From assembly GCA_943787295.1 (NCBI GenBank), contig CALSLW010000001.1, positions 124,001 to 188,000 of the forward strand: a DNA stretch of 64,000 nt. The letters are read 5' to 3'. A program made the translations under genes and the position numbers. Below the pieces are notes generated by a model. It did no database searches. It saw only the letters and a list, made by a program, of their open reading frames with translations, and was not told the DNA's origin. Positions within the stretch are counted from its first letter, which is position 1; the number at the start of each line of letters is the position of its first letter. The DNA comes from an uncultured Flavobacteriaceae bacterium (GTDB lineage Bacteria > Bacteroidota > Bacteroidia > Flavobacteriales > Flavobacteriaceae). Positions 1 through 64,000 of this stretch are shown here, in pieces.

Positions 1-132
1 GACGCAGGTTTTGGTGGAGATAAAAATAAAATTACCTTTATTCGAAAGAATGGCACAACCACTGCTTTTGAATTAAAAACAAAAACAGAAGTAGCGGCGG
101 ATATTTTTGCCCAAATCATTGCTTCTATATGA
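1..132 (+). CDS. coaBC: C-terminal end of CoaBC (phosphopantothenoylcysteine decarboxylase/phosphopantothenate-cysteine ligase), truncated by window edge
   Basis: Frame 1 reads DAGFGGDKNKITFIRKNGTTTAFELKTKTEVAADIFAQIIASI*, typical of the CoaB tail; lies upstream of porD-recN. Confidence 0.7.
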   Translation, partial: DAGFGGDKNKITFIRKNGTTTAFELKTKTEVAADIFAQIIASI

Positions 133-1013
133 AAAAAGCCCTTGTTTTATTTTTGTTAACTGCAACCCCCTTGACTGCGCAAATTATCGATTGCCGTTTT
201 GTGGTCAATGCAGACCTGGTTAATCAAACGAACCAGCAAGTCTTTGAAACCCTAGAACAATCTTTGAACGAGTTCATTAATGCAAAAGCATGGACAGATG
301 AAACCGTAGACAATAAAGAAAAGGTGCGCTGTAGTATGGTGCTCAACTTAACGGGTTTTAATGGTTTGCGCTTTGAAGGTACCCTGCAAGTGCAGGTAGA
401 GCGTCCTGTGTATCAAACCAATTATAATTCTCCCATTTTTAATTTCTTAGATAAAGACATTGTCTTCTCTTATCAAGAATATCAACCCTTGTTCTATAAT
501 CCAGCAACTTATGAGTCAAACCTTATATCTCTCATTAGCTTTTATGTTTTTGTCGCCCTTGGCTTAGAAGCAGATTCTTTTGCCTTGAGAAGTGGAACAC
601 CTTATTTTAAGGAAGCTCAGCAAATTCTCACTTTAGCACAGCAAAATGGAATTACTGGTTGGAATCAGCGCGATGGGAATAGAAATCGATTTTGGTTAAT
701 CGATACCATGCTGTCGAATACTTTTCGTGAATACAGAACAGTTCAATACCATTACCACCGCGATGGAATGGATCAAATGAGTGAAAACCCTCAAGCTGCT
801 AAAGAGGCGATTGTACAGTCCTTAGGGCGATTTAATGCCTTGTACAGCAGACGCCCAAATGCTTTGTTGATTCAAACTTTTTTTGACGCTAAAGCAGACG
901 AAATCGTCGATCTGTTTTCTGATGGCCCTAAAGTTGAATTCGATCAAACCCTTACCACACTCAATAAGGTAGCGCCTTTCTTTGGGCCAAAATGGAAAAG
1001 GATTAAATACTGA
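129..1013 (+). CDS. porD: DUF4835 family / type IX secretion-associated protein PorD
   Basis: 294 aa with signal peptide; LNLTGFNGLRFEGTLQVQVERPVYQTNYNSPIFNF; located between coaBC and recN. Confidence 0.8.
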   Translation: MKKALVLFLLTATPLTAQIIDCRFVVNADLVNQTNQQVFETLEQSLNEFINAKAWTDETVDNKEKVRCSMVLNLTGFNGLRFEGTLQVQVERPVYQTNYNSPIFNFLDKDIVFSYQEYQPLFYNPATYESNLISLISFYVFVALGLEADSFALRSGTPYFKEAQQILTLAQQNGITGWNQRDGNRNRFWLIDTMLSNTFREYRTVQYHYHRDGMDQMSENPQAAKEAIVQSLGRFNALYSRRPNALLIQTFFDAKADEIVDLFSDGPKVEFDQTLTTLNKVAPFFGPKWKRIKY

Positions 1014-1076
1014 TTGTTTTCTTTGCCTTTGCGCAATCGTCCTAGTATATTTGAATTAAATATTCAAGCCTTTTTT

Positions 1077-2729
1077 GTGTTAACTGAATTAACCATCGCC
1101 AATTTTGCCTTAATCGATCACCTAGAGGTTAATTTCTCTAAGGGAATGACCAGCATTACCGGGGAAACAGGGGCTGGGAAGTCCATACTCTTAGGAGGAC
1201 TTGCACTGGTGCTGGGGAAACGGGCGGATTTATCCACTTTAAAGGATAAATCCAAGAAGTGTTTCGTCGATGCAACCTTCTCAATTAGTGCCTATGATCT
1301 AAAAGCTTTCTTTGATTCGGTGGATTTAGATTATGAACCCATTACCAGTATTAGAAGAGAAATTATACCCTCAGGAAAATCCAGAGCTTTTATCAATGAT
1401 ACTCCTGTTACTCTAGATGTTTTACAACAGTTAGGTGACCGTTTGATCGATGTTCACTCACAACATCAAACCCTCTCTGTAACCCAAGAAAGCTATCAAT
1501 TAGAAGTATTAGATGCCTTAGCACAAAATGGTCCAATATTAAAGTCTTATCAGCAAGAAAGAGAACGTTATACTACTTTAACCAAAGAAATTACTTTCCT
1601 TCAAAGTCAAAAATCTTCTTTAGAAGAAGAGCGCGACTACAATCGATTTCTGTTAGAAGAACTTCAAAAAGCCCCATTAGAAGAAGGAATTCTTGAAAAA
1701 CTTGAAGAAGAAATTCAACAATTAAGTCATGTAGAAGAGATTGAAATGCAACTCTCTAAATCCCTGCAGATTATTGAAGAAGAACAAATTGGTATTCAGT
1801 TGCAATTGACAGAAGTTCGCAATGCCATACAAAAAGTTGCTGGGATAAGCGATCATTATCAGCAACTATCTCAACGCCTAGACAGTTTATTGATTGAATT
1901 GAATGATGTCGCAGCAGAACTTAATCAATCCTTAGAACAATTAGAAGCAAATCCGGCTCGCTTAGAAGTAGTTAATGCTCAATTTCAACTTTTAAATGAC
2001 TTGATGAAAAAGCATCAAGTTCAAACCATCCCAGATTTAATTGAGAAAAGAGCGGTATTAGAAGAAAAAGACATTCAAACCGCTACCCTTGATGAAACTG
2101 TCGCAAAGCTAGTCGCACAGCAAAGTAAAAGCATAGAACAGTTGGATCTGTTAAGTGGACAATTGAGGGAAAATAGAGCAGCCGTAGTCCCTAGTTTTGT
2201 CGATCAAATGACTAAAATTCTAGCGCTATTAGGTATGCCAAACGCTCGTTTTAAGCTTGATCTTCACCCAGTAGAACAGTACCTAGCTCACGGAAAAGAA
2301 CAACTTGAATTAGCCTTTTCTGCCAATAAAGGCAGTGATTTTGGTTCTTTAAAGAAAGTCGCTTCTGGGGGAGAATTGTCGCGTATTATGTTAGCGGTAA
2401 AAGCCATCCTTTCTCAGTATAAAACACTTCCCTCAATTATTTTTGATGAAATAGATACGGGTGTATCTGGAGAAGTTGCCCACAAAATCGCTGAGATCAT
2501 GCATCATATGGGGCAATACATGCAAGTAATTACCATTACCCACCTGCCACAAGTAGCTGCAAAAGGAGCCCATCATTTTAAGGTCTTTAAAGAGACCAAA
2601 GAGGGCAGTACCTTTACCCAGCTAAAAAAATTAGCCGCACAGGACCGCATCTCAGAAGTTGCCCAAATGTTATCTGGCGAGGCCCTTACAGAGGCAGCTT
2701 TACAACACGCTAAAGAGTTGTTGAATTAA
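1077..2729 (+). CDS. recN: DNA repair protein RecN
   Basis: LTIANFALIDHLEVNFSKGMTSITGETGAGKSILLGGL Walker A; SGGELSRIMLAVK; DEIDTGVSGEVA. GTG at 1077 is a better start than the tracked TTG at 1014. Confidence 0.93.
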   Translation: MLTELTIANFALIDHLEVNFSKGMTSITGETGAGKSILLGGLALVLGKRADLSTLKDKSKKCFVDATFSISAYDLKAFFDSVDLDYEPITSIRREIIPSGKSRAFINDTPVTLDVLQQLGDRLIDVHSQHQTLSVTQESYQLEVLDALAQNGPILKSYQQERERYTTLTKEITFLQSQKSSLEEERDYNRFLLEELQKAPLEEGILEKLEEEIQQLSHVEEIEMQLSKSLQIIEEEQIGIQLQLTEVRNAIQKVAGISDHYQQLSQRLDSLLIELNDVAAELNQSLEQLEANPARLEVVNAQFQLLNDLMKKHQVQTIPDLIEKRAVLEEKDIQTATLDETVAKLVAQQSKSIEQLDLLSGQLRENRAAVVPSFVDQMTKILALLGMPNARFKLDLHPVEQYLAHGKEQLELAFSANKGSDFGSLKKVASGGELSRIMLAVKAILSQYKTLPSIIFDEIDTGVSGEVAHKIAEIMHHMGQYMQVITITHLPQVAAKGAHHFKVFKETKEGSTFTQLKKLAAQDRISEVAQMLSGEALTEAALQHAKELLN

Positions 2730-2765
2730 CGTATATTTACAATCGAATTTTAAACCATTATTGAT

Positions 2766-3575
2766 ATGTCCCACAACTTGTTAAAAGGGAAAAAAGGAAT
2801 TATTTTTGGCGCATTAGATAGCCAATCAATCGCATGGAAAACAGCAGAAAGTGTCCACGCACAAGGCGGAGAAATTATTTTGACAAACGCTCCAGTTGCT
2901 TTGAGAATGGGAACCATCAACGAATTAGGAGAAAAGGTTAATGCTCCTGTCATCCCTGCAGATGCGACTTCTCTCGCTGATTTAGAACAACTCATAGATC
3001 AAGCCATGGAACACTTCGGTGGGAAAATTGACTTTGTCTTACACTCCATCGGAATGTCTGTCAATGTTCGAAAAGGAAAGCACTATACCGCTTTAAACCA
3101 CGACTGGATGCAAAAAGGATGGGATGTTTCGGCCGTTTCTTTTCACAAATTAATGCAAACCCTCTATGCTAAAGACGCCATGAATGAGTGGGGAAGTATT
3201 GTCGCACTAACTTATATCGCTGCACAAAGAACCTTTCCTAACTACAATGACATGGCCGATAATAAAGCTTATTTAGAGTCTATCGCTCGTAGTTTTGGCT
3301 ACTATATGGGGAAAGATAAAAGCGTTCGTGTAAATACCATTTCACAATCACCCACTTTAACCACCGCTGGACAAGGGGTAAAAGGATTGGACGGATTCTT
3401 AACCTATGCAGAGAAAACTTCTCCGCTAGGAAACGCTACCGCTAGCGAATGTGCAGACTATACCGTGATGATGTTCTCTGACTTTACTAAAAAAGTAACC
3501 ATGCAAAACTTATTTCACGATGGTGGATTCTCTAATACTGGAGTGAGCCAAGAAGTAATTGATTCCTTGCAATAA
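2766..3575 (+). CDS. fabI: Enoyl-[acyl-carrier-protein] reductase (FabI)
   Basis: SDR fold with FabI signatures (LLKGKKGIIFGALDSQSIAW, YIAAQRTFPNYNDMADNKAYLES). Confidence 0.92.
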   Translation: MSHNLLKGKKGIIFGALDSQSIAWKTAESVHAQGGEIILTNAPVALRMGTINELGEKVNAPVIPADATSLADLEQLIDQAMEHFGGKIDFVLHSIGMSVNVRKGKHYTALNHDWMQKGWDVSAVSFHKLMQTLYAKDAMNEWGSIVALTYIAAQRTFPNYNDMADNKAYLESIARSFGYYMGKDKSVRVNTISQSPTLTTAGQGVKGLDGFLTYAEKTSPLGNATASECADYTVMMFSDFTKKVTMQNLFHDGGFSNTGVSQEVIDSLQ

Positions 3576-3586
3576 TATAAATTAAC

Positions 3587-4546
3587 ATGAAGAAAGAGCC
3601 TGCCTTGTTTACCTCATTGCAAAGGGCTTCAATGGATAAAGGCAGGTCTAAATTCTTTTTGTTTTTTCTCGTATTTTCTTTCATTCTTTGGTTTATCGCA
3701 AAATTCTCCAAAGAGTACACCGAAGTCATTTCCCTAGAAATGACCTTCGAAAATGTTCCCCCTACAATTATCCCAATTGTAAAAAGTCCTACTAATGTAG
3801 AGTTTACCTTAAAAGCAACTGGATTTCAATTCTTGTATTATCAATTTTTAGACAATCGTTTAAAAATAGATGCCCAAGAAGCTGATTTTGATTCGGGTAG
3901 GGCTGAATTACCCATCGCTGCTCAATATCAAAACCTCAAAGAACAATTGCTAGGGGATACAGAAATCATCAACTATTTCCCTGCGGTGATTGAGTTTGAT
4001 TTCCAAGAACAGACCTCACAGAAAATCCCAGTAATTTCTCCTGAATTTAAAATAGCTTTGGGCTATTCTGCTGTTTCAATTCAATTTGAACCAGATAGTA
4101 TCGACCTTATCGGACCGATGAATCAAATCAATGCCATTAAAGAAGTTCAGCCATTGTTCACGATAGATGTACCCATTGAAGAAAGTTTTGAAACAATGAT
4201 TGCTCTACCAGATATGGGAGAACTTATCTCATTAAGTAATCAAAAAGTCTTGATGAAAGTCGTCATCGACCGTTTTTCTGAAGCAAAGTATCAATTGCCA
4301 ATCAAGATGATCAATGCCCCACAAGAAGGGGTGTTTAAGTTTTTTCCGACCAATGTTTCCATCACTTTCTCGGCACCATTAAATAGTTTGCGTGATATTA
4401 CGCCAGAAGATTTTCGGGTAGGCATTGACTACAATCAACTTTCAGCGAATAATAAAAGTGTAAAGCTTAAAGTTTATAGCGCTCCAAAAGGGGTTACCAA
4501 CATGCGACTCGAACCAAAAGAAGTACAATACTTAAAGCGACAATAA
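3587..4546 (+). CDS. YbbR-like domain protein
   Basis: One N-terminal TM and YbbR-like repeats; directly upstream of coaE. Confidence 0.75.
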   Translation: MKKEPALFTSLQRASMDKGRSKFFLFFLVFSFILWFIAKFSKEYTEVISLEMTFENVPPTIIPIVKSPTNVEFTLKATGFQFLYYQFLDNRLKIDAQEADFDSGRAELPIAAQYQNLKEQLLGDTEIINYFPAVIEFDFQEQTSQKIPVISPEFKIALGYSAVSIQFEPDSIDLIGPMNQINAIKEVQPLFTIDVPIEESFETMIALPDMGELISLSNQKVLMKVVIDRFSEAKYQLPIKMINAPQEGVFKFFPTNVSITFSAPLNSLRDITPEDFRVGIDYNQLSANNKSVKLKVYSAPKGVTNMRLEPKEVQYLKRQ

Positions 4547-4547
4547 G

Positions 4548-5141
4548 ATGCCAAAAATAATCGGACTTACTGGAGGTATAGGGAGTGGAAAAACTAGAGT
4601 GGTCAAAGTCTTTTCAGATTTAGGGGTGCCTTGTTATATTGCAGATAATGCCGCAAAAGAATTGATGGCCAAGGAGGCTTCTCTTATAAAACAGATCAAG
4701 GATTTATTTGGAGCAAAAGCCTATAATACACAGGGTTTAAATCGTGCTTATATCGGAGCAATTGTTTTTTCTGACCCACAAAAACTGCAAGCCCTCAATG
4801 CCATAGTCCATCCTGCTGTCGCAAAAGATTTTTCACTTTGGCTTGCCCTCCAAAAAGCCCCTTATGTCATTAAAGAAGTCGCTATTTTATTTGAAACCGG
4901 TGGGTATAAGGCGGTTGATCAAACGCTTTTAATTACCGCGCCTAAAGAAGTTCGACTGCAAAGAGCTATGCAAAGAGATCAAGTGGCGAAAGAAGTGATT
5001 TTAGCACGAATGAATCACCAGTGGGAAGATGAACAGCGCATCCCATTAGCAGACCACATTATCAATAATGATATTTGGGAGGAGACCCTAAAAGAAATAA
5101 AACGACTCCACACTTATTTTCTTTCCTTATCATTGCATTAA
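4548..5141 (+). CDS. coaE: Dephospho-CoA kinase
   Basis: IIGLTGGIGSGKTRVVKVFSDLGVPCYIADNAAKEL P-loop. Confidence 0.93.
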   Translation: MPKIIGLTGGIGSGKTRVVKVFSDLGVPCYIADNAAKELMAKEASLIKQIKDLFGAKAYNTQGLNRAYIGAIVFSDPQKLQALNAIVHPAVAKDFSLWLALQKAPYVIKEVAILFETGGYKAVDQTLLITAPKEVRLQRAMQRDQVAKEVILARMNHQWEDEQRIPLADHIINNDIWEETLKEIKRLHTYFLSLSLH

Positions 5142-5206
5142 CAAAGCATTAGCATAATTAAACCCGAAATTTCATCACCTTTGCAGTGCTATATTGATTT
5201 AGTTTA

Positions 5207-6784
5207 ATGAAAAAATCCTACTTCTTAGCGTTAATGATTTTTATGATCCTCTCGGTTGGTGGGATCATACTCATTCAATGGTACTTTATCTATACTTCAA
5301 TAGACAATCGTGAAGAAGAGTTTTCTATGGCAGTAAAAGCCTCTCTTAGTGCGGTAGCACAAGATATTCAAGAAAACGAATTGCTGCACTATATCGAAAC
5401 TTTTGAAAAAATAATCGATACCATCGATCAACCCGATAGCTCTGTCCTAGGAAATTTTATCTTTTATGATAGCGACGACGAATCGAATCTCTCTTCCCTC
5501 TTAACCTTTGGTATCCTTCAAGAAGATTACAATATCCCCTTACCCGGGAATACAAACGGAGATGTCACAAAGGTGTCTGATTTTAAGGGCTTAGAAACTC
5601 GTACAATCTTTAAAGAGGCCTTTGATCGCGAAAACAGGAGAATATTTTCCACCAATAAATTCGAGCGAATTCAACGCATTACCTCATTAGAAAAGGCAAC
5701 CTTCTCTTCTGTTTTTTCCAATATAGCCAACACCTTCCCCATTCATAAAAGATTAGATTCTTATGAATTAGAATACATGCTCAAAGATCAATTTACAACC
5801 AGAAATATAGAAACACCTTTTGAATTTGTTGTTTTAAGTGAAGGTCTTGCGACCAAAGTAACTTCGAATAATTACCTCGAAGCCCAGTCTGGACCGCAAT
5901 ACAACATCCCCATTTTTGTCAACGAAGAAGGGGCAAGTACCTATGACCTTATTGTGTCCTTTCCTAAAAAGAATAGTTATGTCTTGTCTTCTATTATCGG
6001 GGTGGCGAGTTTGTCTTTTGTCTTGACACTTTTGATTGTCATTCTTTGTGGGATTTCCTTATATCAAATCTTACAGCAGAAAAAAATATCTGAAATCAAA
6101 TCAGACTTTATCAACAATATGTCGCATGAATTTAAGACTCCCATTGCGACCATCAATTTGGCCATTGATGCCATTGAAAACCCCATCAACATCAAAGACG
6201 AAAAGAAAGTAAGTCGTTACCTAAGAATGATGCGAGAAGAGAACAAACGCATGCAAGACCAGGTAGAAACGGTCTTGATGATTTCTCAATTAGAACGCGG
6301 CACCACCCCTATGGAACTAAGCCCTATTGATATACACGACATCATTGAAGAAGCCATAAGTCATGTCGCATTAATTGTTCAAAATCGCTCTGGAATGATT
6401 TACAAACATTTAGAGGCAACTTCAACGATTGTTTCTGCGAATAAAAATCACTTTACCAATGTTTTAACCAACTTGCTGGATAATGCCATTAAGTATTCTG
6501 AAGGCTCTCCCATCATTGAAGTGAGAACCTGGACAGAAGAAGAGCAGATTTCTATCGAAATCAAAGACGAGGGCATCGGGATGGATGCAGAGACCCTTCA
6601 ATTGATTTTTCAAAAGTTTTATCGCGAACAAGGCGGTAACGTTCACAACATTAAAGGCCATGGTTTAGGATTGTCATATGTAAAAAAAATCCTTACATTA
6701 CTTAATGGCACAATTCATGTTAAAAGTAAAAAAGGCAAAGGATCCATATTTTTGATTCAATTGCCCTTAAACAATAAAAAGTAA
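5207..6784 (+). CDS. Two-component sensor histidine kinase (RprX-like)
   Basis: Two TM segments, SDFINNMSHEFKTPIATI H-box, HATPase motifs NAIKY / GIGM / GHGLGLSYV. Confidence 0.9.
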   Translation: MKKSYFLALMIFMILSVGGIILIQWYFIYTSIDNREEEFSMAVKASLSAVAQDIQENELLHYIETFEKIIDTIDQPDSSVLGNFIFYDSDDESNLSSLLTFGILQEDYNIPLPGNTNGDVTKVSDFKGLETRTIFKEAFDRENRRIFSTNKFERIQRITSLEKATFSSVFSNIANTFPIHKRLDSYELEYMLKDQFTTRNIETPFEFVVLSEGLATKVTSNNYLEAQSGPQYNIPIFVNEEGASTYDLIVSFPKKNSYVLSSIIGVASLSFVLTLLIVILCGISLYQILQQKKISEIKSDFINNMSHEFKTPIATINLAIDAIENPINIKDEKKVSRYLRMMREENKRMQDQVETVLMISQLERGTTPMELSPIDIHDIIEEAISHVALIVQNRSGMIYKHLEATSTIVSANKNHFTNVLTNLLDNAIKYSEGSPIIEVRTWTEEEQISIEIKDEGIGMDAETLQLIFQKFYREQGGNVHNIKGHGLGLSYVKKILTLLNGTIHVKSKKGKGSIFLIQLPLNNKK

Positions 6785-6795
6785 ATCCCAATCGA

Positions 6796-7500
6796 ATGAA
6801 AACAAACAACCGTCGCATTTTATTAGTAGAAGATGACCCCAACTTTGGCAGCATACTAAAAGAATATCTCATGATCAATGGCTATGAAGTTACCCTTGCT
6901 AAAAATGGTATCGAAGGCTTTGAAAAATTTAAAAAAGAAGATTTTGACCTCTGCTTGTTAGATGTTATGATGCCTTATAAAGATGGTTTTACCCTCGCAA
7001 AAGAAATTCGTGAAAAGAATGAAACCATCCCCTTGATCTTCCTCACTGCGAAGACCATGAAAGAAGATGTTTTAAAAGGCTTTAAAATAGGGGCAGATGA
7101 CTATCTCTCTAAACCTTTTGATTCTGAAGTCTTATTGGCTAAAATCAAATCTATTTTAAGCAGAAGAGCTGCTCCAGCCGCAGTTGAATCTGATGAAATG
7201 GAGTTCTCCATAGGGGATTTTAATCTCAATGCTAAATTGCGCTTATTGACCTATAAAGAAACTGATCCCATCAAATTATCGCCAAAAGAAAATCAACTCC
7301 TTCGCCTTTTAGCGCTTCATGTAAATGATTTAATGCCGCGCGAAAAAGCCTTGAATAAAATTTGGCGGGATGATAACTATTTTACGTCTCGTTCAATGGA
7401 TGTTTATATCGCAAAATTGCGAAAGTACCTCAAAGAGGATAGTAAGGTGGAAATCTTAAACATTCACGGAGAAGGTTTTAGACTGGTCGTAGGCGTTTAA
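6796..7500 (+). CDS. OmpR-family response regulator (RprY-like)
   Basis: Receiver domain (LLVEDDPNFGSIL, LLDVMMP, FLTAK) and winged-helix C-terminus. Confidence 0.92.
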   Translation: MKTNNRRILLVEDDPNFGSILKEYLMINGYEVTLAKNGIEGFEKFKKEDFDLCLLDVMMPYKDGFTLAKEIREKNETIPLIFLTAKTMKEDVLKGFKIGADDYLSKPFDSEVLLAKIKSILSRRAAPAAVESDEMEFSIGDFNLNAKLRLLTYKETDPIKLSPKENQLLRLLALHVNDLMPREKALNKIWRDDNYFTSRSMDVYIAKLRKYLKEDSKVEILNIHGEGFRLVVGV

Positions 7501-8400
7501 CTACCCTCTAGGGTGAAAGGCCTGTAAGCTTTTGGATAAATGCTGTATGTCTAGGTGCATATACACTTCTGTGGTGGTAATGTTCTCGTGACCCATCATC
7601 AATTGAATCGATCTTAAGTCAGCGCCATTTTCTAATAAATGTGTCGCAAACGAATGCCGAAAAGTATGCGGACTTACCTTTTTTTCAATCCCTGCATTTG
7701 CTGTTGCTTGCCGTACAATGGTAAAGATCATGGCGCGGGTGAGTTGCTTGCCGTGTTGATTTAAAAACACAAAGTCTTGGTGTTCTTTTTTTACCGGAAC
7801 ATGTACCCTGACGTCTGCTATGTAGATCTTGAGTTTTTGTTTGCAGACTGCTCCTAATGGAACCAATCGCTGCTTGTTCCCTTTTCCTGTGATTAATAAA
7901 AGGTTCTCGTCAAAATGGAGATCAGATATTTTTAAGTTGATTAACTCACTCACCCTTAATCCGCTCCCATAAAGAGTTTCTAAGATCGTTAGGTTGCGGT
8001 AGCCTTGTGGATGACTTAAATCTAAAGCGTTGAGAATTTGATCAATTTCTTTTACCCCTAACACATCTGGAAGTTTCCGCCCCGTTTTTGGACTTTCGAT
8101 TAAATCCATAGGGGAATCCTCGCGATAGCCCTCAAAAATGAGAAAGTTGAAAAAACTCTTGAGACCAGAAATTTGACGGGCTTGTGAACGAGCATTGACC
8201 TTTTTGGCCAAAGCATAGATATAAGCCTGGGCATCTTCTTTTTGGCAGTTGGTGATGGTGAGTCGAGGATGATAAGTTTCAACATGGTCAATAAAACCTT
8301 GGATATCGTAAGAATAACTATTGATAGAATTCTCTGATAACCCGCGTTCTAAACGCAAATAAATTTGATAATCTTTAAGTGCATTTGCCCACTGTTGCAT
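7501..8400 (-). CDS. xerD: Site-specific tyrosine recombinase XerD
   Basis: LETLYGSGLRVSELINLK; SPHTFRHSFATHLLENGADLRSIQLMMGHENITTTEVYMHL. Confidence 0.92.
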   Translation of the reverse strand: MQQWANALKDYQIYLRLERGLSENSINSYSYDIQGFIDHVETYHPRLTITNCQKEDAQAYIYALAKKVNARSQARQISGLKSFFNFLIFEGYREDSPMDLIESPKTGRKLPDVLGVKEIDQILNALDLSHPQGYRNLTILETLYGSGLRVSELINLKISDLHFDENLLLITGKGNKQRLVPLGAVCKQKLKIYIADVRVHVPVKKEHQDFVFLNQHGKQLTRAMIFTIVRQATANAGIEKKVSPHTFRHSFATHLLENGADLRSIQLMMGHENITTTEVYMHLDIQHLSKSLQAFHPRG

Positions 8401-8401
8401 A

Positions 8402-9313
8402 TTATAAACTTATTTCAAGTCCGCTTCGAGCGATATGATAGCCTTTTGCGCGAACTTCTTTACTTTCCTGACTATTTTCTTTAAGTAAGGGATTAGTGTG
8501 GTTAAAATGGATAAAATAGATCTTTTTCTTTTCTTTTGTTTCAAGAGGCTCAAAACGAGCCAGACTCTCTCTTACAAAAGGGTGGGGGATCGCTGCCATA
8601 TCTCGATTGGGGAGTTCGCTTCCATCAAAGAAAGTGGCATCTAAAAAGGCATAGTCTACTTGCTGAATATAACTTTCTATTGCCATTTCCCAACGTTCCC
8701 ACTTATCAATATCTGGGATAAAGAGAGCGGTCTTGTTGGGACCTTTGATCATATAGCCCACTGTTTCAGAATATTCATCTCTATGGGGAACCTGGATAGG
8801 AGTTACCTTAATCTCCTCGCTTATCGTTTCTTCTTTAGAAGCAGTAAGGGCTTGTAAGGCAATATTCTTTTCACTAATTAGTTGCTCCCAGGGACCATTA
8901 GTATTTAAATACTGACGCATTTTTGGGAGGGCATAGACCGGAACCAATTCCCCGCCTAAAGCTTCCTTCCCTAAAAACATTAAACCGCTATAATGCCCCA
9001 TATGCGCATGGGTGAGAAAGATACCACCAAAGTTAGACGGACTACCTGCAAGCGAATTTAATGTTTGTAGTTGCTGCGTTATATTTGGCGTAGCCTCAAA
9101 AAGATAATGCTTTTGATTTTTAGTATCGATTAAGCCTAAGGAGACCACAGCTTCTGTTTTACCCGTTTTCCACAAATCAATACAACAGTTTTTCTTACAT
9201 GCAATTTGTGGGGAGCCAGCGTCTTGGGCTGTCCCCAGAACAACTAATTTAACCCCTTGAGCGATGGAGAATTGACACAGAAGCAGACATATGATGGAAG
9301 CAAATGTTTTCAT
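8402..9313 (-). CDS. MBL-fold metallohydrolase (PqqB-like), secreted
   Basis: Signal peptide, VLGTAQDAGSPQ, FLTHAHMGHYSG. Confidence 0.8.
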   Translation of the reverse strand: MKTFASIICLLLCQFSIAQGVKLVVLGTAQDAGSPQIACKKNCCIDLWKTGKTEAVVSLGLIDTKNQKHYLFEATPNITQQLQTLNSLAGSPSNFGGIFLTHAHMGHYSGLMFLGKEALGGELVPVYALPKMRQYLNTNGPWEQLISEKNIALQALTASKEETISEEIKVTPIQVPHRDEYSETVGYMIKGPNKTALFIPDIDKWERWEMAIESYIQQVDYAFLDATFFDGSELPNRDMAAIPHPFVRESLARFEPLETKEKKKIYFIHFNHTNPLLKENSQESKEVRAKGYHIARSGLEISL

Positions 9314-9624
9314 TCAAGCGATATTTCTGCAGGGAAAGAAATGGCCAAAGCATTATCGGTCAATTCTTCTAAACGCATTTTTTTAAGCGGAGCATATTCT
9401 GGTGAAGCATAGAATTCATAAGCGTCTTTCCCACTGACAAATTCGATTAAGACGGTCCAGTTGCCTTCTTCTTGTCCTTCAACAAGCACTCCTTTTTTGT
9501 TAGCAGCGAGTATTTTACCGTTGTATTTTTCAAGGATGGGTTCTAGTGGGCGCCCATAGCGCTCGATGTATTCCTCATAATCCTTCACTTTCATGCGACC
9601 AAAGGAATAGACTGTATTTGGCAT
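9310..9624 (-). CDS. DUF1330 domain protein
   Basis: YEEYIERYGRPLEPILEKYNGKILAANK...EFVSGKDAYEFYASPEY; overlaps the MBL gene by 4 nt. Confidence 0.75.
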   Translation of the reverse strand: MPNTVYSFGRMKVKDYEEYIERYGRPLEPILEKYNGKILAANKKGVLVEGQEEGNWTVLIEFVSGKDAYEFYASPEYAPLKKMRLEELTDNALAISFPAEISLE

Positions 9625-9719
9625 AAATTATTGACTTTAAATTATCTGTTCAAGATAGCCAATATTTGCCTTTTAAAACCCGACTAGAGGATGTCAATTT
9701 TTTACGGTATTTTTACCAC

Positions 9720-10133
9720 ATGAAATTAAGCATCATCAACGGACCCAATTTAAACTTGTTGGGAACTAGAGAACCGTCCATCTATGGCGCGCAATCTTTT
9801 GTGGACTATCTGGAAGAATTAAAAGCAAAATACCCTCAGGTTGAATTCGACTATTTTCAATCTAATATAGAGGGAGAATTGATCGACCAATTGCACAAGG
9901 TGGGCTTTTCTTCAGATGGGATTATCCTCAATGCTGCGGCCTATACCCATACTTCTGTCGGTTTAGGGGATGCGATCAAAGCCATTGACACCTCCGTGAT
10001 TGAGGTGCATATTTCCAACACTTTTGCCCGAGAAGATTTTCGCCATACCTCTTATATTACCCCAAATGCGAAAGGCCTAATTCTAGGTTTTGGATTGGAT
10101 TCTTATCGCTTAGCGATAGAGAGTTTTTTATAA
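9720..10133 (+). CDS. aroQ: 3-dehydroquinate dehydratase, type II
   Basis: MKLSIINGPNLNLLGTREPSIYG; true start is ATG 9720, not 9666. Confidence 0.93.
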   Translation: MKLSIINGPNLNLLGTREPSIYGAQSFVDYLEELKAKYPQVEFDYFQSNIEGELIDQLHKVGFSSDGIILNAAAYTHTSVGLGDAIKAIDTSVIEVHISNTFAREDFRHTSYITPNAKGLILGFGLDSYRLAIESFL

Positions 10134-10136
10134 GAC

Positions 10137-10409
10137 TTAACGTTTTAGCACATAGCGCAAAAACATAAATAATAGCCCCATCACCAGCCCTAACCCTCCA
10201 AAAATCAGTGGCATCCCCCACAAAGCATTCAGGGCGAGATAGCTGCCATGATTGATTCCAGTATGCATGTAGTCGAGAACAAATCCGCCAATTCCGTAGA
10301 GGAATCCGCAGGCAAAACCAAAGAGGAGACCAATGATCCCAAAGGTTTTAAGGGTGCTGTAAGTAGGTGTTTTCATTTTTTGAGGTTTAAAAATTCTGTT
10401 CTTATTCAA
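10137..10409 (-). CDS. Small membrane protein of unknown function
   Basis: Two hydrophobic segments; tight spacing with neighbours. Confidence 0.5.
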   Translation of the reverse strand: MNKNRIFKPQKMKTPTYSTLKTFGIIGLLFGFACGFLYGIGGFVLDYMHTGINHGSYLALNALWGMPLIFGGLGLVMGLLFMFLRYVLKR

Positions 10410-10420
10410 TAAGTTGTTTT

Positions 10421-11278
10421 TTATGGCTTCGCCAAAAAAACCTGAATGGCTTCTGCTACGGCCTGGGGTTGCTCGTCACAGATAAAATGTCCTCCTTTTA
10501 AATAGGTGATATCGATGGGGTGTTCAAAAGCAGTTTCGGCTTTATAAAGAAATGCCTTGATGACCACTGGGTCGAGTTCCCCGTGAATGATATGAGTGGG
10601 AACTGTATTTTTTTTATTAAGATAGGTTTTCCATCGCTCTCGGTCTTTTGGGATAGCGCGATATAAATTCGCCCCGGTGGTGATGGTATGGGGAATTTGA
10701 TAACAGCGGGTGTATTCAGCGATGGCTTCTTCTGGGATTGGGCGACTAATCCCCCGACTAAAAAAGCGAATCCATACATCTTCTTTCCCAGCGATCAAAG
10801 CCTCTGGAAAATCTGGGATACTTTGAAAGAATTGATACCAAGAAGATTTAAACATCCCCTTGACCAATTTTTCTGAAGCCTTTTTCTTTCCTTCAAAATT
10901 ATTGATAATCATCATATTGATCAAGACCAACTTCTTAATACGCTCTGGATGCGCTAAAGCCATTTCTTGTACTACCGCCGATCCCCAGTCGTGCCCTCCC
11001 AGATAAAAGTCCTCTATGTTTAAGGCATCTGTCAAAGCAAAAATATCTTTCCCTAATTCGTCTTTTGTGTAATACTTTAAATCTAAAGTTCTCTCACTAT
11101 CTCCTAAGCCTCGAAGATCTGGCGCGATAATATAATAGCCCTTTAAAGCTTGTGCCACCTCTTGCCAACAGTAACTGGATTGCGGCCACCCATGCACAAG
11201 GATTAAAACTGAGTGACTTGCGTCTCCATAAGTGCGATAGGCGACTTTAGATCGATGAGTTTGAATATGATGTTGCAT
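10421..11278 (-). CDS. Alpha/beta hydrolase (epoxide hydrolase-like)
   Basis: LVHGWPQSSYCWQEV; GGHDWGSAV; catalytic His near the C-terminus. Confidence 0.85.
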   Translation of the reverse strand: MQHHIQTHRSKVAYRTYGDASHSVLILVHGWPQSSYCWQEVAQALKGYYIIAPDLRGLGDSERTLDLKYYTKDELGKDIFALTDALNIEDFYLGGHDWGSAVVQEMALAHPERIKKLVLINMMIINNFEGKKKASEKLVKGMFKSSWYQFFQSIPDFPEALIAGKEDVWIRFFSRGISRPIPEEAIAEYTRCYQIPHTITTGANLYRAIPKDRERWKTYLNKKNTVPTHIIHGELDPVVIKAFLYKAETAFEHPIDITYLKGGHFICDEQPQAVAEAIQVFLAKP

Positions 11279-11281
11279 CCT

Positions 11282-11728
11282 TTATACGGTTGGTGAGTAA
11301 GGTTCTTTAAAGGTAAAAACTTTTTCTGTAGGGCCATTCTCTTGAAGGTAAGCCAATTGTTCTGTGGCAGCTGCAGCGCTGGGATATTCCCCCGCTTTTA
11401 TCCACCACAGGGCATAATAGAAACCTTTAAAATGGTGAAACCACTCCTTTTTACGCTTCATGATTTCTAGATGCATCGCGCCATATACAAAAGACTCAAG
11501 CGAAGCGATACCTTCCCAAACTGAAATATTGATAAGCATTGAAATGTCTTGAAAAGGATTGATTTTCAATGCATTGTCTTGCTCGTCTTTGAGTCGCCAA
11601 ACAAAGCCGGGACTGGCTTCTGCAATCTGATTAATACGATCGATATTCGCCACAAAGTCTGCCATGACAGGGTCGTTAAAGTCACTCCCTTTCATTTGTG
11701 CGATATTGATTTGAGCTAGTTGATACAT
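11282..11728 (-). CDS. DUF3291 domain-containing protein
   Basis: LAQINIAQMKGSDFNDPVMADFVANIDRINQIAEASPGFVWRL. Confidence 0.8.
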   Translation of the reverse strand: MYQLAQINIAQMKGSDFNDPVMADFVANIDRINQIAEASPGFVWRLKDEQDNALKINPFQDISMLINISVWEGIASLESFVYGAMHLEIMKRKKEWFHHFKGFYYALWWIKAGEYPSAAAATEQLAYLQENGPTEKVFTFKEPYSPTV

Positions 11729-11730
11729 GT

Positions 11731-12097
11731 TTATTCTTTGGAGTAAAGCCCCATTTTATTTCCTTCAGTATCTAAGAAATGAGCCATAAAGCCGTTTTGT
11801 CCTATGCTGGTTAGGACGGACTATTTTTCCTCTAGCTGCCTCTACACGATCTAATGCAGGCTGTAAATCTTTGCCACCGTTAAGGTAAATAATAGCACCT
11901 TTATCAGAGGGTTGATAGTTGGGGCCTTGCATTAGGCATGCGCCACTATTAGCAGGATCGGTATGTGGAAAGAAGGCAGTTTTCATGCCCATGGCTTCCA
12001 TCACCTTCATGTCAATGTCGAGGATAGTGCTGTAAAAAGCGGCAGCACGTTCAATGTTTTGGGTTGGGATTTCTATCCAATGGATTATATTACTCAT
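11731..12097 (-). pseudogene. VOC-family (glyoxalase-like) protein, frameshifted near the C-terminus
   Basis: ORF 11765-12097 ends in a non-homologous tail (RPNQHRTKRLYGSFLRY). Another frame continues SIGQNGFMAHFLDTEGNKMGLYSKE* to 11731, the usual VOC C-terminus. Confidence 0.8.
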
Positions 12098-12116
12098 ATC
12101 GATTTGGGTTTTATAC

Positions 12117-14621
12117 TTACAAGTTAATAATAATTCCTTCTTTAGGGTCTCTGGTACCGTTACAGACTTCTGGATGCACTTTGGCTAAAGCCTCCAAACC
12201 ATCTAATTCGTTAAAGTGGAGCCATGCACTGGTTTTTGTTGCTGCCTCAATCAAGAAACCATTAGTCTTTTCATCAAATACAGCTGGCCCCCAGTCTTTA
12301 AAGCGTTTTTCGATATGAGAAGGGGCAAAGAAGAATTTACTGCGATCGTTGATGATTCCATCTTTAGGATTAGTTTTTGCCCAGTGAGTTAAACCCACTT
12401 TAAGGGTAAAGTGCATTTTGTCTCCTAGGTATTGGTGGAGCTTCGCCAAAACTTCATTGTTTCCAGACATGTCAACAATCACGGTTGGGATAGAGGAATC
12501 GATCTCTTCTAAGTTGTCATAACTACTTACTTTATCCCAAATTCCTAATTTTTCTACTGTTGCGAAGTTTCTTGCCGAAGTAACCCCAATGGAAGTAGGC
12601 GCATTTTGATCTCCTTGCAAGGCATAGCCTAAACCGATACTGGTTTTACTTGAGGCGCTTAAAACAACTACTTGTTCTGCCTCATGCCAATTGTTGTCTT
12701 GCAGACTATCCCACAAGCAAAAGGAAGTGAGGTATAAAGGAAACAACAGAGAGCGCTCGCGATCTAAGGCCTTAGTATAGTTAGGTTCATTATTGACCCT
12801 TCTGTATAAGTTGTAGCCCATGGGGAGGGTTGAGCGGTGTTTGGCGCCTTCAAAAAAGCGTTGTTCTTGCACTTTTGTAGGACACATTTTTAAATGAGTG
12901 GTAGGCGGGAAGTAACCATAAATACGGTCCCCAACTGGGATGCCGTCTGCTTTTGATTCGACCACATCGGCAAAACCCCAAACGGGGATTACGCCCATAC
13001 GGGCGCTGTCTTCACCTTCTGCAGAGAAGAACTCCCAATAGCGAATAATGTCTCCCGTAGCTGCATAGGTGATATTGTTTGCGGTGTAGGCAAACTGGTC
13101 AATTTTGACCAAGATTTCTCCAGCTTCAATTTGTCTATTTTCTACTGGGCTTTCGACCAATTGATGCTTAAAAAAAGCTTTTTTATCGACTTGAAATTGC
13201 GGGTGGGTAAGGGGACTTGCGTTCATTTGATCTATTTCTTGTAAAAACTGTTGGAGTTTCATCATGGCAGGGAGGCCGTTACTTTTCATGCGGTGAAGAA
13301 TCTCCATTTTAACCGGATCACTTTTATCGACACCGCGCACTAATTTACTGAAACCGTCTAGGCGATTAGCCGTCATCCATTGACGTAAGGGTTTATCGCT
13401 TGACCAGTTTAATTGATTGAGCATGGTAGCGGCTAAGCCTCTTAACCAGTCCGTGTCTTTGTCGGGTAAAGGAACCAAGCCACATAGTTTATTTTTTTCT
13501 TTGTCGTCCTTGTAATTTAATTCGACATAGGCAGCAAAAGAAGCGCTAAAGGCGGGTTGATAAGAGCGCACCGTTTGTGGGATAATTAGGTTTTCTTGAA
13601 AGATGGGGATGTTTTGTATATCCTTTGGGATGGGAGTAGCAGAACAGTCCACAAAAAGGGTGTTTTCTGGGCATTGATGCATTCTATTATCAAGCTTTAT
13701 AAGGTTGCCTTCAATATGCGTGACCCGTCCTTTTCGAATAAGCGTTGGGATTTTTTGAAGTAAAGCGAGTTCTTGTTTACTAACGGTAGCTCCATGAAAT
13801 TGAGTGGGTTGTACGCTTTTATCCAAACGCATCAAGACGCCCTTGTCTTCCAGACGGCGAAAGAGATCTTCTAAGGAGGTCGCTTTGGCAAGTGCCTCAA
13901 ATTGATTGGCTTGATTCCCGATGGTCGTCTCAAAAAAGGCTTCGGTATTTTGTGTGGTTGCACGGTCGATAACCCAGCTATCGCGGGAAATCACCCAGCT
14001 GATTTTTTGTGGATTAATATTATTTTCAAGTAAGTAAACAATGGCATCCATTCCTGTTTTTCCCCCTCCAATAATGCAGTAATGATCTCGATGGTCTAAT
14101 TCTTCTGGGAGCGCATTGATGGGTTTAAAATTAGTGGACTCGCTTGTTGTAAAATTTGGGGTATGGGTTGAAGGGACTTTGGTGGTTAAGTGAGAGGCTT
14201 GGACCAATTTCTTCTTTACACTTACGGTATATTCTTCTCCGTTTTCTAATGACCTAAAACGATGATCGCCTAGGTATTCACAATTGGGAAAGTATTGTAC
14301 TCTCCCGCTAGGAAGAAATTGTTCTTCCATCACCGCTTTGTAATAGGATTGAATTTCGTCTAAAGAAGAAAGACTGCCATAGCCTTCGTTTAAGCCAGCA
14401 GTTTCAATTTTTCCATTGCTTAATTCTCTTGATTTCACCCCATAAAAAGCTGCAGGTTGATGTAATGCAACAAAGGGGTAGGCGTGATTCCAGTGCCCTC
14501 CAGGAGCGGGATATTTGTCAATGATAATAAGGGTGGCGTTAGATTCTTCCACCAAAACATCGGCGAAAGCCATGCCCATGGCACCACTCCCAACGATCAA
14601 ATAGTCGGTTGTTAAATTCAT
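12117..14621 (-). CDS. FAD/NAD(P)-binding oxidoreductase fused to a C-terminal DUF2855 domain
   Basis: N-terminal YLIVGSGAMGMAFADVL Rossmann and CIIGGGKTGMDA second nucleotide-binding motif; C-terminal ~340 aa MDR-like DUF2855 (FAYTANNITYAATGD, PVWGFADV). Confidence 0.75.
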   Translation of the reverse strand: MNLTTDYLIVGSGAMGMAFADVLVEESNATLIIIDKYPAPGGHWNHAYPFVALHQPAAFYGVKSRELSNGKIETAGLNEGYGSLSSLDEIQSYYKAVMEEQFLPSGRVQYFPNCEYLGDHRFRSLENGEEYTVSVKKKLVQASHLTTKVPSTHTPNFTTSESTNFKPINALPEELDHRDHYCIIGGGKTGMDAIVYLLENNINPQKISWVISRDSWVIDRATTQNTEAFFETTIGNQANQFEALAKATSLEDLFRRLEDKGVLMRLDKSVQPTQFHGATVSKQELALLQKIPTLIRKGRVTHIEGNLIKLDNRMHQCPENTLFVDCSATPIPKDIQNIPIFQENLIIPQTVRSYQPAFSASFAAYVELNYKDDKEKNKLCGLVPLPDKDTDWLRGLAATMLNQLNWSSDKPLRQWMTANRLDGFSKLVRGVDKSDPVKMEILHRMKSNGLPAMMKLQQFLQEIDQMNASPLTHPQFQVDKKAFFKHQLVESPVENRQIEAGEILVKIDQFAYTANNITYAATGDIIRYWEFFSAEGEDSARMGVIPVWGFADVVESKADGIPVGDRIYGYFPPTTHLKMCPTKVQEQRFFEGAKHRSTLPMGYNLYRRVNNEPNYTKALDRERSLLFPLYLTSFCLWDSLQDNNWHEAEQVVVLSASSKTSIGLGYALQGDQNAPTSIGVTSARNFATVEKLGIWDKVSSYDNLEEIDSSIPTVIVDMSGNNEVLAKLHQYLGDKMHFTLKVGLTHWAKTNPKDGIINDRSKFFFAPSHIEKRFKDWGPAVFDEKTNGFLIEAATKTSAWLHFNELDGLEALAKVHPEVCNGTRDPKEGIIINL

Positions 14622-14634
14622 GTTTTGAAGATAG

Positions 14635-15946
14635 TTAAATTCGAGGGGGAGAGGAATGGCTTTGGGTCATTTTTTTAAACCTAAGCGAAGCAAAGGCTCC
14701 CACTAGCGAAAAGCCTCCAAGCAAAGCAAATACGTGTTGGTGTCCCGTAATCCCCGGGCTATTGTCCAATAAAATTCCCATCACCGGCCCTATAAAAATA
14801 TCTGGCGTATAGCCAACCACCGAGATAATTCCCACAGCAGTCCCCGTAACCGCATAAGGAATATGTCCTTCTTTTACTGCGGCATAGTAAAGGGTGCGTA
14901 AGGAATAAGTCCCTATGCCTGTTATGATAACAGTAAAAATAAATAGGCCACTAAGTGGAGCATTAACTAGTCCTGAAGCAAAAAGTAAGGAGCCAATAAA
15001 CAAGACCGCAAAGCCCCGGATTAACCAAAGTGCACTCGAACTCTTATCGGCAAAAACCCCCACAATAACACAGACTAAAGGACGTAAATACATTTGGTAA
15101 GAGCCTACTTTGGCAGCATCCACTTCGTCAAACAACATTATTTCTGAGGCGTAGAGGGATAAGATATCAGTTACCTTATAGCCACAATAAGCACAAAGAA
15201 CAATCACAATTAAAAGGCCTACAGTAGGCATTTTGGCCACTTGTATAATATTGCTTAGGGAGTTATCGGCTTTAGTAGTGGAAATTTCTTCCTGGGCCTC
15301 TTGTTCTTTTAAATGGAAGAAAACGATTATACCAACAAGGGTAGCCAATAGTACAGCAAAGAGTATAACATAAAGGAACGCTGCTTTACGCTCCTCAAAA
15401 GAAGCACTATTGAGATCTTCTGGCAATAAGTAAGAGAAGACCAAAACTCCAATTACGCCAATCGATGCGGCGATTAACCCTCTTCCCGCTTCTAAATAAC
15501 CAAAGGCACGCCCTTGTTGTGCCCCACCGCCCCAGTTACGGGTGGCTTTTATCATCGCCGACCAAAATAAAAAAATGGTCGAAAAACCCCAATATCCATA
15601 GAGCCATTGCAGACCTTGATAAGAGGGAAATTGCGCTAGGTAGATTCCGCCAGCGGCGGTCATAATTAAAGCGGTCGCCATAAGTTTTCGTGGCGGATAG
15701 CGATCGGCTAAAGTGCCGCCATAGACATAAGACAACAAAGCTACAATACCATAGGTTGAATAGAGGGTACCAAGTTCGAAATTATTGAGTTGGAAAACAT
15801 CCAAAAAAGTGGGACGAAAAATCCGAGCGATTACAAAGGGTAATAAGAAAATCGATTCTGCAGCAAATACAATTAAAAGGATTCTTGCAAAAGAAGCGAG
15901 GCTATTTTTAGAGGGTTGGATAATAAAACTGTATTGGTTTCCCCAT
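14635..15946 (-). pseudogene. MFS transporter, apparent frameshift at the N-terminus
   Basis: Tracked ORF starts inside the protein at TTG 15804. Upstream, same frame, reads NSLASFARILLIVFAAESIFLLPFVIARIFRPTF (TM1) but has no start. ATG 15946 opens MGKPIQFYYPTL* one frame away; removing one T in CTCTAAAAATAG joins them. Confidence 0.65.
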
Positions 15947-15984
15947 CAAGATAAGGATTCTTTTTCAGCTAGGGGAAAGGCGAC

Positions 15985-16431
15985 TTACAACCAGCGGCCT
16001 ACTTTTTTCTTGTAGGCAATATAGTCTTCGCCAAATTGTTTTTCCATTTCAGCCTCTTCAAAAGGGATGTACCAAAGGTTAGCCGCAATGATAAAGGCCA
16101 AGAAACCATCGAGTGCGATAATATTCCCTAACACGATGGCTACGCCAAATAGTGCCATGCTAAAACCCAAATAAACAGGGTTTCTGCTGTAGCGAAAAAG
16201 TCCTGTCGTAATCAACTTTTGCGGTTGTTTAAAGGTGTTGATTTCGGTTTGTTGTTGTTTGAATAATCCTTGGATATTTCTCACCATCGCCAGTCCGCTA
16301 AAAAGAAAAATAAAGCCCAGATTATTCCATGGTTTAGGGAGATAAGCCCATTGTGTAAATACCAAGCTACAAAGGATCATAGCGGCACAGCAGATCAAAA
16401 AGAGAAAGGGAGGAAGGATTTTTTTTGGCAC
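15985..16431 (-). CDS. Isoprenylcysteine carboxyl methyltransferase / phospholipid methyltransferase family membrane protein
   Basis: LITTGLFRYSRNPVYLGFSMALFG and FGEDYIAYKKKVGRWL; start probably GTG near 16431, after the GNAT stop. Confidence 0.8.
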   Translation of the reverse strand: MPKKILPPFLFLICCAAMILCSLVFTQWAYLPKPWNNLGFIFLFSGLAMVRNIQGLFKQQQTEINTFKQPQKLITTGLFRYSRNPVYLGFSMALFGVAIVLGNIIALDGFLAFIIAANLWYIPFEEAEMEKQFGEDYIAYKKKVGRWL

Positions 16432-16435
16432 AAGA

Positions 16436-16924
16436 TTATTGGTTTTCAGTTGGGATATTGTTGCTTCGCATGGTAAGGATTTCTGGGACGAGTCCCGCTT
16501 TGGCGTAAGCCTTAATAGCGCTTTCATTTTCGGCATAAACCTCAAGTTGTACCTCGGTATAGCCTTGGGTTTTTCCCCAGAGGATTAAATCGGTCATGAT
16601 TAGACCGTTAATGCCTCGACCGCGATATTCAGGGAGGACATACATAAAGCCTAGATAGACATAGTGTTGCGGCGCTTTATAGGCTTTATTTTCTCGGATT
16701 AGGGCATAGCCAGAACCGACGACTTGGCCCTCGGCCTCGGCAACAATCACCCGAATTGCAGGGTCCTCGATATAGGCGGCTAAATCGTAATAGCTAATTT
16801 TCCCTTTTTTGAGATTAGGCGCAAAAGGTCGCTCAAAGGCAATAAGGTCTTGTTCAAACTGCAAAAGCACCGGGAGGTCGGTCTTAGTAGCTTCTCTTAA
16901 ATGGGTAGAAAAAGTTGTTGTCAT
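16436..16924 (-). CDS. GNAT-family N-acetyltransferase
   Basis: VLPEYRGRGINGLIMTDLILW; EVYAENESAIKAYAKAGLVP. Confidence 0.88.
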   Translation of the reverse strand: MTTTFSTHLREATKTDLPVLLQFEQDLIAFERPFAPNLKKGKISYYDLAAYIEDPAIRVIVAEAEGQVVGSGYALIRENKAYKAPQHYVYLGFMYVLPEYRGRGINGLIMTDLILWGKTQGYTEVQLEVYAENESAIKAYAKAGLVPEILTMRSNNIPTENQ

Positions 16925-18534
16925 GAATGAGATAAAATCATTTCTGCTGCTTTTTCAGCAATCATATAAACGGGTGCATTAGTGTTTCCAGAGACGATGG
17001 TGGGCATGATCGAGGCATCGACCACCCTTAGGTTTTCTAGCCCATGTACTTTTAATTGTGCATCAACCACTGCGGCTTTATCTTGTCCCATTTTACAGGT
17101 TCCCACGGGGTGATAAACCGTTTCTAGGGTTTGTTTGATATGGTCGATTAAGGCTTCTTTTGAATTGCGTTCAAGCGGAAGCCCATTTGCCTTGCTGTGT
17201 TTTTGTAGGGGCGCTTGTTCCATTACTTTTGCAGCGATTTCCCCTCCTTTAAGGAGTTGATCTAAGTCTTCTTTTTCTGATAAAAAGTTGGGTTGGATAA
17301 TGGGCGCATCACTCATTTGTGCTGATGCCAAAGTGACCGTCCCACGGCTTTTAGGATGTAATAAGGTGGGTAAAATTGTAAAGCCATCAATCTTAGGATA
17401 GGCATTGATGTCATAGGCATCATAGCCGTATTGATCTCCTGTCCACATGGGGGAAAAATGAAACTGAAAATTTGCACTACCGCCCTTTTGGTTTACATCA
17501 AAAAAAGCCATACCCTCTAATGGGCCATTACAAAAAACGCCTTTTTTGTGGACAAAGTAGTTCCATGCCGCTTTGAGTTGTTGTAAGGGCGGGATATAAT
17601 GGTTGATGCCCAGCTGTTTTTTTGCCACATTTGCAACAGGGTAAAAGACGTGGTCTTGTAGATTTTTGCCTACTCCCGGGAGGGCGTGAATACAGGGGAT
17701 ATTATGCGCTTTGAGTTCTTCTGGGTCACCTATTCCAGAAACCATTAAAAGTTGTGGGGATTGAAACGCCCCCGCCGAAACAATGATTTCTTTATGGGCC
17801 TTTACCGTCTGCGTTTTATTGCCTTTAGTATAGCTTAGTCCGACGGCTATTTTGCCTTCAAAATTGATTTTAGTGACTTGAGCTTTTGTAGTGACTGTCA
17901 GGTTTTTGCGCTTTAAAACTGGCGTTAAAAAAGCAGCAGCCCCACTGGCTCGTTTTCCGTCTTTGATAGTGCTTTGTATGACTCCTGCACCTTCTTGCTT
18001 TGCCCCGTTATAGTCTTTGTTTGCTGGAATGCCTACCGCAGTACAAGAGGCGACAAACGCATCAACAAAGGGAGTTTTAAACTGGGTGGGTAGAGTAACG
18101 CTTAGTTCTCCTGTAGTCCCGTGATAGTCAGTATCTACTTGATCTGCTTGTTGGTGTTGTTCAGAGCGTTTAAAATAGGGGAGAACACTGTCGAATTCCC
18201 AACCTTGATTGCCTAGGAAAGCCCAGTGATCGTAGTCGGCGCGATTTCCACGAACATAGGCCATGGCATTAGTGGAGCTACTTCCACCTAATGTTTTCCC
18301 GCGGGGGAGATAAATTTTACGGTTGTTGACATGGGTTTGTTCTTCTGTCCAGAAGCCCCAGTCTTGTTGGCTCTTATGTACCTTAGTGTATGCACCGGGG
18401 ATATGAATATTGGGGTTGTTGTCTGGACCTCCTGCTTCTAGTAGTAATACTGTGTTTTTTGGATTGGCAGAAAGGCGATTCGCTAAAACACAGCCAGCCG
18501 AACCCGCCCCAATGATAATATAATCGTACGTCAT
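16921..18534 (-). CDS. GMC-family oxidoreductase (choline/alcohol dehydrogenase-like)
   Basis: YIIIGAGSAGCVLANRLS; LPRGKTLGGSSSTNAMAYVRG; HPVGTCKMG. Confidence 0.9.
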   Translation of the reverse strand: MTYDYIIIGAGSAGCVLANRLSANPKNTVLLLEAGGPDNNPNIHIPGAYTKVHKSQQDWGFWTEEQTHVNNRKIYLPRGKTLGGSSSTNAMAYVRGNRADYDHWAFLGNQGWEFDSVLPYFKRSEQHQQADQVDTDYHGTTGELSVTLPTQFKTPFVDAFVASCTAVGIPANKDYNGAKQEGAGVIQSTIKDGKRASGAAAFLTPVLKRKNLTVTTKAQVTKINFEGKIAVGLSYTKGNKTQTVKAHKEIIVSAGAFQSPQLLMVSGIGDPEELKAHNIPCIHALPGVGKNLQDHVFYPVANVAKKQLGINHYIPPLQQLKAAWNYFVHKKGVFCNGPLEGMAFFDVNQKGGSANFQFHFSPMWTGDQYGYDAYDINAYPKIDGFTILPTLLHPKSRGTVTLASAQMSDAPIIQPNFLSEKEDLDQLLKGGEIAAKVMEQAPLQKHSKANGLPLERNSKEALIDHIKQTLETVYHPVGTCKMGQDKAAVVDAQLKVHGLENLRVVDASIMPTIVSGNTNAPVYMIAEKAAEMILSHS

Positions 18535-18597
18535 AGTCTTTCGTTAAATGACCTTTGGAGCAAAATCAAATTCCCTTCAAGGTAAGATTTTTTTGGT

Positions 18598-19428
18598 TTA
18601 TTCTTCCCCTACTAAAGCGAGCAGTTTTCTGCTAGGGCTAAGCGCTAAGCGACTGATGTTGTTTATTCCTTCTAGTTTTTTCCAAACTTGGATGCCTGTT
18701 GAGGTGTTAGGATTCCATTGGTATAAGGTGTTTCCTTGCCCAAAAATCAATGTCCCAGTAGCTAACCAAGCGACGTCTTGCACGCCAGCTGGAAGCGGAA
18801 GAAGAGGTTGGATAACTTTAGTTTTGGGATCATAGCTACTCAAGACATTTTCCCCTTCTTTTTGCTGAATAAAGCTCAGTTGCTCAGTGTTGGGGATGCG
18901 ATGAAGGCTTCTCCCCACCATTTTTGCGAGAAGCAGAGGAGGGTTATCTGTTTTAACCAGCATAAGATTCATATGGTCTTCAACCAAAACGGTACACAGC
19001 AAAGTAGAAGCAGAAATCCAACGCTGGTAGCCAATTTTAAGCGGAGAGAAAAGAAGTTCGTCTTTTCCGTCAGCGGTATAGCGATACAAGCGTTGTAGCC
19101 CTGTAGTGTCTAAACGAATGGCTGAAAAGGCCTCGCTTTGAGGGATGCGTAAGGGGGAATATTCACTGCCTTGCAAGGTGTTGGTTTGCCATTCGAGCTT
19201 TTTACTGTTGATCTTGTAGCGCACTATATCGGTTTGTCCGTCTCTGCTACGGGTGTAAAGCAAATCCTCATTGTCCCAAAATGACGGCTGATTGTCATAA
19301 CCAGGATTCTGAGAAATGTTAGTGGGCGTAGTACGGTCTGTCGATAGGTCTAAGAGATAAATCTCTGTACTGTTTTGGGCGAATACTAAACCGCCCAACA
19401 ATAGCAGATAAAGAAAGATGTTTTTCAT
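18598..19428 (-). CDS. TolB/PD40-like beta-propeller protein, secreted
   Basis: Signal peptide; PGYDNQPSFWDNEDLLYTRSRDGQTDIVRY. Confidence 0.7.
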   Translation of the reverse strand: MKNIFLYLLLLGGLVFAQNSTEIYLLDLSTDRTTPTNISQNPGYDNQPSFWDNEDLLYTRSRDGQTDIVRYKINSKKLEWQTNTLQGSEYSPLRIPQSEAFSAIRLDTTGLQRLYRYTADGKDELLFSPLKIGYQRWISASTLLCTVLVEDHMNLMLVKTDNPPLLLAKMVGRSLHRIPNTEQLSFIQQKEGENVLSSYDPKTKVIQPLLPLPAGVQDVAWLATGTLIFGQGNTLYQWNPNTSTGIQVWKKLEGINNISRLALSPSRKLLALVGEE

Positions 19429-19598
19429 AAAGGAAAACTAAGCATAATATTTTGAATTGCTGTGAAGCAACTTTGGTCAGCCAAAGACTGAATTTAATCC
19501 AACTTTTCGAATAAACACTGAACTTTTTTTATAGTTACTTACTTTCGTAAGTAGGCTATGACTAGCAATGAATTATACACATTGTGGCAAATCGTTAT

Positions 19599-19885
19599 TT
19601 ATTCATCGATAGTCCAAGTCTTTGCTATTTCGAGTAATCTTGTTACAACTTCTTTCCCAAAAATAACTTCTGTTACTAATCCCATATGTATTGTGTCAAT
19701 CAAACGATAGAGATAGGAACGTCCCATTCCCGCCATGTGAAATGGTCATCAACGAATGAATAGTGTTTTACTACAATTCCAGTATTTTCTTTGGTTTCCA
19801 ATAATTCCCCAAATTGCTTTTGGGTCATAATCATAATACAAATTCCCTTTATTTGTTTTGCAAATCCAAACTTTTTCTTCTGTGT
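19599..19885 (-). pseudogene. Degraded small hypothetical protein, at least two frameshifts and no N-terminus
   Basis: Fragments in successive frames on the minus strand: GFYTEEKVWICKTNKGNLYYDYDPKA / FGELLETKENTGIVVKHYSFVDDHFTWREWDVP / SYLYRLIDTIHMGLVTEVIFGKEVVTRLLEIAKTWTIDE*. Confidence 0.65.
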
Positions 19886-19891
19886 AAAATC

Positions 19892-20353
19892 CTAGATGTT
19901 GAAGGCAGAGGTATGTTTGATGTCTTTTATAACAAAGGCGCTGTTTAGGGTGCCGATGTTTTCAATCGTTGAGAGTTTGTATTTTATGAAATTGTGGTAA
20001 TCCTCTAAATTTTTGGTGTTTATTTTTAAGAAAAAATCAACCTCCCCTGCCATGTGATAACACTCTTGTACCTCTTCTAGGTTTTGAATTTGCTCCTCAA
20101 ATTTTTCTATAAAGGCCTCGTTGTGATAACGCATAGAGACTTGACAAATAGTGGTAACAGAACGATCAATTTGTTTTTTGTCTAAAATGGCAACATACTT
20201 TTTGATGTAGTTTTGTTTTTCCAATCGGCGAATGCGTTCATACACAGGTGAGGGGGTTAGGTTCAATTGCTTGGCGATTTCTTTGGCATTTTTTTTGGCG
20301 TCCTTTTGCAGGATTCTAAGGATGGTAAGGTCGGTTTGGTCTAAATTTTCCAT
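19892..20353 (-). CDS. Lrp/AsnC-family transcriptional regulator
   Basis: LDQTDLTILRILQKDAKKNAKEIAKQLNLTPSPVYERIRRLEKQNYIKKYVA. Confidence 0.92.
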   Translation of the reverse strand: MENLDQTDLTILRILQKDAKKNAKEIAKQLNLTPSPVYERIRRLEKQNYIKKYVAILDKKQIDRSVTTICQVSMRYHNEAFIEKFEEQIQNLEEVQECYHMAGEVDFFLKINTKNLEDYHNFIKYKLSTIENIGTLNSAFVIKDIKHTSAFNI

Positions 20354-20515
20354 TTTAGGAGTCGTAAAGTTTATGGTAAAATAGCACTTTTTAACATTTG
20401 TAAAGTAAATAAAGCTGTTTAATATTTACCTTTTAATTATTATTACTTAATTTTTGTTGTATTACAGGGCATAAGCGGATATTTAATACTTTTATTGGTA
20501 GATAATACTTTTATC

Positions 20516-21499
20516 ATGAAAGATGTTTTCTTAGTTATTGGGGCCAATGGCCAATTAGGATCTATTTTGACCCTTTCACTGCGAGAGCAATACGGTACAA
20601 AGCAGGTGATCGCATCAGATATTACAAAACATAAAACTTTCTTAGGCACATTTGAAACAATCGACGCTACCGATCGCTTTCAAATACAACAAGTGGTTCG
20701 AAAGTATAAGGTTACCCAAATATTTCATCTTGCAGCGATTCTCTCTGCCAAAGGTGAAACTCATCCTTTAAAAACTTGGGAAATCAACATGACCACTTTT
20801 TTAAACGTGCTAGAAGTCGCTAGAACAAACGGAGTCAAAAAAGTGTTTTATCCCAGTTCTATTGCTGTTTTTGGCAGCGAAGCCGCACAGATCAAAACGC
20901 CTAATAACGCCTGTTTAAACCCAAACACAGTTTATGGGATTAGTAAAGTGAGTGGTGAAATTTGGGCGCAGTATTATCATGAAAAATACAAATTAGACGT
21001 TAGATCAATTCGCTATCCTGGAGTTATTGGGCATCAATCCCTTCCTGGCGGCGGAACAACCGATTATGCAGTATCGATATTTCACAAGGCAGTACTAGGT
21101 GAACCCTTTGCTTGTTATTTAGGGGCTAATACCAGCTTACCCATGATTTATATTGAGGATGCCATACGCGCAACCCTTGAGCTTATGGAAGCCCCTCAAG
21201 AAGCTATTAAAATCAGAACTGCTTACAATATCGCTGGGCTAAGTTTTTCTCCCAAAGAAGTCGCCTTAGCGATTCAAGAAAGAATCCCTAGTTTTAAGAT
21301 TACCTATGCTCCTGATTTTAGGGATAAAATTGCGCAAAATTGGCCTCAATCGATTGATGATACTGCGGCAAAGCAGGATTGGGGATGGCTGCCTCGCTAT
21401 AACCTAAGTCAGATTACAGACACTATGCTGCAGGCATTGACGGCCTACTACACCAAACCATTGAAAACGAATAAAGACAGATCTATATTATGTATTTAA
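20516..21499 (+). CDS. tdh: L-threonine 3-dehydrogenase of the NAD-dependent epimerase/SDR type
   Basis: [60 protein letters not shown]; adjacent kbl. Confidence 0.85.
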
Positions 21500-22677
21500 A
21501 TATTAAAGCTGCCCTTGAAGAAGAATTGAATCAGTTAAAAGCAGCGGGTTTGTTCAAAGAAGAGAGGGTAATCACAAGTGCGCAAGGTGCAGAGATTAGC
21601 ACGACGACTTCAAAAGAGGTACTCAACTTTTGCGCTAATAATTACTTGGGTTTATCTGCACATCCCGCCGTAATAGCGGCCAGTAAAGAGGCGATCGACA
21701 GCCATGGTTTTGGCTTGTCCTCTGTGCGTTTTATCTGTGGGACACAAGATATCCATAAAACTCTAGAGGAGAAAACAGCTGCTTTTTTAGGTATGGAAGA
21801 TTGCATTCTCTATGCCGCGGCATTTGATGCAAATGGGGGCTTGTTTGAACCCTTGCTGCAAGCAGAAGATGCTATTATTTCTGATGCCCTCAACCACGCC
21901 TCTCTAATCGATGGGATTCGGCTTTGTAAAGCACAGCGCTATCGTTACGCCCACAACGATATGGAAGCTTTGGAGCAGCAATTAATTGCTGCCAAAGGAG
22001 CACGGAGAAAACTAATCGTAACCGATGGTGTTTTTTCCATGGATGGGACCATTGCGCAGTTGGATAAAATATGTGACTTAGCCGATCAATATGATGCCCT
22101 TGTCATGATTGATGAATGTCACGCTACGGGCTTTATCGGGACTACAGGCCGCGGGACACACGAGTACAGAAAGGTGATGGGACGCATTGATATTATCACC
22201 GGAACTTATGGAAAAGCCCTAGGGGGAGCCTCAGGAGGTTTTACGGCCGCTCGCAAGGAGATCGTGGAACTCTTGCGACAGCGTTCTAGGCCATATTTGT
22301 TTTCGAATACCCTAGCGCCTGCTGTGGTTGGCGGATCAATAGGCGCCATCGATCTGTTGCAGCAGTCCACCGCATTGCGAGATCGCTTGATGGAGCATAC
22401 CACCTACTTTAGAGAGGCCATCGAAAAAGCCGGTTTTGACCTCCTGCGCGGGGAACATCCCATAGTCCCCATCATGTTAGGAGAAGCAGCTTTGGCACAA
22501 GATTTTGCTGCTCGCTTGCTAAAAGAAGGAATTTATGTGATTGGCTTTTTCTACCCCGTAGTGCCAAAAGGAAAAGCGAGGATAAGGGTGCAGTTATCTG
22601 CCGCACACAGTAGAAACGACCTAGACAAAGCCATCCAAGCTTTTGTTAAAATAGGAAAAGCACTCAAGGTGATCTAA
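21490..22677 (+). CDS. kbl: Glycine C-acetyltransferase (2-amino-3-ketobutyrate CoA ligase)
   Basis: PLP-dependent; [48 protein letters not shown]. Confidence 0.94.
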
Positions 22678-22824
22678 GCGCTAAAGGCAATAGGCTGTTG
22701 TGGTTTTTCTTGGTGGGATTAAGGTCTTTGTGAACGGTTAGTTGCGTGTTTCAGCAATTAATTAAACACGTTGTTATATTTTGAACCGAAACCAATTATT
22801 ATAATACTTAAATTAAATCGATTA

Positions 22825-24762
22825 TTATTTTACACTTTCAATTTCAGTACTTTTCGTTGCACCATCAACAGGAGCATTCTCTTTTTTAAGATGTTTATCT
22901 AAAAACTTTAGAATTCTGCTATACGATTCTATCTGATTTTCTTTTTTTACAAAACCATGACCTTCATCTTCAAATAATACATATTCTACCGGAACACCAT
23001 TATTTCTAACACCAGCAACAATCTCGTCACTCTCTACTTGTAAAACTCTTGGATCTTTTGCGCCTTGTAAAACAATTAAAGGTTTGGTAACTTTTTCGGT
23101 ATGAAATAAGGGTGAAATTCTTTTTAACCTTACTGAATCTGCAGAATATGGATCTCCTAATTCTAAGTACAAAGACTCTCTAAACGATTCCCAATAAGGG
23201 GGTATACTTTTTAAAGTACGCATCCAATTGGTAACACCAAATAGATTAACGCCCACATCAAACTCTTCTGGAGTATAAGTTAACGCTGCCATTGTCATAT
23301 ATCCACCATAAGATCCGCCAATAATTCCTATTTTATCTCCATCAATTTCAGCTTGTAACGCTAACCAATTTTTTCCTTCAACACAATCTTGTAAATCTTT
23401 TTCTCCATGGTTTTTATCATCCATTTGGTAAAAGGTTTTTCCGTAACCACTACTACCACGATTATTGACCGCTAAAACGGCATAACCATGATTAACCATA
23501 TACTGAATTAAAGAACTAAATCCTTGACGTGTTTGTCCTCCAGGACCTCCATGTACCCAAACCATTGCAGGTACTTTATTTTCGCTGGTTGCTTGATGAG
23601 GCAAATAATATATGGCTGGAATTTCTGTGTCATCAAAAGACTTAAAACGAATCACTTTAGCAGTTACTAAATCTTCTGCATCTATAGCATCGTTAAGAAC
23701 GTTTGTTAATTTATATTGCTCTTTTGTTTCCAAATTATAGGTGTATAAATCTGAAGGTGTATTAGAACCACCAACATACATGCGCATCAATTTTTCGTCA
23801 TCGCTAAAGCTTACACTTGTGATACTTTTTTTACCAAAATCAGGTAGCTCAACAGGAGACATGGTTTTAGTGTCTAATACTTCTATAGCATTTTTTCCAT
23901 CTTCATTAACATAAACTATCATATAACTTCCTTCGTCGGTAAAGCTACTTCCCACAATATCCCATGATTTTTCAATAACTTTTTTCTTTTCTTTAGTTGC
24001 TAAATCATATGACATTAAATAGGAGAATTCAGCACCATCATCAGTGGTATAATAGAATATCGAATTATCTTTAGAAAAATCTTGAGCCGAATTTGCACTT
24101 TGGTTATCATTGACCTTAATCATTTCTTTAGTCTTAACGTTGTAAAGAAATAAGTCGCCATCATTAGTGTTTAATGATTTTGTCAAAACAAAATAATTCT
24201 CATCATTAGACATTCCAGAAAAACTGAGTCCACTGTCATCTTGATAAATCATTTCTGAAGAATAGTCTTCAATAGACATCTTATAAGCATCAAAATATCT
24301 TGGATTTCTTTTATTTGATCCAAAGTAGAGATGTTTATCATCTTCAGACCAACCATAAAAATTAGCTTTAGCACCTTTTTCTGGTGTGATGTCTTTTATT
24401 GTTCCATCAAGTTCTCTTACGAACAGATGATTAATTTCATCACCATTTCCATCTGCACTAAATAGCATTCTATTGTCATTTGGAAAATACGATTGTGCCC
24501 TAATAGATGTACTATCAGATTGCGTAATCGCAGTCATTTCGCCACCTTTTGTAGGAATAGTGTATACATTATAAATACCAGAGCGATTGCTTGATACAAG
24601 TAAATTACTTTTGTCTGCAGAAAAGCTTCCACCACCCACAGCCTCATTATTCATAAACTGTTCAATAGTGTATTGCTGTATTTTTCTTAGAGGCCTCTTA
24701 GTATCTTTTTTGCAAGAAAATAATATTGTTATAATTACTAATCCTAAAATTTTAGTTTTCAT
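22825..24762 (-). CDS. S9-family prolyl oligopeptidase-like peptidase, lipoprotein
   Basis: Lipobox ILFSC; beta-propeller; GIIGGSYGGYMTMAAL catalytic serine; HGFVKKENQ. Confidence 0.9.
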   Translation of the reverse strand: MKTKILGLVIITILFSCKKDTKRPLRKIQQYTIEQFMNNEAVGGGSFSADKSNLLVSSNRSGIYNVYTIPTKGGEMTAITQSDSTSIRAQSYFPNDNRMLFSADGNGDEINHLFVRELDGTIKDITPEKGAKANFYGWSEDDKHLYFGSNKRNPRYFDAYKMSIEDYSSEMIYQDDSGLSFSGMSNDENYFVLTKSLNTNDGDLFLYNVKTKEMIKVNDNQSANSAQDFSKDNSIFYYTTDDGAEFSYLMSYDLATKEKKKVIEKSWDIVGSSFTDEGSYMIVYVNEDGKNAIEVLDTKTMSPVELPDFGKKSITSVSFSDDEKLMRMYVGGSNTPSDLYTYNLETKEQYKLTNVLNDAIDAEDLVTAKVIRFKSFDDTEIPAIYYLPHQATSENKVPAMVWVHGGPGGQTRQGFSSLIQYMVNHGYAVLAVNNRGSSGYGKTFYQMDDKNHGEKDLQDCVEGKNWLALQAEIDGDKIGIIGGSYGGYMTMAALTYTPEEFDVGVNLFGVTNWMRTLKSIPPYWESFRESLYLELGDPYSADSVRLKRISPLFHTEKVTKPLIVLQGAKDPRVLQVESDEIVAGVRNNGVPVEYVLFEDEGHGFVKKENQIESYSRILKFLDKHLKKENAPVDGATKSTEIESVK

Positions 24763-24920
24763 AATGATTGTTTTTTAATTTTTAGTTTCCACCTAAATGT
24801 ACGCTATTCAAATAAATTTTAGATGAGTAATTTTTTTATGAGGCATTGAATATAATTTCTGAATATACCCAGCCCTCTTGAGCTTGTCGAAAGAATGCGT
24901 TTATCCACCTTATATTAATA

Positions 24921-25131
24921 GCGTATATCCACCATGATCCTTTATTTTTAAAACCAACTAAAGCAATGAATCCCATCCAATTCACTGCGATAATCCAAAG
25001 CCCAATAGCGAAGGTGTACCCGCTAAAGCACCATTATTATTCCCCCAATAAGTTCATTGATGAAAATCCAGTGTTGTAGGTTAATCGATAGTAGAACGGC
25101 TTGGGGCAGTTCATTTCAAATATAAAGAAAA
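24921..25131. repeat. Copy A of a ~210-bp degenerate direct repeat
   Basis: Shares with 27135-27345 the blocks GCGAAGGTGTAC, AGCACCATTATTATTCCCCCAA, GTAGGTTAATCG.TAGTAGAAC.GCTTGGGGC.GTTCA, and GCG.ATATCCA..TGAT.CTTTATTT.TAAAA.C.A. Confidence 0.85.
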
Positions 25132-25257
25132 ATGTTGATTGTTAGTGGTTTGGCGTGGATGTAGAAAGCCATGACCCATCCAGCCCTTTGATTTTAATTG
25201 GATTGAAGGCTTGCAGCCAAAGAATATTTATCTTTGGGCTTCGACAAACCATATCAT

Positions 25258-26208
25258 ATGCCCATACTAGCGACCAATTACACCCCCTCTTTCTTTTTTA
25301 AAAACGGGCATATCAATACCATGTACAGTTCTTTGTTTCGAAGAAACAAAGCCTTAGCCTTTAAACGCCAACGCATTGCAACCCCCGACGATGACTTTTT
25401 AGACATCGACTTACTCGAAAATGGAAGTGATAAAATTGTGATTTTGTGCCATGGACTGGAGGGGAGTAGTGCCTCCAAATACATCCAGGCCACTGCAGCT
25501 TTGTTGGCCAAAAACGGTTATGCCGTTGCTGCCATGAATTACCGCTTTTGTAGCGGTGAAATTAACCGCCAACTCATCACCTACCACAGCGGCCGAACCG
25601 AAGACCTACATGCGGTCATCCAAACGGTTCTCCCCGATTACAATGCGGTCTATTTGGTGGGCTTTAGTTTAGGCGGAAACCTCGTCTTAAAATACAATGG
25701 AGATGGGATCTATGCCTTAGACCCAAAGATCAAAGCCAGTGTAGCAGTCTCTGTCCCGGTGGACCTGTATGGCTCTGCCATTCAACTGCAAGCCGTGGAA
25801 AATCGCTTGTACACCTGGCGGTTTTTACGCACCCTGTCTAAAAAGATGCAACTCAAGCACCAGCAATTCCCTGACCTTGTGCCCATCGAACAATTGAAAA
25901 AGGTTAAAAAACTCATCGATTTTGACGAGTATTTTACCTCTGCCTTAAACGGCTTTAAGGATGCCCAAGATTATTATGCCAAGGCCAGCAGCAAACCATT
26001 CCTTGCTTCCATCTCACGCCCAACCCTACTTATCAACGCCCTAGACGACCCTTTTTTGTCTGACTCCTGCTTCCCTTATCAAGCAGCAGAAAACAACCCC
26101 CATTTTAGCTTAATGACCCCCACCTATGGCGGACATGTAGGCTTTGTGTCCAAAGGGGAAAACTATTGGTCTGAAGAGCAGATACTGGGCTTTCTGGAGG
26201 GGTATTAG
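25258..26208 (+). CDS. YheT-like alpha/beta hydrolase
   Basis: FFFKNGHINTMYSSLFRR; ILCHGLEGSSASKYIQA; LVGFSLGGNLVLKYNGD; GGHVGF. Confidence 0.88.
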   Translation: MPILATNYTPSFFFKNGHINTMYSSLFRRNKALAFKRQRIATPDDDFLDIDLLENGSDKIVILCHGLEGSSASKYIQATAALLAKNGYAVAAMNYRFCSGEINRQLITYHSGRTEDLHAVIQTVLPDYNAVYLVGFSLGGNLVLKYNGDGIYALDPKIKASVAVSVPVDLYGSAIQLQAVENRLYTWRFLRTLSKKMQLKHQQFPDLVPIEQLKKVKKLIDFDEYFTSALNGFKDAQDYYAKASSKPFLASISRPTLLINALDDPFLSDSCFPYQAAENNPHFSLMTPTYGGHVGFVSKGENYWSEEQILGFLEGY

Positions 26209-26259
26209 TAGGTGTTAGTCTTAATATTTCTGCTCCAAAGCGGCTTGTGTTTTCTAAAT

Positions 26260-26398
26260 ATTAACGGTCTCATTTAACCGTCAGTTACGGGTTTTAAGTT
26301 ACTATTTTTGGGATAAGCACTGACTTTAGCAATTCCGAGTGGATTCGGACGTAGTCGAAACTCCCGTAATTGGGTTATACATTGTTACCTGCTGGCTT
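26260..26398. repeat. Palindromic intergenic element, attC-like in architecture
   Basis: Minus strand: GGTAACAATGTATAACCCAATTACGGGAGTTT...TCCGAATCCACTCGGA...AAAACCCGTAACTGACGGTTAAATGAGACCGTTAA; arms TTACGGG..TTT / AAA.CCCGTAA and inner stem TCCGA/TCGGA. Confidence 0.45.
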
Positions 26399-26905
26399 TT
26401 ATTCTTTTAGATTAGAGAATAATGATTCACTGCTATGATTTCCTTTAGCAAACCAAGATATTATATGACTTTGTGGTCTCCGTTGAACAACATTTCCATT
26501 TTTCCTGTCATACCACACCGCATCAAATTCTCCTTTTGTTGTAATAACCACTCTCCATTCTTGACTCAGTAAGGTACTATCCGCATAATTTGCACTTAAA
26601 TTATTCCAATCCGTTTTTGACAATACTTGCGGGTCCAAGTGCGCGACAACTTCCGACTCGTCCAGAACTGCAATCCAGATAGGTTCCGATAAATGCTCAA
26701 TGCTATGGGATTGTCCTTTTGTTCCCCAACCAATTTTTATATCAGCTCCTCCACGAATAAACTTTATCAATTTTTGCTTGCTTCCTTTCAGTACATTTCC
26801 ATTTTTATCGTTCTTATAAACAATACGATATTGTGAATTTCCGTTTTCTGGATTACAAGAGATCACAAGAATAATAATTAGAGAAAGAATTAATTTGTAT
26901 TTCAT
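26399..26905 (-). CDS. Hypothetical lipoprotein
   Basis: Lipobox LVISC; no family recognised. Confidence 0.6.
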   Translation of the reverse strand: MKYKLILSLIIILVISCNPENGNSQYRIVYKNDKNGNVLKGSKQKLIKFIRGGADIKIGWGTKGQSHSIEHLSEPIWIAVLDESEVVAHLDPQVLSKTDWNNLSANYADSTLLSQEWRVVITTKGEFDAVWYDRKNGNVVQRRPQSHIISWFAKGNHSSESLFSNLKE

Positions 26906-26984
26906 TTTATAATTTTTTTACAGCTTGCAGCTAACTACCGTATATCAGAACTGGTTCCGATATATCGCCTTTATCGTTTTTCTT

Positions 26985-27146
26985 TTATTTATTTATAATA
27001 TGATGATTATCAGGGTTTTGATTTTTCAAAATTCGATCAATAGGGCTTTCAATTCGTTTTAACTTTCGTTTAGAAACATGGGTATATCGTTGCGTTGTTT
27101 TGGTAGAATTATGTCCTAATAGTTCCTGTATGAAGCGGATATCCAT
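26985..27146 (-). pseudogene. C-terminal fragment of a tyrosine recombinase/integrase
   Basis: MDIRFIQELLGHNSTKTTQRYTHVSKRKLKRIESPIDRILKNQNPDNHHIINK*; LLGH and catalytic Tyr motif TTxxYTHV; below the ORF-track length cutoff. Confidence 0.85.
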
Positions 27147-27345
27147 CGTGATTCTTTATTTGTAAAAGCAATAAATTCGAAGGATAACAGCCCTAATACG
27201 GCCATAATCAAAAGCACAAAAGCGAAGGTGTACTTGCTTAAGCACCATTATTATTCCCCCAAAAAGTCCCGTCAAGAAAATTCAGTAGTGTAGGTTAATC
27301 GGTAGTAGAACAGCTTGGGGCGGTTCAAGTCAAATGTAGAAAAAA
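27135..27345. repeat. Copy B of the ~210-bp degenerate direct repeat
   Basis: See copy A; its left end overlaps the 5' end of the integrase relic. Confidence 0.85.
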
Positions 27346-27349
27346 TAAA

Positions 27350-27378
27350 AAAACCCGCCAAAAGCGGGTTTTTAGAAA
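27350..27378 (-). terminator. Rho-independent terminator downstream of lpdA (possibly bidirectional)
   Basis: AAAAACCCGCCAAAAGCGGGTTTTT. Confidence 0.8.
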
Positions 27379-27419
27379 AGATAAAAACTTCCCTTCGATT
27401 AACTCAGGGAGCTTTTTTA

Positions 27420-28808
27420 TTAGATATGAATCACTTCGTCATAAGCAGCGGCTACCGCTTCCATCATGGCTTCGCTCATGGTGGGGTGGGGGTGTACCGC
27501 TTTTAGGACTTCATGTCCGGTGGTTTCTAGTTTTCGGCCTAAGACCGCTTCTGCGATCATATCGGTAACGCCAGCGCCAATCATGTGGCAGCCTAACCAT
27601 TCGCCGTATTTAGCGTCAAAGATCACCTTGACAAAACCGTCAGAGTTTCCACCCGCCTGCGCCTTTCCAGAGGCAGAGAAGGGGAATTTCCCTACTTTAA
27701 TGTCATAGCCTTGCTCTTTGGCTTGGGCTTCGGTCAAGCCTACAGAAGCTACTTCTGGGTAGCAATAAGTACAACCGGGGATATTCCCATAGTCAAGTGG
27801 CTCAACGTGATGTCCCGCGATTTTTTCTACGCAAAGGATCCCTTCGGCAGAAGCGACGTGTGCGAGCGCCTGCCCTTTGGTCACATCGCCAATGGCGTAA
27901 TAACCGGGGAGATTGGTCTGGTAAAAGTCATTGACCAAGATCTTATCGCGGTCCACGGCAATCCCTACGTCTTGCAAGCCTAAGTTTTCGATATTTGTTT
28001 TGATGCCTACGGCAGAAAGGACAATGTCCGCCTGCAGTTGCTCCTCGCCCTTAGCGGTTTTGATGGTCGCCGTCACGCCCTTGCCTTTGGTGACCACCTT
28101 GGTTACTTCGGCAGAAGTCATGATGTTGATCCCCGCTTTCTTAAACGAGCGCCCTAATTCTTTGGAGACTTCTTCGTCTTCAACTGGGACGATGCGGTCG
28201 AGGTATTCTACTACGGTAACTTCTGTTCCCATAGCGTTGTAGAAATAGGCAAATTCAATCCCAATGGCACCAGAACCCACTACGATCATTTTTTTAGGTT
28301 GCTTTGGTAAGGTCATGGCTTCTCGGTAGCCAATCACCTTCTTTCCGTCCTGCGGCAGGGCAGGTAGTTCTCTAGAGCGGGCTCCCGTCGCTAAAATGAT
28401 ATGATCGGCCTGGTAAGTCTCTTCTTTCCCGTCTAGGGTTACACTCACTTGCTTTTTAGGCAATACTTTCCCAAAACCGTTGATTACGTCAATCTTGTTC
28501 TTTTTCATCAAGAATTGCACGCCCTTGCTCATCCCAGCAGCCACATTGCGGCTACGGTTGACGACAGCGTCAAAATCCTTGTCGTATTCTTTTACCACAA
28601 GACCATAGTCTTCGGCATGTTTTAAATAATCAAAAACTTGGGCAGATTTAATCAGCGCTTTTGTTGGGATACATCCCCAGTTTAAGCATACACCACCAAG
28701 GCTTTCTTTTTCCACTACAGCGGTTTTCAATCCTAGTTGAGAAGCGCGGATAGCCGTTACATAGCCCCCGGGTCCACTTCCAATCACGATAACATCGTAT
28801 TTCGTCAT
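27420..28808 (-). CDS. lpdA: Dihydrolipoyl dehydrogenase
   Basis: VIGSGPGGYVTAIRASQLGLKTAVVEKESLGGVCLNWGCIPTKALI; HPHPTMSEAMMEA. Confidence 0.95.
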   Translation of the reverse strand: MTKYDVIVIGSGPGGYVTAIRASQLGLKTAVVEKESLGGVCLNWGCIPTKALIKSAQVFDYLKHAEDYGLVVKEYDKDFDAVVNRSRNVAAGMSKGVQFLMKKNKIDVINGFGKVLPKKQVSVTLDGKEETYQADHIILATGARSRELPALPQDGKKVIGYREAMTLPKQPKKMIVVGSGAIGIEFAYFYNAMGTEVTVVEYLDRIVPVEDEEVSKELGRSFKKAGINIMTSAEVTKVVTKGKGVTATIKTAKGEEQLQADIVLSAVGIKTNIENLGLQDVGIAVDRDKILVNDFYQTNLPGYYAIGDVTKGQALAHVASAEGILCVEKIAGHHVEPLDYGNIPGCTYCYPEVASVGLTEAQAKEQGYDIKVGKFPFSASGKAQAGGNSDGFVKVIFDAKYGEWLGCHMIGAGVTDMIAEAVLGRKLETTGHEVLKAVHPHPTMSEAMMEAVAAAYDEVIHI

Positions 28809-28853
28809 GTTTTTTGCAGTTAAATTCAGTGCAAAGGTACGAAATCGTAGGAA

Positions 28854-29255
28854 TTAGTCTTCCTCTGGGGTGAAATCTATACTGGCCGAGTTAACACAGT
28901 AGCGCTGACCGGTTTCTGTAGGGCCATCGTCAAAGATATGCCCCTGATGTCCCCCACAAGAAGCACAAAGAATTTCGACCCGCAGCATGCCCATAGAGCT
29001 GTCTTTGCGGTACTCAATAGCCCCGGGTATACTCCTGTCATAAGAGGGCCAGCCACAACCGCTGTCAAATTTCGCCGAAGCGTCGTACAGCGCTTCCCCA
29101 CAGCCTTTGCAATGGTAGGTGCCTTTTGCTTTATGATCGTTGTATTGGCCGGTAAAAGGGTATTCTGTTCCGGCTTGTCTTAAAATGCGGTATTCTTCTG
29201 GAGAGAGTTGGTCTTTCCACTCTGCCTCACTTTTTTCAATCTTGTATTTACTCAT
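28854..29255 (-). CDS. msrB: Peptide-methionine (R)-S-oxide reductase, cytoplasmic
   Basis: LSPEEYRILRQAGTEYPFTGQYNDHKAKGTYHCKGCGEALYD; GCGWPSYD; RYCVNSASIDF. Confidence 0.95.
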   Translation of the reverse strand: MSKYKIEKSEAEWKDQLSPEEYRILRQAGTEYPFTGQYNDHKAKGTYHCKGCGEALYDASAKFDSGCGWPSYDRSIPGAIEYRKDSSMGMLRVEILCASCGGHQGHIFDDGPTETGQRYCVNSASIDFTPEED

Positions 29256-29754
29256 TCTTTTCTTTTTCTTCTGCCGGGATAAAAGCTAATGCCGCCGAAT
29301 TGATACAGTGGCGTTTTCCAGTAGTGGCACGTGGCCCATCGTTAAACATATGACCCAGGTGTCCGCCACACACTCCGCATTTGAGTTCGGTGCGGGCATA
29401 GCCTATTTTGTAATCGACGTCATATTCGAGGTTCTCATCATTACCGCGATCAAAGGACGGCCAACCCGATCCAGAGTCATATTTATCTTTAGAATAATAA
29501 AGCGGACTTTGACAGCCAGCACAGACATAAGTCCCTTCTTTTTTGTTGTTATTTAAGGGGCCTGACCAAGCACGTTCCGTAGCAGCTTTTCGCAAAACGC
29601 GATAGGAGAGTGGCGTCAAAATTTCTTGCCATTCGGCATCGGTTTTGACCACTGTATAGGTGACTTTTTCTTTTGCCTTTTCAGGGGCTTTTTTGGTGCT
29701 TTGGCAACTACCTAAAAAGGGAAGAAGTACCAGGGTGAGTAAAATCTTTTTCAT
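29248..29754 (-). CDS. msrB: Peptide-methionine (R)-S-oxide reductase, lipoprotein form
   Basis: Lipobox LGSC; YVCAGCQSPLYYSKDKYDSGSGWPSFDRG; RHCINSAALAF. Confidence 0.93.
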   Translation of the reverse strand: MKKILLTLVLLPFLGSCQSTKKAPEKAKEKVTYTVVKTDAEWQEILTPLSYRVLRKAATERAWSGPLNNNKKEGTYVCAGCQSPLYYSKDKYDSGSGWPSFDRGNDENLEYDVDYKIGYARTELKCGVCGGHLGHMFNDGPRATTGKRHCINSAALAFIPAEEKEKNE

Positions 29755-29914
29755 GATTAAAACAGCATTAGTTTTTTGTGTAAGTTACGGTAGAATATTA
29801 AAAGTCAATGACCGTGCCAAAACATCTTTTTGGCTTTGACATGCGCCTTAGCTGCGCTCTATTATTCTTAAAGTGACACTTTAACTAAATATTTATACAA
29901 TTTAATAAAATATC

Positions 29915-29999
29915 AAATCATAAGTTTAATTTATGTTTATAAATTTATGATTTTAAAATATTTATATTTTACAATAAGATTTGCTTATATTGTAAAATA
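29915..29999. repeat. AT-rich segment with two consecutive inverted repeats
   Basis: AAATCATAA(29915)/TTATGATTT(29945) and TATTTTACAATAAG(29965)-ATTTG-CTTATATTGTAAAATA(29984). Confidence 0.75.
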
Positions 30000-30090
30000 C
30001 ACTGGTATATTAAAAAGAATTACATCTAGTATTTCTTGCTTCCCCATAAAAAGATTGTATCTTCCCCACAATTGACCATATCTATTTAAA

Positions 30091-31434
30091 ATGTTAGAAA
30101 GCAAGAAGATTCTCCCCAAAGGAAGTAAGAAATTGATTAATGCATGGGCTTTTTACGACTGGGCAAACTCGGTCTATTCTTTGGTGATTTCTTCAGCGAT
30201 ATTTCCTATCTATTATGCGGCCTTATTTTCAGAAAATAACATTATTGATTTCTTTGGGTATGAGATCAAAAATACAGCCATGATCAGCTTTGTTACTGGA
30301 GCTGCATTTTTAGTTGTCGCTTTCATTTCGCCCCTGCTTTCAGGGATTGCAGATTTTGTAGGGAACAAGAAAAAATTTATGCAGTTTTTTGTCTATTTGG
30401 GTTCCATCTCTTGTATAGGTTTATACTGGTTTGATCTGGATAATTTATACCTGGGATTACTGTTTTACTTTTTAGCGATGGTTGGAATTTGGGCCAGTTT
30501 AGTATTCTATAATTCTTATCTCCCCGACGTAGCTTTTCCAGAGCAGCAAGATCGCGCCAGTGCTCGTGGATTTTCCATGGGCTATATCGGCAGTGTCTTG
30601 TTATTGCTTTTTAACCTTTCTATGGTAATGATGCCAGACGTCTATGGGATTCAAGGTACTATAGAAGAAGCTGCCATGCAGGCCATGCGTTATTCTTTTG
30701 TTTCTGTAGGGATATGGTGGTTAGGCTTTAGCCAAGTCTCCTTCTACTTTTTACCAAAAGGTAACAAAAACGACGAAAAGGTCACCCGTCATATTTTCTG
30801 GAACGGCTTTAGAGAACTGCGCAACGTTTATGGTCAAATGGCCGGGAACTTGCCACTTAAACGTTATCTCACGGCTTTCTTTATCTTTTCTCTTGCTGTA
30901 CAAACGGTAATGCTGGTCGCGGCATACTTTGGCGAAGAAGAGATCGCTTGGGGGTCTGACAGTGAAAAGACCATGGGGCTGATTGTAAGCATTCTTTTGA
31001 TCCAAGTGATCGCCATCTTTGGGGCGATTCTCGCCGCGCGCTCTTCCCAACGTTTTGGCAATATTCCTACCCTAATCACGATTAATTTGATTTGGGTAAT
31101 CATTTGTACTTATGCGTACTTTATCGAAACTCCAGAGCAGTTTTATGCTGTCGCGGGTTTTGTAGGTTTAGTGATGGGAGGAATACAAGCGACGGCACGC
31201 GCCGCTTATTCCAAATATTTGCCTGAGACTGAAGACACCACTTCTTATTTTAGTTTTTATGACGTGGCCGAAAAGATTGGGATCATCATAGGGATGTTTC
31301 TCTTTGGTGCGATCGACCAAATCACGGGGAGTATGCGATACTCCATCATCTTCTTTACGCTTTTCTTTGTGCTAGGAGCCATCATGTTGACCCGCGTCAA
31401 TAAAAAACCTCCTATTCTGTCGCCAATCGAATAG
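30091..31434 (+). CDS. MFS transporter, UMF1/Atg22-like family
   Basis: NAWAFYDWANSVYSLVISSAIFPIYY; GGIQATARAAYSKYLPE. Confidence 0.88.
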   Translation: MLESKKILPKGSKKLINAWAFYDWANSVYSLVISSAIFPIYYAALFSENNIIDFFGYEIKNTAMISFVTGAAFLVVAFISPLLSGIADFVGNKKKFMQFFVYLGSISCIGLYWFDLDNLYLGLLFYFLAMVGIWASLVFYNSYLPDVAFPEQQDRASARGFSMGYIGSVLLLLFNLSMVMMPDVYGIQGTIEEAAMQAMRYSFVSVGIWWLGFSQVSFYFLPKGNKNDEKVTRHIFWNGFRELRNVYGQMAGNLPLKRYLTAFFIFSLAVQTVMLVAAYFGEEEIAWGSDSEKTMGLIVSILLIQVIAIFGAILAARSSQRFGNIPTLITINLIWVIICTYAYFIETPEQFYAVAGFVGLVMGGIQATARAAYSKYLPETEDTTSYFSFYDVAEKIGIIIGMFLFGAIDQITGSMRYSIIFFTLFFVLGAIMLTRVNKKPPILSPIE

Positions 31435-32143
31435 AGCCAGAACCAGCTACCTTTGTGTGGATTTTTCCAGAGGGTTCCTCAAAGTAGCGAATGCGACCAG
31501 AGCCAGCCACTTTTGCGTCCAGGTTTTCAGAACAGCTTAAGTAAATGCTGCCAGAACCCGCTAAGCTCGCCTCGGCATCTATTGCAGGCATCCCTTGTAA
31601 ACGAATGCTGCCTGAGCCAGAGAGTTTAGCCTTTACCTCTTCTGCTTTTCCTTTTAGATTTATTTTTCCGCTGCCAGATAGTTGAGCGTTTGTTTCTTTT
31701 GCTTCTACTGCTAAGACGATTTTACCACTCCCAGAAAGCGAGGCATTAAAATCTGTTGTCACGATGGTGTTTTCGCTGTGAATTTTCCCTGAACCTGAGA
31801 GTGAAGCTTCTTTTAAAGCCACCAGCGGAACTTTGATCTTAACGCTTTTTCGGTTCGAGGTTTTAAAGTAGCTGTTCTTTTTGGTACGAATGATTAAAAC
31901 GCCCTTTTTTACTTCTGTAACAATGTCTTCTATCAAGTTTTCATCGGTATAAATGCTAATTTGATTCTCCATGCTTGAAGTCAATTCTACATTAAATGAG
32001 CCTGCGACTTTTAAGGCGTCAAACTTTTCGATGCTTCGTTCTTTTGTAACGATTTTTCCATTGCCTTTACGTTTGTTTTGCGCACAGGCATTTAGGCTAA
32101 TAAAAAGGATGAATGCGCTAAGGGTGTAAGTTAAGTGTTTCAT
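31412..32143 (-). CDS. Head GIN domain / DUF2807 protein with repeated (A)SLSGSGKI motifs
   Basis: FDALKVAGSFNVELT; repeated LSGSGKI / LAGSGSIYL units. Confidence 0.85.
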   Translation of the reverse strand: MKHLTYTLSAFILFISLNACAQNKRKGNGKIVTKERSIEKFDALKVAGSFNVELTSSMENQISIYTDENLIEDIVTEVKKGVLIIRTKKNSYFKTSNRKSVKIKVPLVALKEASLSGSGKIHSENTIVTTDFNASLSGSGKIVLAVEAKETNAQLSGSGKINLKGKAEEVKAKLSGSGSIRLQGMPAIDAEASLAGSGSIYLSCSENLDAKVAGSGRIRYFEEPSGKIHTKVAGSGSIRLATE

Positions 32144-32149
32144 TTTAAG

Positions 32150-32719
32150 TTAGTTTTGGGTTAATTTAATACTGCCATAATCGGCACTTAAGTTCAGTTG
32201 ATTGATGCCGTTGCGGTGCTTACCTTGATAATACCGATCGGTTGATTCGATGATTTTCTTTCTGTAATCTAAAGGAAAATCTGTTTTAAAACCGGCGTAT
32301 TCTGTTTCTACGGTAAAGGCAAAGTCCCAGTCAGGATCTGCTCCTAATCTTATTCCAGTATAATCTGCCTGTACAGTAACTTCTTTTGTAGAGGTCGCTA
32401 TTTCTTCCACGCTAAGGCTGCCATAATCCATGTCCAAGTCAAGTTTTGAACTCAGTCTTCCTATTTTAATGGTGAGATAATCTGCTTCTCCGATCACCGT
32501 ATTTCCTTCGTCAAGACGCAAGCTGCCATAATCTGCCTCAAAGTCTAAAATGGCCACTAGGCCAAAGCTGCTTTTGCTGTAGTCAGCATCATATTCGATT
32601 ATATTGGCTTGATCAATTTTTAATCCAGAATAATCTGCTTCAATAACCGCTTCATTAACATATTCTATCTCAGAATTAGGCGCATAGGCAATTTCGATTT
32701 CATTACGTGTGACTTCTAC
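32150..32719 (-). pseudogene. Adhesin-like beta-solenoid protein missing its N-terminus
   Basis: Open frame extends past the tracked start as VEVTRNEIEIAYAPNSEIEYVNEAVIEADYSGLKIDQANIIEYDADYSKSSFGLVAILDFEADYGSLRL, then meets an in-frame TAA at 32720-32722 with no start or signal peptide. Confidence 0.7.
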
Positions 32720-32859
32720 TTAATAAGAGTCAAAAGAAAGAAAAAGTTACACTTTTGCTCAAAAAAATCCTTTGGCATAACTCTTGACTTTATTAAGCGA
32801 TAATCATTAAAACCTTTTGGTTTGTCTTTATTCTGACAAACTGACGTATATAAAGCCTT

Positions 32860-35313
32860 ATGTCAAAACCTATTTTTAGCTCCTTAGACAATCTGTCACT
32901 TCGAGACATTGAAGCCGAAGCAGATTTAATTCCCTTAATGACCACCGAGGATGAAGAAGCCCTTGAATTAGAAGAGCTGCCAGAATTAGTACCTATCCTT
33001 CCTTTAAAGAATACGGTCTTATTCCCAGGAGTTGTAATTCCCATCACCGTGGGGCGAGATAAATCCATTCAATTGATCAAAGACGCCAACAAGGGCGATA
33101 AGGTGATTGGGGTGGTGGCCCAAAAAGACCAGGAGGTCGAAGACCCTTCGGTTTTAGATATTTATCCTTTGGGAACCGTAGCGCAAATCTTACGTGTGCT
33201 TACCATGCCTGATGGAAACACCACCATCATTATTCAAGGGAAGAAACGCTTTGAGATTGAGCAAGTCATAAGCGAAGATCCATATATCAAAGCTAAAATT
33301 AAAAAGGTGAGTGAAGAGAAGTCTTTGCAAGATACCTCAGAGTTTAGCGCCATAGTAGAGTCGATAAAAGACTTGGCTTTAAAGATCATACAAGAGAGTC
33401 AGAATATCCCTTCTGAGGCTTCTTTTGCCATAAAAAACATTCAGAGTCACGCTTTCTTGATCAACTTTGTTTCTTCTAATATGGCTTTATCTGTGAAAGA
33501 AAAACAAGGGATTCTTTCTACTGCAAATATCAAAGAGCGCGCTTTGTTGTGCTTGCAGTATATGAATGTGGAGTACCAAAAGTTGGAACTTAAAAACGAC
33601 ATTCAGTCTCGTGTAAGAACCGACCTCGATCAGCAGCAACGAGAGTACTACTTGCATCAACAGATGAAAACCATCCAAGAAGAATTGGGCGGAGTGTCTT
33701 ATGAGGAAGAGGTTGAAGAGATGCGTATACGTGCCCAGGATAAACAATGGGACGAAAAAGTAGGCAAGCACTTTGACAAAGAATTGATGAAGCTGCAACG
33801 CATGAACTCACAAGTGGCTGAATATTCGGTGCAGCGCAATTATTTGGATTTATTCCTCGACCTGCCTTGGGGAGAATTTTCAGAAGATCAATTTGATTTA
33901 AAGCACGCCCAGAAGATACTTGAGCGCGACCACTATGGTTTAGAAGAAGTAAAAAAGCGTATTATTGAATACTTAGCAGTACTGAAGTTGCGCAACGATA
34001 TGAAGTCTCCTATCTTATGTCTCTATGGCCCTCCAGGAGTAGGAAAAACCTCTTTAGGAAAGTCGGTTGCAGAAGCTTTAGGGAGAGAGTATGTACGTAT
34101 CTCTTTAGGAGGAATGCGTGATGAAGCCGAGATTCGCGGACACCGTAAAACCTATATTGGCGCCCTTCCTGGACGTATTATCCAAAGTTTAAAAAAGGCA
34201 GGAACCTCTAACCCGGTTTTTGTTTTAGATGAGATTGATAAATTAACCACCAGCTCTCAAGGTGATCCCTCTTCTGCCTTACTAGAGGTGTTAGACCCAG
34301 AGCAGAATGGTTCGTTTTACGATAACTTTTTAGAGATGGGCTATGACCTGTCAAAAGTGATGTTCATTGCAACGGCGAATAATCTAGGCAGTATTCAGCC
34401 TGCTTTACGCGATCGTATGGAGATCATTAATGTAAGTGGATACACCATCGAAGAAAAAGCGATGATTGCCCAAAAGCATTTATTACCCAAACAATTAGAA
34501 GAACACGGTCTTGGCCCAAAAGACTTAAAGCTCAACAAGGCGATTTTAGAAGCCATGGTAGAAGGCTATACCCGCGAGTCTGGCGTAAGAGGCCTAGAAA
34601 AGCAAGTGGCAAAAGCAGTGCGTTATGTCGCCAAGTCTATCGCCATGGAAGAAGACTATCTCAAGCAACCTAAACTCACTGATCTTAAAACCTTATTAGG
34701 TCCTAAAAAAGTCACTCGGGACTTATATGAAAACAATGAGACTGCCGGAGTGGTGATTGGTTTAGCTTGGACCGCTGTAGGTGGGGACATCCTCTTTATC
34801 GAATCTGCCTTGTCAAAAGGGAAAGGGCAGTTGTCCATTACCGGGAACCTAGGAAAGATCATGAAAGAATCTTCCACCATTGCCATGGAATATATCAAGG
34901 CGAATGCAGTCTTATTAGGCTTAAGCGATTTTCCCTTTGACAAATACAATATTCACATACACGTGCCAGAAGGCGCAACGCCAAAAGATGGGCCAAGTGC
35001 TGGAATCACCATGTTAACTTCTTTGGTTTCCTTATTCACCCAAAAGCGTGTTAAAAAACACCTTTCTATGACGGGGGAAATTACGCTACGCGGAAAAGTA
35101 TTGCCAGTAGGAGGGATCAAAGAAAAGATTCTTGCGGCAAAGCGTTCTAAGATCAAAGAAATCATCTTGTGTGAAAGCAACCGCAAAGACATCGAAGAAA
35201 TCAAAGAAGATTACTTAAAAGGCCTTACTTTTCACTTTGTAAAAGAAATGCATGAAGTCCTTGATTTGGCCATTACAGATCAAAAGGTAAAGCACGCTAA
35301 AGTATTGTCGTAG
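32860..35313 (+). CDS. lon: ATP-dependent endopeptidase Lon
   Basis: [64 protein letters not shown] catalytic Ser. Confidence 0.97.
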
Positions 35314-36030
35314 ATGTGTACCGTAACTTTTGTTCCTACTATAGAGGGTTTTGTCTTTACTTCTAACCGAGATGAAGACCCTAAGCGTTCCGCCCACAAT
35401 ATAGTGGAAGATCAACGGGGGGATATCAGTGTTTATTTTCCACGTGATGAAGGTGCCAGTGGGACTTGGTTTGCTTATTCTAATGCCGATCAATTTGCTT
35501 GTGTACTCAACGGCGCTTTTGAACCGCATCAAAGAAAAGAATTTTACACCATGAGTAGGGGTATTATGGCCTTAGCCTATTTTGACTATGCCACAATTGA
35601 TGAATTTATAAACGAGTTCAACTTTGAAGGGATGGAACCTTTTACGCTAATCCTTTTTAATAAAGGTGACTTTAAAGAGTTGAAATGGGATGAGGTTGAA
35701 TTACATGTGCGCACGCTCTCTATTCAAGACATTCATTTATGGTCTTCTGCAACGCTCTATAATCACGACTGGTGGATCGATCGTTCAGTGAATTTTAAAG
35801 AGTTTGTCGCGCGCCAGCAACCGGATCAAGTAGGGATTATGCATTATCATAAAACGGTCTTGCCTTTTGTGTCAGAGGCGCTTCAAACGCTATTGGGGAG
35901 TCCAGCCCCTTTGACCAATCTCCCCGTGAAAACGATAAGTGTATCTTCTTTGGAGAAAACCGCTCAAGGCTATAAATTTCATTTCCATCGCACAGATGAT
36001 AAGGTCAAATTATATAAATCCACCTATTAA
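35314..36030 (+). CDS. NRDE-family (TANGO2-like) protein
   Basis: MCTVTFVPTIEGFVFTSNRDEDPKR. Confidence 0.88.
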   Translation: MCTVTFVPTIEGFVFTSNRDEDPKRSAHNIVEDQRGDISVYFPRDEGASGTWFAYSNADQFACVLNGAFEPHQRKEFYTMSRGIMALAYFDYATIDEFINEFNFEGMEPFTLILFNKGDFKELKWDEVELHVRTLSIQDIHLWSSATLYNHDWWIDRSVNFKEFVARQQPDQVGIMHYHKTVLPFVSEALQTLLGSPAPLTNLPVKTISVSSLEKTAQGYKFHFHRTDDKVKLYKSTY

Positions 36031-36045
36031 GTTTATTTTTACCTC

Positions 36046-36717
36046 ATGGATACAACTGTAATTGCCATTGACGGTTTTGCCTCTACAGGGAAAAGTACTT
36101 TATCTAAACGCCTTGCTGCTCATATAGGATTTACCTATGTTGATACGGGCTATATGTTTAGGGTGATTGCTTTACTAGTACTTGAAAACAAATGGCTCAA
36201 TAAAGAAGAGATTACTCTTGCACCTTTAACTGCTGCATTACCAGAACTACAATTTAGTTGGCTATCCCAGAAGGAAGGACAAAAGTTGATGGCCGTAAAT
36301 GGTAAGGTGTATGGGGAAGAGCTTCGAACAGCTGAAGTCTCAAACCTTGTTAGTAAGGTGGCCGCCATTCCAGCAGTGAGGACCCATTTATTGCAACAAC
36401 AACGTGACTTATCAAAATCTGCTTCTGTGGTGATGGATGGCCGCGATATTGGGACGGTTGTTTTTCCTGATGCTCAATATAAATTCTTCCTAAATGCTAC
36501 TCCTTCAATAAGGGCACAACGTCGTTTTGAAGAAATGCAAGACAAAGGTATCCCAGGAACTTATGAAGAAGTTCTTGCTAATGTTATCCAAAGAGATCAA
36601 ATGGATAGCAGCCGTGCTGTTGCTCCTTTAAAAAAGGCAGAGGATGCGATAGAGATTGATACTTCTTCTCTGAATGTTGATGAAGTCTTTGCCTTACTCT
36701 GTGATTACCTCGCGTAG
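36046..36717 (+). CDS. cmk: Cytidylate kinase
   Basis: IAIDGFASTGKSTLSKRLA; VMDGRDIGTVVFPDA. Confidence 0.88.
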   Translation: MDTTVIAIDGFASTGKSTLSKRLAAHIGFTYVDTGYMFRVIALLVLENKWLNKEEITLAPLTAALPELQFSWLSQKEGQKLMAVNGKVYGEELRTAEVSNLVSKVAAIPAVRTHLLQQQRDLSKSASVVMDGRDIGTVVFPDAQYKFFLNATPSIRAQRRFEEMQDKGIPGTYEEVLANVIQRDQMDSSRAVAPLKKAEDAIEIDTSSLNVDEVFALLCDYLA

Positions 36718-37208
36718 GGAAATTAGTTCTGTTAAAAACCGTTCTAATTCCTCAGGTTGCTGAGTGCCCACCAAAAACTTTTTCTTGTTTTTAAGCTGCA
36801 CGTAAAGCCCCTTGCCACCGATTACATTGTAGACAGTGCCGTACTGGGTCCAAAGGCGCACGCCCCACCCACCCACAAAATCATAAGGGATCACTTGACA
36901 ATGGGCCACCCCCCCCCCCACGCCACGCTTCGTTTAGCATAAGGATAGAAATGAACATGAATGCCTGTTGCGTCAATCCGTGTAATGAGTTGGTTGATCC
37001 AGAAAAAGAAAACAAAGCCAATCCCAAAGAGGGTAAAAATAATCAGTCCATTATTGGATAGAGGTTTATTCCCCATGGGAGTCCCTAACCACAATTGTTG
37101 ATAGCAGCCATAGAGAGCGATGCCTAAAGGAAGCAGAATAAAAATCCATATCCACCACTGAGTAAATCGTTGTTTCTCTTCAAAGGAAATTTCGATCTTA
37201 ATACTCAT
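36694..37208 (-). pseudogene. Membrane protein gene split by a G11 tract (36909-36919); possible phase-variable gene
   Basis: N-part 36891-37208 (two TM, ends KRSVAWGGGWPIVK*) and C-part 36694-36921 (AHCQVIPYDFVGGWGVRLWTQYGTVYNVIGGKGLYVQLKNKKKFLVGTQQPEELERFL) join if the tract is 9 or 12 G. Confidence 0.75.
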
Positions 37209-39045
37209 CTTTTACATTTAATTTCATCCAACTAATACAATCCTCAAATATATCGAATATTTGTTCTTCGGGGATTAGATCTGGGATTATATCAATACGT
37301 TCCATCATGTATCGAGGCTGTTGATCCATGCCCACCAGTAAAACAGTTTTATCTTTTTGAACCAAATCAATGATGATTGATTCTAGGGCATACAGACCAG
37401 ATTGATCGACATAGGGAACTTTATCTAAGCGAATCACTAGGGTAGAAGCCGTTGCTGGAATTTGCTTTGCCGTTTCGGTAAACTTTGCGGTGGAACCAAA
37501 GAAGAGCGGACCCTCTAGGTGTTTGATAAACACTTCCTCTTTTAAGCGCTTTGGAAAACTTTTTTCATCTTTCTATGAAGCTTCTTTTTGTAGGGACTTC
37601 ACATTAAAACTTGCTGCGGTCAAATCGCCTATCTTTTTCATAAACATTAGTGAAGCGATCACTAGACCAATTCCTACAGCATAAACCAAGTTCCAAATAG
37701 ATGAAAGGACTAATACCACAATGAGAATGATTACCTCTGTACGTGGCATAAAAGGAATGGCACGCAGGCCTTTATAATCCATTACGCCAATGCCTACAGT
37801 AATTAAGATTCCTGCTAATACTGCTGCCGGAATTTGTGAGGCGATAGGGCCTATAGCCAAAAGGATAAAGAGTAATAGTAAACCGGCAATCATCCCAGAG
37901 AGACGGGTTTTCCCGCCAGAGTTGATATTGACCACTGTTCGAATGGTTGCTCCAGCTCCCGGGATTCCCCCAAAGAGCGCCCCAAAACTATTCCCGATCC
38001 CTTGACCCACCAGTTCTTTGTTTGGTTCGTGTACCGTTTTAGTCATATTATCTGCTACAACAGAGGTGAGCAAAGAATCAATCGCTCCTAATAATGCCAG
38101 GGTGATGGCAGTAAAAATATATTGCGTTACAGTATCAATCCCAAAGCTCGCAAATAAACCCCATTGCGGTATGGGTAAGCCAGAGGGGATGGCGGCAATG
38201 GGTCGGTAATCCACTCCCAGGACATATGCTCCTAAAGAAACAACAAAAAGAGCGACTAAGGTGCTGGGGACTTTTTTGGTAATTCGTTTAAAACCATAAA
38301 TAATGAAAATGGTTAAAAGCGCGAGGATTAATTCGGTATAAAGAATGTTGTTAAAAATCCGCGGAAAAACCTTGAATGTCCCAACAACCCCAGAAGCTTC
38401 TTTCCCTGCAAGGGTTTTGGCTTCGGTCATGATGTGTTCTTCGGTGATTTTTTCGGCTCGATCAATGGTGGTGGTAAAATCTTCTAAGACTAAGATCCCT
38501 TCGTCCACTTCTTCTTTTAAAAGGTTTTCTAGAATAACTTCTTCCGCTTGCGGTTTAAATTGTTGCACATAGCTGCTGTCTTCTTTGGCATAATAGCCTA
38601 CCGAAGGAGCAATTTGGGTCACTAAAATAATCACACCGATAGCGGTCATAAAGCCAGAGACTACAGGATAGGGGATGTATCGAATGTATTTCCCCAGTCC
38701 GATAAAGCCCAAAATAATTTGAATTAGTCCTGCCAATAAAAACACGGCTAAAATAGTGGGTAAAGCCTTAGAGACATCGCCGTCAAAATTCGCTAACATT
38801 TCTGCGATAAAAACCATGCTTACAGCTGTCATGGGGGCTGTGGGTCCAGAGATTTGGGTAGGCGTTCCGCCAAAGAGAGCTGCGAAAAAACTAACGAAAA
38901 TAGCGCCATAAAGACCCGCACTAGGGCCCAGTCCTGAACTTACACCAAAAGCTAAGGCTAGGGGTAAAGCAACAATTCCGGCCGTTAGGCCACCAAATAA
39001 ATCGCCACGAAAGTGGCGGAAGTCAAAACGAAAAAGAGATTTCAT
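37198..39045 (-). pseudogene. SulP-family anion transporter plus C-terminal STAS domain, interrupted by an in-frame TAG at 37573-37575
   Basis: SulP 37573-39045 ends ...LQKEAS*; same frame continues KDEKSFPKRLKEEVFIKHLEGPLFFGST...MDQQPRYMMERIDIIPDLIPEEQIF (STAS) to 37198. Confidence 0.85.
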
Positions 39046-39139
39046 GGGAGAAGTAGGTTTTAAATAAGGTTAGATTTAGGATATTCTAATATAATAATTA
39101 TTCTAAAAGTCGTCAAGCCTAAATAAGCTCAAAATATGC

Positions 39140-39169
39140 TTGTCAATCCATTAAAAACCAGTATATTTG
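39140..39169 (+). promoter_or_regulatory. Bacteroidetes-type promoter (TTG-N19-TATATTTG) for rpsA
   Basis: TTG at 39140 and TATATTTG at 39162-39169, matching TAnnTTTG. Confidence 0.7.
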
Positions 39170-39214
39170 CGCACTCTTACGTTGAATTAAGGCAAGAGGA
39201 AAAAGAAACAAAAC

Positions 39215-39234
39215 AAAACAACTTCTGTTGTTTT
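39215..39234 (+). promoter_or_regulatory. Hairpin in the rpsA 5' leader
   Basis: AAAACAAC-TTCT-GTTGTTTT, perfect 8-bp stem between promoter and ATG. Confidence 0.55.
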
Positions 39235-39283
39235 TCGTGTAAAGCCTTATAAAACAGCAGAATACAAAAACATTTTTTTAGCC

Positions 39284-41140
39284 ATGGCTGAAGAAACTAC
39301 ACCACAAGCTGCACCAGAGCAAGACGCTCCTCAAGCAGCTGAAACTCCACAAACAGAAGAAACCACACAAGAAGCAGCTGCAGCAACGCCAACGGCGAAC
39401 AATGCAAAAGACTTTTTGAAAGACTTCAACTGGCACCATTACGAAGAAGGAATTGACGTAATCGAAGACAAGCAATTAGCTGAATTCGAAGCTTTAGTTC
39501 GTGAAAACTTTGTTGATACAGCAGATGATGATGTAATCGAAGGAGAGGTTGTTTATATGACCGATCGTGAAGCGATTATTGACATCAACGCAAAATCAGA
39601 AGGGGTAATCTCTTTAAATGAGTTCCGTTACAATCCTAACTTAAAAGTAGGAGATAAAGTTGAGGTTATCGTTGATACCCGTGAAGATCGCACAGGTCAA
39701 TTGGTTTTATCACACCGTAAAGCACGTGTGATCAAAGCATGGGATCGCGTCAATAATGCACATGATAGCGGCGAAATCGTCAACGGTTTTGTTAAATGTC
39801 GTACAAAAGGGGGAATGATCGTTGATGTATTCGGGATCGAAGCCTTCTTACCAGGTTCACAAATTGATGTGAAGCCTATCCGCGACTACGATCAGTATGT
39901 AAACAAAACAATGGAATTCAAAGTTGTAAAAATCAACCACGAATTTAAAAACGTTGTTGTTTCGCACAAAGCATTGATCGAAGCAGATATCGAAGAACAG
40001 AAAAAAGAAATCATCGGGCAGCTTGAAAAAGGTCAAGTACTTGAAGGTACCGTTAAAAACATCACTTCTTACGGGGTATTTATCGACCTTGGCGGCGTAG
40101 ATGGATTAATTCACATTACAGATCTTTCTTGGAGTCGTATCAACCATCCAAGCGAAATCTTAGAATTAGACCAGAAATTGAACGTTGTAATTCTTGACTT
40201 TGATGATAACAAATCTCGTATCCAACTTGGATTGAAGCAATTAAGCGATCACCCATGGGAGAAGTTAGGAGATACCATCAAAGAAGGAGAGAAAGTAAAA
40301 GGTAAAGTAGTGGTTATTGCTGACTACGGTGCGTTTGTTGAAATCGAAGATGGTGTGGAAGGATTAATCCACGTATCAGAGATGTCATGGTCTACTCACT
40401 TACGTTCTGCGCAAGACTTTGTTACTGTAGGCGACGAGGTAGAAGCACAAATCTTAACGATCGACCGCGAAAGCCGCAAAATGTCTCTAGGGATCAAGCA
40501 ATTATCGCAAGACCCATGGACAGACATCACAACGAAATATCCTATAGGCTCTAAACACCAAGGGATCGTTCGTAACTTCACTAACTTCGGTGTGTTTATC
40601 GAGTTAGAAGAAGGTATCGACGGTTTAGTGTATATCTCTGACCTTTCTTGGACGAAGAAAGTGAAGCACCCATCTGAAGAATTAACCGTTGGAGAAACCA
40701 TCGACGTTGTTGTACTTGAGTTAGATGTTGAAGGACGCAAACTAAGCTTAGGTCACAAGCAGACGCAAGATAATCCATGGGATAAATACGCGACTGACTT
40801 TGCTGAAGGTACAGTACACAATGCAGAGTTAACTGAAATGGTTGACAAAGGAGCTACCATTACTTTCAACGAGCATATCACTGCCTTTGTTCCTTCTCGT
40901 CACTTAGAGAAAGAAGACGGTTCTAAAATCGGTTTAAAAGAAGCAGCAGATTTCAAAATCATCGAGTTTAACAAAGACTTCAAAAGAGTCGTTGCTTCTC
41001 ACACTGCAATCTTTAGAGAGGAAGAGCGTAAGAACATTCGCAAAGCCACGAAGAAGATGCAAGCAGATAATGCAGAAAAAACAACCTTAGGGGATTTAGA
41101 TGCATTAATGAACTTGAAACAACAAATGGATAAGGAGTAA
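39284..41140 (+). CDS. rpsA: 30S ribosomal protein S1
   Basis: Tandem S1 domains (GTVKNITSYGVFIDLGGVDGLIHITDLSW, GKVVVIADYGAFVEIEDGVEGLIHVSEMSW). Confidence 0.96.
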   Translation: MAEETTPQAAPEQDAPQAAETPQTEETTQEAAAATPTANNAKDFLKDFNWHHYEEGIDVIEDKQLAEFEALVRENFVDTADDDVIEGEVVYMTDREAIIDINAKSEGVISLNEFRYNPNLKVGDKVEVIVDTREDRTGQLVLSHRKARVIKAWDRVNNAHDSGEIVNGFVKCRTKGGMIVDVFGIEAFLPGSQIDVKPIRDYDQYVNKTMEFKVVKINHEFKNVVVSHKALIEADIEEQKKEIIGQLEKGQVLEGTVKNITSYGVFIDLGGVDGLIHITDLSWSRINHPSEILELDQKLNVVILDFDDNKSRIQLGLKQLSDHPWEKLGDTIKEGEKVKGKVVVIADYGAFVEIEDGVEGLIHVSEMSWSTHLRSAQDFVTVGDEVEAQILTIDRESRKMSLGIKQLSQDPWTDITTKYPIGSKHQGIVRNFTNFGVFIELEEGIDGLVYISDLSWTKKVKHPSEELTVGETIDVVVLELDVEGRKLSLGHKQTQDNPWDKYATDFAEGTVHNAELTEMVDKGATITFNEHITAFVPSRHLEKEDGSKIGLKEAADFKIIEFNKDFKRVVASHTAIFREEERKNIRKATKKMQADNAEKTTLGDLDALMNLKQQMDKE

Positions 41141-41162
41141 GCTTCTATCTATTTTAAACACA

Positions 41163-41189
41163 ACCCGCTGCTTGCAGCGGGTTTTTTTT
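41163..41189 (+). terminator. Rho-independent terminator after rpsA
   Basis: AACCCGCTGCTTGCAGCGGGTTTTTTTTT. Confidence 0.88.
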
Positions 41190-41245
41190 TGGCCCTAGGC
41201 GAAATGCACAAGCAAAAAAGTTCTATTTTTGTACAAAGTCTATTT

Positions 41246-41791
41246 ATGCAGCCAAAGCTTTTACTCAATGCACATCAGATCGATATTCTCTTGCATCGTT
41301 TGGCTTGCCAATTAATTGAAAACCATCGCGATTTTTCCAATGCCGTTTTAATCGGTTTACAACCACGGGGGATTTACCTTCTGGATCGCCTGACCGAATG
41401 TCTAGCCCAAGATTATGACAGAGAGGCTCTCACCATTGGAAAGCTTGACATTACCTTTTTTAGAGACGATTTTCGCCGTTCAGACAAACCCCATGCTGCA
41501 AGTTCGACCGAAATGAATATCCCCATTGAAGGTAAAGACATCGTCTTTGTAGATGATGTACTCTATACGGGTCGCAGTATTCGCGCTGCTTTAACAGCCA
41601 TTGAATCTTATGGAAGGCCAAAGACTGTAGAACTTTTAACCTTGATTGATCGTCGCTTTAGCCGCGACCTCCCCATACAACCCGATTATGTAGGTCGTCA
41701 AGTTGATGCCTTACAAAACGATAAGGTTACGGTAGAGTGGAAGGCCACGCATGACACGGACGCCGTTTACCTCTTGAAAGATATTTTATGA
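41246..41791 (+). CDS. pyrR: Bifunctional pyr regulatory protein / phosphoribosyltransferase PyrR
   Basis: IDILLHRLACQLIENH; VFVDDVLYTGRSIRAAL; LIDRRFSRDLPIQPDYVG; followed by pyrB. Confidence 0.85.
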   Translation: MQPKLLLNAHQIDILLHRLACQLIENHRDFSNAVLIGLQPRGIYLLDRLTECLAQDYDREALTIGKLDITFFRDDFRRSDKPHAASSTEMNIPIEGKDIVFVDDVLYTGRSIRAALTAIESYGRPKTVELLTLIDRRFSRDLPIQPDYVGRQVDALQNDKVTVEWKATHDTDAVYLLKDIL

Positions 41792-42723
41792 ATACATTAA
41801 GTGTAGATCATTTACTGGGCATCAAATACCTCAAAGAAGCAGATTTACAGCTCATCTTTGAAACTGCCGATCACTTTAAGGAAGTCATCAATCGACCCAT
41901 TAAAAAAGTGCCTAGTTTACGAGATGTCACCATTGCCAACCTCTTTTTTGAAAACTCTACAAGAACAAAACTATCATTTGAACTAGCCGAAAAGCGCCTA
42001 AGTGCAGATATTCTCAACTTTTCTGCCGCGCAGTCGTCGGTAAAGAAAGGGGAGACATTGATTGATACGGTCAATAATATTTTGGCCATGAAAGTTGATA
42101 TGGTGGTTATGCGGCACCCCAATCCAGGAGCAGCAGAGTTCCTTTCAAAAAATGTCGACGCTATTGTCGTCAATGCAGGAGATGGAACTCACGAACATCC
42201 CACACAGGCCTTGCTCGATGCTTATTCCATTCGCGAGCGCTTTGGCGAAGTCGCTGGAAAACGCATTGTCATAGTAGGGGATATCTTACATTCACGGGTC
42301 GCTTTGTCCAATATATTTGCGCTCAACATGCTGGGGGCAGAAGTAAAGGTTTGCGGACCCAAAAGCCTCTTACCGAAGCATATTGAATCCCTGGGCGTAA
42401 CCATAGAACCCGATCTCAAAAAAGCCTTAAGCTGGTGCGATGCGGCAAATATGCTGCGCGTACAAAACGAACGCATGGACAAGAGTTATTTCCCATCTAT
42501 TCGCGAGTACACTCAGTTATACGGCCTTACTTTACCCTTGTTAAAAAGCCTTCGAAAGGAGATCACTATTCTCCACCCAGGACCGATGAATAGAGGTGTA
42601 GAAATTAGTTCTGACGTGGCCGATTCTGAGCATGCTATTATTTTAGACCAAGTCGAAAACGGTGTCGCCATTCGCATGGCGGTGATCTATCTTCTCGCAG
42701 CAAAACTTATCAAGCCACAATAA
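41788..42723 (+). CDS. pyrB: Aspartate carbamoyltransferase catalytic subunit
   Basis: FFENSTRTKLSFELAEKRL; GDGTHEHPTQALLDAYSI; HPGPMNRGVEI. Confidence 0.96.
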   Translation: MNTLSVDHLLGIKYLKEADLQLIFETADHFKEVINRPIKKVPSLRDVTIANLFFENSTRTKLSFELAEKRLSADILNFSAAQSSVKKGETLIDTVNNILAMKVDMVVMRHPNPGAAEFLSKNVDAIVVNAGDGTHEHPTQALLDAYSIRERFGEVAGKRIVIVGDILHSRVALSNIFALNMLGAEVKVCGPKSLLPKHIESLGVTIEPDLKKALSWCDAANMLRVQNERMDKSYFPSIREYTQLYGLTLPLLKSLRKEITILHPGPMNRGVEISSDVADSEHAIILDQVENGVAIRMAVIYLLAAKLIKPQ

Positions 42724-42725
42724 TA

Positions 42726-43028
42726 ATGGACGCTTTTGATCAACCAATAAAAACCCTTGTTTTAAGTTCGCCTTTGGCGGAAGATTTGGTCGCTGATCCA
42801 AAGCAAGATTATATTTTTGATGCTTCCAAAATTGCCATCGATGCCGCTTTTATTTCGACTTATGTCTCTTTTTTAGGCACCATTGATAGCGAAGCACATT
42901 CTAGGGTTTTGGTGGCGCAAAACGAAACCCTCTCTCTTTTTCCAGAAACGCTAGTGGTTGTTCCTACTTTAGGCGAAGCCAAAGATGTAATAGATATGGA
43001 ACGTATAGAACGAGATTTAGGTATTTAA
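42726..43028 (+). CDS. Small conserved protein upstream of rnz, function unknown
   Basis: 100 aa in tight operon spacing between pyrB and rnz. Confidence 0.55.
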   Translation: MDAFDQPIKTLVLSSPLAEDLVADPKQDYIFDASKIAIDAAFISTYVSFLGTIDSEAHSRVLVAQNETLSLFPETLVVVPTLGEAKDVIDMERIERDLGI

Positions 43029-43029
43029 G

Positions 43030-43935
43030 ATGAAATTAACCATACTGGGCTGTAATGCCGCTACCCCCCGAAAGAACGCTCAGACCACCGCTCAATTATT
43101 AGAAATCAAAGGCCAAATGGTCTTGATCGATTGTGGGGAAGGAACTCAGTTGCAACTGCGCAAACTAGGGGTTAAATTCGCCCGAATACAGCATATCTTT
43201 ATTTCCCATTTACACGGAGATCATTTTTATGGTTTGATTGGCTTGATTTCCACCTTTCGCTTGCTGGGTCGCTCGGCAGATTTACATGTCTATGGCCCTA
43301 CAGGGATTAAGGAAATCATCACCCTTCAACTCAAATTAGCCAAGTCTTGGACCGATTACAAGCTCTACTTTCACGAGTTAAATAGTGCTGAATCAGAAAT
43401 GGTGTTAGACCATGAAAAGTTTACGGTTGAAACCCTCCCATTAGACCATCGCGTTTATACGAACGGCTATCTTTTTAAAGAAAAAGTAGGCCCTCGAAAA
43501 ATTGATCAAGCAGCGGTAGAAACTCACGGAGTAAGTATCGCCGATATGGAAAACCTCAAACAAGGAAAAGACATCTCTCTTGATGACGGAACTGTGATAG
43601 AGAATCATCGCTTGACCCTAGATCCAGATGCGCCCAAGTCTTATGCCTTTTGTAGTGATACGGCTTATAAACCAGATTTGTCGCAGCTCATAAAAGGGGT
43701 TACTTGCCTATATCACGAAGCGACTTTTCTCGACAGCCACCAAGACCTCGCATTAAAAACCAAGCACAGCACCGCCGCAGAAGCCGCACAAATCGCTGCC
43801 GCGGCCCAGGTGGGCCAATTGATCTTAGGCCATTTTTCTTCCCGCTATCCCGATTTAAAGGAGTTTATTACCCAAGCCCAACAACATTTCCAGAACGTTG
43901 ACCTCGCAGAGGATGGGAAAGGGTTTGTGCTATAA
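43030..43935 (+). CDS. rnz: Ribonuclease Z
   Basis: LGCNAATPRKNAQTTAQLL; FISHLHGDHFYGLIGL; HSTAAEAAQIA. Confidence 0.93.
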   Translation: MKLTILGCNAATPRKNAQTTAQLLEIKGQMVLIDCGEGTQLQLRKLGVKFARIQHIFISHLHGDHFYGLIGLISTFRLLGRSADLHVYGPTGIKEIITLQLKLAKSWTDYKLYFHELNSAESEMVLDHEKFTVETLPLDHRVYTNGYLFKEKVGPRKIDQAAVETHGVSIADMENLKQGKDISLDDGTVIENHRLTLDPDAPKSYAFCSDTAYKPDLSQLIKGVTCLYHEATFLDSHQDLALKTKHSTAAEAAQIAAAAQVGQLILGHFSSRYPDLKEFITQAQQHFQNVDLAEDGKGFVL

Positions 43936-44514
43936 TCCCGTTTTAACCATTATCATCACCCCCGTTGCCTCGTCTAGTTGAGAAGTGACAAAGTCTTTTT
44001 TATGGTGTAGAAAATGGATTAGATCATTTACTTTTTCTTGATGCCCTTTGGGCCAATTGTCTTGGGGCAATAGGTCATCGATGATATAAAACCCTGCTGT
44101 TTTGAGTAGGCCCAAGGTTTGATCTAAATGACTGAATTTTCCTGGCCATGCATCGGCAAAAATAAGATCAAAGGGAGCCCCCTTATAATTATTGAGCCAT
44201 TGAGCAGCGTCGGTGCAGTGGAATGCTACACGGGAATCTTTTTGGAAGGTTTTTTGTGCGATGGACAATACTTTTGGGTCATTATCAAGACTTATAAGTT
44301 GACTCTTGGGGTCCATTCCATCTGTTAACCAGCAGGTGGCTAAACCTGTTCCCGTACCAATTTCAAGAAATCTTCCCCTAGGCTTTGAAGCGACTAAGGT
44401 TTTAAGAAGACTCCCCACCACAGGAGCTGACCCCATTGCAAAAGCGATATCTTTTGAGGCTTCAAAGATATTGGGATATTCCTCTGGAGGGGTTGGGAAG
44501 TAGGTTGTTTTCAT
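43930..44514 (-). CDS. O-methyltransferase (class I SAM-dependent)
   Basis: FLEIGTGTGLATCWLTDGM; FDLIFADAWPGKF. Confidence 0.8.
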   Translation of the reverse strand: MKTTYFPTPPEEYPNIFEASKDIAFAMGSAPVVGSLLKTLVASKPRGRFLEIGTGTGLATCWLTDGMDPKSQLISLDNDPKVLSIAQKTFQKDSRVAFHCTDAAQWLNNYKGAPFDLIFADAWPGKFSHLDQTLGLLKTAGFYIIDDLLPQDNWPKGHQEKVNDLIHFLHHKKDFVTSQLDEATGVMIMVKTGL

Positions 44515-44569
44515 AGGATATGATAAAATTTCGGGTATGTTATTGCGTAAGTTAATCTGTTGCTATTCC

Positions 44570-44881
44570 TTAAAGCTCTGCTGTTTCTAGTCGATTACTA
44601 TGGACATAAAGGCGAGAGATTTTACCGGGAATTCGCAAGACCGCCATGCCTTTCCAGTTGATTTCTTCGAGCAGATAGGCATTGAGATCTTTTGAGAGCA
44701 CAACGATGCAATACTCTTTTACTAATTGGTTGTAAAAATCTTCGTTATTGGTTAATATGGATTGATTTAATTTCTCCCAGCATTCAATAGAGGCGGCGAT
44801 GGGGGTCCCCTTTTTAATGGTCACCAGTTTAGCAAGAGAAATAAAAGGGACCAGTAAAAGCAACAGGAAATAGCTTTTCAT
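44570..44881 (-). CDS. Hypothetical secreted protein
   Basis: 103 aa with signal peptide; no family recognised. Confidence 0.5.
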   Translation of the reverse strand: MKSYFLLLLLVPFISLAKLVTIKKGTPIAASIECWEKLNQSILTNNEDFYNQLVKEYCIVVLSKDLNAYLLEEINWKGMAVLRIPGKISRLYVHSNRLETAEL

Positions 44882-45011
44882 AAGTAGGTGAATTAATGAT
44901 TTGGTAGGTCTAAAGTAAACATTTTATACTTAAGCCTCTTTTTTTTCAGCAACAGGAATTTCCTTAAAGATAAAATTTCACTTTTTTTAGGCTTTGTGCT
45001 ACCTTGCAGTA

Positions 45012-45665
45012 ATGAGTATAGAAAAAGATATTGGACACTTACGCAAGTCCTATGAAAAGGGTGCATTAGACGATGCTTTAAAAAGCGTTTCTCCCATCAC
45101 CTTATTTGAACAGTGGTTTGCAGAGGCAGAAGCTCATCCTGCCATTGAAGAAGCGAATGCGATGTCGCTAGTGACTTTAGGCGAAGATCATTTTCCTAAA
45201 GCGCGGGTGGTATTGTTAAAGCAGTTTAGTGCAGAGGGATTTGTGTTGTATACTAATTATGAGAGCGAAAAGGGCAAGGCTATATTGACTCATCCGCAAG
45301 TGGGGATTAGTTTTTTTTGGCCTGCTTTAGAACGACAAGTCATTATTAAAGGAAGGGCAGAAAAGGTCGCCGCAGAAGTTTCTGACGCCTATTTTTCTTC
45401 TCGACCATTAGGGAGTCAATTAGGAGCCATTGCTTCAAATCAAAGTGAGGTGATCGCCTCTCGAAAGGTATTAGAAGCGCGTTTAGCTGCCCTAGAAAAA
45501 GAGTATAAAGATCGTCCACCAAAACGTCCAGCACATTGGGGTGGAATCTTAGTGCGTCCGCAGCAGATAGAATTTTGGCAAGGTCGCCCTAATCGTTTAC
45601 ACGACCGTTTGCGTTATGATTTAACCAGCGATTCTTCTTGGACCGCAGTACGTCTCTCGCCCTAA
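45012..45665 (+). CDS. pdxH: Pyridoxamine 5'-phosphate oxidase
   Basis: DIGHLRKSYEKGALDD; FSSRPLGSQLGAIASNQSEVI; WGGILVRPQQIEFWQGRPNRLHDR. ATG at 45012 likely. Confidence 0.93.
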   Translation: MSIEKDIGHLRKSYEKGALDDALKSVSPITLFEQWFAEAEAHPAIEEANAMSLVTLGEDHFPKARVVLLKQFSAEGFVLYTNYESEKGKAILTHPQVGISFFWPALERQVIIKGRAEKVAAEVSDAYFSSRPLGSQLGAIASNQSEVIASRKVLEARLAALEKEYKDRPPKRPAHWGGILVRPQQIEFWQGRPNRLHDRLRYDLTSDSSWTAVRLSP

Positions 45666-46150
45666 TGAAAGAATTGATGTTTTTACGGCATGCTAAATCC
45701 TCTTGGGAATGGTCAATAGACGACCGTCATCGCCCTTTACAGCCTAAAGGGATCAAGGCGATTACTGCCGTTGCACAATATTGGAAAAAAGATTTTCAGG
45801 CATTTGAAACCATTATCAGTAGCCCTGCGAATCGCGCCTTACACACTACGACGATTCTTGCACATGAAATTGGATTTCCTTTTTCTCAAGTTTCGATTAA
45901 AGAAGCTTTGTACAGCTTTAATAGCGAAGATATTTTACGCCAGGTCAAACAGTTGGATGATGCATATGCTAAAGTGATCTTTGTGGGGCACAATCCCGCC
46001 TTTAGTTATGCAGCAGATTATCTTTCGGTTAAGGCTGTTGAAGAACTCAAAACCGCTGACTGGATTTCCCTTACCTTTGCACAATCAAAATGGGCAGAAG
46101 TGGCCAATGGTCAACCTACCCATGGTCGTAAAAAAGAAGCACTAAAATAG
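45665..46150 (+). CDS. sixA: SixA-type histidine phosphatase
   Basis: ELMFLRHAKSSWEW; ISSPANRALHTTTILA; VIFVGHNPAFS. Confidence 0.85.
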   Translation: MKELMFLRHAKSSWEWSIDDRHRPLQPKGIKAITAVAQYWKKDFQAFETIISSPANRALHTTTILAHEIGFPFSQVSIKEALYSFNSEDILRQVKQLDDAYAKVIFVGHNPAFSYAADYLSVKAVEELKTADWISLTFAQSKWAEVANGQPTHGRKKEALK

Positions 46151-46152
46151 CC

Positions 46153-48213
46153 ATGAAACAAGATCAATTTATCAATAGAGAGCTTAGCTGGTTAGACTTT
46201 AATGCACGAGTGTTGCAAGAGGCAGCAGATCCCACTGTCCCCTTGATTGAGCGATTGCGGTTTTTAGGGATTTTTTCAAATAATCTCGATGAGTTTTTCC
46301 AAGTGCGATTTGCTACGGTCAAACGCATTGCACAATCCCAAAAAACTGGAAAAAGAGCCCTAGGAGGTGTAAAGGCAGATGAACTTTTAGAAGACATTAC
46401 TAAGGTAGTAATCCAGCAACAAGTCAATAGTGCTAAAATCTTAAATGAGATTGAAGACCAACTTGAAAAAGAGAATATTCACTTCTTGCGACAAGAAGAA
46501 GTGAATGCGGCTCAAGCTGAATTTCTAACCGACTACTTTTTACAGAAGGTAAGTCCGCGTTTGGTTACCGTTATCTTAAAAGAAGAAGAACAAGATTTTA
46601 CCGACAATAAAGCCTTTCTCGCTATAAAAATGAAGCTAAGTCCTACTATGGCTGAAGCCAAAGGAGATAAGCTCTATGCCGTGATTGAAATGCCGAAAGA
46701 AGTCGATCGCTTTATCCCCCTTCCGCCGGAAGGCGAAAAGCAATGCTTAATGATGTTAGATGATTTAATTCGCTATCATTTCCATCTGATTTTTAGTATG
46801 TTCAACTATGAGAGTATAGAAGGACATATGGTTAAAATCACGCGAGATGCCGAGTTAGATATAGAAGAAGATGTAGGGAAGAGTTATGTGGAAAAAATTA
46901 TTGACAGCGTCAAAGATCGCCTGGTTGGAGATCCAGTACGTTTGGTTCATGATAAAACAATTGCCCCAGAGACCCTTGCGGTAGTAATGAAAAAACTAGG
47001 AGTAGCTTCTACCGATAGTTTGATTCCTGGGGGGCGTTATCATCACCGCAGAGACTACATGAACTTTCCTAGTTTAAATAGAAAAGATCTGCTCTACAGT
47101 GCGTTTCCTGCTTTGCCCTTAAAAGGGATTTCCCTTGAGGATAATATTTTGGAGGCGATCGCTAAAAAGGATTATTTGATCTATACGCCCTACCAAAACT
47201 TTGCCTACGTCATTAAGTTTTTACGGGAAGCGGCCCTAGACCCAAAGGTCAAGACCATTAAGATCACCATTTACCGTTTGGCTAAACTGTCTCAAGTTGC
47301 TAGTTCTTTAATAAATGCCGCTAAAAACGGGAAAAAGGTTTTGGTGCAAATTGAGTTACAAGCCCGTTTTGACGAAGAAAATAATATCCAAGCCGCAGAA
47401 AGTCTTGAAAAGGCAGGGGTACAACTCATCTTTGGAGTGCCAGGTTTAAAGGTACATACCAAGATATGTGTTATCGAGCGCGAAGAAGGTAAAAAACTCA
47501 TGCGCTATGGTTTTATCAGTACAGGGAATTTCAACGAATCTACCGCTCGAATTTATACCGATTATACGCTATTTACCTCTCACCAAAAGATTTTAAAAGA
47601 TGTTTCAAAAGTTTTTAACTTCCTATCGGTAAATTATAAAATCAAGAAGTACAAGCATTTGATTGTTTCGCCTCATTATACCTTTTCTACTTTGATTCGT
47701 TTAATCGAGCAAGAGATTGAGCATGCAAGAGAAGGAAAGAAGGCCCGTATTCGGTTAAAGCTTAACAATATCACTAATTATAAAATTATTAGTAAACTAT
47801 ATGATGCGAGTCGCGCTGGAGTACAAATTGATATGATTGTACGCGGAGTGTGCTGCTTGATACCAGGGGTAAAGGGGATGAGTGAAAATATACGGCTGAT
47901 TAGTGTAGTGGATAAATTTTTAGAACATTCACGGGTATACATTTTTGAAAACAATGGGGACCCACAAATGTATATTTCTTCTGCCGACTGGATGACACGT
48001 AATATTTACAACAGGGTAGAAGTAGCCTGTCCTATCTTAGATAAAGACATACAACAAGAGTTATTGGACACTTTTATGATTTCTTGGAATGATAATGTTA
48101 AAGCAAGATTAGTAAATACCAACGATCAAAATGCTTTTGTTAATAGTCAGGGAGAGGCAATACGATCCCAATGGGCAACCTATGCTTATTTTAAAAATAA
48201 ACTTAGCGAATGA
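46153..48213 (+). CDS. ppk1: Polyphosphate kinase 1
   Basis: FINRELSWLDFNARVLQEA; IYRLAKLSQVASSLINAAKNGKKVLVQIELQARFDEENNI; VHTKICVIER. Confidence 0.95.
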   Translation: MKQDQFINRELSWLDFNARVLQEAADPTVPLIERLRFLGIFSNNLDEFFQVRFATVKRIAQSQKTGKRALGGVKADELLEDITKVVIQQQVNSAKILNEIEDQLEKENIHFLRQEEVNAAQAEFLTDYFLQKVSPRLVTVILKEEEQDFTDNKAFLAIKMKLSPTMAEAKGDKLYAVIEMPKEVDRFIPLPPEGEKQCLMMLDDLIRYHFHLIFSMFNYESIEGHMVKITRDAELDIEEDVGKSYVEKIIDSVKDRLVGDPVRLVHDKTIAPETLAVVMKKLGVASTDSLIPGGRYHHRRDYMNFPSLNRKDLLYSAFPALPLKGISLEDNILEAIAKKDYLIYTPYQNFAYVIKFLREAALDPKVKTIKITIYRLAKLSQVASSLINAAKNGKKVLVQIELQARFDEENNIQAAESLEKAGVQLIFGVPGLKVHTKICVIEREEGKKLMRYGFISTGNFNESTARIYTDYTLFTSHQKILKDVSKVFNFLSVNYKIKKYKHLIVSPHYTFSTLIRLIEQEIEHAREGKKARIRLKLNNITNYKIISKLYDASRAGVQIDMIVRGVCCLIPGVKGMSENIRLISVVDKFLEHSRVYIFENNGDPQMYISSADWMTRNIYNRVEVACPILDKDIQQELLDTFMISWNDNVKARLVNTNDQNAFVNSQGEAIRSQWATYAYFKNKLSE

Positions 48214-49097
48214 AGATTGAACGTTATGCCGCCATAGACATCGGTTCTAATGCCGTTCGTGTCTTGATTTCTAATGTAGTGACCAAAGCAACTGCTCCTC
48301 CTAAATACATGAAGAGTTCTTTAGTGCGCGTTCCCATTCGTTTAGGGCAAGATTCTTTTACTGTGGGAGAAATTTCTGAGGCTAACATAAAGCGCATGGT
48401 CAAAGCCATGAAAGCTTTTAAGTTGATCATGAAAGTCAATAAGGTTAAAAGGTATATGGCCTGTGCTACTTCGGCCTTACGCGAAGCGAATAATGCCGAA
48501 GAAGTAATCCAAACCATCAAAAAGAAAGCAGGAATTGAGATTCAGATTATTGACGGGAAACGAGAAGCAGAAATTATTGCCACCACAAATATTTTTGAAT
48601 CCATCAATAAGAACCGTACTTTTCTCTTTATCGATGTAGGAGGGGGGAGTACAGAATTCTCTGTTTTGGTCAAAGGAAAACGTATTGTCTCAAAGTCTTT
48701 TAAAGTAGGTACTGTACGAATGATTAACAATATGGTAAGTGATAAAGTCTGGGAGGAGATCAAAATGTGGATTGAAACTCATACAAAGGATTACTCTAAG
48801 CTTGCTTTATTAGGATCTGGAGGAAATATTAATAAGCTATTTAAAATAGCGAAAGTAAAAGATGGAAGACCACTAAGTTTTATTAAACTTAATACGCTTT
48901 ATAACGAGCTAAATCAATTAGATTATAACGAGCGTATCATTCAATGGGAACTCAATCCCGACCGATCTGATGTGATTATCCCTGCGACTCAAATTTATTT
49001 AAAGGCCTTACAATGGAGTGGCGCTACCGAAATTTTTGTACCAAAGATTGGACTTTCGGACGGGATGATTAAGGTGTTGTACCGCGAAAATAAATAA
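48210..49097 (+). CDS. ppx: Ppx/GppA-family exopolyphosphatase
   Basis: AAIDIGSNAVRVLI; FIDVGGGSTEFSVL. Confidence 0.9.
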   Translation: MKIERYAAIDIGSNAVRVLISNVVTKATAPPKYMKSSLVRVPIRLGQDSFTVGEISEANIKRMVKAMKAFKLIMKVNKVKRYMACATSALREANNAEEVIQTIKKKAGIEIQIIDGKREAEIIATTNIFESINKNRTFLFIDVGGGSTEFSVLVKGKRIVSKSFKVGTVRMINNMVSDKVWEEIKMWIETHTKDYSKLALLGSGGNINKLFKIAKVKDGRPLSFIKLNTLYNELNQLDYNERIIQWELNPDRSDVIIPATQIYLKALQWSGATEIFVPKIGLSDGMIKVLYRENK

Positions 49098-49140
49098 GTT
49101 ATACTTCGACAGGCTTAGTGATCATTTGGTATAAATGGCC

Positions 49141-50876
49141 TTAAAGATCCAAATCTAATTTCTTGCGCAACTCATCAATGGCAGGGTTGATTTCTCTTAA
49201 ACGATTGTATTTTTCTTCTGGGGTATAAATATAGTTTTTCTCTTCGCTTTCTTTTACGAGTACTTTAATCTGAATGGAGTAATTGTTTAAGTTTTTCCTT
49301 AAATCAGGGAGGAAGTAAACAAATTCCCTTTCTAATTCCACCTTGTTAAGGGGAGAGGGAACGGTGTATTCTATGCTATTGATAGCAACAATTTTAGGCT
49401 GGCTTAATTGAAAAAGCGAGGCTAGGTTTTGCTCTCGTTTTTTTGTTTTTTCTTCTTGCCAATTTTCCCAGTATTGATCTAGTTGTTCTTGTGTAAAAGG
49501 ATCACTAGGGAGCTCTTCCGCTTTTTCTATTGGCTTTTGTTGCTGTTCCCATTCTTTCTTTTTGCGAATGCTCGCCAAAGAAAAAGAAGAGATTTGTTTT
49601 CCATCCTTTGATTTTATTTGAATCTTCGGTGTCTCTGTTGTGCTGGATACCGGGGGAGCAGTTGGAGTTTCTGCACTTAGTGGTTTAGTGTTATAATCTG
49701 CTTTGGGTTCTTGAACTTCTTGAGCAGGAGGTGTAGCTTGTGCTGTAGCTATTGATTTTTCTTTTGGCTTAGCCTGAAGAAAGAAGGAGGTGGGAATTAA
49801 GCTTCCTTTTTTTTTTCTCCATTAAAATGGAGGGAGGCGATTTGCATAAGGCATAACTCGACGTGTAATCGCTTGTTTTGACTGTTTTTATAGGACAGTT
49901 CACAGTTGTTTGCGAGATCCATTGCATCGGCTAGCCAGGCTAAGGAAACCGCTTTTGTTTGTTCTGCATAACGTGCCTGTAGACGTTCACCCGCTTCTAA
50001 AAGCGGAATTGTTTTAGGGTCCTTACATAAATATAAATTGCGCAAATGACTCGCTAAACCGCTGATAAATTGTTCTCCATCAAACCCTTTTTGTACAATC
50101 CCATCGTATTGAATTAATGCTTCTGGTATCTCATGGGCAATTAACTTTTCTGCTAGAGATAAGTAGGCAGAGTGATCTAAAATATTGAGGTTTTCTGCGA
50201 CTGCCGCTACAGTTAGATTGTTGTTGCAAAAGCTGCACATACGATCGTAGATCGAAAGGGCATCTCGCATCGCTCCATCTGCTTTTTGACCAATAAGGTG
50301 TAAGGCTTCTTCTTCAAATGTAACGCCCTGCTCTGTCGCAATTACAGCGAGATATTGTTGAACATCTATGGGGGTAATACGTTTAAATTCAAAGATTTGA
50401 CAGCGAGATAATATGGTAGGGATAATCTTGTGTTTCTCTGTTGTAGCTAGGATAAAAATTACATGCTTAGGCGGTTCTTCAAGGGTCTTTAAAAAGGCGT
50501 TAAAGGCCGCAGTGGAGAGCATATGAACCTCGTCAATGATATAAACCTTGTGGCTTCCAGTTTGTGGTGGAATTCGGACTTGTTCATTGAGATTGCGAAT
50601 ATCTTCTACCGAGTTGTTAGAAGCCGCATCGAGTTCAAAAATATTAAAGGCAAAGTCTTGGTCGGTGTCTTGATCGCCCTGATTGTTTATTTTTTTCGCC
50701 AAGATACGCGCACAAGTGGTCTTTCCAACTCCTCTAGGTCCACAAAACAAGAGTGCTTGCGGAAGTTGGTCTTTAGCGATTGCGTTCTCTAAAGTCTGCG
50801 TAATCGCTTGTTGACCAACAACATCTGAGAATTGTTGTGGACGGTATTTGAGTGCAGATACAACGAATGCTTCCAT
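49141..50876 (-). CDS. dnaX: DNA polymerase III subunits tau (full) and gamma (49797-50876), expected via -1 frameshift or slippage at 49806-49816
   Basis: Gamma ORF: VSALKYRPQQFSDVVGQQAITQTLENAI, GPRGVGKTTCARILA, ends HFNGEKKKEA*. The -1 frame runs open from the A10 tract (KKGSLIPTSFFLQAKPKEKS...TPKIQIKSKDGKQISSFSLASIRKKKEWEQQ) into ORF 49141-49578. Confidence 0.85.
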
Positions 50877-50965
50877 TATTTCAAATGTAAAAAAAGGGAT
50901 TGGGATAACCTTATCAAGGAAGGCTTTAGCGACAAAAATTATTAACAATATTGTACCTTTGCCGC

Positions 50966-51260
50966 AAGCAGGTCTCTTATCGCTGCCCGCCAATGGCGGG
51001 GAGAGGAAAGTCCGGACACCATAGAGCAGTATAGCGGGTAACACCCGTCGTTCGCCCTGGCGAATAGGACAAGTGCAACAGAAAGAATGTACAGGTTAAG
51101 CTGTAGTGAAACCAGGTAAACTCTATACGGTGCAACGCCAAGTATATCTGCGCTTAAGAGCGGCTCGTTCAAGTAGAAGGGTAGGCGGTTTGAACCCATG
51201 AGTAATTGTGGGTCTAGATAAATGATAAGACACGACAGAATCCGGCTTATGGCCTGCTTT
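50966..51260 (+). ncRNA. rnpB: RNase P RNA (bacterial class A)
   Basis: GAGGAAAGTCCGGACACC near 5', ACAGAATCCGGCTTATGGCCTGC at 3', terminal pairing AAGCAGGTC/GGCCTGCTT; promoter TACCTTTG just upstream; T7 at end. Confidence 0.95.
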
Positions 51261-51262
51261 TT

Positions 51263-51811
51263 TTATTCTTCTTCTGTTAAAGCAAAAAAACTAAATCGAC
51301 TGCTGCCATAGATGCGATCTTCATAGCACAAAGGGTGTTCTGACAAATTTAAATGGCTATCGTGTTCAATGACTAAAAGTCCCTCTTTACTGAGCCAATT
51401 ATTGTCTAACAGCTGCGCTGCTATAGTCAATAATTGGTCCTTTGTAAAAGCATAAGGTGGATCTGCAAAGATAAAGTCAAACGTTCCTGCTGGCTGATTC
51501 AAAAAGCGTTCAACAGAATTTTTAATCACTGTAATTGGCATATTAAAAGACTGTGCCGTTTGATCGATAAAATAAACACAGTGTTTGTTTTGATCGACTG
51601 CGGTCAGCTGTTGCACCCCTCTTGAGGCTAATTCAAAAGAAATGTTTCCTGTTCCAGAAAAAAGATCAAGGGTTTTGATTTCGTCCCAGTGGAAGTGATT
51701 GTTTAGAATGTTAAATAGCGCTTCTTTAGCACGGTCTGTGGTAGGACGAACCGGAAGTTGCTTTGGCGCTTTTAAGCGCCTACCTTTAAAAGCTCCAGAG
51801 ATAATTCTCAT
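51263..51811 (-). CDS. rsmD: 16S rRNA (guanine(966)-N(2))-methyltransferase RsmD
   Basis: MRIISGAFKGRRLKAP; RPTTDRAKEALFNIL; DLFSGTGNISFE; FIFADPPY. Confidence 0.93.
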   Translation of the reverse strand: MRIISGAFKGRRLKAPKQLPVRPTTDRAKEALFNILNNHFHWDEIKTLDLFSGTGNISFELASRGVQQLTAVDQNKHCVYFIDQTAQSFNMPITVIKNSVERFLNQPAGTFDFIFADPPYAFTKDQLLTIAAQLLDNNWLSKEGLLVIEHDSHLNLSEHPLCYEDRIYGSSRFSFFALTEEE

Positions 51812-52575
51812 GCTGGAAAAAAAGATTGGAAAAAAGGCGCAGGGTGGTTGGCATCTACTGCTGGAAATTGTGGATCGAGATAATCAATGCTAGCATGAAA
51901 CTCTTGAACCCCTTGATAATATTCGCTATACTTGATATAACGGCCTAAAAAGTAAAGGTTGAATTGATCTGGCTTTAAAAAGAATTGCTCTGTGACATAG
52001 AAGAGATAATACAAAAAATCATCTGCATTTTTGTGAGAGAAAGTATTCTGTACCAGTAATTGTCCACCTTGAAAAAGCATAAGATCAAAATCATCTTTTC
52101 TAAGATGTATGAATAAGTTTTTTTTGGCTTTGCCAAAGGAAAAAGAGGACAACAAAGGCAATAAAGCAGCGCTTAAGTGATTGACTTTTAATGAAGGGTA
52201 AACTTCTTTAAAGAGGCTAATTAGAGTGCTGTTAGTAGGGAAAATGGAGGTTATGTCTAAGCTGTCGAGTGAGCGGTGTTCAAAAGTGCTGTCTGCGGGG
52301 AGATTGACGGCACCTTTAAAATAGTTTACGTTTTGTTGTTCTTCAAATAGGGGAGAAGGGACACAAACCGCTGGTTGATCCATAAAGATTAACTGCACCT
52401 CTTGCTGGGTCAATTGATGGTAATCCAGAAAACTCTTTAGAGATTCTTTAGTAGGGGTCTTTTCCTCTATAGGAAGGAAATGATGTTGATCAAGGGTACA
52501 AAAAGAAAATCCATCCTTGTTCACAAGGATGGATAAGTCATTTATAGTGATTTGCTTATTGTTTAGCTGCATCAA
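51808..52575 (-). CDS. DUF3822 family protein
   Basis: Located between rsmD and a TM protein; KKNLFIHLRKDDFDLMLFQGGQLLVQNTFSHKNADDFLYYLFYVTEQF. Confidence 0.8.
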   Translation of the reverse strand: MMQLNNKQITINDLSILVNKDGFSFCTLDQHHFLPIEEKTPTKESLKSFLDYHQLTQQEVQLIFMDQPAVCVPSPLFEEQQNVNYFKGAVNLPADSTFEHRSLDSLDITSIFPTNSTLISLFKEVYPSLKVNHLSAALLPLLSSFSFGKAKKNLFIHLRKDDFDLMLFQGGQLLVQNTFSHKNADDFLYYLFYVTEQFFLKPDQFNLYFLGRYIKYSEYYQGVQEFHASIDYLDPQFPAVDANHPAPFFQSFFPA

Positions 52576-53206
52576 AAATAGTTGGCCAGTTACCGTTGGT
52601 ACTTACCTCTGTTAGAGAGCCTAATATTAATGCTGGACCGTTAACACCATCAACAGAAATCGTTTCGTTTTCTTGCTTTAGCAAGTCTTCATTTTGATCA
52701 AAAAGCACGATGTTTTTCGCTACTTTAACTTCAAATACTGGTACTTTATAACCGTTTTTATCGATGATTTGAGCTTTGATCTCAAAGGTTTTATCTTCTA
52801 CTCCTTTAATAGGTACAAAAGCCATTTGTTTGTATTCGTCAGATGTTCCAAAGAGAGAATCCTTCACAGGAACAGTTCCTAAAGTATCGATTACAACCAC
52901 TTCTTTTAACATATCAATACGGTAGGTTTTATCGTATTCTAAATAAGAAGAATCTCTTTTCTGGATCAAAGTGAAGATTCCTGTATCAACAAAAGCGACA
53001 AGGCTGTCAAAATTATTGGCAAAAACACCTTTTACATCTTTGTGTGCAATTTGCGCTTTGCGAATATCTTTCAAACGATTAATTACTTGAGCATAACGTT
53101 TGTTTTTAGTTTGGTTAAAGTTGATAGGTCCGTTGATAGAGTCATAAATCTTATAGCTAAAAAATACGATTAATATCCAAAGGACAGCTTGAGCGGCAAT
53201 CTTCAT
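52556..53206 (-). CDS. Conserved hypothetical protein with N-terminal TM
   Basis: 216 aa; overlaps DUF3822 gene start by 20 nt. Confidence 0.6.
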   Translation of the reverse strand: MKIAAQAVLWILIVFFSYKIYDSINGPINFNQTKNKRYAQVINRLKDIRKAQIAHKDVKGVFANNFDSLVAFVDTGIFTLIQKRDSSYLEYDKTYRIDMLKEVVVIDTLGTVPVKDSLFGTSDEYKQMAFVPIKGVEDKTFEIKAQIIDKNGYKVPVFEVKVAKNIVLFDQNEDLLKQENETISVDGVNGPALILGSLTEVSTNGNWPTIFDAAKQ

Positions 53207-53296
53207 TTTAAATTATTTTGTGTCAAACAAAACTACAATTTTTTTTTATTCGGAAAAGGTTTTGAGAAATGATTTATCTTTCAGGCAAAACACTTC

Positions 53297-54727
53297 ATGC
53301 AGGCCAGCGAATTTAACGCTTTATTAATCAAAAAATTCCCGTTTAAACCCACAGCGTCTCAGACCCTATGGATGAATGAAATGACGGAATTTATGTTTTA
53401 CGCAGAATCAAATACCGTTTTTGTATTAAAAGGTTATGCTGGAACGGGGAAATCAACTTCAATTGGGCACTTGGTTCGCTTTTTGCCAAAGATTGACAAG
53501 CGCTCTGTCTTAATGGCTCCTACAGGGCGGGCTGCAAAAGTAATGAGTGGCTATGCTGGAAAGAAAGCCTTTACAATTCACAAGCAAATATATTATACTA
53601 AAAGCGAGGGCGGCAGTGGAATGCAATTCACCCTTAAGCCCAATAAATTTAAAAACACCCTTTTTGTTGTGGACGAGGCCTCTATGATAGGGGATGATCG
53701 ACAAAACACTAAACTCTTTGAAAATGGGTCTCTATTAGGAGATTTGATGCAATATGTCGATGCTGGAACTAATTGTAAATTACTGTTGGTGGGTGATCCA
53801 GCACAGTTGCCGCCAGTGCATTTAAATTTGAGTCCGGCCCTTGATGGGGATTATCTCCTGCATGAATTTAATAAAGAGGTTGTTGAGTGTATACTTGAAG
53901 AAGTGGTGAGACAAAAGCTCAACTCGGGTATTTTGGCGAATGCCACCCATTTGCGATCCTTTTTAGAAGAATCTACTGGAACAGATTTTCAATTTGATGT
54001 AAGCGTTTGTTCAGATGTTGAACGCATGATAGAAGGCAACGCCATCCTTGAAGCACTAGAGGAATCTATTCGAAAGGAAGGTCTAGAAGAAACCGTTTTT
54101 ATCGTTCGCTCTAACAAGCGGGCGAACCTGTACAATCAACAAATTCGGCAGCGCATTTTGTTTTTAGAAGCCGAATTGTCTGTTGGAGATCAATTGATGG
54201 TCGTCAAGAATAATTACTTTTGGCTTGCGCCAGAATCTGCACCGGGCTTTATCGCCAATGGAGATTTGGTTAAAATTTTACGCATTCTTGATCACAAAGA
54301 TATCTATGATTTCCGCTTCGCGAAAGTGGAAGTCGCGATGGTCGATTATCCAGACGAGAAGCCTTTTGAGACCATGCTGTTAATCGATACACTTACTTCA
54401 GAAAGTCCTTCCTTAAGTTTTGAAGAAGGCAATAAGTTGTACCAAGCGGTCAACGAAGATTACAAGCATCTTACCACAAAATACAAACGCTTTATGGCGG
54501 TCAAAAACGACCCCTATTTCAATGCCTTACAGGTCAAGTATTCTTATGCGATTACTTGCCATAAGTCTCAGGGCGGTCAATGGAAAAAGGTTTTTGTAGA
54601 GCAACCTTATTTACCCGATGGGCCCTCTATCGCTTATTTTAGATGGTTATACACTGCGATCACAAGGGCAAAAGAGCAATTGTATTTGATAGGTTTTGGA
54701 AAGGAATACTTTCCTCCAGAGGATTAA
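53297..54727 (+). CDS. ATP-dependent RecD-like DNA helicase/exonuclease
   Basis: FVLKGYAGTGKSTSIGHLV; VLMAPTGRAAKVMSGYAGKKAFTIHKQIY; FVVDEASMIGD; YAITCHKSQGGQWKKVFV. Confidence 0.9.
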   Translation: MQASEFNALLIKKFPFKPTASQTLWMNEMTEFMFYAESNTVFVLKGYAGTGKSTSIGHLVRFLPKIDKRSVLMAPTGRAAKVMSGYAGKKAFTIHKQIYYTKSEGGSGMQFTLKPNKFKNTLFVVDEASMIGDDRQNTKLFENGSLLGDLMQYVDAGTNCKLLLVGDPAQLPPVHLNLSPALDGDYLLHEFNKEVVECILEEVVRQKLNSGILANATHLRSFLEESTGTDFQFDVSVCSDVERMIEGNAILEALEESIRKEGLEETVFIVRSNKRANLYNQQIRQRILFLEAELSVGDQLMVVKNNYFWLAPESAPGFIANGDLVKILRILDHKDIYDFRFAKVEVAMVDYPDEKPFETMLLIDTLTSESPSLSFEEGNKLYQAVNEDYKHLTTKYKRFMAVKNDPYFNALQVKYSYAITCHKSQGGQWKKVFVEQPYLPDGPSIAYFRWLYTAITRAKEQLYLIGFGKEYFPPED

Positions 54728-54792
54728 GATTCCCTTAATTTTCGTCTTATATTTGTGAATCATAAAATTTTCAAAAGCCTAATACCTTCTCT

Positions 54793-55332
54793 ATGTTTCG
54801 ATTAATGGCACAATTTTTAGCCTTTAAAGTGTATAAGTTTTCACTAAAAGGAACTTTCCCTAGGGATAAAAAATATGTGATTGCAGTAGTGCCCCATACC
54901 AGTAATTGGGATTTTGTGATTGCCATAGGCGTGCGTACTTATCTAAAAGAACCCATACATTTTGTGGGAAAAAAAGAACTGTTTACCCCCTTTACCTCTT
55001 GGTTTTTTAAAGGCTTAGGCGGCATGCCGCTCAACCGAAAGAAAAACGAAAAAGTGGTCGATGCCATCGCTCGAATGTATGGAGAAGAAGACATATTTCG
55101 CATGGCCATCGCTCCAGAAGGCACCCGTAAAAAAGTAGACGAATGGAAAACCGGTTTTTATTATATCGCCGAAAAAGCTGGCGTCCCCATTTTACCGATC
55201 GCCTTTGATTGGCAAAACCGCGAGATGATTTTTCATCCACTGTTTACCCCCACAGGAGATAGGGAGAAAGATTTTGTTTATTTAAAGTCGCTATTTAAAG
55301 GCGTTGTAGGAAAAGTACCTGAATACTCTTAG
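54793..55332 (+). CDS. 1-acyl-sn-glycerol-3-phosphate acyltransferase family
   Basis: VVPHTSNWDFVIAIG; GGMPLNRKK; IAPEGTRKKVDEWKTGFYYIA. Confidence 0.88.
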   Translation: MFRLMAQFLAFKVYKFSLKGTFPRDKKYVIAVVPHTSNWDFVIAIGVRTYLKEPIHFVGKKELFTPFTSWFFKGLGGMPLNRKKNEKVVDAIARMYGEEDIFRMAIAPEGTRKKVDEWKTGFYYIAEKAGVPILPIAFDWQNREMIFHPLFTPTGDREKDFVYLKSLFKGVVGKVPEYS

Positions 55333-55334
55333 GT

Positions 55335-56078
55335 TTATTCGCTGGTATCCATATTGTGGTAGACATTTTGTACATCGTCGTCTTCCTCAATTTTTTCAAT
55401 AAGTTTTTCGACCTCTTCTACTTGTTCAGCACTAAGCTTTGTCAAGGTTTGTGGGATGCGTTCAAAACCAGAAGACAAGATGTCAAATTCGCGATTTTCT
55501 AGTTCTTTTTGAATGCTGCCAAAGTTTTCAAAAGGGCCATAGAGTAAGATCCCATCTTCATCAGCGAAAACTTCTTCTACCCCAAAATCGATAAACTCTA
55601 GTTCTAACTCTTCTGGATCAATCCCTTCTGGATTAATGCGAAAGTTACAAGTGCGATCAAACATAAATTCTACTGAACCAGAAGTCCCTAAGTTCCCATT
55701 TGCTTTATTAAAATAGCTGCGAACATTGGCTACAGTACGGTTATTGTTATCTGTTGCGGTTTCAACTAATATCGCTATGCCATAAGGGGCATAGCCTTCA
55801 AATAAAACTTCTTTATAATTCTCTGTATTCTTGTCAGAGGCTTTTTTAATGGCACGCTCAACATTGTCTTTGGGCATGTTAGCCGCTTTAGCATTTTGAA
55901 TTACCGCACGCAGACGAGCGTTATTATCTGGATCTGGTCCACCTTCTTTAACAGCCATGACAATGTCTTTGCCAATACGAGTAAAGGTTTTTGCCATCGC
56001 AGACCAACGCTTCATTTTTCGTGCTTTTCTAAATTCAAAGGCTCTTCCCATTTGTAGTGTTTTTTTGAAGTGGAACAA
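55335..56078 (-). CDS. yebC: YebC/PmpR family protein
   Basis: MGRAFEFRKARKMKRWSAMAKTFTRIGKDI; FEGYAPYGIAILVETATDNNNRT. Confidence 0.93.
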   Translation of the reverse strand: MFHFKKTLQMGRAFEFRKARKMKRWSAMAKTFTRIGKDIVMAVKEGGPDPDNNARLRAVIQNAKAANMPKDNVERAIKKASDKNTENYKEVLFEGYAPYGIAILVETATDNNNRTVANVRSYFNKANGNLGTSGSVEFMFDRTCNFRINPEGIDPEELELEFIDFGVEEVFADEDGILLYGPFENFGSIQKELENREFDILSSGFERIPQTLTKLSAEQVEEVEKLIEKIEEDDDVQNVYHNMDTSE

Positions 56079-56173
56079 AGATAAAAAACTTTAGGAAGTA
56101 GCTGAAGGGAATAAGAGCAGCCTTAACTATTTCTTCTGGATGGGTAAATTACCCAAAATATCACATGGATAGT

Positions 56174-57001
56174 TTAATCATTATCGGCTAGTGCGATATG
56201 AGAATCGTCAAGAATCTCTTCGCAGCTGGGAAGCAGGTGAGGAGGAAGTTTGTTCTCTTTAGGGAGCACTGCGATATAGCGCATATCGTTTGTAGTAAAA
56301 ACTTGTTTAAAGATCATTTTATCCCAGCCCCTTTTAGCCGCTAGGCGTTTATGGAAATCATAATGGGTGATTAAATCTTTTGTTCCCAAATGGAAAACAC
56401 CTGTTAATTGCTGGTTGATGATATAGTGAACTTGCTGGCACAACTTTCGATCACTATTGAGATTAATGATGGTATTGGGAAACACTTCGATGGGTTCGTT
56501 ATGCCCCATTTTTTCTTCCATTTCTTTAATTCTAGGCGAATGTAAACCAAAAATCATAGGCAAGCGCGCAATGACATATTTACTTGGGGCAAGTCGCATA
56601 ATGTCATTTTCGATTTTGATTTTTAAACGCCCATAGACACTTTCTGATAAGGTTTTGTCAAATTCATACGAGGGGTAATTATGAAAGGCATCATAGACAT
56701 TTGAAGAGGAGAGAAACATCAAACGGCAATCAAAGTATTTGCAGTGCTCAATAAGTTGTTGATGCAGGTCTATTTGATCGTCAAAAGGACCACGAACGGC
56801 AGAGATGATCAACCTTGGTTTAACTTTTTTTAAAACCTCATTGACATCTTCTTGAGTATGATCAAAGTGATAAAAGTGTTGATTCTTTTTGAATTGCTTA
56901 CTTGAATAATAAGTCGCATAGGTATTGAAATAGGGGCTGAGTTCTCTATAGAGCGCATTGCCGATAAACCCACTGCCACCTAAAATTAAAATGCGTTTCA
57001 A
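56174..57001 (-). CDS. NAD(P)-dependent sugar epimerase/reductase (RmlD-like)
   Basis: ILILGGSGFIGNALYREL; LSSSNVYD. Confidence 0.8.
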   Translation of the reverse strand: MKRILILGGSGFIGNALYRELSPYFNTYATYYSSKQFKKNQHFYHFDHTQEDVNEVLKKVKPRLIISAVRGPFDDQIDLHQQLIEHCKYFDCRLMFLSSSNVYDAFHNYPSYEFDKTLSESVYGRLKIKIENDIMRLAPSKYVIARLPMIFGLHSPRIKEMEEKMGHNEPIEVFPNTIINLNSDRKLCQQVHYIINQQLTGVFHLGTKDLITHYDFHKRLAAKRGWDKMIFKQVFTTNDMRYIAVLPKENKLPPHLLPSCEEILDDSHIALADND

Positions 57002-57007
57002 ACTATG

Positions 57008-58105
57008 CTATTTTTGAGGAGTATAAAAGGGTAATTTAACCACCTTAGCGGCAAGAACTTTATTGCGTACTTGTATATGAATGCTTGTTCCAGGGATCGC
57101 TTTTGCGGTAGGTACATAGCCTAGTCCAATCGCTTTGTTTAAGGAAGGGGATTGCGTTCCAGAGGTTACCTGACCAATCACTGTCCCCTCTTTTGTAACG
57201 ATATCATGTCCTGTTCTAGGAATTCCACGATCGATTAATTCAAAGCCAACCAATTTATCTTTTGTTCCTTTTTCTTTTTGTTCGTTGATGCTTTCTGCGT
57301 TGACAAAAGCAGTAGCGGGACGTGTGACCCAGCCTAGACCTGCAGCGATAGGTGAACTGCTGTCATTGATTTCGTTTCCGTATAAACAGTAGCCCATTTC
57401 TAAACGCAGGGTGTCTCTAGCCGCTAAACCGATGGCTTGCACCCCAAAGGTTGCTCCCACCTTAAAAATCGCTTCCCATAACTGGGCGACCACATCATTC
57501 TTACAGTAAATTTCTACTCCGCCAGAACCAGTATAGCCTGTTGTGGCAACAATAATATTTTCTAACCCTGCAAAAGTAGTGGTGGTGTGACCATAAAAAG
57601 GTAGACTGGCTAAATCGAAGTCGGTTAATTCTTGCATAGCTTCAATGGCTTTTGGGCCTTGAACGGCCAAAAGGGAATAGTCCTCTGAAGCATTGGTAAG
57701 TTTTGCCTTAAAACTACTGTTGAGGGCGCTAATCCATGCCCAATCTTTATCGATATTTGAGGCATTGACTACTAAAAGGTATTTTTCCACGGCTAATTGA
57801 TAAACAATTAAATCATCAACAATTCCCCCTTCTTTATTAGGGAAATAATTGTACTGCGCTTTTCCAGGGACAAGTTTGCTTATATCATTACTACAAGCGT
57901 GTTGTAATAAAGCTAAGGCAGCGGGTCCTTCTACAAAAAACTCGCCCATGTGTGAAACATCAAAAACACCTAATTTTTCTCTAACACAGTGATGTTCTTC
58001 TTTAATGCTACTATAACTCACCGGCATTTCAAATCCTCCAAAAGCAACCATTTTTGCCCCCAGAGAATGATGAAGTTGATTCAATACAGTTTTTTTCATA
58101 GTCAT
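57008..58105 (-). CDS. gcvT: Aminomethyltransferase (glycine cleavage T protein)
   Basis: [64 protein letters not shown]. Confidence 0.95.
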
Positions 58106-58178
58106 TTATTTAAAAGCACTAAATTGGTCGCTAAATTAGCTATTTTAAGACTGCTTTTTTTGATTAAATACAATACTT

Positions 58179-59798
58179 ATGCACAAATACAGCCTTCTTT
58201 TTTACGTTTTATTACTCTTTAATTCCTTTCAATTATTAGGGCAAGCCAAAGTTCCTTCAGAAGAATCTTTAGCCTTTCATCAAAGTAGGAGAGATGCTTT
58301 AAGGGAAAAATTACCGCCCAATAGTGTTGCTGTTGTTTTTTCAAATCCTACTAGAAATCGGGCAAACGATGTGGACTATGTCTATCATCAAGACCCAAAC
58401 TTTTTCTATCTAACAGGATGGCGTGAACCTCAATCCGTTTTATTGGTTTATTCTTCAGATCAACAAGATGATAAAGGAGCTTTTAAAGAGAAGATATACA
58501 TCCAAGAGCGCGATGCCAGTGCAGAACAATGGAATGGTTACCGTTTAGGCGTAGAAGGTGCCCAAAAGATGGGATTTGACCGTGTAGCTTTACGCAGTGA
58601 TTTTGTGCAAAATCCGCCTAGTTTTGAAGCTTTTGATGAAGTCTTGATTGTTGATTTTCAAAACGATGAACGCGATTTAGCTGGTGATCCATATGATTTA
58701 TACCAATTGAAAAAGACCTTTAAGAAGGCTATCAATTTCCCAGCAGATTTTAAGCGCGTTCAATATCAAATTCAACAATCTATTCGCACGGTAACGCCAG
58801 AAAATTTTGCCCGTTTAAAAAGCTATGTTGAGTGGCAAATAGGGAGAGACGCCAGTCTTTTAGAAGATCAAATTATCAAAGATTTTGTTGCCTTAGAAAC
58901 CCTTGAAGTGCCGGCAGATCTTAAAATGCAAACCGCCTTTGTACTAAAAGATTACATCTTTGATGTTGAAAAATTAGAACAAATCATGGGAGACCTTCGC
59001 GAAGTAAAAGCTCCATTTGAGTTAAAACAACTAAAACGAGCGATTGAGATTTCTGCCATTGGTCAAGTGGAAGTGATGAAGGCTTTACACCCAGAGATGT
59101 CAGAAAGAGAAGTGCAGGGGATTCACGAATATGTCTTTAAAAAATATGGCGCTGCCTATGAGGGGTATCCATCGATCGTAGGGGCAGGAAACAATGCTTG
59201 TGTTTTGCACTATATCGAAAACAGTGACAACCCATCAGAAACAGATTTGATGTTGATGGATTTAGGAGCAGAGTATGAAGGTTATACCGCAGATGTTACC
59301 CGTACCTTACCGGTCAAAGGAACCTTTACAGAAGAACAGCGTTTGCTTTATCAAATTGTTTATGATGCACAAGAGGCAGGGATTGCTAAATCTGTCATTG
59401 GTGCTACAACCAGAGAGGTGACAAAAATCACCCAAGAAGTAGTAACCAAAGGTTTAATGGATTTAGACATCATCACAGAGGCCAGCGAATTTAGACGCTA
59501 TTACCCTCACGGTGCAGCACACCATATAGGATTAGATGTTCACGATTTAAGCAATTATGGTCCATTACCAGAAAATTCAATTATAACAGTAGAGCCAGGG
59601 ATTTATATCCCTAAGAATAGCCCTTGCGATCCTAAATGGTGGGGTATAGGGATTCGAATTGAAGATGATATCTTGATTACAAAAGAAGGGCCAGTCAATC
59701 TTTCTGCAGGAGCGCCTAGAGCGTGGGATGAGATTGAAACTATGATGGCACAACCCAGTCCGTTAGACAGTTTTAGTTTACCTGAATTGTCGAATTAA
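58179..59798 (+). CDS. Xaa-Pro aminopeptidase (aminopeptidase P), secreted
   Basis: DVDYVYHQDPNFFYLTG; MDLGAEYEGYTADVTRTLPV; HGAAHHIGLDVHD. Confidence 0.92.
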   Translation: MHKYSLLFYVLLLFNSFQLLGQAKVPSEESLAFHQSRRDALREKLPPNSVAVVFSNPTRNRANDVDYVYHQDPNFFYLTGWREPQSVLLVYSSDQQDDKGAFKEKIYIQERDASAEQWNGYRLGVEGAQKMGFDRVALRSDFVQNPPSFEAFDEVLIVDFQNDERDLAGDPYDLYQLKKTFKKAINFPADFKRVQYQIQQSIRTVTPENFARLKSYVEWQIGRDASLLEDQIIKDFVALETLEVPADLKMQTAFVLKDYIFDVEKLEQIMGDLREVKAPFELKQLKRAIEISAIGQVEVMKALHPEMSEREVQGIHEYVFKKYGAAYEGYPSIVGAGNNACVLHYIENSDNPSETDLMLMDLGAEYEGYTADVTRTLPVKGTFTEEQRLLYQIVYDAQEAGIAKSVIGATTREVTKITQEVVTKGLMDLDIITEASEFRRYYPHGAAHHIGLDVHDLSNYGPLPENSIITVEPGIYIPKNSPCDPKWWGIGIRIEDDILITKEGPVNLSAGAPRAWDEIETMMAQPSPLDSFSLPELSN

Positions 59799-61090
59799 GA
59801 CAGTAAATAAGATTTTAGCTCGGCATAATTTTTAATCCCAATACTCTTCTTCTCTTTGTCGAGGAGGGATTGAATGCGCTCTGGCATGGGAACTTCCATT
59901 TCTAAGGTTTCTTCCACCGTATCTAAAAACTTTATGGGGTGAGCAGTTTCTAAGAAGACTCCGTATTTTTCTGGATGTTGTTTTAAATAATCCTTTAAGC
60001 CTAAATAGCCCACTGCTCCGTGGGGATCAGCGATATAGCTAGAAGTGTTATAGATTTCTTTCATGGCTTTGCGGGTAGTATCGTCTGTAAAGCGATAGCC
60101 ACTAAGATGATCTTTTAATTGGGTAAAATTATTTCCATAAATCTTTTGGATACGCACAAAATTACTAGGATCCCCTACATCCATCGCATTAGAAATGGTG
60201 GGAGTCGTTTTAACTGCAGCATATTCTCCAGTTTCAAGATAAGTGGGCACGGCATCGTTAATATTTGTCGCAGCAATAAAATGATCAATGGGTAAACCCA
60301 TGTTTTGTCCCATCATCCCTGCGCAAATGTTCCCAAAGTTTCCACTAGGAACAGAAAAGACAAAAGGTTGCTTGCGTTCGGCTAATTGACGGTAAGCAAT
60401 AAAGTAATAGAGCATTTGCGGTAACCAGCGTGCTACATTGATCGAATTCGCCGAAGTAAGTTTTCTCGTGGTTGTAATTTCTTTGTCTAGAAACGCAGTT
60501 TTGACCATGTCTTGACAATCGTCAAAAACCCCATCTACTTCTAAGGCTGTGATATTTTGTCCCAGGGTAGTCAATTGTTGTTCCTGTACTTTACTCACTT
60601 TACCTTTTGGATAAAGAATGACCACATCGATCCCTTCAACGCCTAAAAATCCGTTAGCAACCGCTCCACCTGTATCCCCAGAAGTGGCGACAAGGACAGT
60701 GACTTTTTGGTCAGATTTTTGGCTATTAAAATAGCCTAAGGATTGTGCCATAAAACGTGCTCCCACATCTTTAAAGGCTAGGGTAGGACCGTGAAAGAGT
60801 TCTAAACTTCCTATGTTTTCAGTCACTGGGACAACTGGAAAATCAAAGTCTAAGGTGTTTTTTAAGATCTCTTCTAAAACTGCTTTGGGGATTTCATCCC
60901 CTACAAAAGGTGCCATAGCAGTATACGCTATTTCAGGAATGCTCAATTGAGGTAATTCCTTAATAAATGCGGCAGCAAGTTGTGGTATTTCTTCTGGGAA
61001 ATAAAGGCCACGGTCTGGTGCAATACCATTGACGACTGCATTAGCAAAGCTTGTTTTTTCTTTTGGATTACTTAAACTGTAGTATTTCAT
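59795..61090 (-). CDS. thrC: Threonine synthase
   Basis: ELFHGPTLAFKDVGARFMAQ; VATSGDTGGAVANGF. Confidence 0.95.
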   Translation of the reverse strand: MKYYSLSNPKEKTSFANAVVNGIAPDRGLYFPEEIPQLAAAFIKELPQLSIPEIAYTAMAPFVGDEIPKAVLEEILKNTLDFDFPVVPVTENIGSLELFHGPTLAFKDVGARFMAQSLGYFNSQKSDQKVTVLVATSGDTGGAVANGFLGVEGIDVVILYPKGKVSKVQEQQLTTLGQNITALEVDGVFDDCQDMVKTAFLDKEITTTRKLTSANSINVARWLPQMLYYFIAYRQLAERKQPFVFSVPSGNFGNICAGMMGQNMGLPIDHFIAATNINDAVPTYLETGEYAAVKTTPTISNAMDVGDPSNFVRIQKIYGNNFTQLKDHLSGYRFTDDTTRKAMKEIYNTSSYIADPHGAVGYLGLKDYLKQHPEKYGVFLETAHPIKFLDTVEETLEMEVPMPERIQSLLDKEKKSIGIKNYAELKSYLLS

Positions 61091-62016
61091 TAGGGGGTAA
61101 TAAGTTGAACACCTTTTTTATTGATAGGAGAAACAAATGTATCAAATTCAATGCCTACTGGACTAAAGCTGTCGATCAATGCTTGTCTTACCTTTTCTGC
61201 GGTTGCTTGTCCTTTTGAGAGATTAAAAATTGACGGTCCAGACCCTGATATTCCAGAACCTAAAGCTCCAGCTGCAATAGCGGCTTCTTTCATTTCTTTA
61301 AAATGAGGAATTAGCGCAGAGCGTTCTGGTTCAATCACAACATCGACTAATGAGCGCGACATAAGATCGTAATCATCCATAAATAAAGCGCTTACAAGTG
61401 CAGCGAGATTACCCCACTGTTGGATTCCTTTTTCTAGTGAGATAGTTCTTTTCAGGACAGAGCGTGCATCTGCTGTGCGCAATTCAATTTTAGGATGTAT
61501 GATTGTAGCATAAAGCTCTTGTGGAGAAGGTAATGAAATAACATCTGGTTTTTGTCCACAGCGCACTAGTGTAAACCCACCTAAAAGTGCAGGAGAAACA
61601 TTGTCAGCATGAGCTGTTCCGCTGGCTAACTCTTCGCCTTTCATGGCAAATTCAATCAATTGATTGCGGGTAAAAGGTTCTCCTAACAAGGCATTAATGC
61701 CAAAGACTGCACCAGCAGAACTTGCGGCACTACTGCCAATCCCGCTGCCTGCTTTGATGCCTTTGTAAATTTCGATTTCGAAACCAAAATCACAAGGGTG
61801 TTTTTCTAATAAAGCTTCTGCTGCGACTCCAGCCACATTTTCTTTTGTCGCTAAAGGGAGTTTTTGTCCTTCAATCTTTGTGATACGCACCCCGGGTTGG
61901 GTGGATTTTCGTACAATAATTTCATCTCCAACCTTGTCAAGGCAAAAGCCTAAAACATCAAAGCCACAAGAAACATTAGCGACTGTAGCGGGAGCAAATA
62001 CTTTAACTGACTCCAT
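61090..62016 (-). CDS. thrB: Homoserine kinase
   Basis: VFAPATVANVSCGFDVLGF; KAGSGIGSSAASSAGAVFG. Confidence 0.95.
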   Translation of the reverse strand: MESVKVFAPATVANVSCGFDVLGFCLDKVGDEIIVRKSTQPGVRITKIEGQKLPLATKENVAGVAAEALLEKHPCDFGFEIEIYKGIKAGSGIGSSAASSAGAVFGINALLGEPFTRNQLIEFAMKGEELASGTAHADNVSPALLGGFTLVRCGQKPDVISLPSPQELYATIIHPKIELRTADARSVLKRTISLEKGIQQWGNLAALVSALFMDDYDLMSRSLVDVVIEPERSALIPHFKEMKEAAIAAGALGSGISGSGPSIFNLSKGQATAEKVRQALIDSFSPVGIEFDTFVSPINKKGVQLITP

Positions 62017-64000
62017 TAGCGTTTTCCTATTCTAATAATGTCTCCAAATATTCCAGAAGCAGTTACATCTGCTCCAGCTCCAGCACCTTTAACGATTAAG
62101 GGTTGGTCCTTATAACGATCTGTATAGAATAAGATGATATTATCACTACCTTCTAGGTTGTAAAAATCATGTCCTTGAGGGATTTCTTGAAGTCCCACAC
62201 TGGCTTGACCATTTTCAAGTTGTGCCACATATTTAAGACGAGCGTTATTTGTTTTAGCACTTTCTAAAAGTCCATTAAAGTGGGCTTTATGGGCATCAAG
62301 AGAATCAAAGAATGTCTTGTTGTCTGGAGTGTCTAAACACGCCTTTGGTAAAAATGGCGCATTAGCAATATCTTCAAGTTCGATATTTAATCCACTTTCT
62401 CTGGCTAATATTAATATCTTTCTAGCTACATCGACCCCGCTTAAATCTATCTTAGGATCTGGTTCTGTATAGCCTTCTTTTTGTGCTTGAATCACCACTT
62501 CTTTAAAAGTGTCATTTTCTAAAAAGTTATTAAATACAAAGTTTAAACTTCCAGAAAGAACGGCTTGGATTTTATGAATTCGATCCCCAGAAGCAATTAG
62601 ATTACTCAAGGTGTCTATTACCGGTAATCCCGCTCCAACATTTGTTTCAAACAAGAAAGGACTGCTGTATTTACGAGAAGTCTTTTTGAGGGTTTGATAA
62701 TTGGTCAATTGATCTGCACAGGCAATTTTATTACAAGTCACCACCCCAATATTGTTTTCGAGGTAGCGCTGGTATTCTGTAGCAATACTTTCATTTGCAG
62801 TGTTATCGACAAAAATACTGTTGCGCAAGTTCAATGCTTTTGCGTGATTAAAGAAATCATCGACATTGCTTTTTGCGCCTTTAGGCAACTCTTCTGACCA
62901 AGTGGTTAAATCTACCCCTTTATCGCTTAATAGCATTGTTCTGGAGTTGGCCAAGGCCATTACGCGAATGCGTAATTGTAAAATCTCTTCTAAGTATTGT
63001 TGTTGTTGATGGATTTGCTCCATTAACTTACTTCCAACATTACCTACTCCAATAACAAATAGATTGAGTTGTTTGATATTTTCTTCAAAGAAGGTTTCGT
63101 GCAAGCAGTTTAAAGCTTTGTGGGTGTCTTTTTTGGCTATGATGATAGATATATTTCGCTCTGAAGCGCCTTGAGCAATTGCACGGATATTGACATTATT
63201 TACTCCTAAGGTGCTAAACATTTTCCCACTGATACCTTGATGATTTTTCATATCATCACCGACCACAGCGACATTGACCATTTCGTTTTCTACCAAGGCA
63301 GGGTCAACTTTGTTTAATGAGATTTCAAAGGCAAACTCTTGATCGATAATTTCTTTGGCGCGATGAGCGTCTTCTGATCTTAAACCTATACAGATCGAGT
63401 GCTCTGAAGAAGCTTGCGTAATCATAATGACATTGATTTTCTCGAGGGATAAGACTTCAAACAGGCGTTTTGAAAAACCGGGAATTCCTACCATTCCACT
63501 TCCTTCAAGACTTACAAGAGACACATTATCGATATGACTGATCCCTTTGACAACTTGGCCATCAATAACATTTTTTGCTTTAGTAATTAAAGTACCTGGG
63601 TCATTAGATGCAAAGGTGTTTTTAATGTAGACTGGGATGTTCTTTTCTACTAAGGGTTGCAGGGTAGGGGGGTAAATTACTTTTGCACCGAAGTGAGATA
63701 ACTCCATCGCTTCTAAATAGCTCAATTGAGGGATAGGGGTAGCCTGAGCCACAATTTTAGGATGAGCAGTAAACATTCCACCAACATCTGTCCATATTTC
63801 AAGGCTACTCGCTTCTAGAATGTTCGCTAGAATAGCTGCGGTGAAATCTGATCCACCACGACCAAGTGTGGTGTTTTCACCTTTGCTGTTTTTAGCAACA
63901 AAACCAGGGACTAAGGTTACTTTAGCAGAAGAAGCGTTGTAAAGTGTTTTAACATTTTTGCTGGTGTTTTCCCATTGAATAATTTGACGATTATTTTGAA
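62016..64000 (-). CDS. thrA: Bifunctional aspartokinase/homoserine dehydrogenase, N-terminus beyond window
   Basis: Frame stays open to the window edge (KGENTTLGRGGSDFTAAILANILEASSLEIWTDVGGMFTAHPKIV); ACT domains and HSDH (FVIGVGNVGSKLMEQI, GAGAGADVTASGIFGD). Confidence 0.95.
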   Translation of the reverse strand, partial: QNNRQIIQWENTSKNVKTLYNASSAKVTLVPGFVAKNSKGENTTLGRGGSDFTAAILANILEASSLEIWTDVGGMFTAHPKIVAQATPIPQLSYLEAMELSHFGAKVIYPPTLQPLVEKNIPVYIKNTFASNDPGTLITKAKNVIDGQVVKGISHIDNVSLVSLEGSGMVGIPGFSKRLFEVLSLEKINVIMITQASSEHSICIGLRSEDAHRAKEIIDQEFAFEISLNKVDPALVENEMVNVAVVGDDMKNHQGISGKMFSTLGVNNVNIRAIAQGASERNISIIIAKKDTHKALNCLHETFFEENIKQLNLFVIGVGNVGSKLMEQIHQQQQYLEEILQLRIRVMALANSRTMLLSDKGVDLTTWSEELPKGAKSNVDDFFNHAKALNLRNSIFVDNTANESIATEYQRYLENNIGVVTCNKIACADQLTNYQTLKKTSRKYSSPFLFETNVGAGLPVIDTLSNLIASGDRIHKIQAVLSGSLNFVFNNFLENDTFKEVVIQAQKEGYTEPDPKIDLSGVDVARKILILARESGLNIELEDIANAPFLPKACLDTPDNKTFFDSLDAHKAHFNGLLESAKTNNARLKYVAQLENGQASVGLQEIPQGHDFYNLEGSDNIILFYTDRYKDQPLIVKGAGAGADVTASGIFGDIIRIGKR

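Follow-up and report, generated by a model that had tools for sequence, protein, structure and literature searches.

A candidate RNA polymerase slippage site flanked by a conserved hairpin in dnaX of Flavobacteriaceae

The dnaX gene of Escherichia coli gives rise to two products by -1 ribosomal frameshifting at A_AAA_AAG, a process that uses an SD-like element 5' of the site and a stem 3' of it (PMC3711429); frame 0 encodes tau and the -1 frame gamma. Frame 0 is likewise tau in Thermus thermophilus, where transcriptional slippage on an A9 run situated after domain III yields gamma. Antonov et al. (2013; PMC3711429) reported a further class of dnaX genes, in which tau depends on recoding at ten As, and the class was reviewed in 2016. 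In this two-ORF class a poly-A stretch (ten As in nine of the genes) precedes the frame-0 end of gamma, tau lies in the -1 frame and the two parts are not annotated as one gene; the class comprises 17 genes, and the main text of the study names no upstream hairpin for the cluster. The 2016 review noted also that at about 50% efficiency a single nucleotide can reverse the roles of gamma and tau. In another gene, Citrobacter rodentium tssM1 (A11), the long product is made only via poly-A transcriptional slippage and both lengths are needed (PMC4256274), with no hairpin mentioned in the available text of that report. Finally, in a Roseiflexus IS, GCGGGCgcaaGCCCGC lies directly 5' of a 10-nt motif, and slippage is driven by the hairpin formed in the nascent RNA (PMC5009743).

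Here, the dnaX gene of an uncultured Flavobacteriaceae bacterium was compared with these systems; the stretch of 64,000 nucleotides that was analysed is referred to throughout as the window. Its placement in this family is borne out by a scan of named genomes, in which the nearest relatives were all Flavobacteriaceae, at 63-68% identity. As judged from its sequence, the gene is a member of the two-ORF recoded class, which was thus already known: frame 0 ends just after domain III, the adjacent tau part is homologous to the DnaX C-terminus, and a poly-A stretch (7-10) at the junction is conserved among relatives. It goes beyond the class as described in 2013 in that the arrangement is found throughout a genus, and is accompanied by frame swaps and a conserved hairpin. 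The first-pass annotation had likened the heptamer and its phase to the classical E. coli site, which is correct for the codon phase of A_AAA_AAG and the expectation of two products, but the products are reversed with respect to E. coli, and neither E. coli-like SD spacing nor a conserved 3' stem is present. The likeness to T. thermophilus lies in an unbroken run of at least nine As after domain III, and a ladder of transcript lengths is proposed for the window; the frame-0 tau that sets T. thermophilus apart is found also in the window's sister genera. The Roseiflexus element has the same geometry as the window, a 10-nt slippery motif being immediately preceded by a stem of 6 bp with a 4-nt loop, but is a mobile element with a T5C5 (U5C5) motif that loses one C, whereas the window has a housekeeping gene with A10, in which tau requires the gain of one A or the loss of two.

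Organisation of dnaX in the window

The features considered are listed below by window position.

49797..50876, minus strand: dnaX frame-0 ORF, encoding gamma (359 aa, 40.1 kDa); ATG at 50876, ending ..GEKKKEA-stop
49807..49816, minus strand: A10 slippery run, exactly ten A
49812-49806, minus strand: heptamer A_AAA_AAG
49817..49832, minus strand: stem-loop CTCCAT-TTTA-ATGGAG (stem of 6 bp, loop of 4 nt) abutting the A-run, a candidate stimulator of slippage when formed in the nascent RNA
49797..49799, minus strand: frame-0 TAA terminating gamma, identical in position in all 18 congeners
49141..49809, minus strand: 222 codons of the -1 frame specific to tau, with linker and C-terminal domain (dN/dS; PRK14971 match)
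49793..49806, minus strand: weak downstream stem GGAA-GCTTAA-TTCC, considered; not conserved

The junction reads CTC CAT TTT AAT GGA GAA AAA AAA AAG GAA GCT TAA on the minus strand, and the perfect hairpin reported by the first-pass annotation is present there as described. The same annotation held that dnaX stops after domain III and that the -1 frame bridges an apparent hole into ORF 49141-49578; indeed, that frame is open for all 222 codons to 49141. The gamma ORF comprises the AAA+ domain, lid and domain III (Pfam DNA_pol3_delta2, DNAX_ATPase_lid and DNA_pol3_gamma3; TIGR02397) and matches positions 1-370 of the full-length DnaX model NCBIfam PRK14971 (614 positions), while the -1 ORF matches positions 405-613 of 614 (E 1e-21), i.e. 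the C-terminal third of this Bacteroidota DnaX model. Since both match successive parts of PRK14971, the two ORFs constitute one gene, in order. The long form of DnaX, tau, consists of frame 0 plus the -1 part, and ten As, as encoded, give gamma only. Translation of a version with 11 As gives the long protein, as had been anticipated, and the tau predicted from transcripts with 8, 11 or 14 As has a computed size of 577-579 aa and 65.5 kDa.

The gene is divergent from the RNase P RNA gene (window 50965-51264, plus strand; RF00010, 201.6 bits), and a spurious GTG-started extension of the dnaX ORF to 51044 runs into that RNA gene. Tail to tail with dnaX lie two long plus-strand ORFs (window 46153-49097), which we take to be ppk and ppx from the resemblance of their translations.

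The split in dnaX recurs at the same codon in 18/18 congeneric genes that could be found among 19 genomes of the genus, in assemblies of 1 to 190 contigs, with the same stop 2-3 codons further on. An A10 run is error-prone, and a few single relatives could represent homopolymer errors (e.g. L226, which has A9 in a one-contig assembly), but a miscount in the assembly of the window, with a true run of 11, is so improbable that it can be set aside: 18 separate congeneric genomes agree, fragmented and near-complete alike, and congener L019 has A11 together with a lost G, such that the frame is unchanged although A_AAA_AAG is not in phase there. The possibility that the gene is truly split or makes gamma only, with a C-terminal part that is decaying or is translated alone from TTG, the start given by ORF callers to ORF 49141-49578, is highly improbable also. 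No ATG is present in the -1 ORF of the window or of six other congeners, making separate translation unlikely; the frame is open across the linker as well as the C-terminal domain; and sister genera encode a single continuous protein. Moreover, the -1 ORF is under purifying selection, with NG86 dN/dS values of 0.06-0.29 among usable pairs, and 0.02-0.17 over the last 130 columns. Sequencing error and a pseudogene are ruled out by the 18 split congeners and these dN/dS values. The first-pass annotation had proposed that programmed -1 frameshifting or transcriptional slippage yields gamma and tau, and the comparative sequence evidence supports its view of dnaX as a programmed recoding gene, and not an error.

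The A-run and the frame of tau among relatives

All synonymous sites of the run are A in 122/122 Flavobacteriaceae genes, against 52.6 expected from each gene's own codon usage, a contrast that is inflated by the choice of loci for having a run, although only one of the family loci read (L181) lacks one. The As outside the heptamer are conserved too, and any of T, C and G may follow the run, the G of A_AAA_AAG being thus dispensable. This G is found in 33/43 genes with tau in the -1 frame, mostly in the window's clade and Flavobacterium, against 16/75 with tau in frame 0. The exceptional L181 (G061; a 2.2-Mb relative, 99% complete) is split alike after gamma codon 354 with its tau frame open, and has a run reduced to AAAA. 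Uninterrupted relatives without a run, named beforehand as the result that would speak against recoding, were not found within the family, every uninterrupted relative having kept its run. Beyond the family, uninterrupted dnaX genes with no A-run were observed in Bacteroidaceae/Prevotellaceae and some Pedobacter (L133, L137, L139, L143, L153, L158, L163, L164, L167, L170, L173 and L174); the slippage site is lost or was never present in the loci examined from these groups.

Sister genera carry the same run at the same codons (GGA GAA AAA AAA AAT/C), with the difference that frame 0 runs into tau and the -1 frame stops 1-2 codons on. Among the Flavobacteriaceae genes read with runs of at least nine As, 75 have tau in frame 0, 43 in -1 and 4 in +1, counts that are not frequencies because split genes were preferentially sampled; in an evenly drawn search of the family about 1 in 6 genes were short, among the matches listed. 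Run lengths among relatives are 9, 10, 11 and 13 As. A FastTree tree built on the first 338 residues requires at least 19 switches between frame-0 tau and the split form among 123 Flavobacteriaceae genes, and 32 among 202 Bacteroidota, although some single switches may be homopolymer miscounts. Two loci, L226 (G103; A9) and L229 (G082; A13), have nearest relatives with frame-0 tau, and are possible homopolymer errors of this kind as opposed to real switches.

Opposite directions of shift are required even between close relatives. Within one genus, L039 (A11) has tau in -1 and L040 (A10) in +1, and a Flavobacterium pair shows the same opposition (L101, A10, -1; L100, A9, +1), the genomic run length in these four loci never being in the tau frame. 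No single ribosomal shift can serve both members of such pairs; all would be served by a polymerase producing transcripts with a ladder of run lengths. Antonov et al. (2013; PMC3711429) take mixed directions of shift as a sign of transcriptional realignment, and the swapping of tau between frames 0, -1 and +1 while the run is kept favours slippage by RNA polymerase over -1 ribosomal frameshifting.

Two further observations concern the distribution of the site. A split dnaX with a run of 9-10 As occurs also in distant classes of the same phylum (L287-L290, 40-42% identity), and thus the site may be old. In L057 (G051), a reduced, endosymbiont-like genome of 300 kb, DnaX ends at 341 aa with no tau part, and the gene apparently makes gamma only.

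Structures flanking the run

The RNA flanking the run was examined by folding all 22-nt segments within the final 600 nt of gamma, in 177 loci whose run has at least nine As. The segment flush with the run had a mean MFE of -5.5, compared with a background of -1.13 (standard deviation of offset means 0.51), and the minimum fell exactly at distance zero. At a threshold of -4 kcal/mol and a distance of at most 3 nt from the run, an upstream hairpin is present in 85% of 122 Flavobacteriaceae genes versus 9% elsewhere in the same genes; in other Bacteroidota (n=55) it is less common, with values of 44% and 13%. The hairpin is stronger than in synonymous recodings that keep protein and codon usage (mean of about -5.5 against -2.5), with P<=0.05 in 91/177 loci and P<=0.01 in 49/177.

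The stem also covaries across the family, scoring 0.282 versus 0.188 when shuffled (0/500), with slid structures scoring no more than 0.164; stem cells changed on both sides number 22, compared with 9.0 when shuffled, and include replacement of A-U by G-C and C-G at -16/-5. Covariation inside the genus alone is weak, and phylogenetically independent pairs agree in direction at -14/-7, in a comparison of low power with few supported pairs. In most lineages -20..-13 pairs with -8..-1, and in the window's clade -16..-11 with -6..-1; other forms of the stem are CATCACT-TTT-AGTGATG in L236 and CTTCAT-TTTA-ATGAAG in L225. Since the register differs among lineages, it is the structure that is kept, and not one sequence. 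A role as terminator is ruled out, because As come next on the sense strand. The literature searched, whose reach stopped short of the 2013 supplement and the Thermus paper, nowhere mentions a hairpin upstream of a dnaX slippage site; we would call new here the dnaX hairpin, the fact that it is conserved across the family, and the tally of role swaps.

It is conceivable that the A10 run slips unaided and that the hairpin serves another purpose, such as pausing or mRNA stability, or none. Runs of A9-A11 do so in T. thermophilus dnaX (PMC1088944) and C. rodentium tssM1 (PMC4256274), and some relatives have the run without the hairpin. Nevertheless, plain slippage of this sort is rather unlikely as a full account, given that hairpin placement peaks exactly at the run, that the stem covaries, and that of the 15 runs of at least ten As in this genome only the dnaX run has a flush hairpin. 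Some other runs of 10-13 As in the genome (L214, L216, L217, L218 and L223) lie in open sense-strand stretches of 158-506 codons, lack flush hairpins and are, from sequence, slippage candidates in their own right.

The weak stem of 4 bp downstream of the run, GGAAGCTTAATTCC (49806-49793), had been put forward as a second stimulator, a suggestion that did not hold up. At least a third of the congeners have lost it or retain only about 3 bp, and no conserved structure was found downstream of the run across the phylum in the 177 loci folded, where downstream segments were mostly above background MFE; as a stimulator it is therefore ruled out. The SD-like GGAG within the upstream hairpin is an unlikely stimulator also, since it is only 4 nt from the heptamer, is absent in 36/122 Flavobacteriaceae relatives (30%), and would face a sequestered anti-SD: Bacteroidia ribosomes fail to recognise SD, the anti-SD being held in a protein pocket (PMC9976891). 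The upstream hairpin, proposed at first pass as a stimulator of recoding, does exist and is conserved, but its action is probably exerted in the nascent RNA and not via GGAG.

These observations bear directly on whether tau might be made by classical -1 ribosomal frameshifting at A_AAA_AAG, the run being merely a long slippery site. The heptamer is in the right codon phase in 17/18 congeners, the sole tRNA-Lys in the genome has a UUU anticodon, as in E. coli, the G following the run is enriched in -1-type genes, and in Chlorobium phaeobacteroides the dnaX gene possesses potential stimulators resembling those of its E. coli counterpart (PMC5009743). A ribosomal mechanism of this kind is nonetheless unlikely to be the source of tau here: it cannot serve relatives with tau in +1, neither a conserved 3' stem nor workable SD pairing is present, As beyond the heptamer are conserved too, and the upstream stem, which reaches up to the run's first A, would presumably lie inside the ribosome decoding the run. 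The enrichment of G leaves room for some ribosomal contribution. Where the first-pass annotation had left frameshifting and slippage as alternatives, the comparison thus favours slippage, with tau in -1 or +1, a free base after the run, no conserved 3' stem and no SD pairing, and transcriptional slippage is quite probably the main route to tau.

A proposed mechanism and its implications

According to the mechanism proposed, RNA polymerase would slip on the ten template Ts of dnaX. Once the last A is made, the entire 9-10-bp RNA:DNA hybrid would be rA:dT, and the stem-loop just behind it would fold in the RNA exit channel, loosen the hybrid and promote realignment. The outcome would be a mixture of mRNAs, in which transcripts of 10 (or 7 or 13) As encode a gamma of about 359 aa, tau of 577-579 aa comes from those with 8, 11 or 14 As, and the remaining run lengths lead to termination about 10 codons later and a gamma-like protein. 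Both clamp-loader subunits would in this way be obtained from one gene, in a ratio set by run length and hairpin. The Roseiflexus hairpin causes a loss of one base, and the fact that tau here needs +1 or -2 A counts against the analogy. Homopolymeric A-runs gain As readily, as in T. thermophilus and C. rodentium tssM1, and so, conjecturally, the hairpin might only need to release the hybrid for realignment in either direction.

Directly established are the gene's anatomy and conservation, the selection acting on its -1 ORF, the conserved and covarying hairpin, and frame swapping among relatives; that slippage occurs, the level it would reach and its stimulation by the hairpin are inferred. The combination of transcriptional slippage with a stimulating hairpin seems reasonably likely on these grounds, tempered by the split in L181 despite its run of four As, by the weak covariation within the genus and by the lower occurrence of the hairpin outside Flavobacteriaceae. 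The most extended form of the proposal, that in Flavobacteriaceae and part of the wider Bacteroidota a nascent-RNA hairpin flush with an A10 run drives slippage and sets the tau:gamma ratio, with an efficiency sufficient for the frame-0 subunit to drift freely, strikes us as evenly balanced between true and false.

If slippage aided by the hairpin is correct, then programmed slippage of RNA polymerase underlies the production of an essential replication protein in a large bacterial family, one that belongs to a lineage with ribosomes unable to exploit frameshift stimulators of the SD type. Annotation pipelines will call such dnaX genes broken, or two genes. The natural swaps between frames 0, -1 and +1 at one site would constitute a ready-made test of the slippage efficiency that is needed, and the gene would provide a cellular model for the shifting of RNA:DNA register by nascent-RNA hairpins, which has so far been tied to a mobile element.
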